A DNA stretch of 52,896 bases, taken from Thermoflexus sp. GTDB lineage: Bacteria; Chloroflexota; Anaerolineae; Aggregatilineales; Aggregatilineaceae. A program made the translations under genes and the position numbers. The stretch covers positions 1 through 52,896 of the forward strand of contig DYGX01000024.1 in assembly GCA_020724465.1 (NCBI GenBank), written 5' to 3'. This document shows, one piece after another, positions 1-52,896 of the stretch. How positions within the stretch are numbered: position 1 is the first letter of the stretch; the number at the start of each line of letters is the position of its first letter. The notes under the pieces were generated by a model that saw only the letters and a list, made by a program, of their open reading frames with translations, did not search any database and was not told the DNA's origin.

Positions 1-99
1 CAGGCGATCCGCTTCTGCTGGTGAGAGCGCCCGGCGCTGACGCTCGTGTCCGGCGTCCGTCGCCGCCCGGCCTTTCCCCCTACCCCGATCTCGGCATAG

Positions 100-450
100 C
101 GCCTGCCCAAAAATCACCCGGTTGGACCGGGGCACATAGACGAACCGGCGGGCGTGCATCTGGTGGTGCTGCCCCTGTACGTGGCCTACCTGGCCAGCAG
201 CGATACGCCCGCTGCTGCCGAAGCCGTCAACATCCTGGTGGACGACTACAGCGCGGCTTTCGTCCTGCGCCTGGTGCTGGTCTTCCTGGGCGCCGGGATC
301 CTGGCCGTCTTCATCTACCGCACGGCCAGCGTGCCGGGCCGCGAGGCGCTGCTGGGCAATCTGGCGCTCGCTGCGTTCGCGGTCGTGCTGGTGGGCGAGG
401 TGATCGGCCGTTTCCTGTTCTACGCCATGCAGACCAACGTCGGGCTGTAG
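100..450 (+). pseudogene. 5'-truncated DmsC/NrfD-type membrane anchor remnant
   Basis: The open stretch encodes about 100 residues that align with the last ~100 residues of the intact DmsC at 41772-42686. Both share a segment like FVLRLVLVFLGAGI, then a positive loop, then an ending like GRFLFYA.QT..G. These are the last two transmembrane helices of a polysulfide/DMSO reductase anchor. Upstream in the same frame there are stops at 97-99 and 22-24, and no other frame shows DmsC-like sequence up to the window edge. The gene therefore looks broken, or joined to unrelated DNA, rather than merely cut by the window. A GTG at 154 could start a short peptide but has no convincing ribosome site. It suggests that a second DMSO-reductase-type operon existed here. 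The homology is seen directly; the truncation history is inferred. Confidence 0.6.
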
Positions 451-471
451 CGCATTGTGAAGCGCTGATCG

Positions 472-524
472 CAGCAGGGATGCCTTGCAGGCCCAGGCAT
501 CCCTGCTGTGCTTTGGCTGTTTTT
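472..524 (+). terminator. Intrinsic terminator after the dmsC remnant
   Basis: Perfect 14-bp arms (472-485 and 495-508, CAGCAGGGATGCCT and its complement) enclose a 9-nt loop. A five-T run follows 11 bases later at 520-524. The site lies 22 bases after the remnant's stop codon, so it probably terminated the original dms operon. Confidence 0.7.
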
Positions 525-1033
525 GAAAAGAAATCAGCCGGCTGAGAACGGTTCTCCAGATACCGCCCCGGTGTCGCCGGGGTCGCCCGAATGGATCAGC
601 CGGCCACTTGACGGGAGCGCACGCCGACGGCCAAACAGGATTGAACAGCCAGGCCCGCTCCCCATCTCGCTTGAAGTCATTACTCGCAACCACCCAAGTT
701 CCCACCGGGCGCACACACTCGCCAAGCGACAGACTGACAGCGGCTTGAAGCCAAGCCGGGACCCTGTACCGCTCTATCGACCCGCTAAGACACCGGAAGA
801 CAATCCACACGCCCAAGGGATCTACTGGGCCAGGATGGCAGAGAACCGTTCTCCAAGGCGGTTGTTCCTTATCGAGCGGAGAGCGTGCCGTATCGTTGGA
901 CATGCGAGGCGTTCCAACGGGGGGCGAGATGAGGAGACAAGCGTCGCGTCTCGCTGGGTGGCGGACGAGAAGAAAAAAGCGGCTAGAAAGGGGTGACGTG
1001 GGGTGACTACGAGTGATTATACCGGCAGAAGGG
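525..1033. other. Gene-poor stretch with two 13-bp palindromes
   Basis: I find no supportable gene here: the open frames lack ribosome sites, recognisable domains and the codon pattern of the neighbours. Two matching odd-centred palindromes, GAGAACGGTTCTC (544-556) and its complement GAGAACCGTTCTC (841-853), lie 297 bp apart. They may be protein-binding sites or ends of a decayed element. Confidence 0.4.
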
Positions 1034-1063
1034 TTGGTTCATGGCGTCCGAGAAACCTATAAT
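1034..1063 (+). promoter_or_regulatory. Promoter of the VOC gene
   Basis: There is a perfect TATAAT -10 box at 1058-1063, with TTGGTT at 1034-1039 and an 18-bp spacer. Transcription would begin near 1070, about 48 bases before the ATG at 1118. Confidence 0.6.
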
Positions 1064-1117
1064 CCCTCTAGCAGAACTGAAAGACCGATCACATTCATCT
1101 AGCGGAAGGAACGTGCC

Positions 1118-1519
1118 ATGCGGATCAGACTCGCGAGCATTCCCGTACAGGATCAGGACAAGGCGCTCAAGTTCTATACGGAGAAGCTAGGCTTCGTCGA
1201 GAAGCGGGATATTCCGATTGGCGACGCCCGTTGGCTGACTGTCGTATCGCCTGACGAACCGGATGGCGTCGAGCTGGTCCTCGAACCCAATGGCGAATAC
1301 CCGGCAATGAAAGCGCTCAAGGCGGCTTTAGTAGCGGATGGCATCCCTATCATGGCGTTTGAGGTGGACGATATCCACGCCGAATACGAGCGGCTAAGGG
1401 CGCTGGGCGTCGAGTTCACGATGGAACCCACCGAGGCGGGACCAACCACCTTTGCGATTCTGGATGATACGTGCGGGAATCTGGTCCAGCTCTATCAGGT
1501 CACGGGCGCTTCGGTGTAG
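1118..1519 (+). CDS. VOC (glyoxalase/bleomycin-resistance fold) protein
   Basis: The 133-residue protein is one vicinal-oxygen-chelate module pair, the usual size for a small single-domain VOC protein. It starts with a beta strand carrying SIPVQDQDKALKFYTEKLGF, typical of glyoxalase-like proteins. The second half has FEVDDIHAEYERLRALGVEF and then DTCGNLVQLYQ, which ends in the Asp/Gly-Asn-Leu turn before the final metal-ligand strand. The substrate cannot be read from sequence; family members include dioxygenases, glyoxalases and antibiotic-binding proteins. A GGAAGG-like site lies just before the ATG, and a good promoter sits at 1034-1063, so it is probably monocistronic. The transposase remnant follows it. 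Confidence 0.85.
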   Translation: MRIRLASIPVQDQDKALKFYTEKLGFVEKRDIPIGDARWLTVVSPDEPDGVELVLEPNGEYPAMKALKAALVADGIPIMAFEVDDIHAEYERLRALGVEFTMEPTEAGPTTFAILDDTCGNLVQLYQVTGASV

Positions 1520-1599
1520 GCGACCAGGTTCTGTTGACGTTTGATGCAAGAGGCGGACAATTGACCCCGACCTGGAGAACGTGATGCTGGAGGGGACGA

Positions 1600-2028
1600 T
1601 TGTGCGGGCGCAGCCCTGCGCGGCCGGTGCGACAAAAAACGGTGGTCAAGAGGCGCAAGCCCTGGGGCGCAGCCGGGGCGGCGGTTCCGACGCGCACGCC
1701 TGAAGTCCTGCAAGCGATCCCGGACCGCAGTCCCCAGGCTGCCCAGTACTATTCGGATGAGTATACGCTCTATGAGGCGTTGATTTATGTCCCCGGCCAG
1801 CATCAGGCGGTGCTGGACAAGAGCCAAACCTACTCGGTCGAAGGGGATAAGGCTGAGTTGCGTCATTATCTGACGCGTTTAGCTCGCCGCTCGCGCTGCT
1901 TCTCGCGCTGTATCCACGCTCTCCGCCGAGCGATCAAGCTGTTGGTCTTTGCCTGGAATCGTCGCCAGATGTACCGCCGTGCCTTCCCATCCTATACCGC
2001 TCACCTACGAGATTTCGTACGTCCTTAA
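1600..2028 (+). pseudogene. IS1-family transposase, 5'-truncated remnant
   Basis: Residues from about 48 onward match the C-terminal half of IS1-type transposases: a YYSDEYTLYEAL segment, GQHQAV, then SQTYSVEGDKAELRHYL (the Glu-bearing part of the DDE domain), RRSRCFSRC, and an NRRQMYRRAFP tail near the end. The N-terminal zinc-finger/HTH half and the first catalytic Asp region are missing, and no proper start is present (a stop lies at 1582-1584). The frame ends at 2028, just before the IclR promoter region. I could not find clear terminal inverted repeats, so the element is decayed. It is the only convincing IS sequence in the window. Confidence 0.75.
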
Positions 2029-2058
2029 CTTTATCCACTCCCCCGTGACCCGGCCCTC

Positions 2059-2087
2059 TTGACATCCAGGCAGGGATCTCATAAGCT
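2059..2087 (+). promoter_or_regulatory. Candidate promoter of the IclR operon
   Basis: There is a perfect TTGACA at 2059-2064, then 17 bp, then TAAGCT at 2082-2087, a poor -10. A TACAAT at 2111-2116 next to the palindrome is an alternative -10. The choice between them is unresolved. Confidence 0.35.
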
Positions 2088-2115
2088 CTAAGTAGTTCTG
2101 TTGTACTGAATACAA

Positions 2116-2130
2116 TTCCATATTATGGAA
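2116..2130 (+). promoter_or_regulatory. 15-bp palindrome, candidate IclR operator
   Basis: TTCCATATTATGGAA is a perfect odd-centred palindrome ending 8 bases before the iclR ATG, in a conspicuously AT-rich patch. IclR-family regulators typically bind short palindromes of this size and often repress their own gene, so autoregulation is a natural inference. Confidence 0.5.
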
Positions 2131-2138
2131 CGCATTCG

Positions 2139-2966
2139 ATGATTCATTCAATCAGCAAAGCGGTGCGTATCATGGGCCTGTTCAGCAGCGACGAGCCGCG
2201 CCTGACGCTAGCCGAGATCAGCGCCCGCCTTGGCATCCCCAAAAGCACTGCGCACAACATCCTCAACACCCTGCTGTCGGCGGGGTATATCGAGAAGGTG
2301 GATGGCGATGCCTACGCGCTGGGGATGGCCATCATCGCGCTGACACAGGGTGTGCGCGTCAATGTGGAGCTGCGCGACCGCGCCGCACCACTGGTGCGCG
2401 AGCTGGCCGATCTGTGTCGCGAGTCGGTCTATCTGACCGTCCGGGACGGCGACGCAGTGCTGTACATCTACGCGGTCGAATCCTCGCGGCGGCTGCTGGC
2501 GCGCACGGCGGTGGGCGACCGCGCACCGCTGCACTGCACGGCGGTGGGCAAGTCGATTCTTGCCGCGCTGCCGCCGGAAGAGGTGGAGCAGATCATCGCG
2601 CGTGCAGGGTTGCCGGCCTTCACGCCGCACACCCTGACCGATCCCGACGCGCTGCGCGCCGACCTGGAGCAGACACGGCAGCGCGGCTACGCCATCGACA
2701 ACCAGGAGCACGAGGTACGCACGTTCTGCCTGGGCGCGGCGGTGCTGGACGGGCAAGGGCGCGTCATTGGGGCATGCAGCATCTCCAGTGCGGATCGCGA
2801 GCTGATCGGGCGGCGCCGGGAGGCGCTCGCGCCGCAAGTCGTCGCGACGGCGCAGGAAATCTCGCGGCGGATGGGCTATGTGCCCGCCACGCCCGCGTGG
2901 GTTGTGGACGCTCCGCGCCGGCAGACACGCCGGCCGAAGCGCCGTCAGGCGGTAGCGGAGCCGTGA
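2139..2966 (+). CDS. IclR-family transcriptional regulator
   Basis: The 275-residue protein has the normal IclR layout. An N-terminal winged helix (residues ~1-65) includes [19 protein letters not shown] and [20 protein letters not shown]. The effector-binding domain (~80-250) carries [35 protein letters not shown] and GACSISSA. The C-terminal tail is unusually basic ([11 protein letters not shown]). The gene stops at 2964-2966, overlapping or abutting the sialidase start, so it heads the operon 2139-8100 and probably controls sugar use there. The effector is unknown; acylated or acidic sugars are common ligands in this family. The palindrome at 2116-2130 is the likely operator. Confidence 0.92.
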
Positions 2967-2968
2967 CG

Positions 2969-3967
2969 ATGTTCAGGAGCGAGCCGGTTTTTGCGCAGCT
3001 GGACGACCGGCCTATGGCCCACTGCGCGACCCTGACCGCGCTGGCCGACGGCACGCTGCTGTGCGCCTGGTTCGGCGGCTCGTATGAAACCGCGCCCGAC
3101 GTCGCCATTCTCGCGGCGCGGCGCGCGCCGGGCGCGCCCGGCTGGAGCTCCCCCCAGGTGATCGCGGCGGTGCCGGGGCGCTCGCTGGGGCAGCCGGTCT
3201 TCCTGCCCCGGCCCGACGGCACGCTGTGGCTGTTTTTCGACGTGATCATGGGGGTGGACTGGACGAGCGCGATCCCGCACTGGCAACGCTCGCGCGACGG
3301 CGGGATCACGTGGGATCCCCCGGCCCCGCTGATGGAGACGCCGGGGCTGATGTTTCGCAGCAAGCCGCTGGTGCTGCCCGGCCGGATCATCCTGCCGGTC
3401 TATGACGAGCGCACCTGGCAGTCGCTGATGCTGATCTCGGACGACGACGGGCGCTCGTGGCGGCGGACTGCGCCGCTGGTCAGCCCGGCCGGCAATATTC
3501 ACCCCTGCGTCGTGCCGCTTTCGGACGGGCGGCTGCTGGCCTACCTGCGCACGGGCGGCGCGGGCGGCGTCATCTGGCGGGCGGAGTCGGCGGATGGGGG
3601 CGAGAGCTGGACAGAGCCGGAGCCGACCGCCCTCCCCAACCCGAACTCGGGTATCGACCTGATCCGCCTGGCGAGCGGGCGGCTGGCGCTGGCCTTCAAC
3701 GACAGCGATCGGCTGCGGACACCGCTGTGCGTCGCGCTGGCCGGTGAAGACGAGTGCTGGCGTTGGAAGCGCACCATCGAGGACGGGCACGCCGAGTATT
3801 CGTACCCGACGCTGCTGCAAACCGGCGCGACGATCCACCTGGTCTATACCGCGCGGCGCGAGCACATCCACGCGGCGCATTTCGATGAAGCCTGGCTGCT
3901 GGAAGGTGAGGTAAGCCGTGAGCTTGCGTATCAGGGGCGTCATCGTCCCGCTGCTGACGCCGTTTGA
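2969..3967 (+). CDS. Sialidase-superfamily (BNR/Asp-box) protein
   Basis: This 332-residue six-bladed beta-propeller-type protein has three Asp-box motifs (S-x-D-x-G-x-T/S-W): [16 protein letters not shown] and SADGGESW. It also has the opening [13 protein letters not shown] and a C-terminal EYSYPTLLQ...IHLVYTARR, both typical of the exo-alpha-sialidase-like family. There is no signal peptide, so it acts in the cytoplasm on an imported oligosaccharide or glycoside. The ATG at 2969 has GGAG eight bases upstream. A GTG at 2963 overlaps the IclR stop and is the alternative start. The gene overlaps the next by 50 bp, a sign of tight co-translation. Whether the true substrate is sialic acid or another acidic sugar is open, because proteins of this type are often annotated as sialidases without proof. 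Confidence 0.8.
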
Positions 3968-4814
3968 CCGCCACGGCGCAATCGACCACGCCGCGATCGG
4001 GCGGCTGGTTGAGTTCCTGATCGAGCGCGGCGTGCACGGCCTGTTCCCCGGCGGGACGACCGGCGAGGGGCCATTGCTCTCGCCGGAGGAGCGCCGCGCG
4101 CTGGCCGAGACGGTGGTCCGGGCGGCGGACGGGCGCGTCCCGGTCATCATTCACACCGGCGCGATCACGACGCGCGAGGCGGTCGAGCTGACGCGCCACG
4201 CGCAAAGCTGCGGCGCGTCAGCAGCGGCGCTGATCACACCCTACTATTTTCGCTTTTCGGACGAGGCGCTGTTCCGGCACTTTGCTCAGGTTTGTGAAGC
4301 GGTGCCGGATTTTTCGATCTATCTCTACAACAACCCCGGCGTGACCGGCAACACGATCGACGCCGGGCTGGTGGCGCGCCTGGCGGAAGCCTACCCGCAT
4401 GTTACCGGCATGAAAGACAGCAGCGGACACCTGGAGAACCTGCTGCGCTGCATGGCGCTGCATGGCGGGGCCTTCAACACCGCCAGCGGCAACGACGGCG
4501 ACATCCTGGCGGCGCTGGCGCTGGGCATCGACGCCTGCGTGTCCGGCAACGCCAATTACGCCCCGGAGCTGATCACCGCTCTCTATCACGCGGCGGCGTC
4601 CGGCGATCTGGCGCAGGCACGGACCCTGCAGCGGCAGGTCAACGCGCTGCGCGAGATCCTCGAAGATGGGCGCGACCTGTCGCTGTTCAAGGCGATGCTC
4701 GACGCGCGCGGCCTGCCGGTCGGGACGGTGCGTGCCCCGCTGCTACCCGCGCCTGAAGCCGTCGTCCGCCGCAAGTGGGCGCAGGTGCAGGCGCTCGATC
4801 TGGCGCTGGCCTGA
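3918..4814 (+). CDS. DapA/NanA-family aldolase or lyase
   Basis: The 298-residue class I aldolase TIM barrel has the family signature in order: [19 protein letters not shown] near the N-terminus, YLYNNPGV with the catalytic-relay Tyr at about 137, and GMKDSSGH with the Schiff-base Lys at about 166. NanA (N-acetylneuraminate lyase), DapA and keto-deoxy-sugar aldolases share these residues. The sialidase and sugar ABC transporter next door favour a sugar-acid substrate over lysine synthesis. The start is a GTG at 3918, preceded by GAGG and lying inside the sialidase gene. No NanE or NanK-type genes follow, so if this is a sialic-acid route the later steps are encoded elsewhere. Confidence 0.88.
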
Positions 4815-4927
4815 CCGCGACGGGGCACGCCAAGAAAGGAGGCAACCCAGGATCGTTACCTTCCCGAGAGCAATTTACCAACAGCCAGCCTGATCGGAAG
4901 AGTGAGATTTTTCAGGAGCAAACTATC

Positions 4928-6235
4928 ATGAAGAAGATGGCACGCAAGTTGAGTGTGATGCTGGTGCTGCTGGCGCTGCTACTCCCCGCGGCAGCCAGCG
5001 CACAGGGCGACGTGGTCACCCTGGAATTCTGGGGCGGCTGGACCGGCCCAGACGGTGATATCATGGACCAGCTTGTCCAGCAGTGGAACGCCGAACATCC
5101 CAACATTCAGATCACGCTCACCCGCCAGCAGTGGTCACCGCTGTTTGACGCCTTCGTCGTGGCCTCGGCCTCGAACGAAGCGCCCGACATCCTGGCGATG
5201 CACCCGCAGGAGCTGGCGCAGTTCATCGTGCTGGATCTGCTGACCCCCCTGGATGACCTGATCGCCGGGTCCGAGATCCTCAAGCCCGAGAACTACCTGG
5301 AAAGCGCGTGGAACCCCAACGTCTACGAGGGCACGCTCTACGCTATCCCGCTCGACCTGCACATGCACGGTCTGTACTATAACCTGGACCTGTTCGAGCA
5401 GGCCGGGATCGAGAACCCGCCGGCGACCGGCGCGGAGCTGATTGAGATCGGCAAGCAGCTCACCGTGGATGCCAACGGCAATCACCCCGACGACGAGGGG
5501 TTCGACCCCAACAACGTCGTCCAGTACGCGATCAACATGCACTCCAACCATCACGCCTTCTTCCAGTGGTGGGCGCTCTATCGCCAGCTGGGTGGCGAAC
5601 TGATCTCCGAGGACGGGACCGAGTGCGCGATGGACATTGACAAGGCCGCGCAGGCGTGGCAGTTCCTGCAAGACCTGGTCTACACGCACCATATCGCCCC
5701 GCAGGGGCAGACCGACTATGCCCGCGACTTCCTCTCCGGCCGCACTGCCATGCTGATCGATGGCCCGTGGCAGATGCCGGCCTTCGAGGCCGCCGAGGCC
5801 GAAACCGGGTTCCACTGGGCATCGGCCAAGTACCCGCAGGTGTTCGAGGAAAACTACGCCGTGTGGGGCAGCGGGCACAACCTGACACTGCCGTCGAAGG
5901 TCGCCGATCCGGAGAAGCGCGACGAGGCGCTCCAGTTCATCGAATGGCTGGCCGCCAACTCGACCGCCTGGGCCCGCGCCGGCCAGCTTCCGGCCTACCG
6001 TGAGGTGATGGAGTCCGAAGAGTTCCGCACGATGTATGGGCGCGAGGCGTTCATCGAAATGATGCCGTACGAGGTCTTCCTGCCCGGCATCCCCGCCTAC
6101 AACGAGATCTTCGCGTCCAACGCGCCCACGCCCATGATGGTTATGGCGCAGAGCATCATGCTGGAGCAGGCGGACCCGGCCACCGCCGCGCAGACGGCCT
6201 GCGACGAGATCACGTTCATCTTGCAGATGCAGTAA
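4928..6235 (+). CDS. Extracellular sugar-binding protein of an ABC importer
   Basis: This 435-residue type 1 solute-binding protein has a cleavable signal peptide (KK..RK, a hydrophobic core, then AASA cut near residue 25; no lipobox Cys). Mature features such as [23 protein letters not shown] and [18 protein letters not shown] are typical of the MalE/UgpB-like family. AGGAG lies nine bases before the ATG, which is why this start is preferred over longer frames. It would deliver an oligosaccharide to the two permeases that follow. The ATPase is not encoded here, which is normal for such systems using a shared MsmK/MalK-type ATPase. Confidence 0.92.
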
Positions 6236-6258
6236 CTCGAAACGAGCCGCAGTAACGC

Positions 6259-6300
6259 GCGGGATGGAGTGACCCGGCGAGCCAGGCTGCTCCATCCCGC
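6259..6300 (+). promoter_or_regulatory. Intercistronic stem-loop between binding protein and permease
   Basis: Eleven-bp perfect arms (GCGGGATGGAG at 6259-6269, complement at 6290-6300) enclose a 20-nt loop, with no T-run. Such hairpins after binding-protein genes commonly protect the upstream mRNA, so that the binding protein is made in excess over the permeases. Confidence 0.6.
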
Positions 6301-6325
6301 CTCATCATTGACCGCAGGAGCTGTT

Positions 6326-7258
6326 ATGCGAGTTCTGCCACGCCCCCGCACGAGTGCCGTCGCCAGCACCGCGAGCGGTATGGGCCACCTGTATTCCCGG
6401 TGGACGCCCTACCTCTTTCTGCTGCCCTACCTGCTGGCCTTTCTGACGTTCCGGCTGGGGCCGTCGCTCTTTGGGCTGGGGATGTCGTTTACCCGATGGT
6501 CGATTGTCGGCTCGCCGGAGTGGATCGGCACCGCCAATTACGAGTTGATGCGCATCGACCCGCGTCTGGATGCGGCGCTCAAGAACACAGCTTTCTTCAC
6601 CGGCCTGACGGTTCCCCTGTTGGTGGTGCTCAGCCTGGCGCTGGCGATCTTCCTCAACCAGCCGCACAAAGGCCGCGCGCTGGGCCGGGTCGCTGCCTTC
6701 ACGCCCTACGTCCTGATGTCCACCGTGGTTGGCGTGCTGTGGACGTGGATTCTTGAAAAAGACTTCGGGCTGCTGAACGCCTATCTGAACAAACTGGGCA
6801 TCGGCGGGCTGCCGTGGCTGGTCAGCCAGGATGTAGCACTCTACGGCATCATTCTCACCACAGTCTGGTGGACGGTGGGTTATGGCATGGTGCTGTTTCT
6901 GGCGGGCCTGCAAGACATCCCCGCCGAGCTGTACGAGGCGGCGCGCATCGACGGCGCCGGACCGCTGCACCTGCTGCGGCACATCACCCTGCCCCTGCTC
7001 GCCCCGACGACGTTCGTCGTCTTGATGCTGACGCTGATCAACTCGTTCCAGGTCTTCGACCAGGTGTACGTCATGACTTCCGGCGGGCCGGGCACCTCGA
7101 CGCTGACGCTGGTGCAGTACATCTACACCACCGCTTTCCAGAACCTGCGCATGGGCTACGGCGCGGCGGTGGCGACGTTGCTGTTCGGAATTCTGATCGT
7201 GTTTGCGTTGATACAGGCGTACCTGTACCGGCGAGGTATTCGCGGGGTGGCGTCATGA
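6326..7258 (+). CDS. Sugar ABC transporter permease, MalF/UgpA type
   Basis: This 310-residue integral membrane protein has about six helices, beginning with [15 protein letters not shown]. The conserved EAA loop reads [23 protein letters not shown], which contacts the ATPase. The ATG at 6326 has AGGAG five bases upstream. Its stop overlaps the next gene's start (ATGA), so the two permeases are translationally coupled and presumably form a heterodimer fed by the binding protein at 4928. Confidence 0.92.
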
Positions 7259-8100
7259 TCTCGATGCGGCTGCTCGGCAAACTGATCTGGTACGCGCTGC
7301 TGGTGGCGCTGGTCGTCGTGATGCTGGCGCCGATCGCCTGGATGCTCTCGACCTCGTTCAAGCCGGAAACCGAGATCGCCACGATCGACGTACACTGGAT
7401 CCCGCGCACTTTCACGCTGGACAACTACCAGCGCGTCTTTGACCGCTTCAACATTTTGCGCTGGACACTCAACAGCCTGATCGTCTCGACCGGCGCGACG
7501 CTGCTGGTGCTGTTGCTCGACTCGCTGGCCGGGTATGCGCTGGCGCGGATGCAGTTCGCCGGGCGCGGCGTGATCTTCGCCGTGATCCTGTCGATGCTGT
7601 TCGTGCCGATGCAGATCACGGTCGTGCCGCTGTTTCTGATGTTCTCCAAGTTGAATCTGACGGACACCTACCTGGCGCTGATCTTGCCGGTGGGGGCGAA
7701 TGTGACCGGCGTGTTCTTGATGCGGCAGTTCTTCCTGAACATCCCCTATGAGCTGGAAGACGCCGCCCGCGTGGACGGCGCAAGCACGCTGCGCATCTGG
7801 TGGTCGGTGGTGCTGCCGCTGGCCAGGCCCGCGCTGACGGCGGTCGCCATCGTCACGTTTCTCTCCACCTGGAACAGCTTCTTCTGGCCTCTGATCGCCA
7901 CCCGCACCGATGCTTCGCGTACGCTGCCGGTCGGGATCGCGCAGTTCATGAGCCTGCGGCCGGGCCAGGCGCAGGGCGCACAGGCGTACGGGCAGGCGAT
8001 GGCCGGCGCAGTGCTCGCCGCCATGCCGCCGATCGTCGTCTTCTACATGCTCCAGCGTTACTTTATCGAAGGCATCTCGATGACAGGGATTAAGGGCTGA
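7255..8100 (+). CDS. Sugar ABC transporter permease, MalG/UgpE type
   Basis: This 281-residue membrane protein starts with [20 protein letters not shown] and SFKPETEI, as MalG-type permeases do. Its EAA loop is [23 protein letters not shown], and it ends with [15 protein letters not shown], the family's standard C-terminus. The start ATG overlaps the previous gene's stop by four bases. It is the last gene of the 2139-8100 operon. The same C-terminal motif, in degenerate form, reappears in the permease remnant at 27643-27783. Confidence 0.92.
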
Positions 8101-8116
8101 GGCGAACCTGGACAGC

Positions 8117-8587
8117 ATGCGACGCTTCTACGAGCTGTCTGACGGCGTAGAGGTGTCGCCGATTGTTTGTCAGCATGAGTATTATGATGCGCTGGAAGGT
8201 GAGGGCTACCTCGCAGCGAGCCTCTTTTCGAAGGATCGCAAGAGCGGCGTGATAGCTGCCTGGGTGCAGAGCAAAGGCACCCATACCCTGTGCCGACTGC
8301 TGCTCTCGCCCTATGCCAGTAACCAGAGCGTCATCGTATCGCTTGCGCTGATGCCCTCAGGCATGTCTTTCGCCCTGCAATATACTGTTGTCCTTCTTGG
8401 CTCAGCTCTGGGCATCTGCCGCGACTTTGACCCCTGGTGGACGCTGTTGTTAGGGCTGTGCGCGTTATGGTGCTACCGGGCGGCGCCGTTCGTGGCGCGG
8501 CGCACCGAAGTGCAAGCATCTGCCGCTTCGTCGCCTGGATTAGTTGTTCGCCCTGCGAACCCACCGGGCAGGCAGCCACCCCGCTAA
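8117..8587 (+). CDS. Doubtful ORF, possibly a small membrane protein
   Basis: A 156-codon frame begins 17 bases after the permease stop. It contains one or two hydrophobic segments (around YTVVLLGSALGI and WWTLLLGLCALWCYRAAPF), followed by a Pro/Arg-rich end that looks non-coding. I recognise no domain, and the start has no ribosome site. It may be chance, or an eroded gene. The rest of 8101-8778 shows nothing else, though the sequence becomes visibly less GC-rich toward 8700. Confidence 0.2.
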   Translation: MRRFYELSDGVEVSPIVCQHEYYDALEGEGYLAASLFSKDRKSGVIAAWVQSKGTHTLCRLLLSPYASNQSVIVSLALMPSGMSFALQYTVVLLGSALGICRDFDPWWTLLLGLCALWCYRAAPFVARRTEVQASAASSPGLVVRPANPPGRQPPR

Positions 8588-8778
8588 ACGTCTGCGCGCT
8601 CATAACCTACCTCTGTCATTTTCGAACCAGGTGCGCACCGATGATCCAACCTGCCCTTGCCGCACAGTCAAACAGTTTGCCCGCCTTCCGGCCCTGCCTG
8701 CATTCTCCTGTGGCAACCTGTCCAGACGGATGGTGAACCTCTTTTTTATAAGTTATTACAGATATCTTCTTCAGATTA

Positions 8779-8787
8779 TGCTAAAAT
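8779..8787 (+). promoter_or_regulatory. Extended -10 promoter element
   Basis: TGCTAAAAT fits TGn plus a -10 hexamer of TAAAAT. Transcription would start near 8794, after the ATG at 8786 but before that at 8837, which is why 8837 is preferred as the start of the next gene. An identical TGCTAAAAT lies upstream of the response regulator (47442-47450, minus strand). Confidence 0.5.
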
Positions 8788-8836
8788 GCACAGGATAGTT
8801 CAGGAGATAAAAGCATTTCAGAAGGTTTTTCTTTTC

Positions 8837-10123
8837 ATGTGGCACTTAGATATTCAATACAAGTGGGTGACACAGCATTTCTTAGTAGCGGGTCTTATTG
8901 TTTTGCTGCTGTTCAACGTCGCCTGGGCGTTAAGCATGGGGCCCGGCTTTGACTTCAGCTCTCTGTACGCATCGGGCCAGGCGGCGAGACTGGGCTTAAA
9001 TCCTTATGACATATACCCCCCTCTGACACACTATACGGAAGGCGGCCGCTTCGCGGGCGGAGGGTGGAACCCTAATCTCAATTCGCCTCTCTCGCTTCCC
9101 CTATTATCTCTCCTGACGCAAGTCGACATCACTGTTGCCTTCTATAGCTTCTTCCTGGCGGGGTTGTGCCTGTACATCTTGATACTATATCGGCTGATGA
9201 AAAGCTCGCCCGTTCATATTACCCCGGTGCGGCTTTTGTGGGCCGCCAATATTACCGGGCTGTGGTTCACTCTGGGCCTGGGGCAGATCTATATGCCTTT
9301 ACTCTTGTTGGCTACCGTCGCGTGGTTGCTCCTCGAGCAAAAGCGCTACTGCGCCGCGGGGATCGTCTTAGGGACCATGGCCGCGCTAAAGCCGAATTTC
9401 GTTATCTGGATCGGAGTAATGTTAAGCGCTGGATACTGGGCGGCGGCTATCTTCGCGATACTCACGGGCGCCGTTCTCAGCCTGATTCCCGCGCTACTCT
9501 ACTCACCGAGCATTTACGCCATGTGGCTCGAAGCAGTCGTTAAATATCCGAAAGCCGCCTATATCGACAACATTTCGCTTCAGAGCCTGGGCACCAAGTT
9601 GCATTCGTCCGCCCTGGGATACGTGCTCACCGCTCTTGTTCTTCTCTGGCTAATTGACCGGCTCGTCCGCAGCCGCCCATCCATTCTGCAGACGAGCAGA
9701 ATCGGACTAACAGCCTCTGTCCTGCTTTCGCCAGTAGCCTGGCCCAGTTACACCGTGTTTCTGGTGCCCGTCCTCTTCACGCAATCGTGGTCCGCAGCTT
9801 CCCGTATGGCTGCCGCGATTTTTCTTTTTCCCACCATGCTGGTTTTCTACTGGGCAGACGAATCACAACTCCACGCGCTATTCGTCGGGACAATCTACAC
9901 AATCGGGCTGCTGGTTCTTTTAGCCGAATTAGTCGGCCTTGAAGTTAGAAGCGGGCAGAAGGTCAGGGAGTTGCTGGCTAAAAGCGCACGCCGATTCGCC
10001 CGGTCAAGCTTGCCCAGACCAGAAGCCATGTCGAGAGCGAAAACAGCGCGCCAAGCCACCATTTACGGTCTGCGAGAAGGAACAAAAGGGGAACGAGAGA
10101 CGGGATATAGTAATATGGAGTAA
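8837..10123 (+). CDS. GT87/DUF2029-like membrane glycosyltransferase
   Basis: This is a predicted 428-residue polytopic membrane protein. After the first helix it has GPGFDFSSLYASGQAARLGLNPYD, then a PL..Y loop and NPNLNSPLSLPLLSLL. That arrangement (Asp in the first outer loop, a G.NPYD motif, a Pro-rich loop before helix 2) is typical of GT-C polyprenyl-phosphate-mannose-dependent transferases of the GT87/DUF2029 group. About ten hydrophobic helices follow. The start at 8837 has AGAAGG 11 bases upstream; 8786 is the alternative. The last ~49 codons overlap the opposite-strand gene and look like antisense read-through, so the natural C-terminus may have been lost. Codon use is less GC-rich than in the rest of the window. 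Confidence 0.65.
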   Translation: MWHLDIQYKWVTQHFLVAGLIVLLLFNVAWALSMGPGFDFSSLYASGQAARLGLNPYDIYPPLTHYTEGGRFAGGGWNPNLNSPLSLPLLSLLTQVDITVAFYSFFLAGLCLYILILYRLMKSSPVHITPVRLLWAANITGLWFTLGLGQIYMPLLLLATVAWLLLEQKRYCAAGIVLGTMAALKPNFVIWIGVMLSAGYWAAAIFAILTGAVLSLIPALLYSPSIYAMWLEAVVKYPKAAYIDNISLQSLGTKLHSSALGYVLTALVLLWLIDRLVRSRPSILQTSRIGLTASVLLSPVAWPSYTVFLVPVLFTQSWSAASRMAAAIFLFPTMLVFYWADESQLHALFVGTIYTIGLLVLLAELVGLEVRSGQKVRELLAKSARRFARSSLPRPEAMSRAKTARQATIYGLREGTKGERETGYSNME

Positions 10124-10709
10124 GACAGAGTGAGGCGACCGTTCCCCACAGCACATCCCTTCTGGTCCATGTCAGCACCAGGGCGATGATGCCAACTGGA
10201 ATGGTATAAGGAAATAAGCTCAGATTGCGCTCGGTGTGAATGATGTCACTTCCATTCAGCATCGAGTCAATCCAATGCGGATACAGGATGAAACTCACGA
10301 TCACCGCTATCAGAAGCGGGACAAACCAAAGCAGTTTTCCCCGACTGAGATAGGCCAGCAGAGCAAACCCGGCAGCTTGCGGTTTTGTACTGATCAGAAG
10401 AGGTCCGATCCCGCCCCCAAAGGTCAGCCCCAACAGAGGAACCCAATCAACATTTGCATAGGCAGACAGTGCAATAAACGGAAAACTCAACCCCACGATG
10501 GGAATGAGCCACCATTTTCGCCGATAATGGGCCGCGACCGCGAGGGCGATGCCGGGCGCAAACATCGCTATCCACCAGGGGAACCAGGCTAAGGGCAGGA
10601 GTATGAACAACAGCCAGGGAGGACTGTAGAAGCCAGGAACCTCGTAGGGATTATGTCCGCTAATAAGCTTGCGAAGAGCCGGTAAGAAGTTTTTTTGCCA
10701 ATCACTCAT
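9978..10709 (-). CDS. GT87/DUF2029-like membrane protein, N-terminally short
   Basis: The 243-residue protein opens with SDWQKNFLPALRKLISGHNPYEV, followed by FYSPPWLLFILLPLAWFP. This is the same loop order (DW, PA, G.NPY, YSPP) as in the GT87-like group. The family's usual first transmembrane helix before that loop is absent. An in-frame stop at 10752-10754 rules out a longer start, and the ATG at 10709 has no clear ribosome site. Six or seven hydrophobic segments follow. The 3' end overlaps the neighbouring plus-strand gene tail-to-tail by 146 bp. It may be a truncated or degraded member of a cell-envelope glycosylation pair. Confidence 0.55.
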   Translation of the reverse strand: MSDWQKNFLPALRKLISGHNPYEVPGFYSPPWLLFILLPLAWFPWWIAMFAPGIALAVAAHYRRKWWLIPIVGLSFPFIALSAYANVDWVPLLGLTFGGGIGPLLISTKPQAAGFALLAYLSRGKLLWFVPLLIAVIVSFILYPHWIDSMLNGSDIIHTERNLSLFPYTIPVGIIALVLTWTRRDVLWGTVASLCLTPYYYIPSLVPLLFLLADRKWWLGALFSLSTWLLVWASLTGRIGVRF

Positions 10710-10876
10710 GACGTTTTGCGCCGCACATCGTGCGCCACATACCCGGAGACGCTACTGCAACGACCAGCGGGCGCGGCAGCCGGTCCGCGTCACAGTGCCC
10801 CAATTGTAGCATGTCTCCACCGTCCGCATGTGTGCAGGACGTTGGCTAACCGCCGGCTACACCCTTCAGGAGCCGG

Positions 10877-11626
10877 TCATGTCTCTGTCTGGCCGTTGCC
10901 GCCGTAGAAACGGAGCGCGCGCAGCCAGGCGAGCTGCTCGCCGGGTGTCTGTGCCTCGTGCCGGTAATCCCACGAGTGTTTGCGCTGGTATTCCCGCAAG
11001 TCCTGCTCCAACGTCGCCAGCCGCTGCAACGTGCTTTCGGCCAGGACGCGCGCCCCGTCCTCATCCTCGCGCGTGGCGGATGCCAGCCCGCGGCGCAGGT
11101 GATACAGGCACAGCCCATCCGACGCGCGGTATGCGTCCCGAAAATCATGTTCCGGCGCCGCCAGCCCCCGGATCAGCCATTCCAGGTGCGCCTGCTCGGC
11201 CCGCTCGCCGATCTGGCAGACCCGGCAGGGCGTTTCAGGGGTTAGCTCCCTGGCCGCCAGACGACGCGCCGACCAGGGCCAAAACACATACAGCCACCGC
11301 TTCCACCATGGCCGCCGCGCCCAGCCCATGCGGCGCGTGTAATCCTTCAGCCTGCCGGAAACCACCAGGGTCAGGTGCTCGTAGAGGATCGCCGTGCCCA
11401 GCGAACTGCCGAATTTCTCCTTCTCCAGCAGGCCGACCTGCCAGGTGTGCTCCCGGCAGTAGCCCAGGGATGCGATGAAGCGGCTGCGCGTCAGGGGATC
11501 GTTGACAAATTCCCACAGCAGCGAGCGGATGTAGCGCAATTCGGCGTCGGCCCGCAGGCGGCAGATCGGGCAGCCAGGCTCTTTCAGGGCGAGCCTCAAG
11601 TCAACCGAGAGCAGAGATCGTTTCAT
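10877..11626 (-). CDS. DUF6062-like twin C3H cysteine-rich protein (copy A)
   Basis: The 249-residue soluble protein resembles the uncharacterised family I know as DUF6062. It has two similar halves, each with CxxC followed ~35 residues later by CxxH: C19/C22 with C57/H60 (GCPIC, GYCREH), and C134/C137 with C173/H176 (PCRVC, GLCLYH). Three Cys and one His per half make two likely zinc (or other metal) sites. It is paralogous to copy B at 12727-13449: the first four ligands occur at identical residue numbers. It is the last gene of a four-gene minus-strand operon headed by a fluoride-type riboswitch. The ATG at 11626 has only a weak ribosome site. No biochemical role is known to me. Confidence 0.75.
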   Translation of the reverse strand: MKRSLLSVDLRLALKEPGCPICRLRADAELRYIRSLLWEFVNDPLTRSRFIASLGYCREHTWQVGLLEKEKFGSSLGTAILYEHLTLVVSGRLKDYTRRMGWARRPWWKRWLYVFWPWSARRLAARELTPETPCRVCQIGERAEQAHLEWLIRGLAAPEHDFRDAYRASDGLCLYHLRRGLASATREDEDGARVLAESTLQRLATLEQDLREYQRKHSWDYRHEAQTPGEQLAWLRALRFYGGNGQTET

Positions 11627-11673
11627 CGTGTCAGCCCGGATCGGAGCGGCCGGCAGCCGGCAGGGATCCGCCC

Positions 11674-12282
11674 CTAGCGTGCATCGCCAGAGCGCCCCAT
11701 GACCGCGTCGCGCAGGCGCTGCCAGAGGCCGAGGCGCTCAGGCGCCACCGGTTCGGCCTCGCCAGCCTGGCTCAGGCGCTCAACTTCCTGTCGGAGCCGG
11801 GCAAGCTCGGCCTTGAGCGCGTCATTCTCCTTTTTGAGCGGCCAGACCATCTCCTTGTAGTTGGCGTATTCCGCCGCGATGGGGCCGAACTTCAACTCCA
11901 GGGCGCGGTGATCCCGCAGGACGTCGAAGGCGAAATTCTTGATCGAGGCGTAGCGGGCTTCCATGATCGTCAGCCGGTCCAGCAGCTTCTTGATCTCCGC
12001 TTCCGACAGCCCCGCGGCGCCCTCGGGCACGCTCAGGGCGCGCTCGGACCGGAGAAAGGCCATGCCGGTTGTCAGCAGGATGATCAGCCCCTCGTTCGGC
12101 TTCCACCCATTTTCCTCAAGCATGTTGGCGATCTCGTCCCAGGTTTCGCGCATCAGCACGACCTCGACCTTGACCTGCTCGGCGCCCTCGAAGAAACGCC
12201 GCTCGAAATCCTCGGTAAACGGGTGGAATTCCGGGTCGTCGCTCTGAGGAAGCGGGCCTAGGGATGTCACAATTTCAGTCAT
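11674..12282 (-). CDS. Unknown protein with C-terminal coiled coil
   Basis: I do not recognise this 202-residue protein. It begins MTEIVTSLGPLPQSDDPEFH, has an alpha-helical middle with ETWDEIANMLEENGW and GMAFLRSERAL, and a long heptad-patterned segment (about residues 140-185: EYANYKEMVWPLKKENDALK and onward) that should form a coiled coil. It has no Cys and no membrane segment. The ATG at 12282 has AAGGA eight bases upstream; a longer frame lacks a ribosome site. It lies between the 139-residue unknown gene and DUF6062-like copy A, in the same orientation, and is probably part of the same mRNA. A scaffold or partner role for the cysteine-rich proteins is only a guess. Confidence 0.7.
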   Translation of the reverse strand: MTEIVTSLGPLPQSDDPEFHPFTEDFERRFFEGAEQVKVEVVLMRETWDEIANMLEENGWKPNEGLIILLTTGMAFLRSERALSVPEGAAGLSEAEIKKLLDRLTIMEARYASIKNFAFDVLRDHRALELKFGPIAAEYANYKEMVWPLKKENDALKAELARLRQEVERLSQAGEAEPVAPERLGLWQRLRDAVMGRSGDAR

Positions 12283-12298
12283 GTTCCTTATCCTTACA

Positions 12299-12325
12299 GC
12301 CCGGCCGCGCTGCGGCGCGGCGGGC
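12299..12325 (-). promoter_or_regulatory. Intra-operon GC-rich hairpin
   Basis: Arms at 12299-12310 and 12315-12325 pair with one bulged base around a TGCG loop, directly after the stop of the 12327 gene. There is no T-run, so it more likely affects mRNA stability or partial attenuation than full termination. Confidence 0.45.
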
Positions 12326-12326
12326 C

Positions 12327-12746
12327 TCACTTCTGGGACAGGCGCGTGATCTCGAAGAGAATCGCGATCAGCTCATCGAGGCTGGGATCAAGCTCCGTTT
12401 CCAGAGCAGGATCGACCTCGCCAAAGCGTTTCAACTTCGCAGCGTGCGCATCGTGCAGATCGCTGCGCAGCAGGGCCAGCGGGCCGCGCAGCGAAGCCGA
12501 GTTGTCGTACGTCTTCTGCGGAAGCTCAAACCTGCGCGCCAGCCACGCGATCCGCTCCAGCGCCGTTTCGGCCAGGCGCTTCACCTCGGGGCGGCGCTCT
12601 TCCGGCAGGGTGATCACCGAGCGATACAGGATGGCTTGCTCCTCATTCGACAGATCGCGCACGATGCCGCGCAAGGTCCGCTCGAGCTGCCGCAGCGTGA
12701 TTGCCAGCGCCTGGCGCTGGTGCGAATTAAGAAGATCGCGGGTCAA
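12327..12746 (-). CDS. Unknown small helical protein
   Basis: I recognise no family. With a TTG start at 12746 the product is 139 residues, and AGGAG lies nine bases upstream of that codon. A longer ATG frame from 12788 overlaps the previous gene more and has no ribosome site. The protein is predicted mostly helical and charged, with QALAITLRQLERTLRGIVRD, an LSNEEQAILYRSV segment, and ERIAWLARRFELPQ. It has no Cys, signal peptide or membrane helix. Its start lies within the 3' end of DUF6062-like copy B (20-bp overlap), so the two are translationally coupled. It belongs to the operon controlled by the riboswitch at 13528-13600. Confidence 0.6.
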   Translation of the reverse strand: MTRDLLNSHQRQALAITLRQLERTLRGIVRDLSNEEQAILYRSVITLPEERRPEVKRLAETALERIAWLARRFELPQKTYDNSASLRGPLALLRSDLHDAHAAKLKRFGEVDPALETELDPSLDELIAILFEITRLSQK

Positions 12747-13449
12747 GTCCGAACACTCCTTCTTCGCCGGCCAGTCTGCCCACCGCACGCCGCCAGCTAT
12801 CGCCCTCGGCCCCCATTTTCTCCATGATGCGCCGGTAGTCGTTCATCTCGCGAAACTGCTGCAAATGGGCGTAGAGCTTCTTCCAGATCGCGGCCTGGAT
12901 CGCCAGCAGGCTTTCTGCCTGCGCCGTGTCGGACACGCTGCGCAGCGCCTGCCGGAAATGCGGCAGGCACAGGCCGTCCGACGCCCGGTACGCTTCCTTG
13001 AGTTTGTCGTCCTGAAGGTACTGGCAGAACACGCGGATATACTGCGCTTCGGACACCCCGATCTGGCGGCAGACCAGGCACGTCTCGGCGGGTTCGAGCC
13101 GGTCGGCCAGCAGCCCGGCGTTGGGTTTGCCGCCTGTGCCGGGCAGCCTGCCCCGCCCGGCCTGCGGATCGGCCCCCGGCTCGAGGATTTTGAGCACCTC
13201 GTCGACCGCCGCTTCGTACAGGACCGCAATCGCCAGCGCGTTGCCGGTGTGGCGCAAAAGCTGCCAGCTATGCTCGTTGCACAGGCCGCGCCGCCGCCGA
13301 AACGCCCGGTGAACGTCGGGATCGCCCACGTATTCGTAGAGCAGCGCGTCCAGCGAGCGGTCCACGTTGCGGCGCAGCAGATTGCAGATCACACATCCCG
13401 GCTGCGGCAGCCCATCGAGCAAATCAAAGTAGGTAACCGGCGTGACCAC
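12727..13449 (-). CDS. DUF6062-like twin C3H cysteine-rich protein (copy B)
   Basis: This 240-residue paralog of the 10877-11626 product is the first gene after the riboswitch terminator. With the GTG start at 13449 (GAGAGG seven bases upstream) its ligands are C19/C22 and C57/H60, exactly the numbers in copy A. That supports this start over an ATG frame from 13482. The second half has C124/C127 and C161/H164 (TCLVC, GLCLPH), plus the shared AYRASDGLCL segment. Each half resembles a zinc-ribbon-like CxxC...CxxH site. It has no signal peptide or membrane helix. Position and promoter argue for induction by the ligand of the upstream aptamer. The molecular function is unknown. Confidence 0.75.
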   Translation of the reverse strand: MVTPVTYFDLLDGLPQPGCVICNLLRRNVDRSLDALLYEYVGDPDVHRAFRRRRGLCNEHSWQLLRHTGNALAIAVLYEAAVDEVLKILEPGADPQAGRGRLPGTGGKPNAGLLADRLEPAETCLVCRQIGVSEAQYIRVFCQYLQDDKLKEAYRASDGLCLPHFRQALRSVSDTAQAESLLAIQAAIWKKLYAHLQQFREMNDYRRIMEKMGAEGDSWRRAVGRLAGEEGVFGLDPRSS

Positions 13450-13494
13450 AACACATCCTCTCTGTCGCGACGAGTGAGGCACGCTTCAGCCAAC

Positions 13495-13537
13495 AAAAAG
13501 CCTCTACCTGCACATCCGGCGTGCATGGGTAGAGGCT
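13495..13537 (-). terminator. Riboswitch-controlled intrinsic terminator
   Basis: AGCCTCTACC (minus strand, 13537-13528) pairs perfectly with GGTAGAGGCT (13508-13499), followed by a T5 run (13499-13495). The 5' arm is also the 3' pseudoknot strand of the aptamer, so ligand-stabilised aptamer and terminator are mutually exclusive: ligand should permit read-through. Confidence 0.85.
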
Positions 13538-13600
13538 ATTAGTCCGGAATCGAGGACACTTTGGCCGGCCAACACCGGCTCCAGCGAGCCTCATCGCTAT
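13528..13600 (-). promoter_or_regulatory. Fluoride (crcB-motif) riboswitch, variant copy
   Basis: On the minus strand the order is AGCGATGAGGCTCGCT (P1 hairpin), a GCCGG/CCGGC insertion hairpin, CCAAAG, then GTCC...GGAC and CTAATAGCCTCTACC. It matches the fluoride aptamer of Thermotoga petrophila as I recall it: GCGATGAGG, CCAAA, CTGAT and CCTCTAC. The pseudoknot strands GAGGCT and AGCCTC are fully complementary. It is nearly the same as the copy ahead of crcB at 34208-34280, but has TAAT where that copy has TGAT. It lies upstream of the DUF6062-like operon, not of a known fluoride exporter. Confidence 0.85.
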
Positions 13601-13616
13601 GGGTTTCTGTGTGTCT

Positions 13617-13645
13617 ATTGTCGCATTTTCGGCCCAAAACGTCAA
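13617..13645 (-). promoter_or_regulatory. Promoter of the DUF6062 riboswitch operon
   Basis: TTGACG (-35, 13645-13640), a 17-bp spacer ending in TGC (extended -10), and GACAAT (-10, 13622-13617). Boxes and spacer closely resemble the crcB promoter at 34294-34322, so promoter and riboswitch look duplicated together. Confidence 0.75.
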
Positions 13646-13680
13646 CGCGCGCCGGCTAAGGGAAGAACAGCACCGGCGCG

Positions 13681-14682
13681 TCACAGCCCGGTGCGGAGCG
13701 CAAGCTCAACCACCTGGCCGGGGCGGAACTGGCCGCTCAGCAGGCGCAGGCTGTTGGCGCGATCGGGGTCGCCCGGCTCCGCGTACAGGATCTGCGCGCA
13801 GAACTCCGCGATATCCTGCACGGCCCGCTCGCAGCGGTAGTATGCCAGCGCGTCCCGGTCGACCGCCGCCGGACTGTAGCCGGCATAGAACAGCGCCTCT
13901 TCCTCGTGCGGAGATCGCCACCCGCCGAACAGCCCCCCGCCGGGGAACATCAGGTCGCGCTCTTTGGGCGCCAGCGTAACCGTGTCCCAGTCCACGATGT
14001 ACAGCGCGTCGTCCGGGTCGATCAGGACGTTCCAGGCGTGGATATCCGCGTGACACAGCACCGCCGGCAGCGCGCGCGCCGCCAGACTCGCGGCGAGGGC
14101 ATCCGCCCGGCGGACAAGGGCTTCGATGGCAGGCCGCTCGCGTAGGAGCAACGCCGCGAGGTCCGCCGACACGGGATCCGCGAACGAGCGTTCCGCCGCC
14201 AGCGCCAGAAAGCCGCGCACCTTTTCGCGCCACGCGCCGGAGTACGTCTCGCGCTGGATGCGCGCCGCCAGGTCGGCGGGCAGCTCCAGCGCGTGGATCG
14301 CCCGCAGCGCGCGCCCCAGCGCGTGCCAGTGAGCCTCGGAAAGCGGCGTCTCGCTGCCGTCGCGCCCGGTCACAAACGGAAAAACCGTCAGCGTGAACCT
14401 GTCCAGCCGGGTCCACAGCGCGCCCGCGCGTGTGACGAGCGGCGCGATCACCGGCTCGATGCCGTGCTGGCGCAGAAGCCACGGCACGCGCACCGGCAGG
14501 TCGTCAAACGGGCCGCCGCGCAGCTTGACGAACAGCACACCGGCGTCCGTCTCCGCGCGGTAGACCGCCGTGTTGCGGTCCGCGCCAAGCGGCAGAAACG
14601 CCAGTGCGGCAGCGTCCAGCCCGTAGGCGTCGCGCAGGCACGCGGCAATGGTCGTGTCGTCGATGGCAGGTTTTGTAAGCAT
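13681..14682 (-). CDS. APH-family small-molecule phosphotransferase
   Basis: The 333-residue protein has the aminoglycoside-phosphotransferase kinase fold. The N-lobe includes FLPLGADRNTAVYRAET and a Lys in VLFVKLRGG. The catalytic loop LCHADIHAWNVLID (H-x-D-x5-N) lies in the C-lobe, followed by the metal-binding IVDWDT. It most resembles the spectinomycin-phosphotransferase/choline-kinase-like branch, but the substrate cannot be told. A resistance role is not implied, since many such enzymes phosphorylate metabolites. The start at 14682 gives the expected length; the ribosome site is weak. It ends 36 bp from the riboswitch promoter, in the same direction, and seems to be transcribed separately. 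Confidence 0.85.
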   Translation of the reverse strand: MLTKPAIDDTTIAACLRDAYGLDAAALAFLPLGADRNTAVYRAETDAGVLFVKLRGGPFDDLPVRVPWLLRQHGIEPVIAPLVTRAGALWTRLDRFTLTVFPFVTGRDGSETPLSEAHWHALGRALRAIHALELPADLAARIQRETYSGAWREKVRGFLALAAERSFADPVSADLAALLLRERPAIEALVRRADALAASLAARALPAVLCHADIHAWNVLIDPDDALYIVDWDTVTLAPKERDLMFPGGGLFGGWRSPHEEEALFYAGYSPAAVDRDALAYYRCERAVQDIAEFCAQILYAEPGDPDRANSLRLLSGQFRPGQVVELALRTGL

Positions 14683-14858
14683 GAATGAATCCGGGTTGGT
14701 TTGCCAGCTCGCCAGTCTGCGCACAAGTGTACCATCCCCGCTGTGGCGGTGTCGAAGAGGGTCTGACAGCCTGGCTTTCTCCCGTCCCCTTCGCCGACCG
14801 TTCCTCACCGGCAGCGGTACATCGGGCTGCCCGGCCCTGGCAGTGATCGAGCGCCGGT

Positions 14859-14887
14859 TTGATAGGATGGCTTTCGCCAAGTATGAT
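14859..14887 (+). promoter_or_regulatory. mgtE promoter
   Basis: TTGATA (14859-14864), a 17-bp spacer and TATGAT (14882-14887) form a strong sigma-70-type promoter. The predicted RNA start near 14894 makes ATG 14930 the real start of mgtE and excludes the ATG at 14867. Confidence 0.7.
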
Positions 14888-14929
14888 CCGGCGAACTTTG
14901 GACCGAACAACAGGCTGGCGGAGAACTTG

Positions 14930-16270
14930 ATGCAGACTCTACCGATCACGCAGGCTCACGATCTTATCGCGCAAAAAGACTGGAACGCGCTCCGGACCAT
15001 GCTTGCCCGGTTCCCCGCGCCGGAGATCAGCGAACTGCTTTTCGAGGTCGATCCCACCGCCCGGGCTGTGCTGTTCCGCTTGCTGCCGCGTGAGACGGCC
15101 AGCGAGGTCTTCGCCCTGCTGGAAGGCGAAGAACAAAACAAGCTGCTGAAAGAATTGACCCAGGAGGAAACGCGCGCGCTGCTGGCCGACCTCAGCCCGG
15201 ACGATCGCGCCCTGCTGTTTGAGGAGTTGCCCGGCCCCGTTACGCAGAAACTGCTGAATCTGCTTTCTCCAGAGGACCTGCAAGAAACGCGCCACCTGCT
15301 CGGCTATCCCCCCGAAAGCGTCGGGCGTTTGATGACGCCGGATTACATCGCCGTGCGGCCGGAGTGGACCATCGCGCAGGTTCTGGAGCACGTGCGCGCC
15401 AAAGGGCGCGACAGTGAAACGGCGGATGTGCTCTATGTGGTCGATAGCTCGTGGAAGCTGCTCGACGCGCTCGACCTGCGGCGCTTCATCCTGGCCCCGC
15501 TCGACACCAGGGTCGAGGAGATTATGGATATGCAGTTCATCGCGCTGCAGGCGACTGAGGACCGCGAAGAAGCGGTGCGCATGATGGATCGCTATGGCCT
15601 CGCGGTGCTGCCGGTGGTGGATACGACCGGCACGCTCATTGGCATCGTGACGTTCGATGACGTGCTCCACGTTGCCCAGGCCGAGGCGACCGAAGACTTC
15701 CACAAAGGGGCGGCCATCACACCGCTGCGCGGGCGCTACACCGAGGCACGGTTCGCCCTGCTCTACCGCAAGCGCATTGGCTGGCTGCTGGCGCTCGTCT
15801 TCATGAATATCTTTTCGGGCGCGGCCATTGCCAGCTTCGAAGAGACGATCGCGGCCAACGTGGCGCTGGTCTTTTTTCTGCCCCTGCTCATCGACAGCAG
15901 CGGGAACGCCGGCTCGCAGGCCTCTACCCTCATGGTACGCGCGCTGGCTGTAGGGCACGTGCACCTCGGCGACTGGTGGCGGCTGCTCCGCAAAGAGTTG
16001 TTCATCGCCGTCACGCTTGGCCTGACGATGGCCGCGGCCGTATCGATCGTGGGTATCTTTCGCGCGGGTCCGGAAATCGCCCTGGTGGTGGCGCTCACCA
16101 TGGCGCTGGTTGTGACGGTGGGCAGCCTGATCGGCACCCTGCTGCCCTTTTTGCTCAGCCGCCTCAAGCTCGATCCGGCAACGGCCAGCGCGCCGCTGAT
16201 CACGTCCCTGTCCGACATCTCCGGCGTGCTGATTTACCTCTCGCTGGCGACGGCGATGCTTGGCGGCTAG
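14930..16270 (+). CDS. mgtE: MgtE-type magnesium transporter
   Basis: The 446-residue protein is normal for MgtE. An acidic N-domain of MgtE repeats (LLFEVDPTARAVLFRLLP, LLADLSPDDRALLFEELP) covers residues 1-125. A pair of CBS domains follows (about 130-255: VGRLMTPDYIAV and IMDMQFIALQATEDREEAV), and then five transmembrane helices including the pore sequence PLLIDSSGNAGSQASTL. It imports Mg2+ (or Co2+) down the membrane potential, with the cytosolic domains closing the pore at high Mg2+. GGAG lies six bases before the ATG. I see no M-box riboswitch in the short leader, so control is probably at the protein level. Confidence 0.95.
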   Translation: MQTLPITQAHDLIAQKDWNALRTMLARFPAPEISELLFEVDPTARAVLFRLLPRETASEVFALLEGEEQNKLLKELTQEETRALLADLSPDDRALLFEELPGPVTQKLLNLLSPEDLQETRHLLGYPPESVGRLMTPDYIAVRPEWTIAQVLEHVRAKGRDSETADVLYVVDSSWKLLDALDLRRFILAPLDTRVEEIMDMQFIALQATEDREEAVRMMDRYGLAVLPVVDTTGTLIGIVTFDDVLHVAQAEATEDFHKGAAITPLRGRYTEARFALLYRKRIGWLLALVFMNIFSGAAIASFEETIAANVALVFFLPLLIDSSGNAGSQASTLMVRALAVGHVHLGDWWRLLRKELFIAVTLGLTMAAAVSIVGIFRAGPEIALVVALTMALVVTVGSLIGTLLPFLLSRLKLDPATASAPLITSLSDISGVLIYLSLATAMLGG

Positions 16271-16289
16271 AGGCCGGTATGAACTTCGC

Positions 16290-16343
16290 GGGGCCTCACC
16301 CCCGGCCCCGCTCCCCCTGCGCCGGCGTCGCGGGGCGAGGAGC
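16290..16343 (+). repeat. Partial C/G-rich intergenic repeat (copy 1)
   Basis: This is a degenerate fragment of the repeat family best seen at 36196-36377 (CCTCACCCCCGGCCCCGCTC, then GCCGGCGTCGCGGGGCGAGG). It sits just after mgtE. The rest of 16271-16622 holds no gene I can support. Confidence 0.5.
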
Positions 16344-16622
16344 TTGAGCCGCCGGGCGCCTGATGCGGGAGCAGGGGGCGCACGGCGCGAAGCGCCCTTA
16401 GTATCTCCAGAATGCTTCAATATTCTTTGAAGGACTTTACACGACGCCTGGTTTGATGCACGATGATAGTACCGCTACGGCGTGGCGGTGACGGTCTGCC
16501 GAATTCCGCACCTAAGTGTTTGGTTGATAGAGTTTTTTCGCGCTCTCCTGCAACACCGTTGTCGGTCAAGAATCCTGGCATTCGCCGTCACTGCTACCAA
16601 GACAAGATCAGGAGACAAGCAG

Positions 16623-18038
16623 ATGAGAAACCCTTTTACTCCCCACAAATTCGTTTTTCCTCTCGTCCTGATGCTGTTGGGCCTCGCCCTGATTGGGTAC
16701 GGGGCGGCGCGTATCTCTGCCCAGGGTTCAGAGGGCAACCCCGTTCGCGGCGGTGTGCTCTACGACCAGTGGTGGGCGGTCACCGGCGCTGAGCCACCCG
16801 CTGGCGATCACCCGCTCTGGGCGACCCAGACCACCAACACGCGCAGTGGCCCCGATACCTGGCGCTGCAAAGAGTGTCACGGGTGGGACTATAAGGGGGC
16901 CGAAGGCGCGTACGGCTCCGGTTCGCACTTCACCGGCTTCCCCGGCATCCTGCAGAGCAAGGGACAACCGGTTGAGGACATTCTCGCCGCTCTCAAAGGC
17001 GGGTCGAATCCCGATCACGATTTCTCGACGGTGCTGGATGATCAGGCGCTGATGGACCTCGCGGTGTTTATCTCGGAGACGCTGATTGACTCCGCGCCGC
17101 TGATCAACGAGGACAAATCATCCACCGGCGACGCGGCGCGCGGCGCGGCGCTTTTCGCCATGTGCACCGACTGCCACGGGCCGGGTGGCAACGCGATCGC
17201 CTTCGGCCCGTTTGGGGCACAGGAAGTTGTTGGCGTCATCGCCAGCGACAACCCGTGGGAGTTCCTGCACAAAGCACGCTATGGGCAGCCGGGCTGGCCG
17301 GTGATGCCGGCGCTGCTGGCGCTCGGCCTGTCAGAAAGTGATGTTGCGGATGTGCTGGCCCATGCGCAAACGCTGCCGGAAGAGCCGGCTCTCAGCGGCG
17401 GCGGTGTGCTCTACGACCAGTGGTGGGCGGTCACCAGCGCTGAGCCACCCGCCGGCGACCATCCGCTCTGGGCGACCCAGACCACCAACACGCGCAGCGG
17501 CCCCGATACCTGGCGCTGCAAAGAGTGTCACGGGTGGGACTATAAGGGGGCCGAAGGCGCGTACGGCTCCGGTTCGCACTTCACCGGCTTCCCCGGCATC
17601 CTGAGTGCCGCCTCGCTGCCAGAAGATGAGGTGCGCGCCTGGCTGGACGGCACCGCGAACCCCGATCATGACTTCTCCGCCTACCTGGACGAGGTCGCGC
17701 TGGATGCGCTGGTGTCCTTCATCCAGCAGGAGATGTTCGACCCTTCGGCGTATGTAAACGACGATAGGACGGTCAACGGCGATCCGGCTGCCGGGGAGCC
17801 GCTGTACGCGCGCACGTGCGCGCGGTGCCACGGCGCAGATGGCAGAACGTACAATTTCGGCAGCGATGAAGAACCGGAGTATGTCGGCACGCTGGCGAAT
17901 GACAACCCGTGGGAAGTCTTCCACAAGGCGGCGCATGGGCAGCCTGCCGTGCCGATGCCCGGCGCGTTGGGGCTGGGCTGGACGCCTCAGGCTATCGCCG
18001 ATGTGGTTGCCTACGCGCAAACGCTGCCGCTGGAATAA
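16623..18038 (+). CDS. Tandem-duplicated tetraheme c-type cytochrome
   Basis: The 471-residue exported or membrane-anchored cytochrome has a hydrophobic N-terminal segment (residues ~10-32) ending in ISAQG, a possible signal peptide. Four CxxCH heme sites begin at C82, C181, C299 and C399 (CKECH, CTDCH, CKECH, CARCH). The protein is two copies of a diheme unit: GGVLYDQWWAV...TWRCKECHGWDYKG followed by a second cytochrome c-like domain. AGGAG lies eight bases before the ATG at 16623. Such proteins shuttle electrons outside the membrane, here presumably among the respiratory enzymes encoded nearby (20788-25020). The electron partner is not evident from sequence. Confidence 0.85.
   Translation: MRNPFTPHKFVFPLVLMLLGLALIGYGAARISAQGSEGNPVRGGVLYDQWWAVTGAEPPAGDHPLWATQTTNTRSGPDTWRCKECHGWDYKGAEGAYGSGSHFTGFPGILQSKGQPVEDILAALKGGSNPDHDFSTVLDDQALMDLAVFISETLIDSAPLINEDKSSTGDAARGAALFAMCTDCHGPGGNAIAFGPFGAQEVVGVIASDNPWEFLHKARYGQPGWPVMPALLALGLSESDVADVLAHAQTLPEEPALSGGGVLYDQWWAVTSAEPPAGDHPLWATQTTNTRSGPDTWRCKECHGWDYKGAEGAYGSGSHFTGFPGILSAASLPEDEVRAWLDGTANPDHDFSAYLDEVALDALVSFIQQEMFDPSAYVNDDRTVNGDPAAGEPLYARTCARCHGADGRTYNFGSDEEPEYVGTLANDNPWEVFHKAAHGQPAVPMPGALGLGWTPQAIADVVAYAQTLPLE
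16747..16952 (+). repeat. 206-bp intragenic repeat, unit 1
   Basis: It matches 17398-17603 with only five differences, three of them T/C changes at third positions. It covers the QWWAV to GFPGIL part of the cytochrome, including one CKECH heme site. Confidence 0.95.
17398..17603 (+). repeat. 206-bp intragenic repeat, unit 2
   Basis: Second copy of 16747-16952. The rest of the two halves (DNPWEFLHKA and DNPWEVFHKA regions) is clearly diverged, so the near-identity here points to recent gene conversion or recombination rather than a recent whole duplication. Confidence 0.95.
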
Positions 18039-18118
18039 CGCCGGCGGGCGCGCACAGACGCGCACCTGACCGCAGCGCCGGGCCGCCCGGCTGGTTGTCG
18101 CGCAGCGCGATCGCATCC

Positions 18119-18151
18119 AAAAAGGCGAGCGACCACACCGGGCCGCTCGCC
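18119..18151 (-). terminator. Terminator of the 18188 mini-protein gene
   Basis: Eight-bp arms (GGCGAGCG at 18151-18144, complement at 18131-18124 on the minus strand) are followed by T5 (18123-18119). It is well placed 37 bp after the stop of the minus-strand gene, and may also stop transcription from the cytochrome side. Confidence 0.75.
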
Positions 18152-18187
18152 TTCGCATCTAAGAGAAGAACTCCGCACACTGGCTAA

Positions 18188-18535
18188 CTAACGGGCGCGT
18201 CCGCCCCCGCCGTAGCGGTATCCGCGCGCCTGAGCGCCGTTCGCGCGGGCGAAGCTGCCGCAGTTGTCGCAGATGCCGTCGCCGTCGGCGTCGACAAACC
18301 CCGCGCCCGCGCCGTACGCGCCGGTGCCGCAGTTGTCGCAGATACCGTCGCCGTCGGCGTCCACGAATCCCGCGCCCGCGCCCCCGCGACCCGGCCCCCG
18401 TCCCTGGCCGCCGATCGCCAGAAGGGTGCCCGGCATGGAGTCTTCGGCGGCCAGCGCCGGAACAACTGCCAGCAAGAACACGCCGACCAGCACCACAGCC
18501 CCTACCGTTCGCAACATGACTCGCTTGTTCAACAT
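18188..18535 (-). CDS. Secreted mini-protein with two EF-hand/TSP3-like repeats
   Basis: The precursor is 115 residues, with a signal peptide (MLNKRVMLRT, a hydrophobic core, cut near ALAA, residue ~30). The mature part has two identical modules GAGFVDADGDGICDNCG separated by 4-5 residues. DxDGDG is a calcium-binding loop as in thrombospondin type 3 or EF-hand repeats, and the C..C pair could form disulfides. The ends are Gly/Arg/Tyr-rich (GRGPGRGG, RGYRYGGGGRAR). AGGAG lies nine bases before ATG 18535. It has its own terminator at 18119-18151. It resembles short Ca2+-binding surface peptides seen in environmental bacteria; the role is unknown. Confidence 0.75.
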   Translation of the reverse strand: MLNKRVMLRTVGAVVLVGVFLLAVVPALAAEDSMPGTLLAIGGQGRGPGRGGAGAGFVDADGDGICDNCGTGAYGAGAGFVDADGDGICDNCGSFARANGAQARGYRYGGGGRAR

Positions 18536-18645
18536 TTCCGTCTGCTCCTGTGAGTATCTCAAGGTCGATTGACACCCACTATAGAGCCGGATTATGAAGA
18601 TTCTGTGTGCGAAAGGTGTGGTTTGTGTGTTGGCGGCGTGCGTTG

Positions 18646-18866
18646 CCCCTCGTCCCCCGGCCCCTTCTCCCCCGGCACGCGGGGAGAAGGGGAGCGCGCG
18701 GGCGTGTCGAGGGTGTCAAGAACCCGGCTGGCCGGGGAGTCGGGCGTCAGGCGTAGGGGCCGAGCAAGCCCGGCCCGTGCCACTCACGCCCCTCACCCGG
18801 CGCGGCGGCTCAATGCCCCTCGCCCCGCGACGCCGTCGCGGAGGGAAAGGGGTTTGGGGTGAGGGA
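18646..18866 (+). repeat. C/G-rich intergenic repeat (copy 2, composite)
   Basis: It has the family's two parts, CCCCTCGTCCCCCGGCCCCT near the start and a CCCGCGACGCCGTCGCGGAG hairpin near the end. Between them is a TAGGGGCCGAGCAAGCCCGG element also found inside copies 5 and 6. It fills the 18536-18888 gap between two minus-strand genes, and no gene is visible there. Confidence 0.7.
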
Positions 18867-18888
18867 AAAACGGCCCTGCCGCCCTGCC

Positions 18889-20238
18889 CTAGCCATCGAC
18901 ACAGTTAAAGGACGCTTCAAACGGCTCGCTTACATGGCCCGCCTCGTCGGCAATGGTGATCGACCAGATCACCGGACCGATGAAATTCGCGCCGCCCAAA
19001 GAGCACGACACCCGCCACTCCAGGTCACCGCTCACGGTGTCCCCTGCCAGTATGGCGGGGAATTCCCGGACGCTGCCTTCCCATTTGCCCTGCGGCGCAT
19101 AGACGAACTTGGACGTCATGCGCACGATCGCGTCGCCATCCAGATTGACAAAATGCAGCGCGCAGGCCGTTTCACCCCGGTCCGAAACGACCTGACACGC
19201 TCTCTGCCCGACGATCAGAGGCAAGGGGTTGTCGAAGGCGGCTGCCGGATCGACCGCGCGCGGCAGCAGCGCCAGAGGAAGATGCTCAATATCGTCCGGG
19301 TTGGTGGGCATTACTTTCAGATGGCCGCTTGGCGTATAGCCGCCCGACAGCGGGATCGCAACGCGGACCCCTGGCGGCGCGGTGATCGTCTCGTCCGCCA
19401 CCCGGATCGTCGCGCTGCCGTCCAACACGTCCAGCGACAGCTCGCCTTCCGGCTCGGCGCGGGCAAACACGGTCGCTGCGAGCAGGATGTCCACGCCGTT
19501 GACCGACAGATGCGTCGCGTCTCCGCCCGGGGGCGCCTGGATCAGGATCCCGTTCTGCGGCGCGGCTGCGCAAGGCGGCCGGGCGGCGCCGCTGTGAAAC
19601 GTGAACGCCTGCATCCCGGCGTAGACGGGCGTATCCTGCCCCGCCACCGGCAGCCCTTCCGCCTGCCCCAGGATTGTAACCCGCCGCGCGGGCACCCAGC
19701 CGGTTTCGCCGCCGGGCAGCCGCACGCGCAGCCAGTTTTGCGTGCAGTTGCAGGCGTTGGCATACAGGATTTCCCCTGCCCCAACGCTGGCGAATGTGGC
19801 GTAATGCGATCCCGGCCCTGTGTAGACCGGCGTGTCGCTCTCGACGCGGACTTCGATTTCCGCCAGAGAGCTTGCCGCGTTGTGAATTTCGACGTCGCCG
19901 AACAGTACAAGCGCCAGCGAATCGCTGCGCGCATCGGGCTGGACGTTCATCACCGCCACGCCCCAGGCATCCGGAAGCTGCATCGGGCTGAGCCGCATAC
20001 AGCAGGTAGTGTCCAGGTCGAGCGTGTCACCCGCCGCCGCGAACGCCGCCGCGTCGCCCCTGGTGGTGAACGTAATCTCTCCGTGCCCAAAGCAGGCGGT
20101 CCCCGGCGCCAGGTCGCCGCAGTGGACTGCTGCTTCGGATAGCGCGCGGTCGATCAGCGCGGTGCACTCGTCTTCCTGCGCGCTCGAACCAGCCGGCAGC
20201 AGCAGGAAGACAACCAGTATGACCAGGTAGCGCTTCAT
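18889..20238 (-). CDS. Secreted protein with bacterial SH3 domain
   Basis: The 449-residue precursor has a signal peptide (MKRYLVILVVFLLLPAGSSA, cut near residue 20). An N-terminal region with several Cys (CTALIDRALSEAAVHCGD, DTTCCMRLS) is followed by a bacterial SH3 module (~residues 135-190: TPVYTGPGSHYATFASVGAG, WLRVRLPGGETGWVPARRV). A beta-rich middle (FTFHSGAARPPC, LSLDVLDGSATIRVA) and a C-terminal domain (FSASFNCVDG-like end: EPFEASFNCVDG) complete it. GGGGGAG precedes the ATG by six bases. Similar multi-domain SH3 proteins are frequent in Chloroflexi and probably sit at the cell surface; ligand unknown. Confidence 0.75.
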   Translation of the reverse strand: MKRYLVILVVFLLLPAGSSAQEDECTALIDRALSEAAVHCGDLAPGTACFGHGEITFTTRGDAAAFAAAGDTLDLDTTCCMRLSPMQLPDAWGVAVMNVQPDARSDSLALVLFGDVEIHNAASSLAEIEVRVESDTPVYTGPGSHYATFASVGAGEILYANACNCTQNWLRVRLPGGETGWVPARRVTILGQAEGLPVAGQDTPVYAGMQAFTFHSGAARPPCAAAPQNGILIQAPPGGDATHLSVNGVDILLAATVFARAEPEGELSLDVLDGSATIRVADETITAPPGVRVAIPLSGGYTPSGHLKVMPTNPDDIEHLPLALLPRAVDPAAAFDNPLPLIVGQRACQVVSDRGETACALHFVNLDGDAIVRMTSKFVYAPQGKWEGSVREFPAILAGDTVSGDLEWRVSCSLGGANFIGPVIWSITIADEAGHVSEPFEASFNCVDG

Positions 20239-20468
20239 CGCGTACTCCCCCTCAACGGTGCCGCTCTATAGTTCAGTCTATGCGCAAGTGGTGGGGAAAA
20301 GAAAGTGATCCTTTGCATCCAAACTATCTTCATCCGGAACACCCGCCCCCGGCCGGGCTTGATGACCATCCGCGCCCCCAAACGTGAAATTTGTCACTCA
20401 CACCGGATCCGGCTTCTGCTCAATGATATGGACGTATGCGGATGTGCGAATAAGCGAAAGAGGCGATC

Positions 20469-20804
20469 ATGCCCCTGCTCCCCCTGCAGGAGATTCAGCT
20501 CCTGCATAACTATGTCTGCCAGTCGGTCAACGATCCGAAACGCATCCAGATCCTCTACGCACTCTACGACGAACCCCGGCATGTGACGGCGCTGGCCGAA
20601 CTGCTCGACATGCCCCAACCCACTGTCTCGCGCCATCTCGCGCTGCTGCGCCAGCGGTTGCTGGTCACCGCAGAGCGAAGCGGGCCGGCGGTGGTCTACC
20701 GCCTGAGCGATCCCCGCATTGTGGATGTGCTGGAGCAGATGCGGTCGATTTTGCGCGAGGTGCTTGAGCGCCAAGCCGAGGTGCTGGATGAACAATCCGA
20801 ATAA
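20469..20804 (+). CDS. ArsR-family regulator heading the sulfur/heme operon
   Basis: The 111-residue winged-helix protein has the recognition region ALAELLDMPQPTVSRHLALL followed by the wing RSGPAVVYRLSDPRIVD. It has a single Cys (C17), so it does not fit the two-Cys persulfide sensors (SqrR/BigR type) and lacks the classic CxCxxC arsenite site. The signal may be bound differently or by other residues. GAGG lies just before the ATG. Its last 17 bases overlap the octaheme gene, so it is the first gene of the operon running to 26845 and likely its local regulator. Confidence 0.85.
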   Translation: MPLLPLQEIQLLHNYVCQSVNDPKRIQILYALYDEPRHVTALAELLDMPQPTVSRHLALLRQRLLVTAERSGPAVVYRLSDPRIVDVLEQMRSILREVLERQAEVLDEQSE

Positions 20805-22275
20805 TGATCAGACATCTGAAACGAACTGGCTCCGAGAGTTTAAGTACATCTGGGTCATCGGCCTGGTCGCGACCGCGCTGATCGTGATCGTGCCGGTGGT
20901 GCTGGCGGTCCGGCCCGAGCCTGCGCCCGCCGACGATCCGTGGGCCGGCGTGCCGAAAGCGAAGCCGGCCACCGATCACAGCGCGCTGCTGAAAGGCCCG
21001 TTCGAGACAGGCTCGGATGTCACCCTGGCCTGCCTGAACTGCCACGCAGACGCGGCCTTCGAGGTCATGCAAACCAATCACTGGACCTGGCAGGCTCCGC
21101 CGGTCGAGGTCGAGTGGCGCGCCGAGCCGGTCTCCACTGGCAAGGCCAACGTGCTGAACAACTTCTGCATCGGCATTCAATCAAACTGGACCGGCTGCAC
21201 GCGCTGCCACGCGGGCTATGGCTGGGACGGGCCCGATTTCTTCGCGACGGCGACCGCCGAGCAAGTCGACTGCCTGGTCTGCCACGACCAGTCGGGCCAG
21301 TATGTGAAAGCCTCGGCGGGGATGCCGGCTGAGGGGGTGGATCTCGTCCTGGCGGCGCAGAGCGTCGGGCGGCCAACGCGCATCAACTGCGGAAGCTGCC
21401 ATTTCAACGGCGGCGGGGGCGACGCGGTCAAGCACGGCGATCTGGACGAGACGCTGTACTTCCCCGACGAGCAGCTCGACGTGCACATGGGCCGCTACGA
21501 TTTCCAGTGTGTCGACTGCCACCGGACGGATGATCACAACATCGCCGGGCGCTCCATCTCGGTCAGCGTTGACAACGCGAACCAGATCGCTTGCACGGAC
21601 TGCCATTCGGCCACCCCGCACGCGGACACACGCGTCAACGCGCACACCGACACCGTCGCCTGCCAGACGTGCCACATCCCCGCCGCAGCCCGGCGCGAGC
21701 CGACCAAGATGGTCTGGGACTGGTCGACTGCCGGTCAGGACTGGCCCGAAGACGAGCACAAGTATCTGAAGATCAAAGGAAGCTTCATCTACGAAGGGAA
21801 CATCGTCCCCAGCTACGACTGGTACGCCGGCACGGCAAAGCGTTACCTGCTTGGCGACCCGATCGATCCCAGCGGAGTCACCAAAATCAACGATCCGATC
21901 GGCGACATCACCGACCCGCAGGCGAAAATCTGGCCGTTCAAAATCCACACCGCCAGGCAGATCTACGACGCCGTCAACAACTACCTGCTCGTGCCGAAGA
22001 CCGTCGGCGAAGGCGGCTACTGGACGATGTTCGACTGGGACCTGGCCGCGCAGCTTGGCTCGGAGCAGACCGGGCTGGACTACAGCGGCGAGTATGGCTT
22101 TACCGAGACGGTGATGTACTGGCCGATCACGCATATGGTCGCGCCGGCTGAACAGGCGCTGCGCTGCACCGACTGCCACAGCGCCAACGGCCGGCTGGAT
22201 TGGGGAGCGCTCGGGTATCCGGGCGATCCGATGCAGTGGGGCGGGCGCGACACGACAGCGGTCGCTTCGAAATAA
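20788..22275 (+). CDS. otr: Octaheme tetrathionate reductase-type cytochrome c
   Basis: This 495-residue protein is anchored by one N-terminal helix (residues ~23-43, WVIGLVATALIVIVPVVLAV). It carries eight CxxCH heme sites at C82, C137, C162, C201, C241, C269, C292 and C460. The spacing, and sequences such as NNFCIGIQSNWTGCTRCHAG, FQCVDCHRTDDHNIAGRSI and KMVWDWSTAGQD, match the octaheme tetrathionate reductase family. Members of that family reduce tetrathionate, and in vitro nitrite and hydroxylamine, outside the membrane. The ATG at 20788 overlaps the arsR stop. It would receive electrons from the membrane b-type cytochrome encoded next. The physiological substrate is an inference from family and from the thiosulfate-type transporters downstream. 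Confidence 0.88.
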   Translation: MNNPNNDQTSETNWLREFKYIWVIGLVATALIVIVPVVLAVRPEPAPADDPWAGVPKAKPATDHSALLKGPFETGSDVTLACLNCHADAAFEVMQTNHWTWQAPPVEVEWRAEPVSTGKANVLNNFCIGIQSNWTGCTRCHAGYGWDGPDFFATATAEQVDCLVCHDQSGQYVKASAGMPAEGVDLVLAAQSVGRPTRINCGSCHFNGGGGDAVKHGDLDETLYFPDEQLDVHMGRYDFQCVDCHRTDDHNIAGRSISVSVDNANQIACTDCHSATPHADTRVNAHTDTVACQTCHIPAAARREPTKMVWDWSTAGQDWPEDEHKYLKIKGSFIYEGNIVPSYDWYAGTAKRYLLGDPIDPSGVTKINDPIGDITDPQAKIWPFKIHTARQIYDAVNNYLLVPKTVGEGGYWTMFDWDLAAQLGSEQTGLDYSGEYGFTETVMYWPITHMVAPAEQALRCTDCHSANGRLDWGALGYPGDPMQWGGRDTTAVASK

Positions 22276-22287
22276 CGCGGGGGCAGA

Positions 22288-25020
22288 ATGAGGATGCTTC
22301 GAACGATTTCTCACAGGCTTCACCTCTGGCTGGGTCTGGCAGGCGCGGTGCTGGTGGGCCTCGCCGCGCTGCTCCCTTCGGCGCTTCCGGCTGCGGCGCA
22401 GACCGGCGGCTCGCCCCTGCACCCGACTTTTCCGCTGCTCGACGCTGACGGCGCGAACGTGCTGGACAGCGGGCAGCCCGTTTCCACCATGACAACCTGT
22501 GGGGCCTGCCACGACACCGAATTCATCGCCGCCCACAGCTTTCACGCGGACGTCGGGCTGGCCAGCTACGGCGCGCCGGGCTTCCAGCCCTGGGATACCA
22601 GCCCTGGCCTGTTCGGGCGCTGGGATCCGCTGGCATACCGCTATCTATCCCCAGAAGGCGACGAGCGGCTTGACCTGACCACGGCTGCCTGGCTTCAGGT
22701 CTTCGGGCGCTATCACGTCGGCGGCGGCCCGGCGGTGCGCGATCGCAGCGGCGCGAGCCTGACCGATCCGGCGGACGGCCGTCCCCTGGTCGAGACGCAC
22801 ATCGTCGATCCGGACACCGGCGAGCTGGTCCCGTGGGATTGGGACAAGTCCGGTGTGGTCGAGATGAACTGCTTCCTGTGCCACCTGCAAGCCCCGAACA
22901 ACGAGGCGCGCGTGGCCGCCCTGGAAGCGGGCGAGTTCGCCTGGGCCAACACGGCGACCCTGGCCGGGACCGGGATCGTCGAGCAGGTTGGCGGCGTCTG
23001 GCGCTGGAACAGAGCGGCCTTCACCGAAACCGGCGAGCTGGCGCAGGACTATGTCACGCTGCAGGATCCGGGCGCGGAGAACTGCGGCCAGTGTCACGGT
23101 CTGGCGCACACCGACAACCAGACGCCCCTGGTGCTGGACGGATGCGAAACCGACGCCTGGACCACGGCGACCACCGGGCAGGTGTTCTCGCCGCAGGTGA
23201 TGCTGAACTCCGGCACGAACCTGGCGGGCAAGGCCAGCCTGAACCGCTCGTTCGACATTCACGCCGAGCGCGCCGTCGAGTGCGTCAACTGCCACTACGC
23301 CTTGAACAACCCGGTTTACTATCGCAAGGCCGAAGACAGCGAGCTGGAGCATCTGGTCTTTGATCCCAGGCGGATCGACCTCGGTGAATATCTCTATCGC
23401 CCGCTGCACGAATTTGCCAAGGGCAGCAGCGCCCAAAGCGCGCTGGCTCCGGAGTTTGACGACACGCTGCGCCGCTGCGAATCCTGCCACGACGCGGCAG
23501 TTGGCCATGGCTGGCTGCCGTACCGGGAGCGGCACGTCGAGGCGCTTGGCTGCGAGACGTGCCACATCCCCACGCTCTACGGGGCCGCCCGCCAGGCGAC
23601 CGACTGGACGGTGCTGACGCCGCAAGGCACGGCCCGGACCGAGTGCCGGGGTATCGCGCCGGGCGGCGAGCCGGGGGCAGGCGATCTGTTCACCGGTTTC
23701 AGCCCGGTGCTGCTCCCCCGCAAAGACGCGGACGGCGCGCTGACCCTGGCGCCGCACAACCTGATCACCACCTGGTTCTGGGTGTACGGCGATCCCGCCC
23801 GGCCCGTCCCGCTGCGCGATCTGCAGGCCGCGTGGTTCGACGGCGCCGGCTACCATCCGGACGTGCTGGCGGCCTTCGACGCGGACGGCGACGGAACCCT
23901 GGCCGACGACGAGCTGGTGCTGGACAGCGAGGCCAAGGTCGCGCTGATCGCGGCGCGCCTTGAGGCGCAGGGGCTGGACACGCCGCGCATCGAGGGCGAA
24001 GTGCGGCCCTATACCATCAGCCACAACGTGACCTCTGGGGAATGGGCCATCAGGGATTGCACCACGTGCCACAGCAACGAGTCGCGGCTGGTCTCGCGCG
24101 TGCTGCTGGCCGAGCATACGCCCGGCGGCGTGATGCCCGGCTTCGTCAGCGGCTCGAACCTGGCGATCAGCGGGGAGCTGATCGCCGAAGACGGCGCGCT
24201 GTACTACGCGCCACGCCACAACTCGGACGAGCTGAAGCTATATGTCTTCGGGCACGACAGCGTCTTGTGGGTGGACGCGCTCGGCGCGGTGATGTTCCTC
24301 GGCGTCGTGGCCGGCGTTACCGCGCACAGCGGGTTGCGCTACATCGCGGCGCGGCGCTGGAAAGCGCGCCATGGCGAGGTCGCGTACCGGCGCGAGTATA
24401 TGTACTCGGTCTACGAGCGCCAGTGGCACTGGCTGCAGACCGTGGTCATCCTCTTGCTGCTGTTCACCGGGCTGGTCATTCACAAACCGCACATCTTCGG
24501 GATGTTCAGCTTCCGGGGTGTGGTGCTGGTTCACAACGTCCTGGCGGCCATCCTGGTGATCAACGCGGCGCTGGCGGCCTTCTACCATCTGGCGAGCGGC
24601 GAGATCCGCCAGTACCTGCCGGAGCCGCACGGCTTCTTCGGGCAGGCGTTCGCCCAGGCGCTGTACTACCTGCGGGGCATCTTCCGGGGCGAGCCGCACC
24701 CCTTCGAGAAATCCCCCCGGCGCAAGATGAACCCGCTGCAACAGGTGACCTATCTGGTCATTCTCAATATCCTGCTGCCGCTCCAGATGATCACCGGCGT
24801 GCTGATCTGGGGCGCGCAGACCTGGCCGAACGTCGCGGCGAAGCTGGGCGGGCTGTCGGTGCTGGCGCCGTTCCACACGCTGATCGCCTGGTCGTTTGCG
24901 GCCTTTATCGTCATGCACGTCTATCTGACCACCACCGAGCGCACACCGCTGACCGGCATCAAATCGATGGTGACAGGCTGGAGCGAGATTGAGGTTCACG
25001 GGTCACCGGAGGAAGCGTAA
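22288..25020 (+). CDS. Heptaheme cytochrome c fused to a cytochrome b561-like membrane domain
   Basis: The 910-residue fusion has a signal peptide (residues 1-38). An external region follows with seven CxxCH sites at C71, C195, C266, C332, C397, C422 and C591, and an EF-hand-like DADGDGTLADDEL loop at ~531. The C-terminal membrane domain (~655-900) has several helices with His in VYERQWHWLQTVVI, LVIHKPHI, VHNVLAA, FYHLASGE, FHTLIAW and MHVYLTT. These positions suggest b-type heme ligands as in hydrogenase/formate dehydrogenase cytochrome b. It probably oxidises quinol in the membrane and passes electrons through its own hemes to the octaheme enzyme upstream. It starts 12 bp after that gene and ends one base before the next. 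Confidence 0.85.
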   Translation: MRMLRTISHRLHLWLGLAGAVLVGLAALLPSALPAAAQTGGSPLHPTFPLLDADGANVLDSGQPVSTMTTCGACHDTEFIAAHSFHADVGLASYGAPGFQPWDTSPGLFGRWDPLAYRYLSPEGDERLDLTTAAWLQVFGRYHVGGGPAVRDRSGASLTDPADGRPLVETHIVDPDTGELVPWDWDKSGVVEMNCFLCHLQAPNNEARVAALEAGEFAWANTATLAGTGIVEQVGGVWRWNRAAFTETGELAQDYVTLQDPGAENCGQCHGLAHTDNQTPLVLDGCETDAWTTATTGQVFSPQVMLNSGTNLAGKASLNRSFDIHAERAVECVNCHYALNNPVYYRKAEDSELEHLVFDPRRIDLGEYLYRPLHEFAKGSSAQSALAPEFDDTLRRCESCHDAAVGHGWLPYRERHVEALGCETCHIPTLYGAARQATDWTVLTPQGTARTECRGIAPGGEPGAGDLFTGFSPVLLPRKDADGALTLAPHNLITTWFWVYGDPARPVPLRDLQAAWFDGAGYHPDVLAAFDADGDGTLADDELVLDSEAKVALIAARLEAQGLDTPRIEGEVRPYTISHNVTSGEWAIRDCTTCHSNESRLVSRVLLAEHTPGGVMPGFVSGSNLAISGELIAEDGALYYAPRHNSDELKLYVFGHDSVLWVDALGAVMFLGVVAGVTAHSGLRYIAARRWKARHGEVAYRREYMYSVYERQWHWLQTVVILLLLFTGLVIHKPHIFGMFSFRGVVLVHNVLAAILVINAALAAFYHLASGEIRQYLPEPHGFFGQAFAQALYYLRGIFRGEPHPFEKSPRRKMNPLQQVTYLVILNILLPLQMITGVLIWGAQTWPNVAAKLGGLSVLAPFHTLIAWSFAAFIVMHVYLTTTERTPLTGIKSMVTGWSEIEVHGSPEEA

Positions 25021-25599
25021 ATGGCGAGTGTAACATCTGCACCCGAAAATGCACGCACCACGCCCGCGATCGCGGCGCGGCTGCGCCGGGCACCCAGGCC
25101 GTACGTCCACCCGTATCTCGGCGGGCTGTTGCTGGGCGTGGTGCTGTTTGCGGCGTTCTTCATCACCGGGAACGGGCTGGGCGCGTCCGGCGGGATGAAC
25201 CGCCTGATCGTGCTGGTCGAGGACGCGCTGGTTCCCGAACACGTCGACACCACGCCCTACCTGCTCGAAATGGCCGGCGGCGACCGCAACCCGCTCGACA
25301 GTTGGGTCGTGTTCGTCACCATTGGGGTGGTGATCGGCGGGTTTGTGTCCGGCTGGCTGAACGGGCGCTTGAAAGTTGAAACCAACCGCGGGCCGCGGGT
25401 GCCGGTACGCCTGCGCTGGGTGATGGCGTTCGTGGGCGGCGCGTTTATGGGCTATGGCGCGCGGCTGGCGCGCGGCTGCACCTCAGGGCAGGCGCTATCC
25501 GGCGGTGCGGTGTTGTCGGTCGGCAGTTGGGCGTTCATGTTCGCGGTCTTCGCGGGCGCGTACGCCCTGGCCTATTTCGTGCGCAAGCTGTGGAACTAA
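25021..25599 (+). CDS. YeeE/YedE-family (thiosulfate-transporter-like) membrane protein
   Basis: The 192-residue protein has four or five helices. It carries the family signature GARLARGCTSGQALSGGAVLS, whose Cys corresponds to those used for thiosulfate relay in YeeE/TsuA as I know it. Its first residues are cytoplasmic and polar. The start follows directly after the cytochrome stop. Canonical YeeE is about twice this size, with two such halves. Here the halves appear split between this gene and the next, and they would work together in sulfur-compound uptake for the reductase. The substrate is inferred from family. Confidence 0.85.
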   Translation: MASVTSAPENARTTPAIAARLRRAPRPYVHPYLGGLLLGVVLFAAFFITGNGLGASGGMNRLIVLVEDALVPEHVDTTPYLLEMAGGDRNPLDSWVVFVTIGVVIGGFVSGWLNGRLKVETNRGPRVPVRLRWVMAFVGGAFMGYGARLARGCTSGQALSGGAVLSVGSWAFMFAVFAGAYALAYFVRKLWN

Positions 25600-25609
25600 G
25601 GAGCCGGCC

Positions 25610-26845
25610 ATGACGCCCTTTCCGCTGACACTGGCTGACTATCTCGGTCATTGGGGTTCGTACATCGTCTATCTGCTGATCGGCTTCGCGTTCGGGTTTG
25701 TGCTGGAGATCTCCGGCTTCGGGAACTCGAAAAAGCTGGCGGCGCAGTTCTACTTCAAAGACCTGACCGTGCTGAAGGTCATGTTCACCGCGATCGTCAC
25801 GGCCATGATCCTGATCTTCCTGACGAGCGCCGCCGGCCTGCTGGACTACAACCTGATCTGGGTGAACCCCACGTATCTGTGGCCCGGCATTGTCGGCGGG
25901 CTGATCATGGGGGTCGGGTTCATCATCGGCGGGTTCTGCCCCGGCACCTCGCTGGTATCCGCCGCGACGTTGAAGATCGACGGCATTTTCTTCGCGCTGG
26001 GGACCTTCTTCGGCATCTTCCTCTTTGGCGAGACGGTTGGCTGGTTTGAGGACTTCTTCTATTCGTCCTATATGGGGCGCTTCACGCTGCCGGAGCTGCT
26101 CGGCCTGCCGACCGGCGTGGTCGTGCTGCTGATCACGATCATGGCGCTTCTGATCTTCTATGGCGGGGAATACCTGGAGAAGATCGTGGGCGGCAAGACC
26201 GATCCGGCCGAGCGCCCGCGCTGGCGCTACGCGGCGGCGGGCGGGCTGATCGCGCTGGCGGCGGTCGTGCTGGTGATGGGGCAGCCGACCACCGAAGATC
26301 GCTGGAAGTGGATGGAGAAAGAAAAGAGCGAACTGCTGGCGCAGCGCGCGGTCCAGGTTCATCCAGGCGAGCTGCTGGAGAAGATGTACGACAAGAAGCT
26401 GAACCTGGTTCTGCTCGATGTGCGGGATGAGCGCGACTACAACCTGTTTCACCTGCTGGATGCCCGGCACGTGCCCTTCGAGGATGTGAAGGCGTATGCC
26501 GAAGAATTGCGCGCGGAACCGGCTAACACGGTGACGGTGGTGATGAGCAACGACGAAGCGACCGCCACGGAAGCCTGGAAAATCCTGGTCGCGGAGAGCG
26601 TCTCCAACGTGTATATCCTTGAGGGCGGCATCAACGGCTGGATCGACACCTTCGCCACCGACACGTTCAAGTCCGAGATCCGGCCGGTCAGCGCGGGCCA
26701 GGACCGGCTGGCTTACGCCTTTTCCGCCGCCCTCGGCGCGCGCTATACCATTGCGCGGCCGGACCCGCACGCGTACGACCTGGAATACACGCCGAAAATC
26801 CAGTTGCAGACTGTGCGCGGCCCGGCCAGCGGGGGATGCGGCTAG
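25610..26845 (+). CDS. YeeE/YedE membrane protein fused to a rhodanese-like domain
   Basis: The 411-residue protein has an N-terminal YeeE-type domain (to ~residue 215, several helices, signature GVGFIIGGFCPGTSLVSA). A hinge helix follows (RYAAAGGLIALAAVVLVMG, ~residues 205-225), and then a rhodanese fold (about 240-350: LNLVLLDVRDERDYNLFHLL, DARHVPF, VYILEGGINGWIDTF). The rhodanese active-site loop reads TVTVVMSNDEATATE, so the usual persulfide-carrying Cys is Ser313 and sulfurtransferase activity is doubtful. AAGGAG overlaps the previous stop, with the ATG six bases on. It is the last gene of the 20469-26845 operon. The C-terminus ends in GPASGGCG, with a lone Cys that might carry sulfur instead. 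Confidence 0.85.
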   Translation: MTPFPLTLADYLGHWGSYIVYLLIGFAFGFVLEISGFGNSKKLAAQFYFKDLTVLKVMFTAIVTAMILIFLTSAAGLLDYNLIWVNPTYLWPGIVGGLIMGVGFIIGGFCPGTSLVSAATLKIDGIFFALGTFFGIFLFGETVGWFEDFFYSSYMGRFTLPELLGLPTGVVVLLITIMALLIFYGGEYLEKIVGGKTDPAERPRWRYAAAGGLIALAAVVLVMGQPTTEDRWKWMEKEKSELLAQRAVQVHPGELLEKMYDKKLNLVLLDVRDERDYNLFHLLDARHVPFEDVKAYAEELRAEPANTVTVVMSNDEATATEAWKILVAESVSNVYILEGGINGWIDTFATDTFKSEIRPVSAGQDRLAYAFSAALGARYTIARPDPHAYDLEYTPKIQLQTVRGPASGGCG

Positions 26846-26989
26846 GCGCGTTGCGCTCCCGGTAGCGGCGGGGGTGGACAGCCTGGAGCGTGCGATGCAC
26901 GTGACGGGAAGCGGCGTAGATGTTCTCGACGGGGCGATGCTTGCATCGCCCGCCGCCCCACCCCCGCCCGTTTAACCCTGTCTTTGGCA

Positions 26990-27010
26990 CGGGCCGGGCA
27001 AGCCGGCCCG
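26990..27010. terminator. Hairpin between convergent genes
   Basis: CGGGCCGG (26990-26997) and its complement (27003-27010) flank a 5-nt loop, between the operon end at 26845 and the convergent flavodoxin stop at 27029. With no T-run it is only a candidate shared terminator. Confidence 0.4.
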
Positions 27011-27028
27011 CAAAGTTCGTGACCGCCT

Positions 27029-27526
27029 CTAGCCGCCGGACTCCAGCGCCGCCGCGATGCGGTTCGCCCAGCCCCGGATCGCGTCCCAGTCGCGGAAGTC
27101 GCCTTCCGGCGCTTTGACCAGGCGCGCGATGATCCGCTCGCGCAGGCCCAACGCGCTTTTGTCCAGGCGCCCCACAAAGACCTGATGCTCGCGCGCGCCG
27201 GTCTGCGCCAGCAGCTCGTCCAGCGTCGCGGGGATGCCCATGCCTTCCGGGTAATCCTCGCCCAGCGGGCCGCTGCTGAACAGCCAGACCGCCTTGCCGC
27301 CGAACCGCTCCCGGTTCTGCGCGACGAACTCCTTCGCCCCGGCCATCCACTGGCCCATGTAGATGGCGCTGCCGATCACGACGGCATCGTAGGGTTCGAC
27401 CGAGAGCGTGCCCTGCGCCTCGCGCACCTCGACCGTGTGACCGGCGCGGCGCAGCTCCTCGCCGATCGCTTCGGCGATGGCGCGCGTGCTCCCGTGCTTG
27501 CTGGCTACCGCGACCAAAATATTCAT
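27029..27526 (-). CDS. Flavodoxin-domain protein (HemG-like)
   Basis: The 165-residue flavodoxin-like protein has the FMN-phosphate loop near the start (LVAVASKHGSTRAIAEAIG) and a beta strand ending in VVIGSAIYMGQWM, as in menaquinone-dependent protoporphyrinogen dehydrogenase (HemG) and related flavodoxins. The remainder (VWLFSSGPLGEDYP, WDAIRGWANRIAAAL) follows the same family. It could serve heme synthesis, which would suit a heme-rich neighbourhood, or act as a general electron carrier. AGAAAGG lies eight bases before the ATG. It is monocistronic and convergent with the sulfur operon. Confidence 0.85.
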   Translation of the reverse strand: MNILVAVASKHGSTRAIAEAIGEELRRAGHTVEVREAQGTLSVEPYDAVVIGSAIYMGQWMAGAKEFVAQNRERFGGKAVWLFSSGPLGEDYPEGMGIPATLDELLAQTGAREHQVFVGRLDKSALGLRERIIARLVKAPEGDFRDWDAIRGWANRIAAALESGG

Positions 27527-27612
27527 GTGTTGCGCCTTTCTCTGCGGATCCCGGCCGCCCCCACCCTACCGCAATCCACGCCGCCGGGCAAGTACCGGCG
27601 CAGCGAAGATCT

Positions 27613-27638
27613 GCCGGTCGGGCCATGGCCCGACCGGC
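27613..27638. repeat. 26-bp perfect palindrome
   Basis: GCCGGTCGGGCC plus its exact complement is centred on ATGGCC..., five bases beyond the stop of the permease remnant. It is probably the old terminator hairpin of that gene. Confidence 0.6.
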
Positions 27639-27642
27639 GCTC

Positions 27643-27783
27643 CTATTTCTCGATTCCGGTCCCGTAGGCCGCGAACCCTTCCGTGAACTGCCGCCGCAGG
27701 AAGAAAAACAGGACGATGAACGGCAGGGTAGCCAGAGTCGACCCGGCCATCACCAGGTCGTACAGAATGAACAGGGTCGATAG
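27643..27783 (-). pseudogene. C-terminal remnant of a MalG-type ABC permease
   Basis: This is a minus-strand frame of 46 codons plus stop, closed upstream by TAA at 27784-27786. It encodes LVMAGSTLATLPFIVLFFF followed by LRRQFTEGFAAYGTGIEK. The GSTLATLP...FF..R.F.EG pattern is the C-terminus of sugar ABC permeases, equivalent to the end of the 7255-8100 gene. Everything before it is missing, so a transporter operon was deleted here, probably together with DNA now joined at 27784. Confidence 0.75.
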
Positions 27784-28124
27784 TTACCAGATATCAACCC
27801 CACGCCCTACCCCAGATCGGGCGTGGGCCGCGCCCCGCCTGAATTGACATTCGCACGGGGGCGCAGTAATCTTGGCGGCACGGGTCAGGGGGGCGGGAAC
27901 CGCCAGCCGGGGATGCCTGGAAGCGGCGATAGACTTTGCGGACCGGTTCGCGGGGGGAAATCCCGTTCCTGCGCGGGAGCGCGGCTTGCTCTGCCCCGAC
28001 ACGACCCCCCAAGGCCGGCGCTTCCGGGACAGGACAGACAGGCGCCATCGAGCGCATCCGCCGCGAGCCGTAGAGCCGGGCCTATCAGAGTGTCACACAA
28101 GGCAGGGATGGGAGAAAAACGTTC
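27784..28124. other. Intergenic stretch with one hairpin
   Basis: No gene is supportable. CCCACGCCC (27799-27807) and its complement (27819-27827) form a hairpin with an 11-nt loop at the edge of the deleted permease. The rest should contain the epimerase promoter, which I could not pick out. Confidence 0.4.
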
Positions 28125-29096
28125 ATGAAAACAGCACTGGTATGCGGCGCCGGGGGATTCATCGGCGGGCACCTGGTCAAGAAGCTCAAGCGCGAAGGCT
28201 ATTGGGTGCGCGGCGTGGATATCAAAGAGCACGAGTTCGCGCCTACACAGGCCGACGAATTCCTGCTGCTCGACCTGCGCGAAGAAGCGAACTGCCGGCA
28301 GGCGCTCAGCCTGAACGGTGGGACGTTCGACGAGGTCTACCAGCTCGCGGCAGACATGGGCGGCATGGGCTTCATCCACTCCGCCGAGTGCGAGATCATG
28401 CACAACAGCGCGCTGATCAACATCCATATGATCCACAACGCCGCGCAGATGGGTGTGGGGCGCTACTTCTTTTCCTCGTCGGTGTGCGTCTACCGCGATA
28501 TGCAACCCGGCGAGCCGGAGATGACCGAAGAGGAAGCTATCCCCGCCAACCCCGATAACGAGTACGGCTGGGAGAAGCTCTATGCCGAGCGGATGGCGAT
28601 GGCCTACGAGCGCAACCGCGGTCTGCCGGTGCGCATCGCTCGCTTCCAGAATTGCTACGGCCCCGAGGGCACCTGGACCGGCGGGCGCGAGAAAGCGCCG
28701 GCGGCCATCTGCCGCAAGATCGCCGAGGTCGAGGACGGCGGCACAATCGAGGTGTGGGGCGACGGGACGGCCATCCGCTCCTACACCTATGTCGATGATA
28801 TGGTGGACGGCATTTACCGGCTGATGCAGTCGGACCTGCGCGGGCCGGTCAACATCGGCTCGCCGCAGTATGTGTCGGTCAACGAGCTGGTGGCGACGGT
28901 GGCCGAGGTGGCGGGCAAGCGGATCCACGTCCGGCATGTCGAGGGGCCGGTTGGGGTGCACGCCCGCAACTTCAGCAACGCGCGCATCTACTCGCTGGGC
29001 TGGCGCGCGCAGTACGACCTGCGCGCCGGGATCGAGCGCACCTATCCCTGGATCGAGGCGCAGGTCAAGGCGGCGCAGGCGCAGCAAGCGCGCTAG
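28125..29096 (+). CDS. GDP-mannose 3,5-epimerase-like SDR enzyme
   Basis: The 323-residue extended SDR has the NAD motif GAGGFIGGHL near the N-terminus, a SSSVCVY strand and the catalytic YGWEK. The stretch NCYGPEGTWTGGREKAPAA corresponds to the substrate loop of plant GDP-mannose 3,5-epimerase (GDP-D-mannose to GDP-L-galactose/L-gulose). A typical C-terminal NFSNARIYSLGWRA follows. Bacterial relatives feed polysaccharide or glycoconjugate synthesis, which may link it to the membrane glycosyltransferases at 8.8-10.7 kb. GGAG lies upstream of the ATG. It stands alone, with no other sugar-nucleotide gene next to it. Confidence 0.88.
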   Translation: MKTALVCGAGGFIGGHLVKKLKREGYWVRGVDIKEHEFAPTQADEFLLLDLREEANCRQALSLNGGTFDEVYQLAADMGGMGFIHSAECEIMHNSALINIHMIHNAAQMGVGRYFFSSSVCVYRDMQPGEPEMTEEEAIPANPDNEYGWEKLYAERMAMAYERNRGLPVRIARFQNCYGPEGTWTGGREKAPAAICRKIAEVEDGGTIEVWGDGTAIRSYTYVDDMVDGIYRLMQSDLRGPVNIGSPQYVSVNELVATVAEVAGKRIHVRHVEGPVGVHARNFSNARIYSLGWRAQYDLRAGIERTYPWIEAQVKAAQAQQAR

Positions 29097-29123
29097 AGCG
29101 GCGCTGGCTTTCCTTCCCCCATA

Positions 29124-29230
29124 GCCCTCAACCCCCGGCCCCTTCTCTCTCGGCGGGAGCACGTGGCGACAGGAAGCCCCTCTCCCCGCGACGCAGTCGC
29201 AAGAGGGAGAGGGGTTTGGGGTGAGGGGCA
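29124..29230 (+). repeat. C/G-rich intergenic repeat (copy 3)
   Basis: CCCTCAACCCCCGGCCCCTT leads in. The AGCCCCTCTCCCCGCGACGC / AGTCGCAAGAGGGAGAGGGG hairpin and a TTTGGGGTGAGGGGC tail follow. It lies after the epimerase gene and before the marR promoter. Confidence 0.85.
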
Positions 29231-29264
29231 ATATCCTCCTGCCCCAATTCGGTCCCCGAACGGC

Positions 29265-29292
29265 TTCCCATGCGCCAAAAACGCGATATACT
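29265..29292 (+). promoter_or_regulatory. marR promoter implying a leaderless mRNA
   Basis: TATACT at 29287-29292 lies six bases before the marR ATG, with TTCCCA (29265-29270) and a 16-bp spacer. RNA would start at or within a base or two of the ATG, and no ribosome-binding site exists, so a leaderless message is likely. Confidence 0.5.
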
Positions 29293-29298
29293 TAGCTT

Positions 29299-29784
29299 AT
29301 GAAACTGTTTGATAGGGAAAGTGATGGGCCAATGGTCGAGGAATGCGCGGACGCCGTGTTCGACACCGTCCCCCTGGTAATGCGGGCGATTCGCGCCGAA
29401 ATGCGCAGTCACCGCGCGCCTGACCTGTCGGTGCCGCAGTTTCGCGCGCTGCTGTATGTCAGCCGCCACGCGGGCGCGTCGTTGTCGGATGTAGCCGACC
29501 ATATCGGGCTGACGCTCCCCTCAACGTCCAAGCTGGTCGACCGGCTGGTCGGGCGCGAGCTGGTGACACGCACCAACGCGCCGCACGACCGCCGCCGGAT
29601 GACCCTGCGAATCACGCCGACCGGCCAGGCGGTGCTGGACGCAGCGGCCCAGGCAACCCAGGCCCGGCTGATGGAGCAGATGGCGGCGCTCAGCGCGGAC
29701 GAGTGCGCCGTCGTGACAGAGGCGATGCGTCTGCTGCACCGGGTCTTTGCGCCGGGCGCCGGGGACGAGCCGCGAGCGAGGTGA
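29299..29784 (+). CDS. MarR-family transcriptional regulator
   Basis: The 161-residue winged-helix dimer-type protein has the DNA-reading helix DVADHIGLTLPSTSKLVDRL and the wing RTNAPHDRRRMTLRITPTG. A long C-terminal helix contributes to dimerisation. The ATG at 29299 is positioned by the promoter at 29265-29292 rather than by a ribosome site. It lies five bases before the ABC ATPase gene and almost certainly regulates the exporter 29790-31392, as MarR proteins often do for adjacent efflux pumps. Ligand unknown. Confidence 0.9.
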   Translation: MKLFDRESDGPMVEECADAVFDTVPLVMRAIRAEMRSHRAPDLSVPQFRALLYVSRHAGASLSDVADHIGLTLPSTSKLVDRLVGRELVTRTNAPHDRRRMTLRITPTGQAVLDAAAQATQARLMEQMAALSADECAVVTEAMRLLHRVFAPGAGDEPRAR

Positions 29785-29789
29785 GCCGT

Positions 29790-30587
29790 ATGCCGATTCT
29801 GGAAACCTACGGGCTGACACGCCGCTTTGGGACGCTTACCGCCGTGAACAACCTGACCATGACCGTCGAGGCGGGCGAAGTGTTTGGGCTGCTGGGTCCC
29901 AACGGGGCGGGCAAGAGCACGGCGATCAAGATGCTGACCACGCTCCTGCCGCCGACATCGGGCGACGCACAGATCGCAGGCTACAGCGTGACCCGGCGGG
30001 CGGGCGAGGTGCGGCGGCTGATCGGCTATGTGCCGCAGATGATCTCCGCCGACGGCACGCTCTCCGGCTACGAGAACCTGTTGATCTTCGCCAAGCTGTA
30101 CGACATCCCCCGCCGCGAGCGCGATCAGCGCGTGCGCGATGCCCTGGCGTTCATGGATTTGACCGACGCCGCCGACAAGCTGGTGCGCACCTATTCCGGC
30201 GGCATGATCCGGCGGCTGGAGATCGCGCAGTCGCTGCTGCACCGCCCGCGCGTGTTGTTTCTGGACGAGCCGACCGTCGGGCTGGACCCCGGCGCGCGCC
30301 GCCTGGTGTGGGAGCATGTGCAGCAGCTCCGCGAGAACTACGGCACGACGATCTTTCTGACCACACATCTGATGGACGAAGCCGACGCCCTGTGCGATCG
30401 CGTTGCCATCATGCACCTGGGCAACGTCGCGGCGACCGGCACCCCTGCCGCGCTGAAAGCGTCGATCGGCGGGGACGGGGCCACCCTGGACGACGTCTTC
30501 ATCCATTATGTGGGCAGCACACTGGACTCCGGAGGGGCTTACCGTGATACACGAAGAGCACGGCGCACCGCGCGGCGGCTTGGATAG
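29790..30587 (+). CDS. ABC-2-type exporter ATPase (DrrA-like)
   Basis: This 265-residue ATPase has Walker A GPNGAGKST, Q-loop YVPQM, signature YSGGMIRRLEIA, Walker B VLFLDEPTVGLDP and the H-loop in TTHLMDEADAL, in the standard order. Sequence and length resemble the DrrA/daunorubicin-type and CcmA families. GAGGTGA lies five bases before the ATG. The C-terminal ~14 residues (RDTRRARRTARRLG) overlap the permease start by 44 bp. The MarR gene immediately upstream suggests drug or metabolite efflux; the substrate is not determinable. Confidence 0.92.
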   Translation: MPILETYGLTRRFGTLTAVNNLTMTVEAGEVFGLLGPNGAGKSTAIKMLTTLLPPTSGDAQIAGYSVTRRAGEVRRLIGYVPQMISADGTLSGYENLLIFAKLYDIPRRERDQRVRDALAFMDLTDAADKLVRTYSGGMIRRLEIAQSLLHRPRVLFLDEPTVGLDPGARRLVWEHVQQLRENYGTTIFLTTHLMDEADALCDRVAIMHLGNVAATGTPAALKASIGGDGATLDDVFIHYVGSTLDSGGAYRDTRRARRTARRLG

Positions 30588-31392
30588 CACGAGCCTGCTG
30601 CGCCCGCTGGCCGGGCTGGGCACGCTCGCCAATTTCATCCGCAAGACGCTTGTCATCGCCGAGCTGGAAGCGCGCAAGCTCCGCCACGACCCGACCGAAC
30701 TGTTCACGCGGGCGGTCCAGCCGGCGCTGTGGCTGCTGGTCTTCGGGCAGGTCTTCACGCGCACGCGCGCCATCCCGACCGGCGACGTGCGCTACATCGA
30801 CTTCATGACGCCCGGCATCCTGGCGCAGAGCGTGCTGTTCATCGCCATCTTCAGCGGCATCGCGATCATCTGGGAGCGCGACCTGGGGATCGTGCACAAA
30901 TTCCTCGCCAGCCCCACCCCGCGCACGGCGCTGGTGCTCGGCAAGGCGCTGTCTGCGGGGGTGCGGGCGCTGTCGCAGGCGTTGATCATTTTCGTGCTGG
31001 CGCTGATCCTGGGCGTGCGGATCAACTGGCACCCGCTGGCGCTGCTCGGCGTGCTGGCGGCGGTGATTCTGGGCGCGATCCTGTTCTCGACCTTCTCGCT
31101 GATCATCGCCTGCCTGGTCAAGACGCGCGAGCGGTTTATGGGCATCGGGCAGGTGCTGACTATGCCGCTCTTCTTCGCCAGCAACGCCATCTACCCGATC
31201 GACATCATGCCCCCCTGGCTGAAGGTGCTGGCGCAGGTCAACCCGCTGTCCTACGAGGTGGACATCCTGCGCGCGCTGATGATCGGGCAGCCCAGCGCGA
31301 GCAGCCTGCTGCTGGATTTTGGCGTGCTGCTCGCGGTCAGCACCGGTCTGATCCTGATCGGCGCGAAGCTGTACCCGCGCGTGGTGGTGTGA
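30544..31392 (+). CDS. ABC-2-type exporter permease (DrrB-like)
   Basis: The 282-residue membrane protein has six helices. It carries the ABC-2 markers LRHDPTELFTRAVQPALWLLV (start of the membrane domain), YIDFMTPGILAQSVLF, SPTPRTALVLGKALSAGVRA and NPLSYEVDILRALMI. The start is a GTG at 30544 with GGAGGGG six bases upstream, inside the ATPase gene. It pairs with the preceding ATPase. A palindromic repeat (copy 4) begins three bases after its stop. Confidence 0.9.
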   Translation: MIHEEHGAPRGGLDSTSLLRPLAGLGTLANFIRKTLVIAELEARKLRHDPTELFTRAVQPALWLLVFGQVFTRTRAIPTGDVRYIDFMTPGILAQSVLFIAIFSGIAIIWERDLGIVHKFLASPTPRTALVLGKALSAGVRALSQALIIFVLALILGVRINWHPLALLGVLAAVILGAILFSTFSLIIACLVKTRERFMGIGQVLTMPLFFASNAIYPIDIMPPWLKVLAQVNPLSYEVDILRALMIGQPSASSLLLDFGVLLAVSTGLILIGAKLYPRVVV

Positions 31393-31394
31393 TC

Positions 31395-31515
31395 GCCCTC
31401 ATCCCCTGGCCCTTTCTCCCTCGCGCGCGGGGAGAAGGGGAATTGCACGCGCCACAAAAAGCCCCTCTCCCCGCGGCGCAGCCGCAAGAGGGAGAGGGGT
31501 TTGGGGTGAGGGGCA
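31395..31515 (+). repeat. C/G-rich intergenic repeat (copy 4)
   Basis: The full-length form has a GCGCGCGGGGAGAAGGGG lead segment, then CCCCTCTCCCCGCGGCGCAG, GAGGGAGAGGGG and TTTGGGGTGAGGGG. It lies between convergent genes and may act as a bidirectional terminator. Confidence 0.85.
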
Positions 31516-31529
31516 GCAAGGCCCCCCTG

Positions 31530-32426
31530 CTAACCGGCTTGCGGTTGTCCGTGCAATAGCTCTCGCACACGCGCGGCCTGGGGCGCTTCCAACGGGATGC
31601 GCGCCTCGTGAATCGCCCCGCCCTGCTCGAAGCGCAGCACCAGCTCGTCATAGGCCGGATCCGGCACCAGCTCGGCGGACTGCAAGCGGTCGAGCGGGAA
31701 GAAACGCTGGATCACCGCGTAGTCCGCGTCGCCGCGATCGCCCCACCGCAGGCGGTGGCGCTGATCTTCGATCAGGATCAGGTTCCGATCGGTGAGCGCG
31801 ATCACCCGGTTCGGCGCGACATAGCGCCCCCAGCGCTTTCCCTCTGGCCGGATGGCAGGCTGAAACACCGCCCCGGCCAGCGGCTCTCCATCCATCAGGC
31901 TCGCGTGGGTGTAGCTCCGGAACTTGAAGGGAAACCCCGCCAGGTCTTCGGGCCGGACCGCCGGGCCGCGCAGGGGCTGGCGCGCGAAACTGTCGCGGAT
32001 GGTCGACAGCCCCTGCCACAGCAGCGACGTGCCCACCGAGTTGTACTCGGCCCGGACGGCGCGCACCTCGCCCGCCTCGCTCCATCTCAGCTCCAGCCAC
32101 GAATAGAGCAGCACCTGGAAATGGTACAGCTCGAGCAGCGCCGCCAGTGGGACCGTCACCGGCGCGGCAGGCTCGCCGCCCGCGACCTCGACCAGCGTAA
32201 AGCGATCCGGGCCGAACACAAGCGTGCGCTCCGGCGTGCGACGCCACCCAAACGGCAGTTCGAACCCCCAGATGCTCCGCCGCACGGGGTACGCCCCCGG
32301 CGGGATGACGATGATCAGCCGGATGGACTCGGCGGGCTGCTGCGACAACACAGCGTCGGCGACCGGCCCTGGCAGCTCGTCCAGGGCCTGGACCTTGCGT
32401 GGAAAGCGTTCTTCTCTCTGGCGCAT
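31530..32426 (-). CDS. Unknown PH-domain-like protein of the crcB operon
   Basis: I do not recognise this 298-residue soluble protein by name. Two parts look like bacterial PH modules. The first is about residues 65-115 (TLVFGPDRFTLVEV, then VPLAALLELYHFQVLLYSWL). The second is about 205-290 (NRVIALTDRNLILIEDQRHR, then FFPLDRLQSAELV, LVLRFEQGG and a final helix). It has no signal peptide, membrane helix or Cys. It begins 10 bp after the CBS gene and is the third gene downstream of the crcB fluoride riboswitch, so it is likely co-induced by fluoride. Function unknown; a regulatory or lipid/protein-binding role is conceivable. Confidence 0.65.
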   Translation of the reverse strand: MRQREERFPRKVQALDELPGPVADAVLSQQPAESIRLIIVIPPGAYPVRRSIWGFELPFGWRRTPERTLVFGPDRFTLVEVAGGEPAAPVTVPLAALLELYHFQVLLYSWLELRWSEAGEVRAVRAEYNSVGTSLLWQGLSTIRDSFARQPLRGPAVRPEDLAGFPFKFRSYTHASLMDGEPLAGAVFQPAIRPEGKRWGRYVAPNRVIALTDRNLILIEDQRHRLRWGDRGDADYAVIQRFFPLDRLQSAELVPDPAYDELVLRFEQGGAIHEARIPLEAPQAARVRELLHGQPQAG

Positions 32427-32435
32427 GCGCCTCTC

Positions 32436-33725
32436 CTATTCTGCCTGGGGCTGAGCGGGCAAAGATCGCTCGTCGGCGCCCAGGCTGGCGGCCAGCAGGG
32501 CCTGGCGGTCGACAATCCCGATCGGTCGCCCGGTCTGGTCGACGACGACGATCCGTTTGCGCCCTTCGCGCAGCATCAGCGCGATCGCGTCCGGCACGCT
32601 GGTTTCCGGCGGAGCGGAGAGCACATGCTCGGACATGATATCGCGCGCGCGGGCGTGCCCGCGCACCAGCCCGGTGCCCATCACCCGTTGGGCGATGGCC
32701 TGCAGCAAGTTGGGGCGCACCACCGGCGCCACCCGCGCCACCAGATCCCCTTCGGTGATGATCCCGGCGGCCCGCCCCTGCTCGTCCAGCACGACCACGT
32801 AGCGGACAGCCGACTTGAGCATCTGCTGCAAGACGTCAACCAGATCATCGTAGATATAGACGGAAGGGACCACCGGGGCCATGATCTCGCCGAGCGACTG
32901 ACCCTGCTTCGGAAGCTGGGGCGCGCGCTCCGCTTCGCCCGCGCCGTTCCCGGCCACGGCGCGCAGGATATCCAGGCGGCTGACCATCCCGACCAGGCGG
33001 CCTTCGGCGTCGACCACCGGCAGCCGTGTCAGCTTGCGCTCGACCATCAACTGCGCGACGTGCCCCAGCGCCTCATCGGTCCGGACCGTATATACCGGCT
33101 GCCGCATGATGTCCTGCGCGGTTTTCTCGTGGCGGATCTGCGCCAGGAACGCGTGCAGATCGGCCTGCTCAAGCCGCCCGGCGACGGCCAGGCGCGCGGG
33201 CATCTCGGCCTTGTGCAGCAGATCGTCTTCGGTGATGATGCCGATCACGCGCCGCTGCTCGTCGATGACCGGCACGGCTTTGAACAACTGGCCCAGCAGC
33301 AGCTCGACCACGCGCTTGGCCGGGGTGTCCGGCGTGACGGTGACGACCTGGCGGGTCATGATGTCGGTGACGGGCCGGTCGGCGGGCAGGGGTTGGAGAT
33401 AGCGATGTGTGTACTTGATGATCTCCACGTCTTCGACCGTGATCAGGCCCTCGCGCACCATCGGCTTGACCAGCGCCAGCGCCCGGTCGATGTTCTCCGG
33501 CGAGTCGATGACCGTGATGATCATCGGCAGGTCCATCGATAGCCGCTCGATGCTCCAGGTGTGGATCCGGCTGTGAGCGCCAAACCCCGCCTGGCCGCGC
33601 AGGACGGTTGCGCCGGCGATGCCCGCTTTGCGCAGGGTTTCCAGGATGCTCATATACAGCGACCGCCCCTGCCACGAGTCGCTCTCGCCGATGTAAATCG
33701 TCAGTCGCTTACCGGGATTGGACAT
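32436..33725 (-). CDS. DUF190 plus four-CBS-domain protein
   Basis: The 429-residue protein has an N-terminal DUF190 domain (residues ~1-105: RLTIYIGESDSWQGRSLYMS, HTWSIERLSMDLPMIITVID). Four CBS domains follow, beginning about residues 117, 210, 285 and 370 (TDIMTRQVVTVTP, QDIMRQPVYTVRT, GEIMAPVVPSVYI, RDIMSEHVLSAPP). DUF190 genes frequently neighbour crcB, and the CBS domains could bind adenine nucleotides. The ATG at 33725 has AAGGAG 11 bases upstream, overlapping the crcB stop region. A regulator or partner of the fluoride channel is the natural inference, but the activity of DUF190 is not established to my knowledge. Confidence 0.88.
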   Translation of the reverse strand: MSNPGKRLTIYIGESDSWQGRSLYMSILETLRKAGIAGATVLRGQAGFGAHSRIHTWSIERLSMDLPMIITVIDSPENIDRALALVKPMVREGLITVEDVEIIKYTHRYLQPLPADRPVTDIMTRQVVTVTPDTPAKRVVELLLGQLFKAVPVIDEQRRVIGIITEDDLLHKAEMPARLAVAGRLEQADLHAFLAQIRHEKTAQDIMRQPVYTVRTDEALGHVAQLMVERKLTRLPVVDAEGRLVGMVSRLDILRAVAGNGAGEAERAPQLPKQGQSLGEIMAPVVPSVYIYDDLVDVLQQMLKSAVRYVVVLDEQGRAAGIITEGDLVARVAPVVRPNLLQAIAQRVMGTGLVRGHARARDIMSEHVLSAPPETSVPDAIALMLREGRKRIVVVDQTGRPIGIVDRQALLAASLGADERSLPAQPQAE

Positions 33726-33740
33726 GTACGCCGCGTCTCC

Positions 33741-34133
33741 TTAACCGATCTGCCGGCCAACCACCAGTCCCGCAAACGCCCCGAGGATGCACAGCAGGTT
33801 CGTGCCCAGGACGTTGCCAAGCGCGCCAAGCAGATCGCCCGACTCCCATAATAACGCGGTCTCGTTGGCGAAGGTGGAAAAGGTGGTGTACGCTCCGAAG
33901 AACCCGACCACGATCAGCATGCGGGCGCGCGGGTCGATGGTGATGTGCTGCGCGGACCAGCCCAGAAACACGCCCAGCAGCAGCGCCCCGCTGAGGTTCA
34001 CGACCAGCGTCCCCCAGGGGAAAGTCTGCCCCACCCGCTCGGCGACCCACCCCGCGACCCAATACCGCATATTCGCTCCGAAAAACCCGCCCAGCCCGAT
34101 CAGCAAAAACGTCTCCACCTGTCTGTTCACCAT
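33741..34133 (-). CDS. crcB: CrcB/Fluc fluoride channel
   Basis: The 130-residue protein with four membrane helices carries all family marks: GLGGFFGANMRYWVAG (loop after helix 1), GTLVVNLSGALLLGVFLG (helix 2 with the conserved Asn), and GFFGAYTTFSTFANET (helix 3 break with the Phe-box and TTFST). Fluc channels form dual-topology dimers that let fluoride leave the cell. The start ATG 34133 is preferred to longer frames because they would run into the terminator. It is the first gene after the fluoride riboswitch (34208-34280), and its stop lies 15 bases from the DUF190-CBS gene. Confidence 0.95.
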   Translation of the reverse strand: MVNRQVETFLLIGLGGFFGANMRYWVAGWVAERVGQTFPWGTLVVNLSGALLLGVFLGWSAQHITIDPRARMLIVVGFFGAYTTFSTFANETALLWESGDLLGALGNVLGTNLLCILGAFAGLVVGRQIG

Positions 34134-34177
34134 CCCGTTATTCCTGGCGTCGAATGGCGCGCCTGCCGCGTGCCAGC

Positions 34178-34217
34178 AAAAAGCCTCTACCTGCACAGCC
34201 GTGCGCGGGTAGAGGCT
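34178..34217 (-). terminator. crcB riboswitch terminator
   Basis: AGCCTCTACC (34217-34208 on the minus strand) pairs with GGTAGAGGCT (34191-34182), ending in T5 (34182-34178). The 5' arm is shared with the aptamer pseudoknot, giving an on-switch by fluoride. It has the same design and nearly the same sequence as 13495-13537. Confidence 0.9.
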
Positions 34218-34280
34218 ATCAGTCCCCTGCGAGGACACTTTGGCCGGCGCCGGACCGGCTCAAGCGAGCCTCATCGCTCA
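34208..34280 (-). promoter_or_regulatory. Fluoride (crcB-motif) riboswitch
   Basis: On the minus strand: GAGCGATGAGGCTCGCTTG, an insertion hairpin (GCCGG...CCGGC), CCAAAGTGTCC, GGGACTGATAGCCTCTACC. The CTGAT core, the GAGGCT/AGCCTC pseudoknot and the CCAAA joining segment match the known fluoride aptamer, with covarying base pairs relative to the Thermotoga sequence as I recall it. It lies directly upstream of crcB, the classical target. Confidence 0.93.
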
Positions 34281-34293
34281 GTGTCAGGCGTCT

Positions 34294-34322
34294 ATTGTGG
34301 CATGTTCGCCCCGAATCGTCAA
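34294..34322 (-). promoter_or_regulatory. crcB operon promoter
   Basis: TTGACG (34322-34317), a 17-bp spacer ending in TGC, and CACAAT (34299-34294). RNA would start about 7-10 bases before the aptamer. Its spacer is similar to that of the promoter at 13617-13645. Confidence 0.75.
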
Positions 34323-34372
34323 TGCGGCGGCGAGCGCGCCCCCGGCCAAAATCTGCCACAGGCCGCCAAGCG

Positions 34373-34380
34373 TGCTAAAT
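34373..34380 (+). promoter_or_regulatory. Weak candidate -10 of the SLC13 gene
   Basis: TGCTAAAT lies 41 bases before the ATG, divergent from the crcB promoter. It resembles the TGCTAAAAT elements at 8779 and 47442 but is one A shorter, so the call is tentative. Confidence 0.3.
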
Positions 34381-34420
34381 CTTTAAGGATAAGCGTTATC
34401 GCCCAGAGGATAGCCGCTGC

Positions 34421-36184
34421 ATGGACCAGCTTATCGTCTTTAGTACCCTGGCTGGCGCGCTCGTCCTGTTTGTCGGCGGGTGGCTGCGCTACGACGTGGT
34501 CGCGCTGCTGGCGCTGCTGGCGGTCACGCTCACCGGCGTGATCACCCAAGAGGATGCCTTTTCCGGCTTTGGACACCCCGCCGTGGTGACCGTCGCCGCC
34601 GTGCTGGTCGTCAGCCGCGGGCTGTTCAACGGCGGCATGGGGGACCTGATCGCCCGGCGGCTGGCGTGGATGGGCAACAGCCCAGTGCGGCAGGTGACGG
34701 TCCTGACCGGGACTGTGGCGCTCAGCTCGGCGTTTATGAATAACGTCGGGGCGCTGACGCTGCTGATGCCGGTCGCGATCAAGATCGCCCGCAAGAGCGG
34801 GGTGCCGGCGTCGACGCTGCTCATGCCGCTGGCGTTCGGCTCGCTGCTGGGCGGCATGACGACCCTCATCGGCACGCCGCCCAACATTGTGATCGCCACC
34901 TTTCGCGCCCAGACCAGCGGCGCGCCCTTCCGCATGTTCGACTTTACCCCGGTCGGTCTGAGCGTGGCGCTGGCGGGCATCGCCTACCTGGGGCTGCTCG
35001 GCTGGCGCCTGATTCCCCGGCGGGAAAGCGCGGGGGCGCGCCAGGACCTGTTCGAGATCGGCGCCTACACGACCGAAGTACGCATCCCCGAAGGCTCGGC
35101 GCTGGCGGGCAAGATGGTGCGCCAGATCAAGGACGGCGCCAACGTTGACCTGGTGATCGTGGCCGTGCTGCGCGGCATCCAGCGCATCCCCGCGCCGTCT
35201 GCCTACGAGACCTTGCGCGCGGGCGACATCCTGGTGGTCGAGGCCACGCCCGAAGACCTGGAAGCCCTGGTCGAAGCCTATAAACTGGAGCTGGTGGGCA
35301 GCGGCAGCGCGGATAGCCTGGTGTTCAAAGACATGAGCGTTGTCGAGGCGGTCGTGATGCCCAACTCCCCGATTGTCAACCAGACGCCGCGCAGCCTGAA
35401 CCTGCGCTGGCGGCATGGGGTCAATCTGCTGGCCGTGGCCCGCCAGGGGACGCGCGTCAGGGCACGGCTGAGCCAGTTCCGCTTCCAAGCGGGCGACGTG
35501 CTGCTGCTCCAGACGCATACCGACACGCTCGGCGATGTGCTGTCGGCGCTGGGATGCCTGCCGCTGGCGGATCGCGAAATCGGGCTGGGGCGACCGCGCC
35601 GGTTGCTGGTTCCCGCGGCGATCTTCGCCGTGACGCTGGCCGTGGCAGGAACCGGGCTGCTCTCGATCGCGGTGGCGATGGCCGGCGCGGCGGTAGCGAT
35701 GGTGGTGCTGGGGGTTGTCTCGCTGAAAGAAGCTTACGACAGCATCAACTGGCCGATCATCATCCTGCTGGGCGCGATGATCCCGGTCGGCGGGGCGCTG
35801 GAGACGTCGGGCGGGGCGCAGACCATCGCCGACGGCTTGCTGCGGGTGGGCGCGACGCTGCCTCCGGCGGTCACCCTGGCCCTGCTTCTCATCGCGACCA
35901 TGAGCCTGTCCGATATCATCAACAACGCTGCCGCGGCGGTCCTCATGGCGCCGATCGCGGTCCACGTCGCGCAGAGCCTGGCAGCCGCGCCCGATCCCTT
36001 TTTGATGGCCGTTGCCATCGGCGCGTCATGCGCCTTTCTGACCCCCATCGGCCACCAGTCGAACACGCTCGTCATGGGGCCGGGCGGCTACCGCTTCGGC
36101 GACTACTGGCGCGTGGGCCTGCTGCTGGAAATTCTGGTGGTGCTGGTCAGCCTGCCCGTGATCTTGATCATCTGGCCGCTTTAG
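34421..36184 (+). CDS. SLC13-type anion permease with two RCK_C domains
   Basis: The 587-residue protein has the SLC13/DASS/CitT layout. An N-terminal membrane half ends in SAFMNNVGALTLLMPVAI and LLGGMTTLIGTPPNIVIA. Two TrkA-C/RCK_C regulatory modules follow (~residues 215-285, EVRIPEGSALAGKMV; and ~306-378, VVMPNSPIVNQTPRSLNLRW). The C-terminal half has SDIINNAAAAVLMAPIAV and FLTPIGHQSNTLVMGPG. The paired SNT-like motifs (TPPN and the HQSN region) bind the anion and Na+. Substrates in this branch include sulfate, and others are possible; with the sulfur genes at 20-27 kb, sulfate or a related anion is a fair guess. It is divergent from crcB. GAGG precedes the ATG. Confidence 0.9.
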   Translation: MDQLIVFSTLAGALVLFVGGWLRYDVVALLALLAVTLTGVITQEDAFSGFGHPAVVTVAAVLVVSRGLFNGGMGDLIARRLAWMGNSPVRQVTVLTGTVALSSAFMNNVGALTLLMPVAIKIARKSGVPASTLLMPLAFGSLLGGMTTLIGTPPNIVIATFRAQTSGAPFRMFDFTPVGLSVALAGIAYLGLLGWRLIPRRESAGARQDLFEIGAYTTEVRIPEGSALAGKMVRQIKDGANVDLVIVAVLRGIQRIPAPSAYETLRAGDILVVEATPEDLEALVEAYKLELVGSGSADSLVFKDMSVVEAVVMPNSPIVNQTPRSLNLRWRHGVNLLAVARQGTRVRARLSQFRFQAGDVLLLQTHTDTLGDVLSALGCLPLADREIGLGRPRRLLVPAAIFAVTLAVAGTGLLSIAVAMAGAAVAMVVLGVVSLKEAYDSINWPIIILLGAMIPVGGALETSGGAQTIADGLLRVGATLPPAVTLALLLIATMSLSDIINNAAAAVLMAPIAVHVAQSLAAAPDPFLMAVAIGASCAFLTPIGHQSNTLVMGPGGYRFGDYWRVGLLLEILVVLVSLPVILIIWPL

Positions 36185-36195
36185 AGCGCGTGGCG

Positions 36196-36377
36196 CCCCC
36201 TCAACCCCCGGCCCCTTCTCCCTCGCGCTGCGGGAAGAAAGGGAGCGCGTCACAGCGGCTCGAAGCCCCTCAACCGGCACGTGTAGGGGCCGGGCTTGCT
36301 CGGCCCGTGCCACCTCAAAGCCCCTCTCCCCGCGACGTAGTCGCAAGAGGGAGAGGGGTGCGGGGTGCGGGGCAAGA
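36196..36377 (+). repeat. C/G-rich intergenic repeat (copy 5, full length)
   Basis: This ~180-bp unit matches copy 6 (38095-38277) except for a 2-base indel. Its order is CCCCCTCAACCCCCGGCCCC, GCGCTGCGGGAAGAAAGGGA, a GGCACG...CGTGCC inverted element, the CCCCTCTCCC/GGGAGAGGGG hairpin and a TGCGGGGTGCGGGGCAAGAC tail. It lies at the 3' side of the glycosidase-like gene. Confidence 0.95.
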
Positions 36378-36398
36378 CCCTCGCCTGTGGCGATCCCC

Positions 36399-37988
36399 CT
36401 ACTCCAGCACAGGCAGGCTTGGAATATCTTCTACGCCGGCTACCAGAAAGTCGGCTATCCAGCCGTCCACGCCGCCCACCGTGACCGCGAGCCAGCTTCC
36501 GTCAGCGCTGCGTCCCCGGATTGTGATGTCGGTCCCCGGTGAGGCGCTCGTCACAATCCCGAACTGCGTGCCGGGTCCGCTGCGCACGTTCGCGTTGGAC
36601 GTTCCTGCGATGGTGCCGAACCGCAGCCCGCCGAAACGCAGAATAAAATCACCGGTGGACGCCTCGTTGAACGCATAGATCACTGCCGTTAGCGGCTGGT
36701 CGCCCGGCAGCTGATCCACACGGGCGCCGGGGGTGGTAGCGTGGCTGTCATCGTTGAAGGCAAGCAGGTTACCCGTGCTGTCATAAATGATGAGAATGGG
36801 GTCGAGTTCGCTGCCGGGAGCCGGATCGACACTGACGCTGATCGGTGAGGGATCGCCCGGCTGAAGTGTGAACACCGCGACGGGCGCAGCGGAGTTGATG
36901 GTCGCGGTCACTTCTTCTCCGGGCATGACCACCGGACCGGGAGATGGCTCCGGCAGATTGGCCAGCGACCCGATCGTCTGACACGCCGGGCAGGTGCCAT
37001 CCGCGCGAATGACCCCAATCCCCGCGGATAACGCATCAGGACCGGGGCTGTCGATGGCCTCAACGATCAGGAGCGCCACCCGGCCATCGGCCTGAGCAGC
37101 CAGAACAGCATCACGCAGCCATTTAGCCTGTTCGATGACGCTCGTTTCCCTGGCCCAGGGCAGATAATCCGGCCATGTTGCTTCGTAGCCTTCGGCGGAC
37201 GGGTACGCAAGCCAGGTGAAACACAGCGGGATGCCCTGTCCCTCAAACGGGGCTATGGCGCGCTCGATCATGGTCGGGAAGTATAAGGTCGGGTAGTCGC
37301 CTCTGGGATCGCCGCTTGTCAGTGCAGGGCTGACAGCCCCATCTGTATATTGGACGCCGATGCAATCCGCGAAACTGGCGGCGCCTGCGTCGGCCATTTG
37401 CTGAGCATAGACATCGTCATTGCAGCCCATGTCGGTGCAGCCCGCTGTGCCGAAGAACCCGCCCGGGACGGGCGCGCCCGAAATGACAAGCGTGTTGGGG
37501 TTGGCAGTCTTGATCGCGTCGTAGGCTGCCGCCAGCAGCCGGACGTAATTTGCGCCGTTGATCTGCCCGGCGGGCCACTCGCGGTCAATATTCTGCGCAT
37601 ACCATACCTCGATCGCATCAGCGCCCAGAGCAGCAACCTCGCCTGCGAACGCGGCAAAGCGCGGCACGTACTCGTCACCGAATGCTTCCATCTCGTCGGC
37701 AGCACCCCGGATCGTCAACAACACTTTGAACCCTGCCTGGTGCGCCTGTTCGACGAACTCGCGGGGCGGGGTCAGATCGCTGCCGGCTCGAAACCAGACA
37801 AAATGCCTGACCCAGGTCATACCGGCGGTTTGCATGGCGCTGATGGTACTGGCGTTCAGCTCGAACACGCGGCCACCCACCGGCAGCGGAAGCGCCGTCT
37901 CCCCGAAATCGGCACCGCCTTGCGCGTATACGCTCTGGGGAAACAGAAGGATGAGCACGAAAAGCGACAAAAGCATTCTGTATACCAT
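36399..37988 (-). CDS. Secreted glycosidase-like protein with substituted catalytic residues, PPC and SH3 domains
   Basis: The 529-residue precursor has a signal peptide (cut near residue 22). A TIM-barrel region resembling GH39/cellulase-type hydrolases (~30-330) includes AAALGADAIEVW-like sequence, NIDREWPAGQINGANYVRLL and NTLVISGAPVPGGFFG. A PPC-type domain (~360-455) and a bacterial SH3 domain (~460-520: NANVRSGPGTQFGIV, GVDGWIADFLVAG) follow. In relatives the barrel has VWNEPN, with the acid/base Glu; here it reads VWYAQN. The nucleophile strand, usually CFTE, reads CFTWLAYP. Both Glu appear lost, so it may be a binding protein rather than an enzyme. GGAG lies eight bases before ATG 37988. 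It is flanked by nearly identical repeats. Confidence 0.75.
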   Translation of the reverse strand: MVYRMLLSLFVLILLFPQSVYAQGGADFGETALPLPVGGRVFELNASTISAMQTAGMTWVRHFVWFRAGSDLTPPREFVEQAHQAGFKVLLTIRGAADEMEAFGDEYVPRFAAFAGEVAALGADAIEVWYAQNIDREWPAGQINGANYVRLLAAAYDAIKTANPNTLVISGAPVPGGFFGTAGCTDMGCNDDVYAQQMADAGAASFADCIGVQYTDGAVSPALTSGDPRGDYPTLYFPTMIERAIAPFEGQGIPLCFTWLAYPSAEGYEATWPDYLPWARETSVIEQAKWLRDAVLAAQADGRVALLIVEAIDSPGPDALSAGIGVIRADGTCPACQTIGSLANLPEPSPGPVVMPGEEVTATINSAAPVAVFTLQPGDPSPISVSVDPAPGSELDPILIIYDSTGNLLAFNDDSHATTPGARVDQLPGDQPLTAVIYAFNEASTGDFILRFGGLRFGTIAGTSNANVRSGPGTQFGIVTSASPGTDITIRGRSADGSWLAVTVGGVDGWIADFLVAGVEDIPSLPVLE

Positions 37989-38000
37989 TCTCTATTCTCC

Positions 38001-38538
38001 AAATAACGTGAAATTATGAAGGGCCATTTACTCTCAGTATGCTTAATATACTGCTTTTCTACGAACCGACACTTCCGCGCGGGCAGTGGAGCATGCCCCC
38101 CTCAACCCCCGGCCCCTTCTCCCGCGCTGCGGGAAGAAAGGGAGCGCGTCACAGCGGCTCGAAGCCCCTCAACCGGCACGTGTAGGGGCCGGGCTTGCTC
38201 GGCCCGTGCCACCTCAAAGCCCCTCTCCCCGCGACGTAGTCGCAAGAGGGAGAGGGGTGCGGGGTGCGGGGCAAGACGCCCGTAATCGCAATAATAATAA
38301 CCCAAGCATCGCCCAAGTATAGACGATCGGGTGATTACAGCGCCGCGCCGCCGCCCTATACTCAAGCACAAAAACCGGTATTGTAGCGCGTGCAGGGGTC
38401 TGAACCTTTGCTGGGGCGCGGGTTGCGCGCCTCGTGGCGCTGCCCGACGAGCGAGATGCAAGGAGGTGCTTTTTTCCCGTTGCCGCGTATCCCTATCACT
38501 CCGGCATTTTGGCCTGCAAGTTCGAGGAGGTTCATCTC
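38001..38538. other. Intergenic region before the dms operon
   Basis: Apart from repeat copy 6 (38095-38277) it contains a candidate -10 TATACT at 38357-38362 with a TTACAG -35-like box 16 bp upstream, and then a ~170-base leader to the dmsA start. I looked for a molybdenum-cofactor riboswitch in the leader and could not make its core fit. The leader does have small hairpins (e.g. GCGCGGGTTGCGC) and an AAGGAGG not followed by a start codon. Confidence 0.35.
38095..38277 (+). repeat. C/G-rich intergenic repeat (copy 6, full length)
   Basis: It is nearly identical to copy 5 and in the same orientation, on the other side of the glycosidase-like gene. The two form direct repeats about 1.9 kb apart. 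Confidence 0.95.
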
Positions 38539-41136
38539 GTGAGTGAGCAATCTTTGGTGATGAAAGCTCTCACCGACGTGACGCTCAAGCGGCGGTCGTT
38601 CCTCAAATGGAGCGCGGCGCTGAGCGGCACGGCGGCTTTGAGCGGCGGATTAAGCCGAAAGCTCGGCCCGGCGCCTTCGGAGTTTGCCCGCGCGGCAGCG
38701 TCCGAGGGCGAATGGATTACCGCGGCGTGCTGGCACAACTGCGGCGGGCAGCGCTGCCTGCTCAAGGCGCAGGTGGTCGACGGCGTGGTCAAGAAGGTCA
38801 AGACCGACGACACCCACCCGGACTCAATCGAGCTGCCTCAGATCCGGGGCTGCGCACGCGGTCGCGCGCAGGCGCAGCACGTCTTCGGCGCCGACCGGCT
38901 CAAGTACCCGATGAAGCGCAAGAACTGGGCGCCCGGCGGCGGCAAGAAGGAGCTGCGCGGGCGTGACGAGTGGGAGCGCATCTCGTGGGACGAGGCGCTC
39001 GACCTGATCGCCGATGAACTCAAGCGCATCATCGACACCTACGGCAACGAAGGCATTCTGGAAGTCGGCAGCACGCTCGGCGGTGTATTTACGCTGCTCG
39101 GCGGCGCGGTCAGGCCCTGGGGCACTACCTCGTGGGGCACGTGGTACTACACGGGCGATATCGTCGGCCTGGGCGACGGCCTGACCAACACCACCCACAA
39201 CGACCGCATCGAGCTGCAAAAATCGAACCTGATCGTGATCTGGGGCGGCAACCCGGCCTGGAGCGCGCAGGGCAACAACATGAAGTATTTCCTCGACGCC
39301 AAGCGCGCCGGGGCCAAATTCATCTTCATTGATCCCTTCTACAACGACTCGGCGATGATCCTGGCCGACGAGTGGTTCCCCGTCCGGCCGGCGACCGATC
39401 ACGCGCTGGCGCTGGGCATGGCCTACACCCTGATCACCGAGGATGACCCGGTCAACAACCCGCTGATCGACTGGGACTTTCTCAATCGCTGCTGCATCGG
39501 CTTCGACGCCGACCACATGCCCGAAGGGGCCGACCCGAAAGACAACTTCAAGGATTACGTCCTGGGGACCTACGACGGCCAGCCGAAGACGCCCGAATGG
39601 GCCGCCGAGATCTGCGGGCTGACGCCCAAGCAGATCCGCTATCTGGCGCGCACCATCGGCTCGACGCCCAAAGTCTCGCTGCTGACGGCCTGGGCACCGG
39701 CCCGCGTCAACGACGCGGACTCCTGGCCGCACATGTTCATGACCCTGGGCGCCATGACTGGCCACATCGGCAAGTCGGGCAGCTGCACCGGCGTGAGCTG
39801 CTGGGAGCGTTCCGCCGACGGCGGCCCGTTCCTGATCGGCGCGGGCGGCGCGGGCAACCCCCGCGTGCAGAACGAAAACGCCATCCGCACCCAGATCAAC
39901 AACGGCGAGCTGTGGAACGCAGTCCTCACCGGCCAGTACACCGCCGGCTACAACGACGTGCGCAATGTCAACATCCAGGCCATCATCCACGACGGCAGCA
40001 GCGGCCTCAATCAGAAAGTCGGCATGACCAAAGGGATCGAGGCGCACCGCAAGGTTGAGTTTGTGCTGTCGATCAACCTGTTCCTGAACACCAACTCTAA
40101 ATACTCAGACATCGTGCTGCCCGCCACGACGCAGTGGGAACGCTACGGCTACCTCAAGGGCAACCGCGATCACCTGATCTGGGCGCGCCAGATCACCGAG
40201 CCGCTCTTTGAAGCCAAAGACGATAGCTGGATCGCCGCCGAGCTGGCGAAGCGCCTGGGCCTGGACGCCGATCTGGTTGCCGGCCTGCCGCTCCAGCAGC
40301 AGATCTTCAACCAGCTGGCCGGTGCCTGGGTGCTCAAGGACAACGGGGTTGACCGCGAGAACCTGCTGACCATCACCGCCGAAGACATCGCCGAGATGGG
40401 CGTCGAGGGCGAGCCGCAGGAAGGCCGCATTACGCTGCAGGAGTTCAAGGAGCAGGGCATCTATGTGGTGCCGCGCAAGGATGGCGACAACTTCGGCTAT
40501 ATCGCGCTGAAAGACTTCCGCGACGACCCCGAAGCCAACCCGCGCAAGACCGAGTCCGGCTTGATGGAGATCTACTGCCCGGCGCAGCAAAAGATGATCC
40601 ACGACTTCGGCTTCACCGAGGTCGATCCGATCCCGACCTACAACCGCCCGCGCGAGGGGTACGAAGACACCTTCGAGGACTGGGAGAACAAGGTCAAGGG
40701 CGAGTATCCGTTCCAGCTTTTCACCATCCACTACCGCCGCCGCTCGCACTCGATCTTCGACAATGTGCCGTGGCTGCGCGAGGCGTTCCCGCAGGAATTC
40801 ATCATGAACCCGCTCGACGCCGAAGCGCTGGGCCTCAAACATGGGGACATCGCCAAGATCAGCAGCCGGCACGGCACGGTCATCCGCCCGGTGTTCATCA
40901 CCGAGCGCATCCGCCCCGGCGTGGTCACGCTGGGCGAAGGCGCGTGGGCCGAGATCGACGAGGAAACCGGCATCGACCGCGCCGGCGCGACCAACACGCT
41001 CAACGGCGCGTACACCACCGGCCAGGGGCACCAGGGCTGGAACTCGTGCAACGTCAAGATCGAACGGTACGGCGGTCCTGATGCGCTGGAGCAGGACTAC
41101 CTGTGGGAGCAGCGCATCCCGATTAAGGAAGCGTGA
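38539..41136 (+). CDS. dmsA: DMSO reductase-family molybdopterin oxidoreductase, catalytic subunit
   Basis: The 865-residue enzyme has a Tat signal (LKRRSFLKWSAALSG, residues ~17-31), so it is exported folded. A [4Fe-4S] motif C64-x3-C68-x4-C73-x31-C105 is followed by RLKYPMKR and SWDEALDLIADEL. The molybdopterin domains include WGGNPAWS, TEPLFEAKDDSW and a C-terminal LKHGDIAKI. S198 in GTTSWGTWYY is the likely Mo ligand, as in DmsA-type enzymes. The start is a GTG at 38539 with GAGGAGG eight bases upstream. It forms the dmsABC operon with the next two genes and reduces an S- or N-oxide or similar acceptor. The exact substrate cannot be read from the sequence. Confidence 0.9.
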   Translation: MSEQSLVMKALTDVTLKRRSFLKWSAALSGTAALSGGLSRKLGPAPSEFARAAASEGEWITAACWHNCGGQRCLLKAQVVDGVVKKVKTDDTHPDSIELPQIRGCARGRAQAQHVFGADRLKYPMKRKNWAPGGGKKELRGRDEWERISWDEALDLIADELKRIIDTYGNEGILEVGSTLGGVFTLLGGAVRPWGTTSWGTWYYTGDIVGLGDGLTNTTHNDRIELQKSNLIVIWGGNPAWSAQGNNMKYFLDAKRAGAKFIFIDPFYNDSAMILADEWFPVRPATDHALALGMAYTLITEDDPVNNPLIDWDFLNRCCIGFDADHMPEGADPKDNFKDYVLGTYDGQPKTPEWAAEICGLTPKQIRYLARTIGSTPKVSLLTAWAPARVNDADSWPHMFMTLGAMTGHIGKSGSCTGVSCWERSADGGPFLIGAGGAGNPRVQNENAIRTQINNGELWNAVLTGQYTAGYNDVRNVNIQAIIHDGSSGLNQKVGMTKGIEAHRKVEFVLSINLFLNTNSKYSDIVLPATTQWERYGYLKGNRDHLIWARQITEPLFEAKDDSWIAAELAKRLGLDADLVAGLPLQQQIFNQLAGAWVLKDNGVDRENLLTITAEDIAEMGVEGEPQEGRITLQEFKEQGIYVVPRKDGDNFGYIALKDFRDDPEANPRKTESGLMEIYCPAQQKMIHDFGFTEVDPIPTYNRPREGYEDTFEDWENKVKGEYPFQLFTIHYRRRSHSIFDNVPWLREAFPQEFIMNPLDAEALGLKHGDIAKISSRHGTVIRPVFITERIRPGVVTLGEGAWAEIDEETGIDRAGATNTLNGAYTTGQGHQGWNSCNVKIERYGGPDALEQDYLWEQRIPIKEA

Positions 41137-41142
41137 TAAGCC

Positions 41143-41769
41143 ATGGCGACTCAAAAAGCCTTTTATTTCGATGCGAGCGCGTGCAACGGCTGCAAGGCGT
41201 GCATGATCGCCTGCAAGTCCAAAAACGCGCTCCCGGTCGGAGTCAACTTCCGGCGGGTGCTCCAATACGGCGGCGGGGCGTGGGTTCCCGACCCGGAGTA
41301 TCCGGACTTCCTGCAGCCGAGCGGTCTGTTCGCCTATTCGCTGTCGGTGGCGTGCATGCACTGCCAAAACGCGCCGTGCGTGAACATCTGCCCGGCCAAA
41401 GCGATCGAAAAGCGCGACGACGGTATCGTGCTGGTGGACGAGGACAAATGCATCGGCTGCCACTACTGCGAGTGGGCCTGCCCGTATGGCGCGCCGCAGT
41501 TTGACGCCGACAAGGGCACGATGATCAAGTGCGACTTCTGCGTCGATCTGATCGATCAGGGCGAGGCGCCGTACTGCGTGGCGTCGTGCCCGATGCGCGC
41601 GCTGGACTTTGGCGAGCTGGACGAGCTGCGCGCCAAGTATGGGACGGTGAGCGCCGTCGCCCCGCTGCCCCCAGCCGACCTGACCGACCCGGCCTTTGTG
41701 ATGACGCCCCACCGGGACGCGCAGCCCGTCGGCCAGGGCACGGGCCGTATCTACGATGACGAGGTGTGA
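41143..41769 (+). CDS. dmsB: DmsB-type four-[4Fe-4S] electron-transfer subunit
   Basis: This 208-residue ferredoxin-like subunit has 16 cluster Cys in four groups: CNGCKACMIACKSKN (from residue 14), CMHCQNAPCVNICPAK, CIGCHYCEWACPYG and CDFC...CVASCP. It wires electrons from the membrane anchor to the [4Fe-4S] cluster and Mo site of the catalytic subunit. It starts six bases after dmsA and overlaps or abuts the anchor gene. It has no Tat signal and would be carried across by DmsA. Confidence 0.93.
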   Translation: MATQKAFYFDASACNGCKACMIACKSKNALPVGVNFRRVLQYGGGAWVPDPEYPDFLQPSGLFAYSLSVACMHCQNAPCVNICPAKAIEKRDDGIVLVDEDKCIGCHYCEWACPYGAPQFDADKGTMIKCDFCVDLIDQGEAPYCVASCPMRALDFGELDELRAKYGTVSAVAPLPPADLTDPAFVMTPHRDAQPVGQGTGRIYDDEV

Positions 41770-41771
41770 GC

Positions 41772-42686
41772 ATGAATACGCGTGAATGGGCGCTCGTCGC
41801 CTTTACCATCCTGGCTCAAATGTCGGTCGGTTCGTTCCTGGTGTTGGGCGCGGTGCACTTCCTGGCGAAGCGCAAGGCGGGCGAGGCCGAGGCCGACCGC
41901 CTGAGCGACCGCGCGCTGCTCGCCATCGGCCCGGTGCTGATTCTAGGCATGATCGCCTCGCTCTTCCACCTGGAGAACCCGGCCAACGCCTACCGCGCCG
42001 TGATGAATATCGGCTCGTCGTGGCTCAGCCGCGAGATCTTCTTCGGTGTCTTGTTCGCGGCGGTCGGCTTCCTGTTCGCGATCATGCAGTGGCGCAAGCT
42101 CGCCTCACCCACCGTGCGGATCGCCGTGGCGGGGGTGGCGGCGCTCATCGGCGTGGCGCTGGTCTATAGCATGGCGCGCGTCTATATGCTGCCCAACCAG
42201 CCGAGCTGGAACAGCGCCGCAACGCCGCTGTCGTTCTTTGCCACCACCCTGCTGCTGGGCGCGCTGGCGATGGGCGCGGCCTTCAGCGTCAACTACACCT
42301 ATCTGAAAGCCCGCCGCCAGCCCGCGCTACAGACCCAGTCCGACCTGCTGCGGGATGCCCTGCGCTGGATCGCCCTGGCGTCGATCGTGCTGCTCGGCTT
42401 CCAGATGGTGATCATCTCCGCGGACCTGGTCAACCAGAGCGCCGGCGATGCCGCCGCCACCGTGGCGAAGATCGGCGAGGAATACGGCGCGATCTTCGTC
42501 CTGCGCGTGGCGCTGGTGTTCCTGGGCGCGGGGGTCTTTGCCTTCTTCCTGTACAAGAACGCGGCCAGCGCGGCCAAGGAGCAGGTGCTGGCAAATCTGG
42601 TCTACGGCGCGTTTGCCCTCGTCCTGGTGGCCGAGGTGCTGGGCCGCTTCCTGTTCTACGCGACGCACACCCGGATCGGCATCTAG
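41772..42686 (+). CDS. dmsC: DmsC-type quinol-oxidising membrane anchor
   Basis: The 304-residue membrane protein has eight helices, beginning MNTREWALVAFTILAQMSVG. A conserved short motif SLFHLENPANAYRAVMNIGS and SWLSREI are hallmarks of the DmsC family and provide the quinol-site residues near the outer surface. It anchors DmsAB and oxidises menaquinol. The ATG at 41772 has GAGGTG six bases upstream; a GTG at 41766 is the alternative. The truncated fragment at 100-450 is a paralog of its last third. Confidence 0.9.
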   Translation: MNTREWALVAFTILAQMSVGSFLVLGAVHFLAKRKAGEAEADRLSDRALLAIGPVLILGMIASLFHLENPANAYRAVMNIGSSWLSREIFFGVLFAAVGFLFAIMQWRKLASPTVRIAVAGVAALIGVALVYSMARVYMLPNQPSWNSAATPLSFFATTLLLGALAMGAAFSVNYTYLKARRQPALQTQSDLLRDALRWIALASIVLLGFQMVIISADLVNQSAGDAAATVAKIGEEYGAIFVLRVALVFLGAGVFAFFLYKNAASAAKEQVLANLVYGAFALVLVAEVLGRFLFYATHTRIGI

Positions 42687-42722
42687 CCGCCGCGCCGGGC
42701 CGCGCGCCCGCGCAGCCATCCC

Positions 42723-42757
42723 CCACCCCCTACCGGTGCGGCAGGGGGTGGTTTTTT
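42723..42757 (+). terminator. Intrinsic terminator of the dms operon
   Basis: Nine-bp arms CCACCCCCT (42723-42731) and complement (42743-42751) enclose an 11-nt loop, followed by T6 (42752-42757). The site lies 37 bp after the dmsC stop. Confidence 0.92.
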
Positions 42758-42764
42758 ATGACGC

Positions 42765-42855
42765 GCCCCTCAACCCCCGGCCCGTGCCACCTCAAAGCCC
42801 CTCTCCCCGCGACGTAGTCGCAAGAGGGAGAGGGGTGCAGGGTGCGGGGCAAGAC
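42765..42855 (+). repeat. C/G-rich intergenic repeat (copy 7, internally deleted)
   Basis: It has the start (CCCCTCAACCCCCGGCCC) and end (from GTGCCACCTCAAAGCCCCTC through GCGGGGCAAGAC) of copies 5/6, with the middle ~90 bp missing. The junction falls at a short CGGCCC repeat. The rest of 42687-43069 holds only the terminator and the upstream region of the FAS1 gene. Confidence 0.9.
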
Positions 42856-43069
42856 CCCCGCCTGTGGCGATCCGCTGTTTTTGGGTGGCGGGCGCAGCTT
42901 GCTGCGATCAACCCGCGACCGGCGCTTCCCGTCACGCTCCGCGCAGCGCCCTTCCCCGGCCCAGGCCGCGTTTATTCGCCACTGCTCATATGGTTATCAG
43001 GCTCCACTAAACAAACGCCACGACAATATGCCGCAACAGGTTCGATCATCACACGGAGAGAAAACAACC

Positions 43070-44182
43070 ATGCGCAAGTATCTCGTTCTGCTGCTCACGT
43101 TCGCCGTGCTCGCGGTGTCGGTGGTCCCGGCGGTCGCGCAGGAGCAAAGAGACATCGTCGATATCGCCGTGGAAGATGGCCGCTTCACGACGCTGGTCGC
43201 CGCCGTCCAGGCCGCCGGGCTGGTAGACGCGCTGAAGGGTGAAGGCCCGCTGACAGTCTTCGCGCCCACCGACGACGCCTTCGCCGCGCTGCCCGAGGGC
43301 ACCGTCGAGGCGCTGCTGGCGGATATCCCCACCCTGACCGACATCCTGCTCTACCACGTCGTCTCCGGCCAGGCGATGGCGGCGGACGTGGCCGGCATGA
43401 CGGCTGCAACCACGCTCAACGGGCTGGATGTGTCGATCAAGGTGGAAGATGGCACCGTCTACCTGAACGACACGGTGCAGGTGATCCTCACCGACATCGA
43501 AGCGGCAAACGGGGTGATCCACGTCATCGACGCGGTGCTGCTGCCGCCCTTCTCAGTGACCAATAACCGCGCCAATAACCTGAACTTCCGCAGCGGACCG
43601 GGCCTGAACCGCAGCATCATCGGCACGTTCCCGGCGGGGGCGCGCGCCGAGGCGCTGGCTCGCAACGAGGCCGGGGACTGGGTTCAGATCAAGAACGCGG
43701 GCGAGATCGGCTGGGTCTTCGCGCCCCTGACCACACCCAGCGGCGATCTGATGTCGCTGCCGGTGGCGCCGGGCACCATCGCGGAGATCGCCGCAGCCGA
43801 TGGCCGCTTCACGACGCTGGTCGCCGCGGTCCAGGCCGCCGGGCTGGTGGACGCGCTGAATGGGGACGGCCCGCTGACGGTCTTCGCGCCCACCGACGAC
43901 GCCTTCGCCGCGCTGCCCGAGGGCACCGTCGAGGCGCTGCTGGCGGATATCCCCACCCTGACCGACATCCTGCTCTACCACGTCGTCTCCGGCCAGGCGA
44001 TGGCGGCGGACGTGGCCGGCATGTCCTCGGTGACGACGCTGCAAGGGGCCGACATCAGCATCCGGGTCGAGGGCGGGAATGTCTACCTCAACGACACGGT
44101 GCAGGTGATCCTCACCGATATCACCGCCTCGAACGGGGTGATCCACGTCATCGACGCGGTGCTGCTGCCGCCTGGGATGTAA
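43070..44182 (+). CDS. Secreted FAS1-SH3-FAS1 protein
   Basis: The 370-residue precursor has a signal peptide cut near residue 23 (VVPAVAQ). Two fasciclin-1 domains follow (~residues 27-160 and ~240-370), each with [40 protein letters not shown] and [18 protein letters not shown] and ending [15 protein letters not shown] or a close variant. A bacterial SH3 domain lies between them (~165-235: [28 protein letters not shown]). FAS1 domains mediate surface adhesion. GGAGAG precedes the ATG at 43070. It is monocistronic, with a strong terminator at 44211-44242. Confidence 0.92.
43175..43399 (+). repeat. 225-bp FAS1 intragenic repeat, unit 1
   Basis: It is nearly identical to 43799-44023 (offset 624 bp); the few differences cluster near LVDAL. 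Sequence outside the block is clearly diverged between the two FAS1 domains. Confidence 0.95.
43799..44023 (+). repeat. 225-bp FAS1 intragenic repeat, unit 2
   Basis: Second copy of 43175-43399, pointing to gene conversion between the two fasciclin domains. Confidence 0.95.
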
Positions 44183-44210
44183 GCGGCACGCTCTACCCAG
44201 GGACACGACA

Positions 44211-44242
44211 GCGGCCGGGATGCGCATCCCGGCCGCTTTTTT
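44211..44242 (+). terminator. Intrinsic terminator of the FAS1 gene
   Basis: A perfect 26-bp palindrome (GCGGCCGGGATGC and its complement, 44211-44236) is followed by six Ts. Confidence 0.93.
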
Positions 44243-44246
44243 GTTA

Positions 44247-44360
44247 CCCCTCAACCCCCGGCCCCGCGCTGCGGGGGAGAAGGGGAGAACGACCCGTGCC
44301 CAAACAAAGCCCCTCTCCCCGCGACGTAGTCGCAAGAGGGAGAGGGGTGCGGGGTGAGGG
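44247..44360 (+). repeat. C/G-rich intergenic repeat (copy 8)
   Basis: CCCCTCAACCCCCGGCCCC, GCGCTGCGGGGGAGAAGGGG, the CCCCTCTCCCCGCGACGTAG hairpin and a GCGGGGTGAGGG tail. It lies between convergent genes, directly after the FAS1 terminator. Confidence 0.9.
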
Positions 44361-44373
44361 AAAATGACAGCCG

Positions 44374-44937
44374 CTAGCTGCGCCGGGACATCGAGTGAAC
44401 GTCGAGCAGGCGCCGGCGACGTTTGACGACCCAACGGCGCCGCAATACCACCGCCAGCACCAGGGCGATGATGACGCTCGCCCCGCCAAGCAACCAGGCG
44501 ACCACCGTCAGGATGCGGCTGAGATCGCTGTGGGTGGCCGGGGCCGGCGCGCCGTCCGGATCGCCGGCCCCGGCCAGCAGCGGCTCGTCGATGGTCTGCC
44601 CCAGCACGTCCAGTTGGCCGCTGACGCTCTCCAGCTTCTCGTCGATTTCGTCCAGGCTGAGCAGCACCTCGGGATCGTCGCTGCTGGAACGCAGCTGCTC
44701 GACGGTGTCCTGCAGATCGGCAGCGGTGTCCTGAAGCTCTTCCAGGCTTTGCTGAAGCTCCGCGTCCACCCCCGACTGGCGGGCGACAGACACCGCCAGC
44801 ACGCCCAGCACGCCGACGATCACCAGCGCCAGGACAGCCGCGATCACGCGGTCGAACAGGGAATAGAAATCACGCACTCGCTTCATCGCACGCCGGTCGG
44901 CTGAACTAGAGGCGCCGGAAGCGCCTTGCTGCCCCAT
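44374..44937 (-). CDS. Two-helix membrane protein with periplasmic coiled coil
   Basis: The 187-residue protein has no family I can name. A polar cytoplasmic N-terminus leads to helix 1 (VIAAVLALVIVGVLGVLAVSVA). A heptad-rich extracytoplasmic segment follows (LQQSLEELQDTAADLQDTVE and DEIDEKLESVSGQLDVLGQT). Helix 2 (ILTVVAWLLGGASVIIALVL) and a very basic tail (RRRWVVKRRRRLL) end it. GAGGG lies eight bases before ATG 44937. It lies downstream of the two-component system and the 45054 protein, on the same strand, and may be part of the same envelope-stress set. Confidence 0.7.
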   Translation of the reverse strand: MGQQGASGASSSADRRAMKRVRDFYSLFDRVIAAVLALVIVGVLGVLAVSVARQSGVDAELQQSLEELQDTAADLQDTVEQLRSSSDDPEVLLSLDEIDEKLESVSGQLDVLGQTIDEPLLAGAGDPDGAPAPATHSDLSRILTVVAWLLGGASVIIALVLAVVLRRRWVVKRRRRLLDVHSMSRRS

Positions 44938-45006
44938 TCGTAACACCCTCTAGTATGGCCCGCGCTGCCGGAAATCTCCAACCGCTGGCTGCCACCGGGC
45001 CGGAGC

Positions 45007-45038
45007 AAGAAGGCCGGGAAAGAACGCCCGGCCTTCTT
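45007..45038 (-). terminator. Hairpin between two minus-strand genes
   Basis: Perfect 12-bp arms (AAGAAGGCCGGG at 45007-45018, complement at 45027-45038) with an 8-nt loop, 15 bp after the stop of the 45054 gene. There is no T-run on either strand, so it is a mild terminator or RNA-end stabiliser. Confidence 0.6.
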
Positions 45039-45053
45039 CTGCTGCGGTTCAGC

Positions 45054-45608
45054 TTACATCGAGGTGCGCTGCTCCGCCTGGCCCGCGCCGCCCGGCGCGC
45101 GACCGCGCAGCCACCCCTTCCACGGATGCCCCAGGGTGGCCGAGATGTAGTACAGCGCGCCCAGGATGGCGACCGCCGAGACGATCAGGGTAAAGCGCAG
45201 GGTGTTCGTGCTAACCCGCGCGACCTTCGCCTCAAGGCGCGCCTCGGACTCTGCCCGCAGCGTGACGTTCGAGCCGCGCGTGAGCTGCAGGTCGGACTCG
45301 CCCGGCGGCAGCATGATCTCGGCGGTGTTCATGGCGCTGGCGCCGGACCCTTCACGTGTCGAGCGCACCGAGAGTTCCGGGTTGCTGCTGGAAACGGTGA
45401 AGGCCGCGGTTGATCCCCGCGCCGACAGCACCGCCGGGACCGGCTCTTCTCCGTGGTTGGTGATGACGACCTTCCCGCCGCCCAGCGTGAACTCCAGTTC
45501 GTTACCGGCGTAGGTCTGGCTGCGGGCCGAGGTGATGGCCCAATAGGCGGCGGCCACGATGACGGCGAGAGCCACCACAAGCTTGAGGGCGACTTTGACG
45601 TTCTTCAT
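45054..45608 (-). CDS. Membrane-anchored beta-domain protein with two helices
   Basis: The 184-residue protein has an N-terminal helix (~5-24, LKLVVALAVIVAAAYWAIT). A beta-rich extracytoplasmic domain follows (~28-130: LEFTLGGGKVVITNHGEEPV, SNPELSVRST). A second helix (~140-160, FTLIVSAVAILGALYYISAT) leads to a short basic cytoplasmic tail. I know no family for it. AGGAG lies seven bases before ATG 45608. A direct-repeat site (45699-45728) lies upstream, which suggests control by the adjacent response regulator. Confidence 0.7.
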   Translation of the reverse strand: MKNVKVALKLVVALAVIVAAAYWAITSARSQTYAGNELEFTLGGGKVVITNHGEEPVPAVLSARGSTAAFTVSSSNPELSVRSTREGSGASAMNTAEIMLPPGESDLQLTRGSNVTLRAESEARLEAKVARVSTNTLRFTLIVSAVAILGALYYISATLGHPWKGWLRGRAPGGAGQAEQRTSM

Positions 45609-45647
45609 GTCTTTGCTCCTGTGATCACGAAACACACCTTGCTTTTC

Positions 45648-45655
45648 ATTTAGCA
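45648..45655 (-). promoter_or_regulatory. Candidate -10 of the 45054-45608 gene
   Basis: TGCTAAAT on the minus strand lies about 40 bases before the ATG, in an AT-rich patch (preceded by TA). It is one A shorter than the TGCTAAAAT elements elsewhere. Confidence 0.35.
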
Positions 45656-45698
45656 TAGCGGGCAGGTGTTAAGAGAGCGTCCAGTTCGCGTCACAGTT

Positions 45699-45728
45699 TT
45701 GAAACATGGCGTGCAGATGTTGAAACAT
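45699..45728 (-). promoter_or_regulatory. Direct repeats spaced 21 bp, candidate response-regulator site
   Basis: ATGTTTCAA occurs at 45728-45720 and again at 45707-45699 (minus-strand reading), exactly 21 bp apart, i.e. two helical turns. The site lies between the histidine-kinase gene and the promoter of the 45054 gene, at about -60 to -85 relative to the predicted RNA start. OmpR-type regulators bind such same-face direct repeats. Confidence 0.5.
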
Positions 45729-46633
45729 CACTCCAGCGGCAGCCGCAGCGTGACGGTGGTGCCCTGGCCGAGGGTGCTGTTCAGGCTCACCGTGCCGTCG
45801 TGATGCGCGATGACCGCGTTGACCACCGCCAGCCCGATCCCGTCGCCGGGGATATGCTCGGTGTTGCCGCCACGATATAGCTCCTCGCCCACCAGCGGCA
45901 GATCCGCCTGGGGAATGCCGATCCCGGTGTCCTGGACGCGAATCAGCACGTCGCCCTCGACCACCTCAACGCTCAGTGTGATGCGATCGCCGGGCCGGGT
46001 GTACTTGAAAGCGTTGTCCAGCAGGTTGTGAACGGCCAGCAACAGCAGGTCGCGGTCGCCCAGCAGCGGCGGCAGTGGGCCGGGGGGCAGCTCGACGGCA
46101 AACTGGCGAGCGGCGAAATCGGGCCGGTCGCGTGCCAGCTCGACCACCTCGCTCACAAAAGCGGCCAGGTCGACCGGTTCGAGATCCAGCGGGATGGCGG
46201 CCAGGTCCGCCAGCTTGCGCAGGTTGAAGATCAGGCGGCTCAGACGCTGCGCCTCAAGCTCCAGAGTGCGGACCGTCTGGCGCTGGTCCGCGTCGTTGAG
46301 CGTCAGCGCCAGGCTGGCGAGGCCGGCGTGCAGGGCTGTCAGCGGGTTCTTGAGCTGATGATCCAGCCGCCGCAGAAAGCGGGCGTGCTCGTCCAGCGCC
46401 GCCTGGCGCATCTGTTCCAGCCGGCGCTGGTGACGGTGGTCCAGAACCAGCGCCAGGATCAGCATCAGCGCCGCGACGATGGCGAGGGTCAGGCCGGAGA
46501 TGATGATCAGAACGTCGAGATCGTCGGGGAACACCAGAATCGAGCGGACATAGCTGACCCGGACCAGCAGCATGACCCCGGCCAGCGCCAGCCCGGCCGG
46601 CAAGAGCAGCCACAGCCACCGGCGCGAGATCAT
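45728..46633 (-). CDS. Sensor histidine kinase
   Basis: The 301-residue membrane kinase has two helices (~7-26 and ~42-65) with a very short outer loop (VSYVRSILVFPDDLD). It has no large sensor domain, so it probably senses within the membrane or via a partner. The H-box RRLDHQLKNPLTALHAG carries the phospho-acceptor His92. The ATPase domain has an N-box VHNLLDNAFKYTRPGD, a G1 region RVQDTGIGIPQ and a G2 region IPGDGIGLAVV. The ATG overlaps the response-regulator stop by four bases. It pairs with the regulator encoded at 46630-47382. Confidence 0.92.
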   Translation of the reverse strand: MISRRWLWLLLPAGLALAGVMLLVRVSYVRSILVFPDDLDVLIIISGLTLAIVAALMLILALVLDHRHQRRLEQMRQAALDEHARFLRRLDHQLKNPLTALHAGLASLALTLNDADQRQTVRTLELEAQRLSRLIFNLRKLADLAAIPLDLEPVDLAAFVSEVVELARDRPDFAARQFAVELPPGPLPPLLGDRDLLLLAVHNLLDNAFKYTRPGDRITLSVEVVEGDVLIRVQDTGIGIPQADLPLVGEELYRGGNTEHIPGDGIGLAVVNAVIAHHDGTVSLNSTLGQGTTVTLRLPLE

Positions 46634-47382
46634 GTGGGCGCTTCGTCCACGTCGCCGATGAAGCGGTAGCCCTGCCCGGCGACGGTCTCGACATAGCGCG
46701 GGTGGGCCGGGTCGTCGGCCAGGGCTTTGCGCAGCTCGGTGATGCGGGTATCGACCACCCGCTCGCCGACGACCCGCTCCCAACCCCAGATCTCGCTGAG
46801 CAGCCGCTCGCGGGTAATGACCTCGTCCGGGTGGGTCATCAGGTATTCGAGGATGGCGAAGGCTTTGGGCGTCAGGGGGATCTCGGCGCCATCGACGAAC
46901 ACGCGGCGCGAGGTGCGGTCGATCATCAGTCGGCCGCTCGTCAGCCGCCGCGCCGAACTCAGCGTGCGGATGCCGGGGCGGGCGCGGCGCAGCACGGCGC
47001 GGATGCGCACCACCAGCTCCTGCGGGTCAAAGGGCTTGTTCAGATAATCGTCCGCCCCTTCTTCCAGCGCCATGATGCGCTCGGCGGTGCCGCTGATCTG
47101 CGTCAGGAGGATGACCGGCGTCCAGTCACCGCGACCGCGCAGGCGGCGCAGCGTCTCGCGGCCGTCCAGGCGCGGCATGAGCACGTCGAGCACGATCAGG
47201 TCCGGGCGAAGCTGCTCGAGCGTCTCAAGCGCCTGCTCGCCGTTCTGCGCCACGCTCACCTCGAAGCCGGAAAGCTGCAAGAAGGTCGTCAGCGTCGAGG
47301 TGATCGAGGCTTCGTCGTCCACCAACAGAATGTGTGGCTTGGCCTGGCTGCCGGGGGCTGGGCTGGGATAGCGCGACTTCAC
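46630..47382 (-). CDS. OmpR/PhoB-type response regulator
   Basis: The 250-residue protein has a receiver domain (residues ~16-135) with the acidic pocket VDDE, the phospho-acceptor Asp66 in DLIVLDVLMPRLDG, and the conserved Lys in LNKPFDPQE. A winged-helix DNA-binding domain (~150-245) has ILEYLMTHPDEVITRERLLS, VDTRITELRKAL and VRGQGYRF-like ending VAGQGYRFIG. The start is a GTG at 47382 with GGAG eight bases upstream. It forms a coupled pair with the kinase. The direct repeats at 45699-45728 are a plausible target. Confidence 0.93.
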   Translation of the reverse strand: MKSRYPSPAPGSQAKPHILLVDDEASITSTLTTFLQLSGFEVSVAQNGEQALETLEQLRPDLIVLDVLMPRLDGRETLRRLRGRGDWTPVILLTQISGTAERIMALEEGADDYLNKPFDPQELVVRIRAVLRRARPGIRTLSSARRLTSGRLMIDRTSRRVFVDGAEIPLTPKAFAILEYLMTHPDEVITRERLLSEIWGWERVVGERVVDTRITELRKALADDPAHPRYVETVAGQGYRFIGDVDEAPT

Positions 47383-47410
47383 AGGCGGCGCTCCGATCCG
47401 TTCGAGACCC

Positions 47411-47427
47411 GCCGGGCACAGCCCGGC
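47411..47427 (-). promoter_or_regulatory. Leader hairpin of the response-regulator gene
   Basis: GCCGGGC and its complement with a 3-nt loop lie in the short 5' leader between the predicted RNA start (~47435) and the GTG. It could also serve as a weak terminator for the upstream ABC operon. Confidence 0.4.
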
Positions 47428-47441
47428 GTTTGTCGCCTATT

Positions 47442-47450
47442 ATTTTAGCA
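47442..47450 (-). promoter_or_regulatory. Extended -10 promoter of the two-component operon
   Basis: TGCTAAAAT on the minus strand (TGn plus TAAAAT) stands in an otherwise GC-rich gap. It is identical to the element at 8779-8787. No good -35 is visible, as expected for extended -10 promoters. Confidence 0.55.
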
Positions 47451-47478
47451 CATGCGCCCGCCGCGCCCGGCCCGCGCC

Positions 47479-48780
<1,302 letters not shown>

Positions 48781-48783
48781 GTG

Positions 48784-50510
<1,727 letters not shown>

Positions 50511-50517
<7 letters not shown>

Positions 50518-50582
50518 AGGCTCGCTCCCGGGACGCGGATGAACCGCAACAGCAGAAATGGCGGCAGGTTAGGCAGGATCAT
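50511..50582 (-). CDS. 23-residue leader peptide coupled to the ABC permease
   Basis: A small frame starts at ATG 50582 with an excellent GGAGG six bases upstream and ends in TGA at 50511-50513, overlapping the permease start (ATGCTGA). The peptide is hydrophobic (MILPNLPPFLLLRFIRVPGA, then three more residues). Its ribosome site is locked in the hairpin 50583-50617, so its translation, and by coupling that of the permease, is probably regulated. Too short for homology; support is positional. Confidence 0.5.
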
Positions 50583-50617
50583 CGCGAACCTCCGAAGGTC
50601 TGCTCTCGGAGGTCGCG
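50583..50617 (-). promoter_or_regulatory. Hairpin sequestering the leader-peptide Shine-Dalgarno
   Basis: On the minus strand CGCGACCTCCGA (50617-50606) pairs with TCGGAGGTTCGCG (50595-50583), one bulge, around a 10-nt loop. The 3' arm contains the GGAGG (50593-50589) and ends one base before the ATG. Opening of this hairpin should be needed for initiation. Confidence 0.7.
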
Positions 50618-50628
50618 GAGGGGCGCGG

Positions 50629-50739
50629 TCAGGACGCGCGCGCGGGGCCGGACATCCGAGAGAGCTGGACGCGTTGTTCGGTTGGATCTGGCTCCTGGGT
50701 CAGCCGCCCAGGGCTAGATAACGGATATTCGTCGCTCAT
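50629..50739 (-). CDS. Possible 36-residue upstream ORF in the ABC leader
   Basis: ATG 50739 is preceded by GGTGAG. It encodes a polar peptide (MSDEYPLSSPGRLTQE...) ending at 50629, 12 bases before the SD-sequestering hairpin. Ribosomes finishing this frame would reach the hairpin and could influence its folding. The ribosome site is close to the ATG, and coding status is uncertain. Confidence 0.3.
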   Translation of the reverse strand: MSDEYPLSSPGRLTQEPDPTEQRVQLSRMSGPARAS

Positions 50740-50762
50740 CTCACCACTCAATCGATCTGCCA

Positions 50763-50774
50763 GGGCCGAAGCCC
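50763..50774 (-). promoter_or_regulatory. UUCG-loop hairpin at the ABC mRNA 5' end
   Basis: GGGC-TTCG-GCCC on the minus strand lies within a few bases of the predicted transcription start (~50776). Such a hairpin would protect the mRNA 5' end. Confidence 0.55.
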
Positions 50775-50782
50775 ATCGTGTG

Positions 50783-50811
50783 ATTGTCCGACAAAATGCG
50801 CGATTCGTCAA
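50783..50811 (-). promoter_or_regulatory. Promoter of the ABC transporter operon
   Basis: TTGACG (50811-50806), a 17-bp spacer and GACAAT (50788-50783) give the same boxes as the DUF6062 riboswitch promoter. It predicts a leader of about 260 nt before the permease. The rest of 50740-51053 holds the divergent upstream region of the MFS gene, with no gene visible. Confidence 0.7.
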
Positions 50812-51053
50812 TTGAAAACGCTGAGCGCCACAGGGCAAACGCGGCAGAATTATTTCGATTCCACGGGACCTTTGACAATCGCGGCGCGTGCCAAAGCGAG
50901 ATAGCGGTCCGGAAAGGCTCTCGACGGCTCAGACAAGGTTTCATGTGTGCGCGCTGTCACAATTGCCTATTGACGGTGCGGGCCGATCGAGAGAGAGTCT
51001 GGGTGCAGGCCCTCGCTACTCGCTTTTGCGCGGCTGCGGAAGGGAATCCCTCC

Positions 51054-52298
51054 ATGGGCTGGAAGCGTCCGTTCTTCACCTTATGGATCGGGCAGGCGTT
51101 TTCCCTGCTGGGCAGCCAGCTGGTGCAGTTCGCCCTGGTGTGGTGGCTCACCCGGACCACCGGATCGGCAGCCGTCCTGGCGACCGCCTCGCTGATCGCG
51201 CTGCTGCCCAATGTCTTCCTCAGTCCGATCGCCGGGCCGCTGATCGACCGCTGGAACCGCCGGACGGTTATGCTCGTGGCCGACAGCGGGATCGCGCTGG
51301 TCACGCTGGGGCTGATCGCCGTGTTTGCCGCCGGCGAGGCGCGCCCCTGGATGATCTATCTGGCCATGCTGGCGCGGGCGGTGGGCAGTGTCTTCCACTA
51401 CCCGGCGATGAACGCGTCCGTCTCGCTGATGGTTCCGCACGACGAATTGGGCCGCGTGCAGGGCATGAACGCGACCCTGAACGGGGCCATGACCATTGCC
51501 GCCCCGCCCCTCGGCGCGCTGCTGATCGAGGCGCTGCCGATGCAGACGGCGCTGAGCGTGGACATCTTCACGGCGCTGTTCGGCCTCGGCGCGCTGCTGA
51601 CGGTTCGCGTTCCGCAACCGCCGCGTGTGGCAGCCGCCGGGGCGCTGAACGTCCCGCGCGAGCTGGCGGACGCGCTGCGCTACATGCGCAGCCTGCCCGG
51701 CATGATGATCCTGGTCAGCATGGCGGTCGCCATCAACTTCGTGCTGATCCCGGCGGGGGCGCTGCTGCCCCTGCTGGTCAAGGATCATTTCGGCGGGGGC
51801 GCGCAGGCGTTCGGCTGGGTTGAGTCCTCGCACGGGATCGGCGTGGTGGCCGGCGGCCTGATTCTGAGCGTGTGGGGCGGGTTCAAGCGGAAAATGGTCA
51901 CCTCGCAGGTGGGCGTGGTGGGCATCGGGATCGGCAATCTGGCATTGGGCGTCGCGCCGGGGACGCTCTTCGCGGCGGCGCTGGCGGCGGCCTTCCTGAC
52001 CGGCCTGATGCTGGCCTTCAACGGGGCGGCCTACGCCGTGCTGCAATCAACCATTCTGCCGGAGATGCAGGGCCGGGTCTTCACGCTGATCAGCAGCCTG
52101 ACAACCGCCGTCTCCCCGCTGAGCCTGGCCGTCGCCGGGCCGCTGGCCGAAGCGTTCGGCGTGCAGGTCTGGTACGTGCTGGGCGGCGTGATCTGCGTGC
52201 TGATGGGGTCGCTGGCGCTGATGACGCCGTCCATCGTCAACGCGGAGCGGCTCGCCGCCGAGCGCAACGCGGTGATCCTGGCCGAGCGTGGGGCGTGA
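51054..52298 (+). CDS. MFS transporter (MFS_3/macrolide-efflux-like)
   Basis: The 414-residue protein has 12 hydrophobic helices. It starts KRPFFTLWIGQAFSLLGSQL, then WWLTRTTGSAAVLA and SPIAGPLIDRWNRRTVMLVA, the conserved loop 2-3 of the DHA3-type (Mef-like) drug efflux family. The ATG at 51054 is preceded by AAGGGA; the longer open frame has no domain support. It is monocistronic and divergent from the ABC operon. Substrate unknown; such pumps are common and do not by themselves imply antibiotic resistance. Confidence 0.88.
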   Translation: MGWKRPFFTLWIGQAFSLLGSQLVQFALVWWLTRTTGSAAVLATASLIALLPNVFLSPIAGPLIDRWNRRTVMLVADSGIALVTLGLIAVFAAGEARPWMIYLAMLARAVGSVFHYPAMNASVSLMVPHDELGRVQGMNATLNGAMTIAAPPLGALLIEALPMQTALSVDIFTALFGLGALLTVRVPQPPRVAAAGALNVPRELADALRYMRSLPGMMILVSMAVAINFVLIPAGALLPLLVKDHFGGGAQAFGWVESSHGIGVVAGGLILSVWGGFKRKMVTSQVGVVGIGIGNLALGVAPGTLFAAALAAAFLTGLMLAFNGAAYAVLQSTILPEMQGRVFTLISSLTTAVSPLSLAVAGPLAEAFGVQVWYVLGGVICVLMGSLALMTPSIVNAERLAAERNAVILAERGA

Positions 52299-52382
52299 GC
52301 GGCGCGCCGCGAGGGCACGCAGGCATAGACGCAAAAGGGCCGGTTCCCCCGGCCCTCATCGCTGTGCAGCGGACATAGGTTT

Positions 52383-52436
52383 CCCCTCATCCCAAACCCC
52401 TCTCCCTTTGCGACTGCGCGCGGGGAGAGGGGCTTT
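52383..52436 (-). repeat. C/G-rich intergenic repeat (copy 9, inverted)
   Basis: In reverse orientation relative to the others, it reads AAAGCCCCTCTCCCCGCGCG, CAGTCGCAAAGGGAGAGGGG, TTTGGGATGAGGGG on the minus strand. It lies between the MFS gene and the convergent mini-gene. Confidence 0.85.
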
Positions 52437-52505
52437 TAGCCGCCGGAGGTGCTCTCCTTTTCCCCCGGCGGGCAGGGCTGGGAGCCGAAAAGTGCATCGC
52501 AGACT

Positions 52506-52703
52506 CTAGGTGGCGGGTCTGCGGCGGAAGTAGACCAGATAGAGGCCGATCAAAGCCACAACAATCCCCGCGATCAGCCCTACGATCTGGTAGGTGCCGA
52601 AGCCCTCGTCGCTGCCGATGCCGATCACATCCGCCAAAAGCGACACCAGCGCCACTACAACCCCAATGACGATCAGGATGTACGCAAGCTGTCTTTCGGA
52701 CAT
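52506..52703 (-). CDS. Small two-helix membrane protein
   Basis: The 65-residue protein is almost entirely two transmembrane helices (YILIVIGVVVALVSLLADVI and IVGLIAGIVVALIGLYLVYF), joined by a short GIGSDEGFGTYQ loop and ending FRRRPAT. Similar proteins are common small membrane proteins of unknown role. AGGAG lies eight bases before ATG 52703, which is strong support for a real gene. Confidence 0.75.
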   Translation of the reverse strand: MSERQLAYILIVIGVVVALVSLLADVIGIGSDEGFGTYQIVGLIAGIVVALIGLYLVYFRRRPAT

Positions 52704-52808
52704 GTGCCGTTCTCCTTTCTCCGGGTTTTGGGGCCACCGAACTTCATACACAGGGTAACACAAAAACGCGGCCAGGCATCCCACCAATCCGGGTGTGTGG
52801 CGGCTCAA

Positions 52809-52856
52809 GGCCCCTTATCCCCCGACTTTTTCTCCCCCGGTGCGGGGCTGAGGGGG
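52809..52856 (+). repeat. Partial C/G-rich intergenic repeat (copy 10)
   Basis: CCCCTTATCCCCCGACTTTT, CTCCCCCGGTGCGGGGCTGAGGGGG corresponds to the lead half of the repeat. The right edge of the window follows, without another visible gene. Confidence 0.55.
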
Positions 52857-52896
52857 CGACAGTAGAAAAAAGAAGGGTTCATCTGGCATACTTTTG

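Follow-up and report, generated by a model that had tools for sequence, protein, structure and literature searches.

Fluoride riboswitches of the crcB-motif type (Rfam RF01734) have been connected with several genes. In the sections of PMC11139923, PMC2864571 and PMC7266159 that we consulted, the fluoride regulon includes CrcB, CLC-F, Na+/H+ antiporter, pyrophosphatase, enolase and MutS; pyrophosphatase, enolase and Na+/H+ antiporters are among the fluoride-switch genes in those of PMC11139923, and mutS was already listed for the crcB motif in those of PMC2864571. A terminator which overlaps a strand of the pseudoknot is a described arrangement of these switches (consulted sections of PMC11077080 and PMC2864571). 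Here, we analysed positions 1 to 52,896 of contig DYGX01000024.1 of Thermoflexus sp. (the whole stretch is called the window), in which a putative leader of this kind precedes an operon starting with a DUF6062 gene.

The initial annotation had described a promoter, an aptamer and a mutually exclusive terminator at 13645-13495 (minus strand) as a near copy of the block in front of crcB, and this was borne out (Table 1). When 13490-13645 (minus strand) was compared with the whole genome by BLAST, one strong second copy was obtained (34173-34322, minus strand, 80% identity, E 1e-30), and the next-best match covered just 24 nt (E 0.013). The promoter pattern occurs once in 13300-13800, and 0.1 is expected from shuffles. 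In the aptamer of the 13.5-kb block (W13), the helices are P1 (AGCG/CGCT), the pseudoknot helix (GAGGC/GCCTC), an inserted hairpin (GCCGG/CCGGC) and P3 (GTCC/GGAC). With these helices, its conserved nucleotides, its place in the 5' leader of a gene and a terminator that overlaps the pseudoknot strand, W13 thus has the architecture of the crcB motif, and the extra G+C hairpin between the P1 3' strand and the A-rich junction is found in both window copies. The terminator hairpin of W13 (13537-13499, minus strand) is predicted at -24.5 kcal/mol (z -5.1), and that of the aptamer W34 before crcB (34217-34182, minus strand) at -25.7 kcal/mol (z -3.4). Because one segment serves both as the 5' arm of the W13 hairpin and as the 3' strand of the pseudoknot helix, the aptamer fold and the terminator fold exclude each other. 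A simple terminator scan of 13300-13800, which accepts one unbroken stem with a loop of 3-8, reported no site, since the stem with its bulge does not fit this rule.

Table 1 Features of the two leader blocks and their operons in the window.
Feature	Position	Strand	Evidence
Promoter-like site, TTGACG-17-GACAAT	13617..13645	-	Pattern scan of the letters
Fluoride-type (crcB-motif) aptamer W13	13523..13607	-	R1 42.1 bits, E 2.7e-7
Intrinsic terminator of W13 block	13495..13537	-	5' arm shared with the pseudoknot helix (its 3' strand)
DUF6062 protein, 240 aa, GTG start, twin CxxC...CxxH	12727..13449	-	PF19538 76.4 bits
CL9-family protein, 139 aa, TTG start	12327..12746	-	No Pfam family
CL4-family protein, 202 aa, helical	11674..12282	-	No Pfam family over cut-off
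DUF6062 paralogue, 249 aa	10877..11626	-	PF19538 52.5 bits
Fluoride-type aptamer W34, in the 80% identical block	34203..34287	-	R1 41.9 bits, E 3e-7; BLAST
Terminator of W34 block	34178..34217	-	Hairpin fold
crcB (Fluc fluoride channel)	33741..34133	-	PF02537 93.7 bits; TIGR00494 106.1 bits, cut-off 80.45
DUF190 + CBS-domain protein, behind crcB	32436..33725	-	Profile search

The gene content of the operon also agreed with the initial annotation, which had proposed a cysteine-rich protein followed by two unknown proteins and a paralogue. Both DUF6062 proteins lie above the PF19538 cut-off of 27 bits, the CL9 and CL4 proteins match no Pfam family over its cut-off, and the start of the CL9 gene overlaps the DUF6062 stop by 20 nt. 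Likewise, the gene behind the switch is not a known exporter, as no match to PF02537 (CrcB) or PF00654 (CLC) up to E 0.01 was obtained for the four operon proteins. The proposed "twin C3H" motif was corrected to C-x2-C-x34-C-x2-H and C-x2-C-x33-C-x2-H, forming an internal duplication; the term twin CxxC...CxxH is our own description of DUF6062 and was not taken from Pfam output. Two neighbouring genes were also observed. An aminoglycoside-phosphotransferase-like kinase gene (13681-14748) lies upstream of the W13 leader on the same strand, and its product resembles APH(9)-Ia far below the cut-off (244.8 of 680 bits). A CitMHS/TrkA-C anion transporter gene (34421-36184) is divergent from the crcB switch block.

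Judging from sequence and comparison, the 13.5-kb block is very probably an ON riboswitch of the fluoride type which acts by transcription antitermination and drives DUF6062, CL9, CL4 and the second DUF6062 gene, making these proteins a probable part of the fluoride stress response in this Anaerolineae lineage. By analogy with the riboswitch family, the terminator would form without fluoride, and fluoride together with Mg2+ would hold the pseudoknot and let RNA polymerase read through. The operon proteins would then presumably lower fluoride damage.

For the identification of the RNA, we used a covariance model, R1, constructed from 34 aptamers which Rfam found in other genomes of the class (Anaerolineae), with the window left out. 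In the 53-kb window, both copies were detected by R1 (Table 1), and a single further match, of 14.7 bits, was obtained up to E 10. In the training aptamers, 99.3% of the cells of P1, the pseudoknot helix and P3 are paired with 54 double-sided changes, and none of 500 shuffles showed covariation as high. Using an alignment of 88 aptamers fitted to the model (mostly class members, both window rows included), 99.4% pairing and 109 double-sided changes were obtained for the pseudoknot helix and P3. The 14 columns that are invariant in the 34 other aptamers are also kept when both window copies and one more are added. In contrast, RF01734 reported neither window copy at its own gathering cut-off (34 bits), found neither up to E 10 on 341-base stretches, and included neither among its 16 whole-genome matches up to E 10. 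In the covariance-model check suggested in the initial annotation, the class-trained model thus accepts both copies (about 3e-7), and Rfam's own model misses the 13.5-kb and crcB copies alike. Because both are equally missed, RF01734 cannot separate them, and since the copy in front of crcB fails to the same extent, we read this result as a detection limit and not as evidence on the ligand. Being under the RF01734 cut-off, the two copies are therefore not filed under that family as scored and are called fluoride-type. Other candidates were rejected: the two best matches of RF01734 in this genome, C27 (22.8 bits) and C33 (20 bits), are absent from the R1 matches at E 0.001, and RAGATH-5, SAM-VI, sodF and Rubella_3, which appeared at the two blocks at lax Rfam thresholds, were weak, opposite-strand matches regarded as noise.

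The survey of DUF6062 genes for upstream crcB-motif RNAs, which the initial annotation had recommended, showed a clear linkage. In a class sample of 199 genomes, PF19538 was found in 101 rows from 84 genomes (two fragment pairs merged), and R1 gave 71 matches at E 0.001, distributed over 55 genomes, which is a lower bound because the scan filters are strict. With one RNA added from a locus picked by DUF6062, 72 RNAs were considered. DUF6062 lies within 400 nt downstream on the same strand of 23 of them, in 22 genomes and 13 family codes (22 of 71 without the added RNA), and about 0.004 would be expected by chance assuming 4.1 Mb per genome. Counted from the gene, an RNA precedes 23 of the 101 DUF6062 rows on the same strand within 400 nt and 39 within 5 kb, compared with 8 of 69 CrcB rows within 400 nt (8 of the 72 RNAs). 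The R1 training set consists partly of DUF6062-linked aptamers, and a count free of this effect, using only RNAs over the Rfam cut-off, also showed the linkage, with DUF6062 within 400 nt of 10 of 31 RNAs and within 9 kb of 14. By genome, DUF6062 is present in 41 of 55 genomes with the RNA versus 43 of 144 without it (Fisher p 1.9e-8, related genomes not being independent), whereas CrcB shows no excess (14/55 versus 52/144, p 0.18). The motif could be located in 68 of the 72 aptamers, and 59 of these 68 are followed by a terminator helix of at least 7 pairs from the pseudoknot strand and then a T-rich stretch, and the same criterion was satisfied by 2.9% or 6.8% of shuffled downstream sequence. 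The phosphoglycerate kinase control, with 0 rows within 400 nt of the RNA, comprises 4 eye-picked rows only and is not leaned on.

An R1 RNA is absent within 5 kb upstream of 62 of the 101 DUF6062 rows, a number that includes contigs ending early and depends on the strict filters. The DUF6062 family is thus not exclusively fluoride-linked, because many rows have no RNA, including the third copy of the window's genome (L108, G000:C3:11263-11895), which has no R1 match near. The linkage was also seen in other samples. Among 23 DUF6062 loci of a phylum draw, mostly from other classes, R1 matched three (L170, L188 and L174) at E < 1e-4, and the RNA of L170 is also over the Rfam cut-off (46.5 bits). 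In 80 named DUF6062 loci (the best 80 of 176, overlapping with our genome sample), R1 matched within 400 nt upstream in 15 and farther upstream in 9 more. At L258 and L279, RF01734 matches over its cut-off (51.1 and 55.1 bits) lie 81 and 1136 nt upstream of DUF6062; the record titles are Methylomirabilota and Rokuibacteriota, which may err as the records are metagenome-assembled.

The genes accompanying DUF6062 were surveyed behind the 72 RNAs using profiles of 16 recurring families, because the gene finder assigned no downstream gene to five RNAs; the separate HEAT and MFS profiles stem from one single-linkage cluster that was divided by length. DUF6062 is located within 9 kb of 33 of the 72 RNAs. 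Five of these DUF6062 operons carry inorganic pyrophosphatase (Pfam on one), and others carry a Na+/H+ exchanger. The most informative arrangement is L330 in G483, a genome with the same family code as the window's genome, where one aptamer precedes, all on one strand, DUF6062, CL9, CL4, MFS, DUF6062, CL4, an enolase C-terminal fragment, CrcB and DUF190/CBS. The identities to the window proteins are 74% (DUF6062), 69% (CL9), 60% (CL4), 61% (second DUF6062), 77% (CrcB) and 78% (DUF190/CBS), and the enolase is called a fragment because its match, at the C-terminal end of the profile, is 36 positions long. Thus, two units which have separate switches in the window are lined up behind one aptamer in a relative. 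Two relatives, G483 (L330; also L214) and G523 (L338; also L215), retain the order RNA-DUF6062-CL9-CL4, and related orders are RNA-CL9-CL4-DUF6062-CL4 (L332, G489) and RNA-DUF6062-CL4 (L334, G484). With the conserved RNA-DUF6062 linkage and the fluoride genes in such operons, the earlier assignment of these proteins to the fluoride stress response is supported as the most likely one.

Other families were also observed near these RNAs or near DUF6062. MutS domain V proteins (about 500 aa, frequently in pairs) are found behind 17 of the 72 class aptamers. MoxR, DUF58 and DUF4129 occur behind 7, 7 and 5 of the 72, and in L071 (936-4565) the MoxR-DUF58-DUF4129 trio stands behind the RNA immediately after DUF6062. 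In six genomes with one family code (G064, G112, G131, G149, G165 and G180), an RNA-less DUF6062 gene lies about 2.2-4.3 kb from an enolase gene on the same strand.

The DUF6062 proteins share a highly conserved motif. All eight Cys/His ligands are present in every row of a 31-row alignment which includes both window proteins, and likewise in each of 69 aligned DUF6062 proteins; within the class set, 93 or 94 of the 94 rows have a given ligand. Comparison by hhalign showed that the two halves are homologous (E 4.4e-11), and the AlphaFold2 model is all-helical and confident (pLDDT 92.5). No solved relative was found by sequence (best E 0.031) and no clear fold match by Foldseek (best E 0.65), and the best VIA hit (Z 5.2, 105 aligned, rmsd 4.4) is in the range that helical proteins reach by chance. 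This lack of a structural match for the predicted model does not show a new fold. Within our preferred reading, there is roughly an even chance that DUF6062 is soluble and helical, has two Cys3His metal sites of a structural kind, and would assist stressed machinery as its scaffold or protective partner instead of acting as an exporter. For CL4, a long coiled coil was predicted in a model of middling quality (pLDDT 70.4, pTM 0.40), Foldseek gave no match at E 0.001, and the sequence matches were mostly to coiled coils (best E 0.0078); a ribbon-helix-helix was considered from the letters as a candidate for its N-terminal part. Dynamin-type proteins were also seen beside DUF6062: one protein of L128 (5075-6919) is a dynamin-type GTPase that also matches DUF6062 weakly (24.2 bits, under the cut-off), and in L292 (3902-6412) a dynamin gene adjoins DUF6062 behind the aptamer.

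The strongest alternative, to which we give a low probability, is that the switch senses fluoride while DUF6062 is a passenger of the regulon which serves general stress or another process. The many DUF6062 genes without an RNA nearby would be expected in that case; in a tree of 94 DUF6062 rows made by a quick method, with the RNA label defined as within 9 kb, 55 rows have no RNA. However, the first recognised gene after the RNA is DUF6062 in 24 of 72 cases, above MutS-like (13), CrcB (9) and all others of the 16 families. In the tree, all sampled members of an 18-row clade (SH-aLRT 94), which holds the window paralogue at 10.9 kb, stand behind the RNA, and a DUF6062 gene of G143 without the RNA lies directly before CrcB, with 52 nt between the matches. 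The first DUF6062 protein of the window pairs with one of those of G127 in another branch (SH-aLRT 88), and the RNA label changes 14 times on the tree compared with 30.1 in shuffles, at least 5 changes being forced by well-supported branches.

Even less probable is a variant aptamer with the shape of the crcB motif that senses another ligand, such as another halide or a metal, before DUF6062. This possibility could draw on the silence of Rfam on W13 and on an A in W13 at a position that is G in 74 of the 88 aligned aptamers. However, the same silence extends to the crcB copy, which is 80% identical, and the A is shared by 14 of the 88, W13 included, and by L053, an aptamer upstream of a DUF6062 with an Rfam score of 49.9 bits. 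Because pyrophosphatase, CrcB (in L330) and other known fluoride-regulon genes also occur in DUF6062 operons, a fluoride response is more likely than the related halide or metal response that the initial annotation had left as an alternative. That the 13.5-kb block is a decayed, functionless duplicate of the crcB leader, as two near copies 21 kb apart on one contig could suggest, is very improbable in view of its intact promoter-like site, aptamer and terminator hairpin and of like leaders before DUF6062-CL9-CL4 in G483 and G523 and before DUF6062-CL4 in G484.

Under the fluoride riboswitch reading, exporters deserve separate consideration. Of the 55 class genomes with the RNA, 41 have no CrcB match and 23 have neither CrcB nor CLC, and DUF6062 is present in 18 of these 23; incomplete assemblies may account for part of the missing exporters, but G010 is a single contig that is 98% complete. 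As a tentative proposal, the DUF6062 operons may form an arm of fluoride tolerance independent of exporters, in which DUF6062, or the MFS transporter often found beside it, would represent a new kind of fluoride-handling protein. An MFS family is found behind 15 of the 72 class aptamers and may be an exporter.

In conclusion, the DUF6062 family is likely to be a new part of how bacteria cope with fluoride. What is new is not the kind of RNA but the conserved association of fluoride with DUF6062 and its partners. DUF6062 stands behind the switch more often than CrcB does (23 versus 8 of 72, within 400 nt), which gives a first functional lead for DUF6062, and this lead extends to two families without a Pfam model (CL9 and CL4). 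These genes are also candidates for fluoride survival in bacteria without a recognised exporter. In the literature searched, DUF6062 was named nowhere and no DUF6062-fluoride link was found (the gene lists of Baker 2012 being outside this comparison), and searches on the fluoride riboswitch with Chloroflexi or Anaerolineae and on the crcB motif with MutS gave nothing on such a link.

Compared with the known systems, our locus has both shared and distinct features. First, W13 has P1, the pseudoknot helix, P3, the conserved nucleotides, the place in a 5' leader and the terminator on the pseudoknot strand in common with the crcB motif of RF01734, but differs from it by the extra G+C hairpin (the letters at its start occur in 52 of 88 aligned aptamers), by the silence of Rfam, and by driving DUF6062 in place of an exporter or an enzyme known to be sensitive to fluoride. 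Second, the crcB-DUF190/CBS operon of the window (34.3-32.4 kb) has a similar leader block and is in line with the DUF6062 set in G483 (L330), but it encodes a Fluc channel. Third, both window proteins belong with PF19538, a family of unknown function by Pfam's own title, as they pass its cut-off and retain the eight Cys/His ligands. Finally, DUF6062, CL9, CL4, HEAT/zinc-ribbon and MoxR-DUF58 are not named in the consulted sections of PMC11139923, PMC2864571 and PMC7266159, whereas several members of the known fluoride regulon share operons or the RNA with them in this class.
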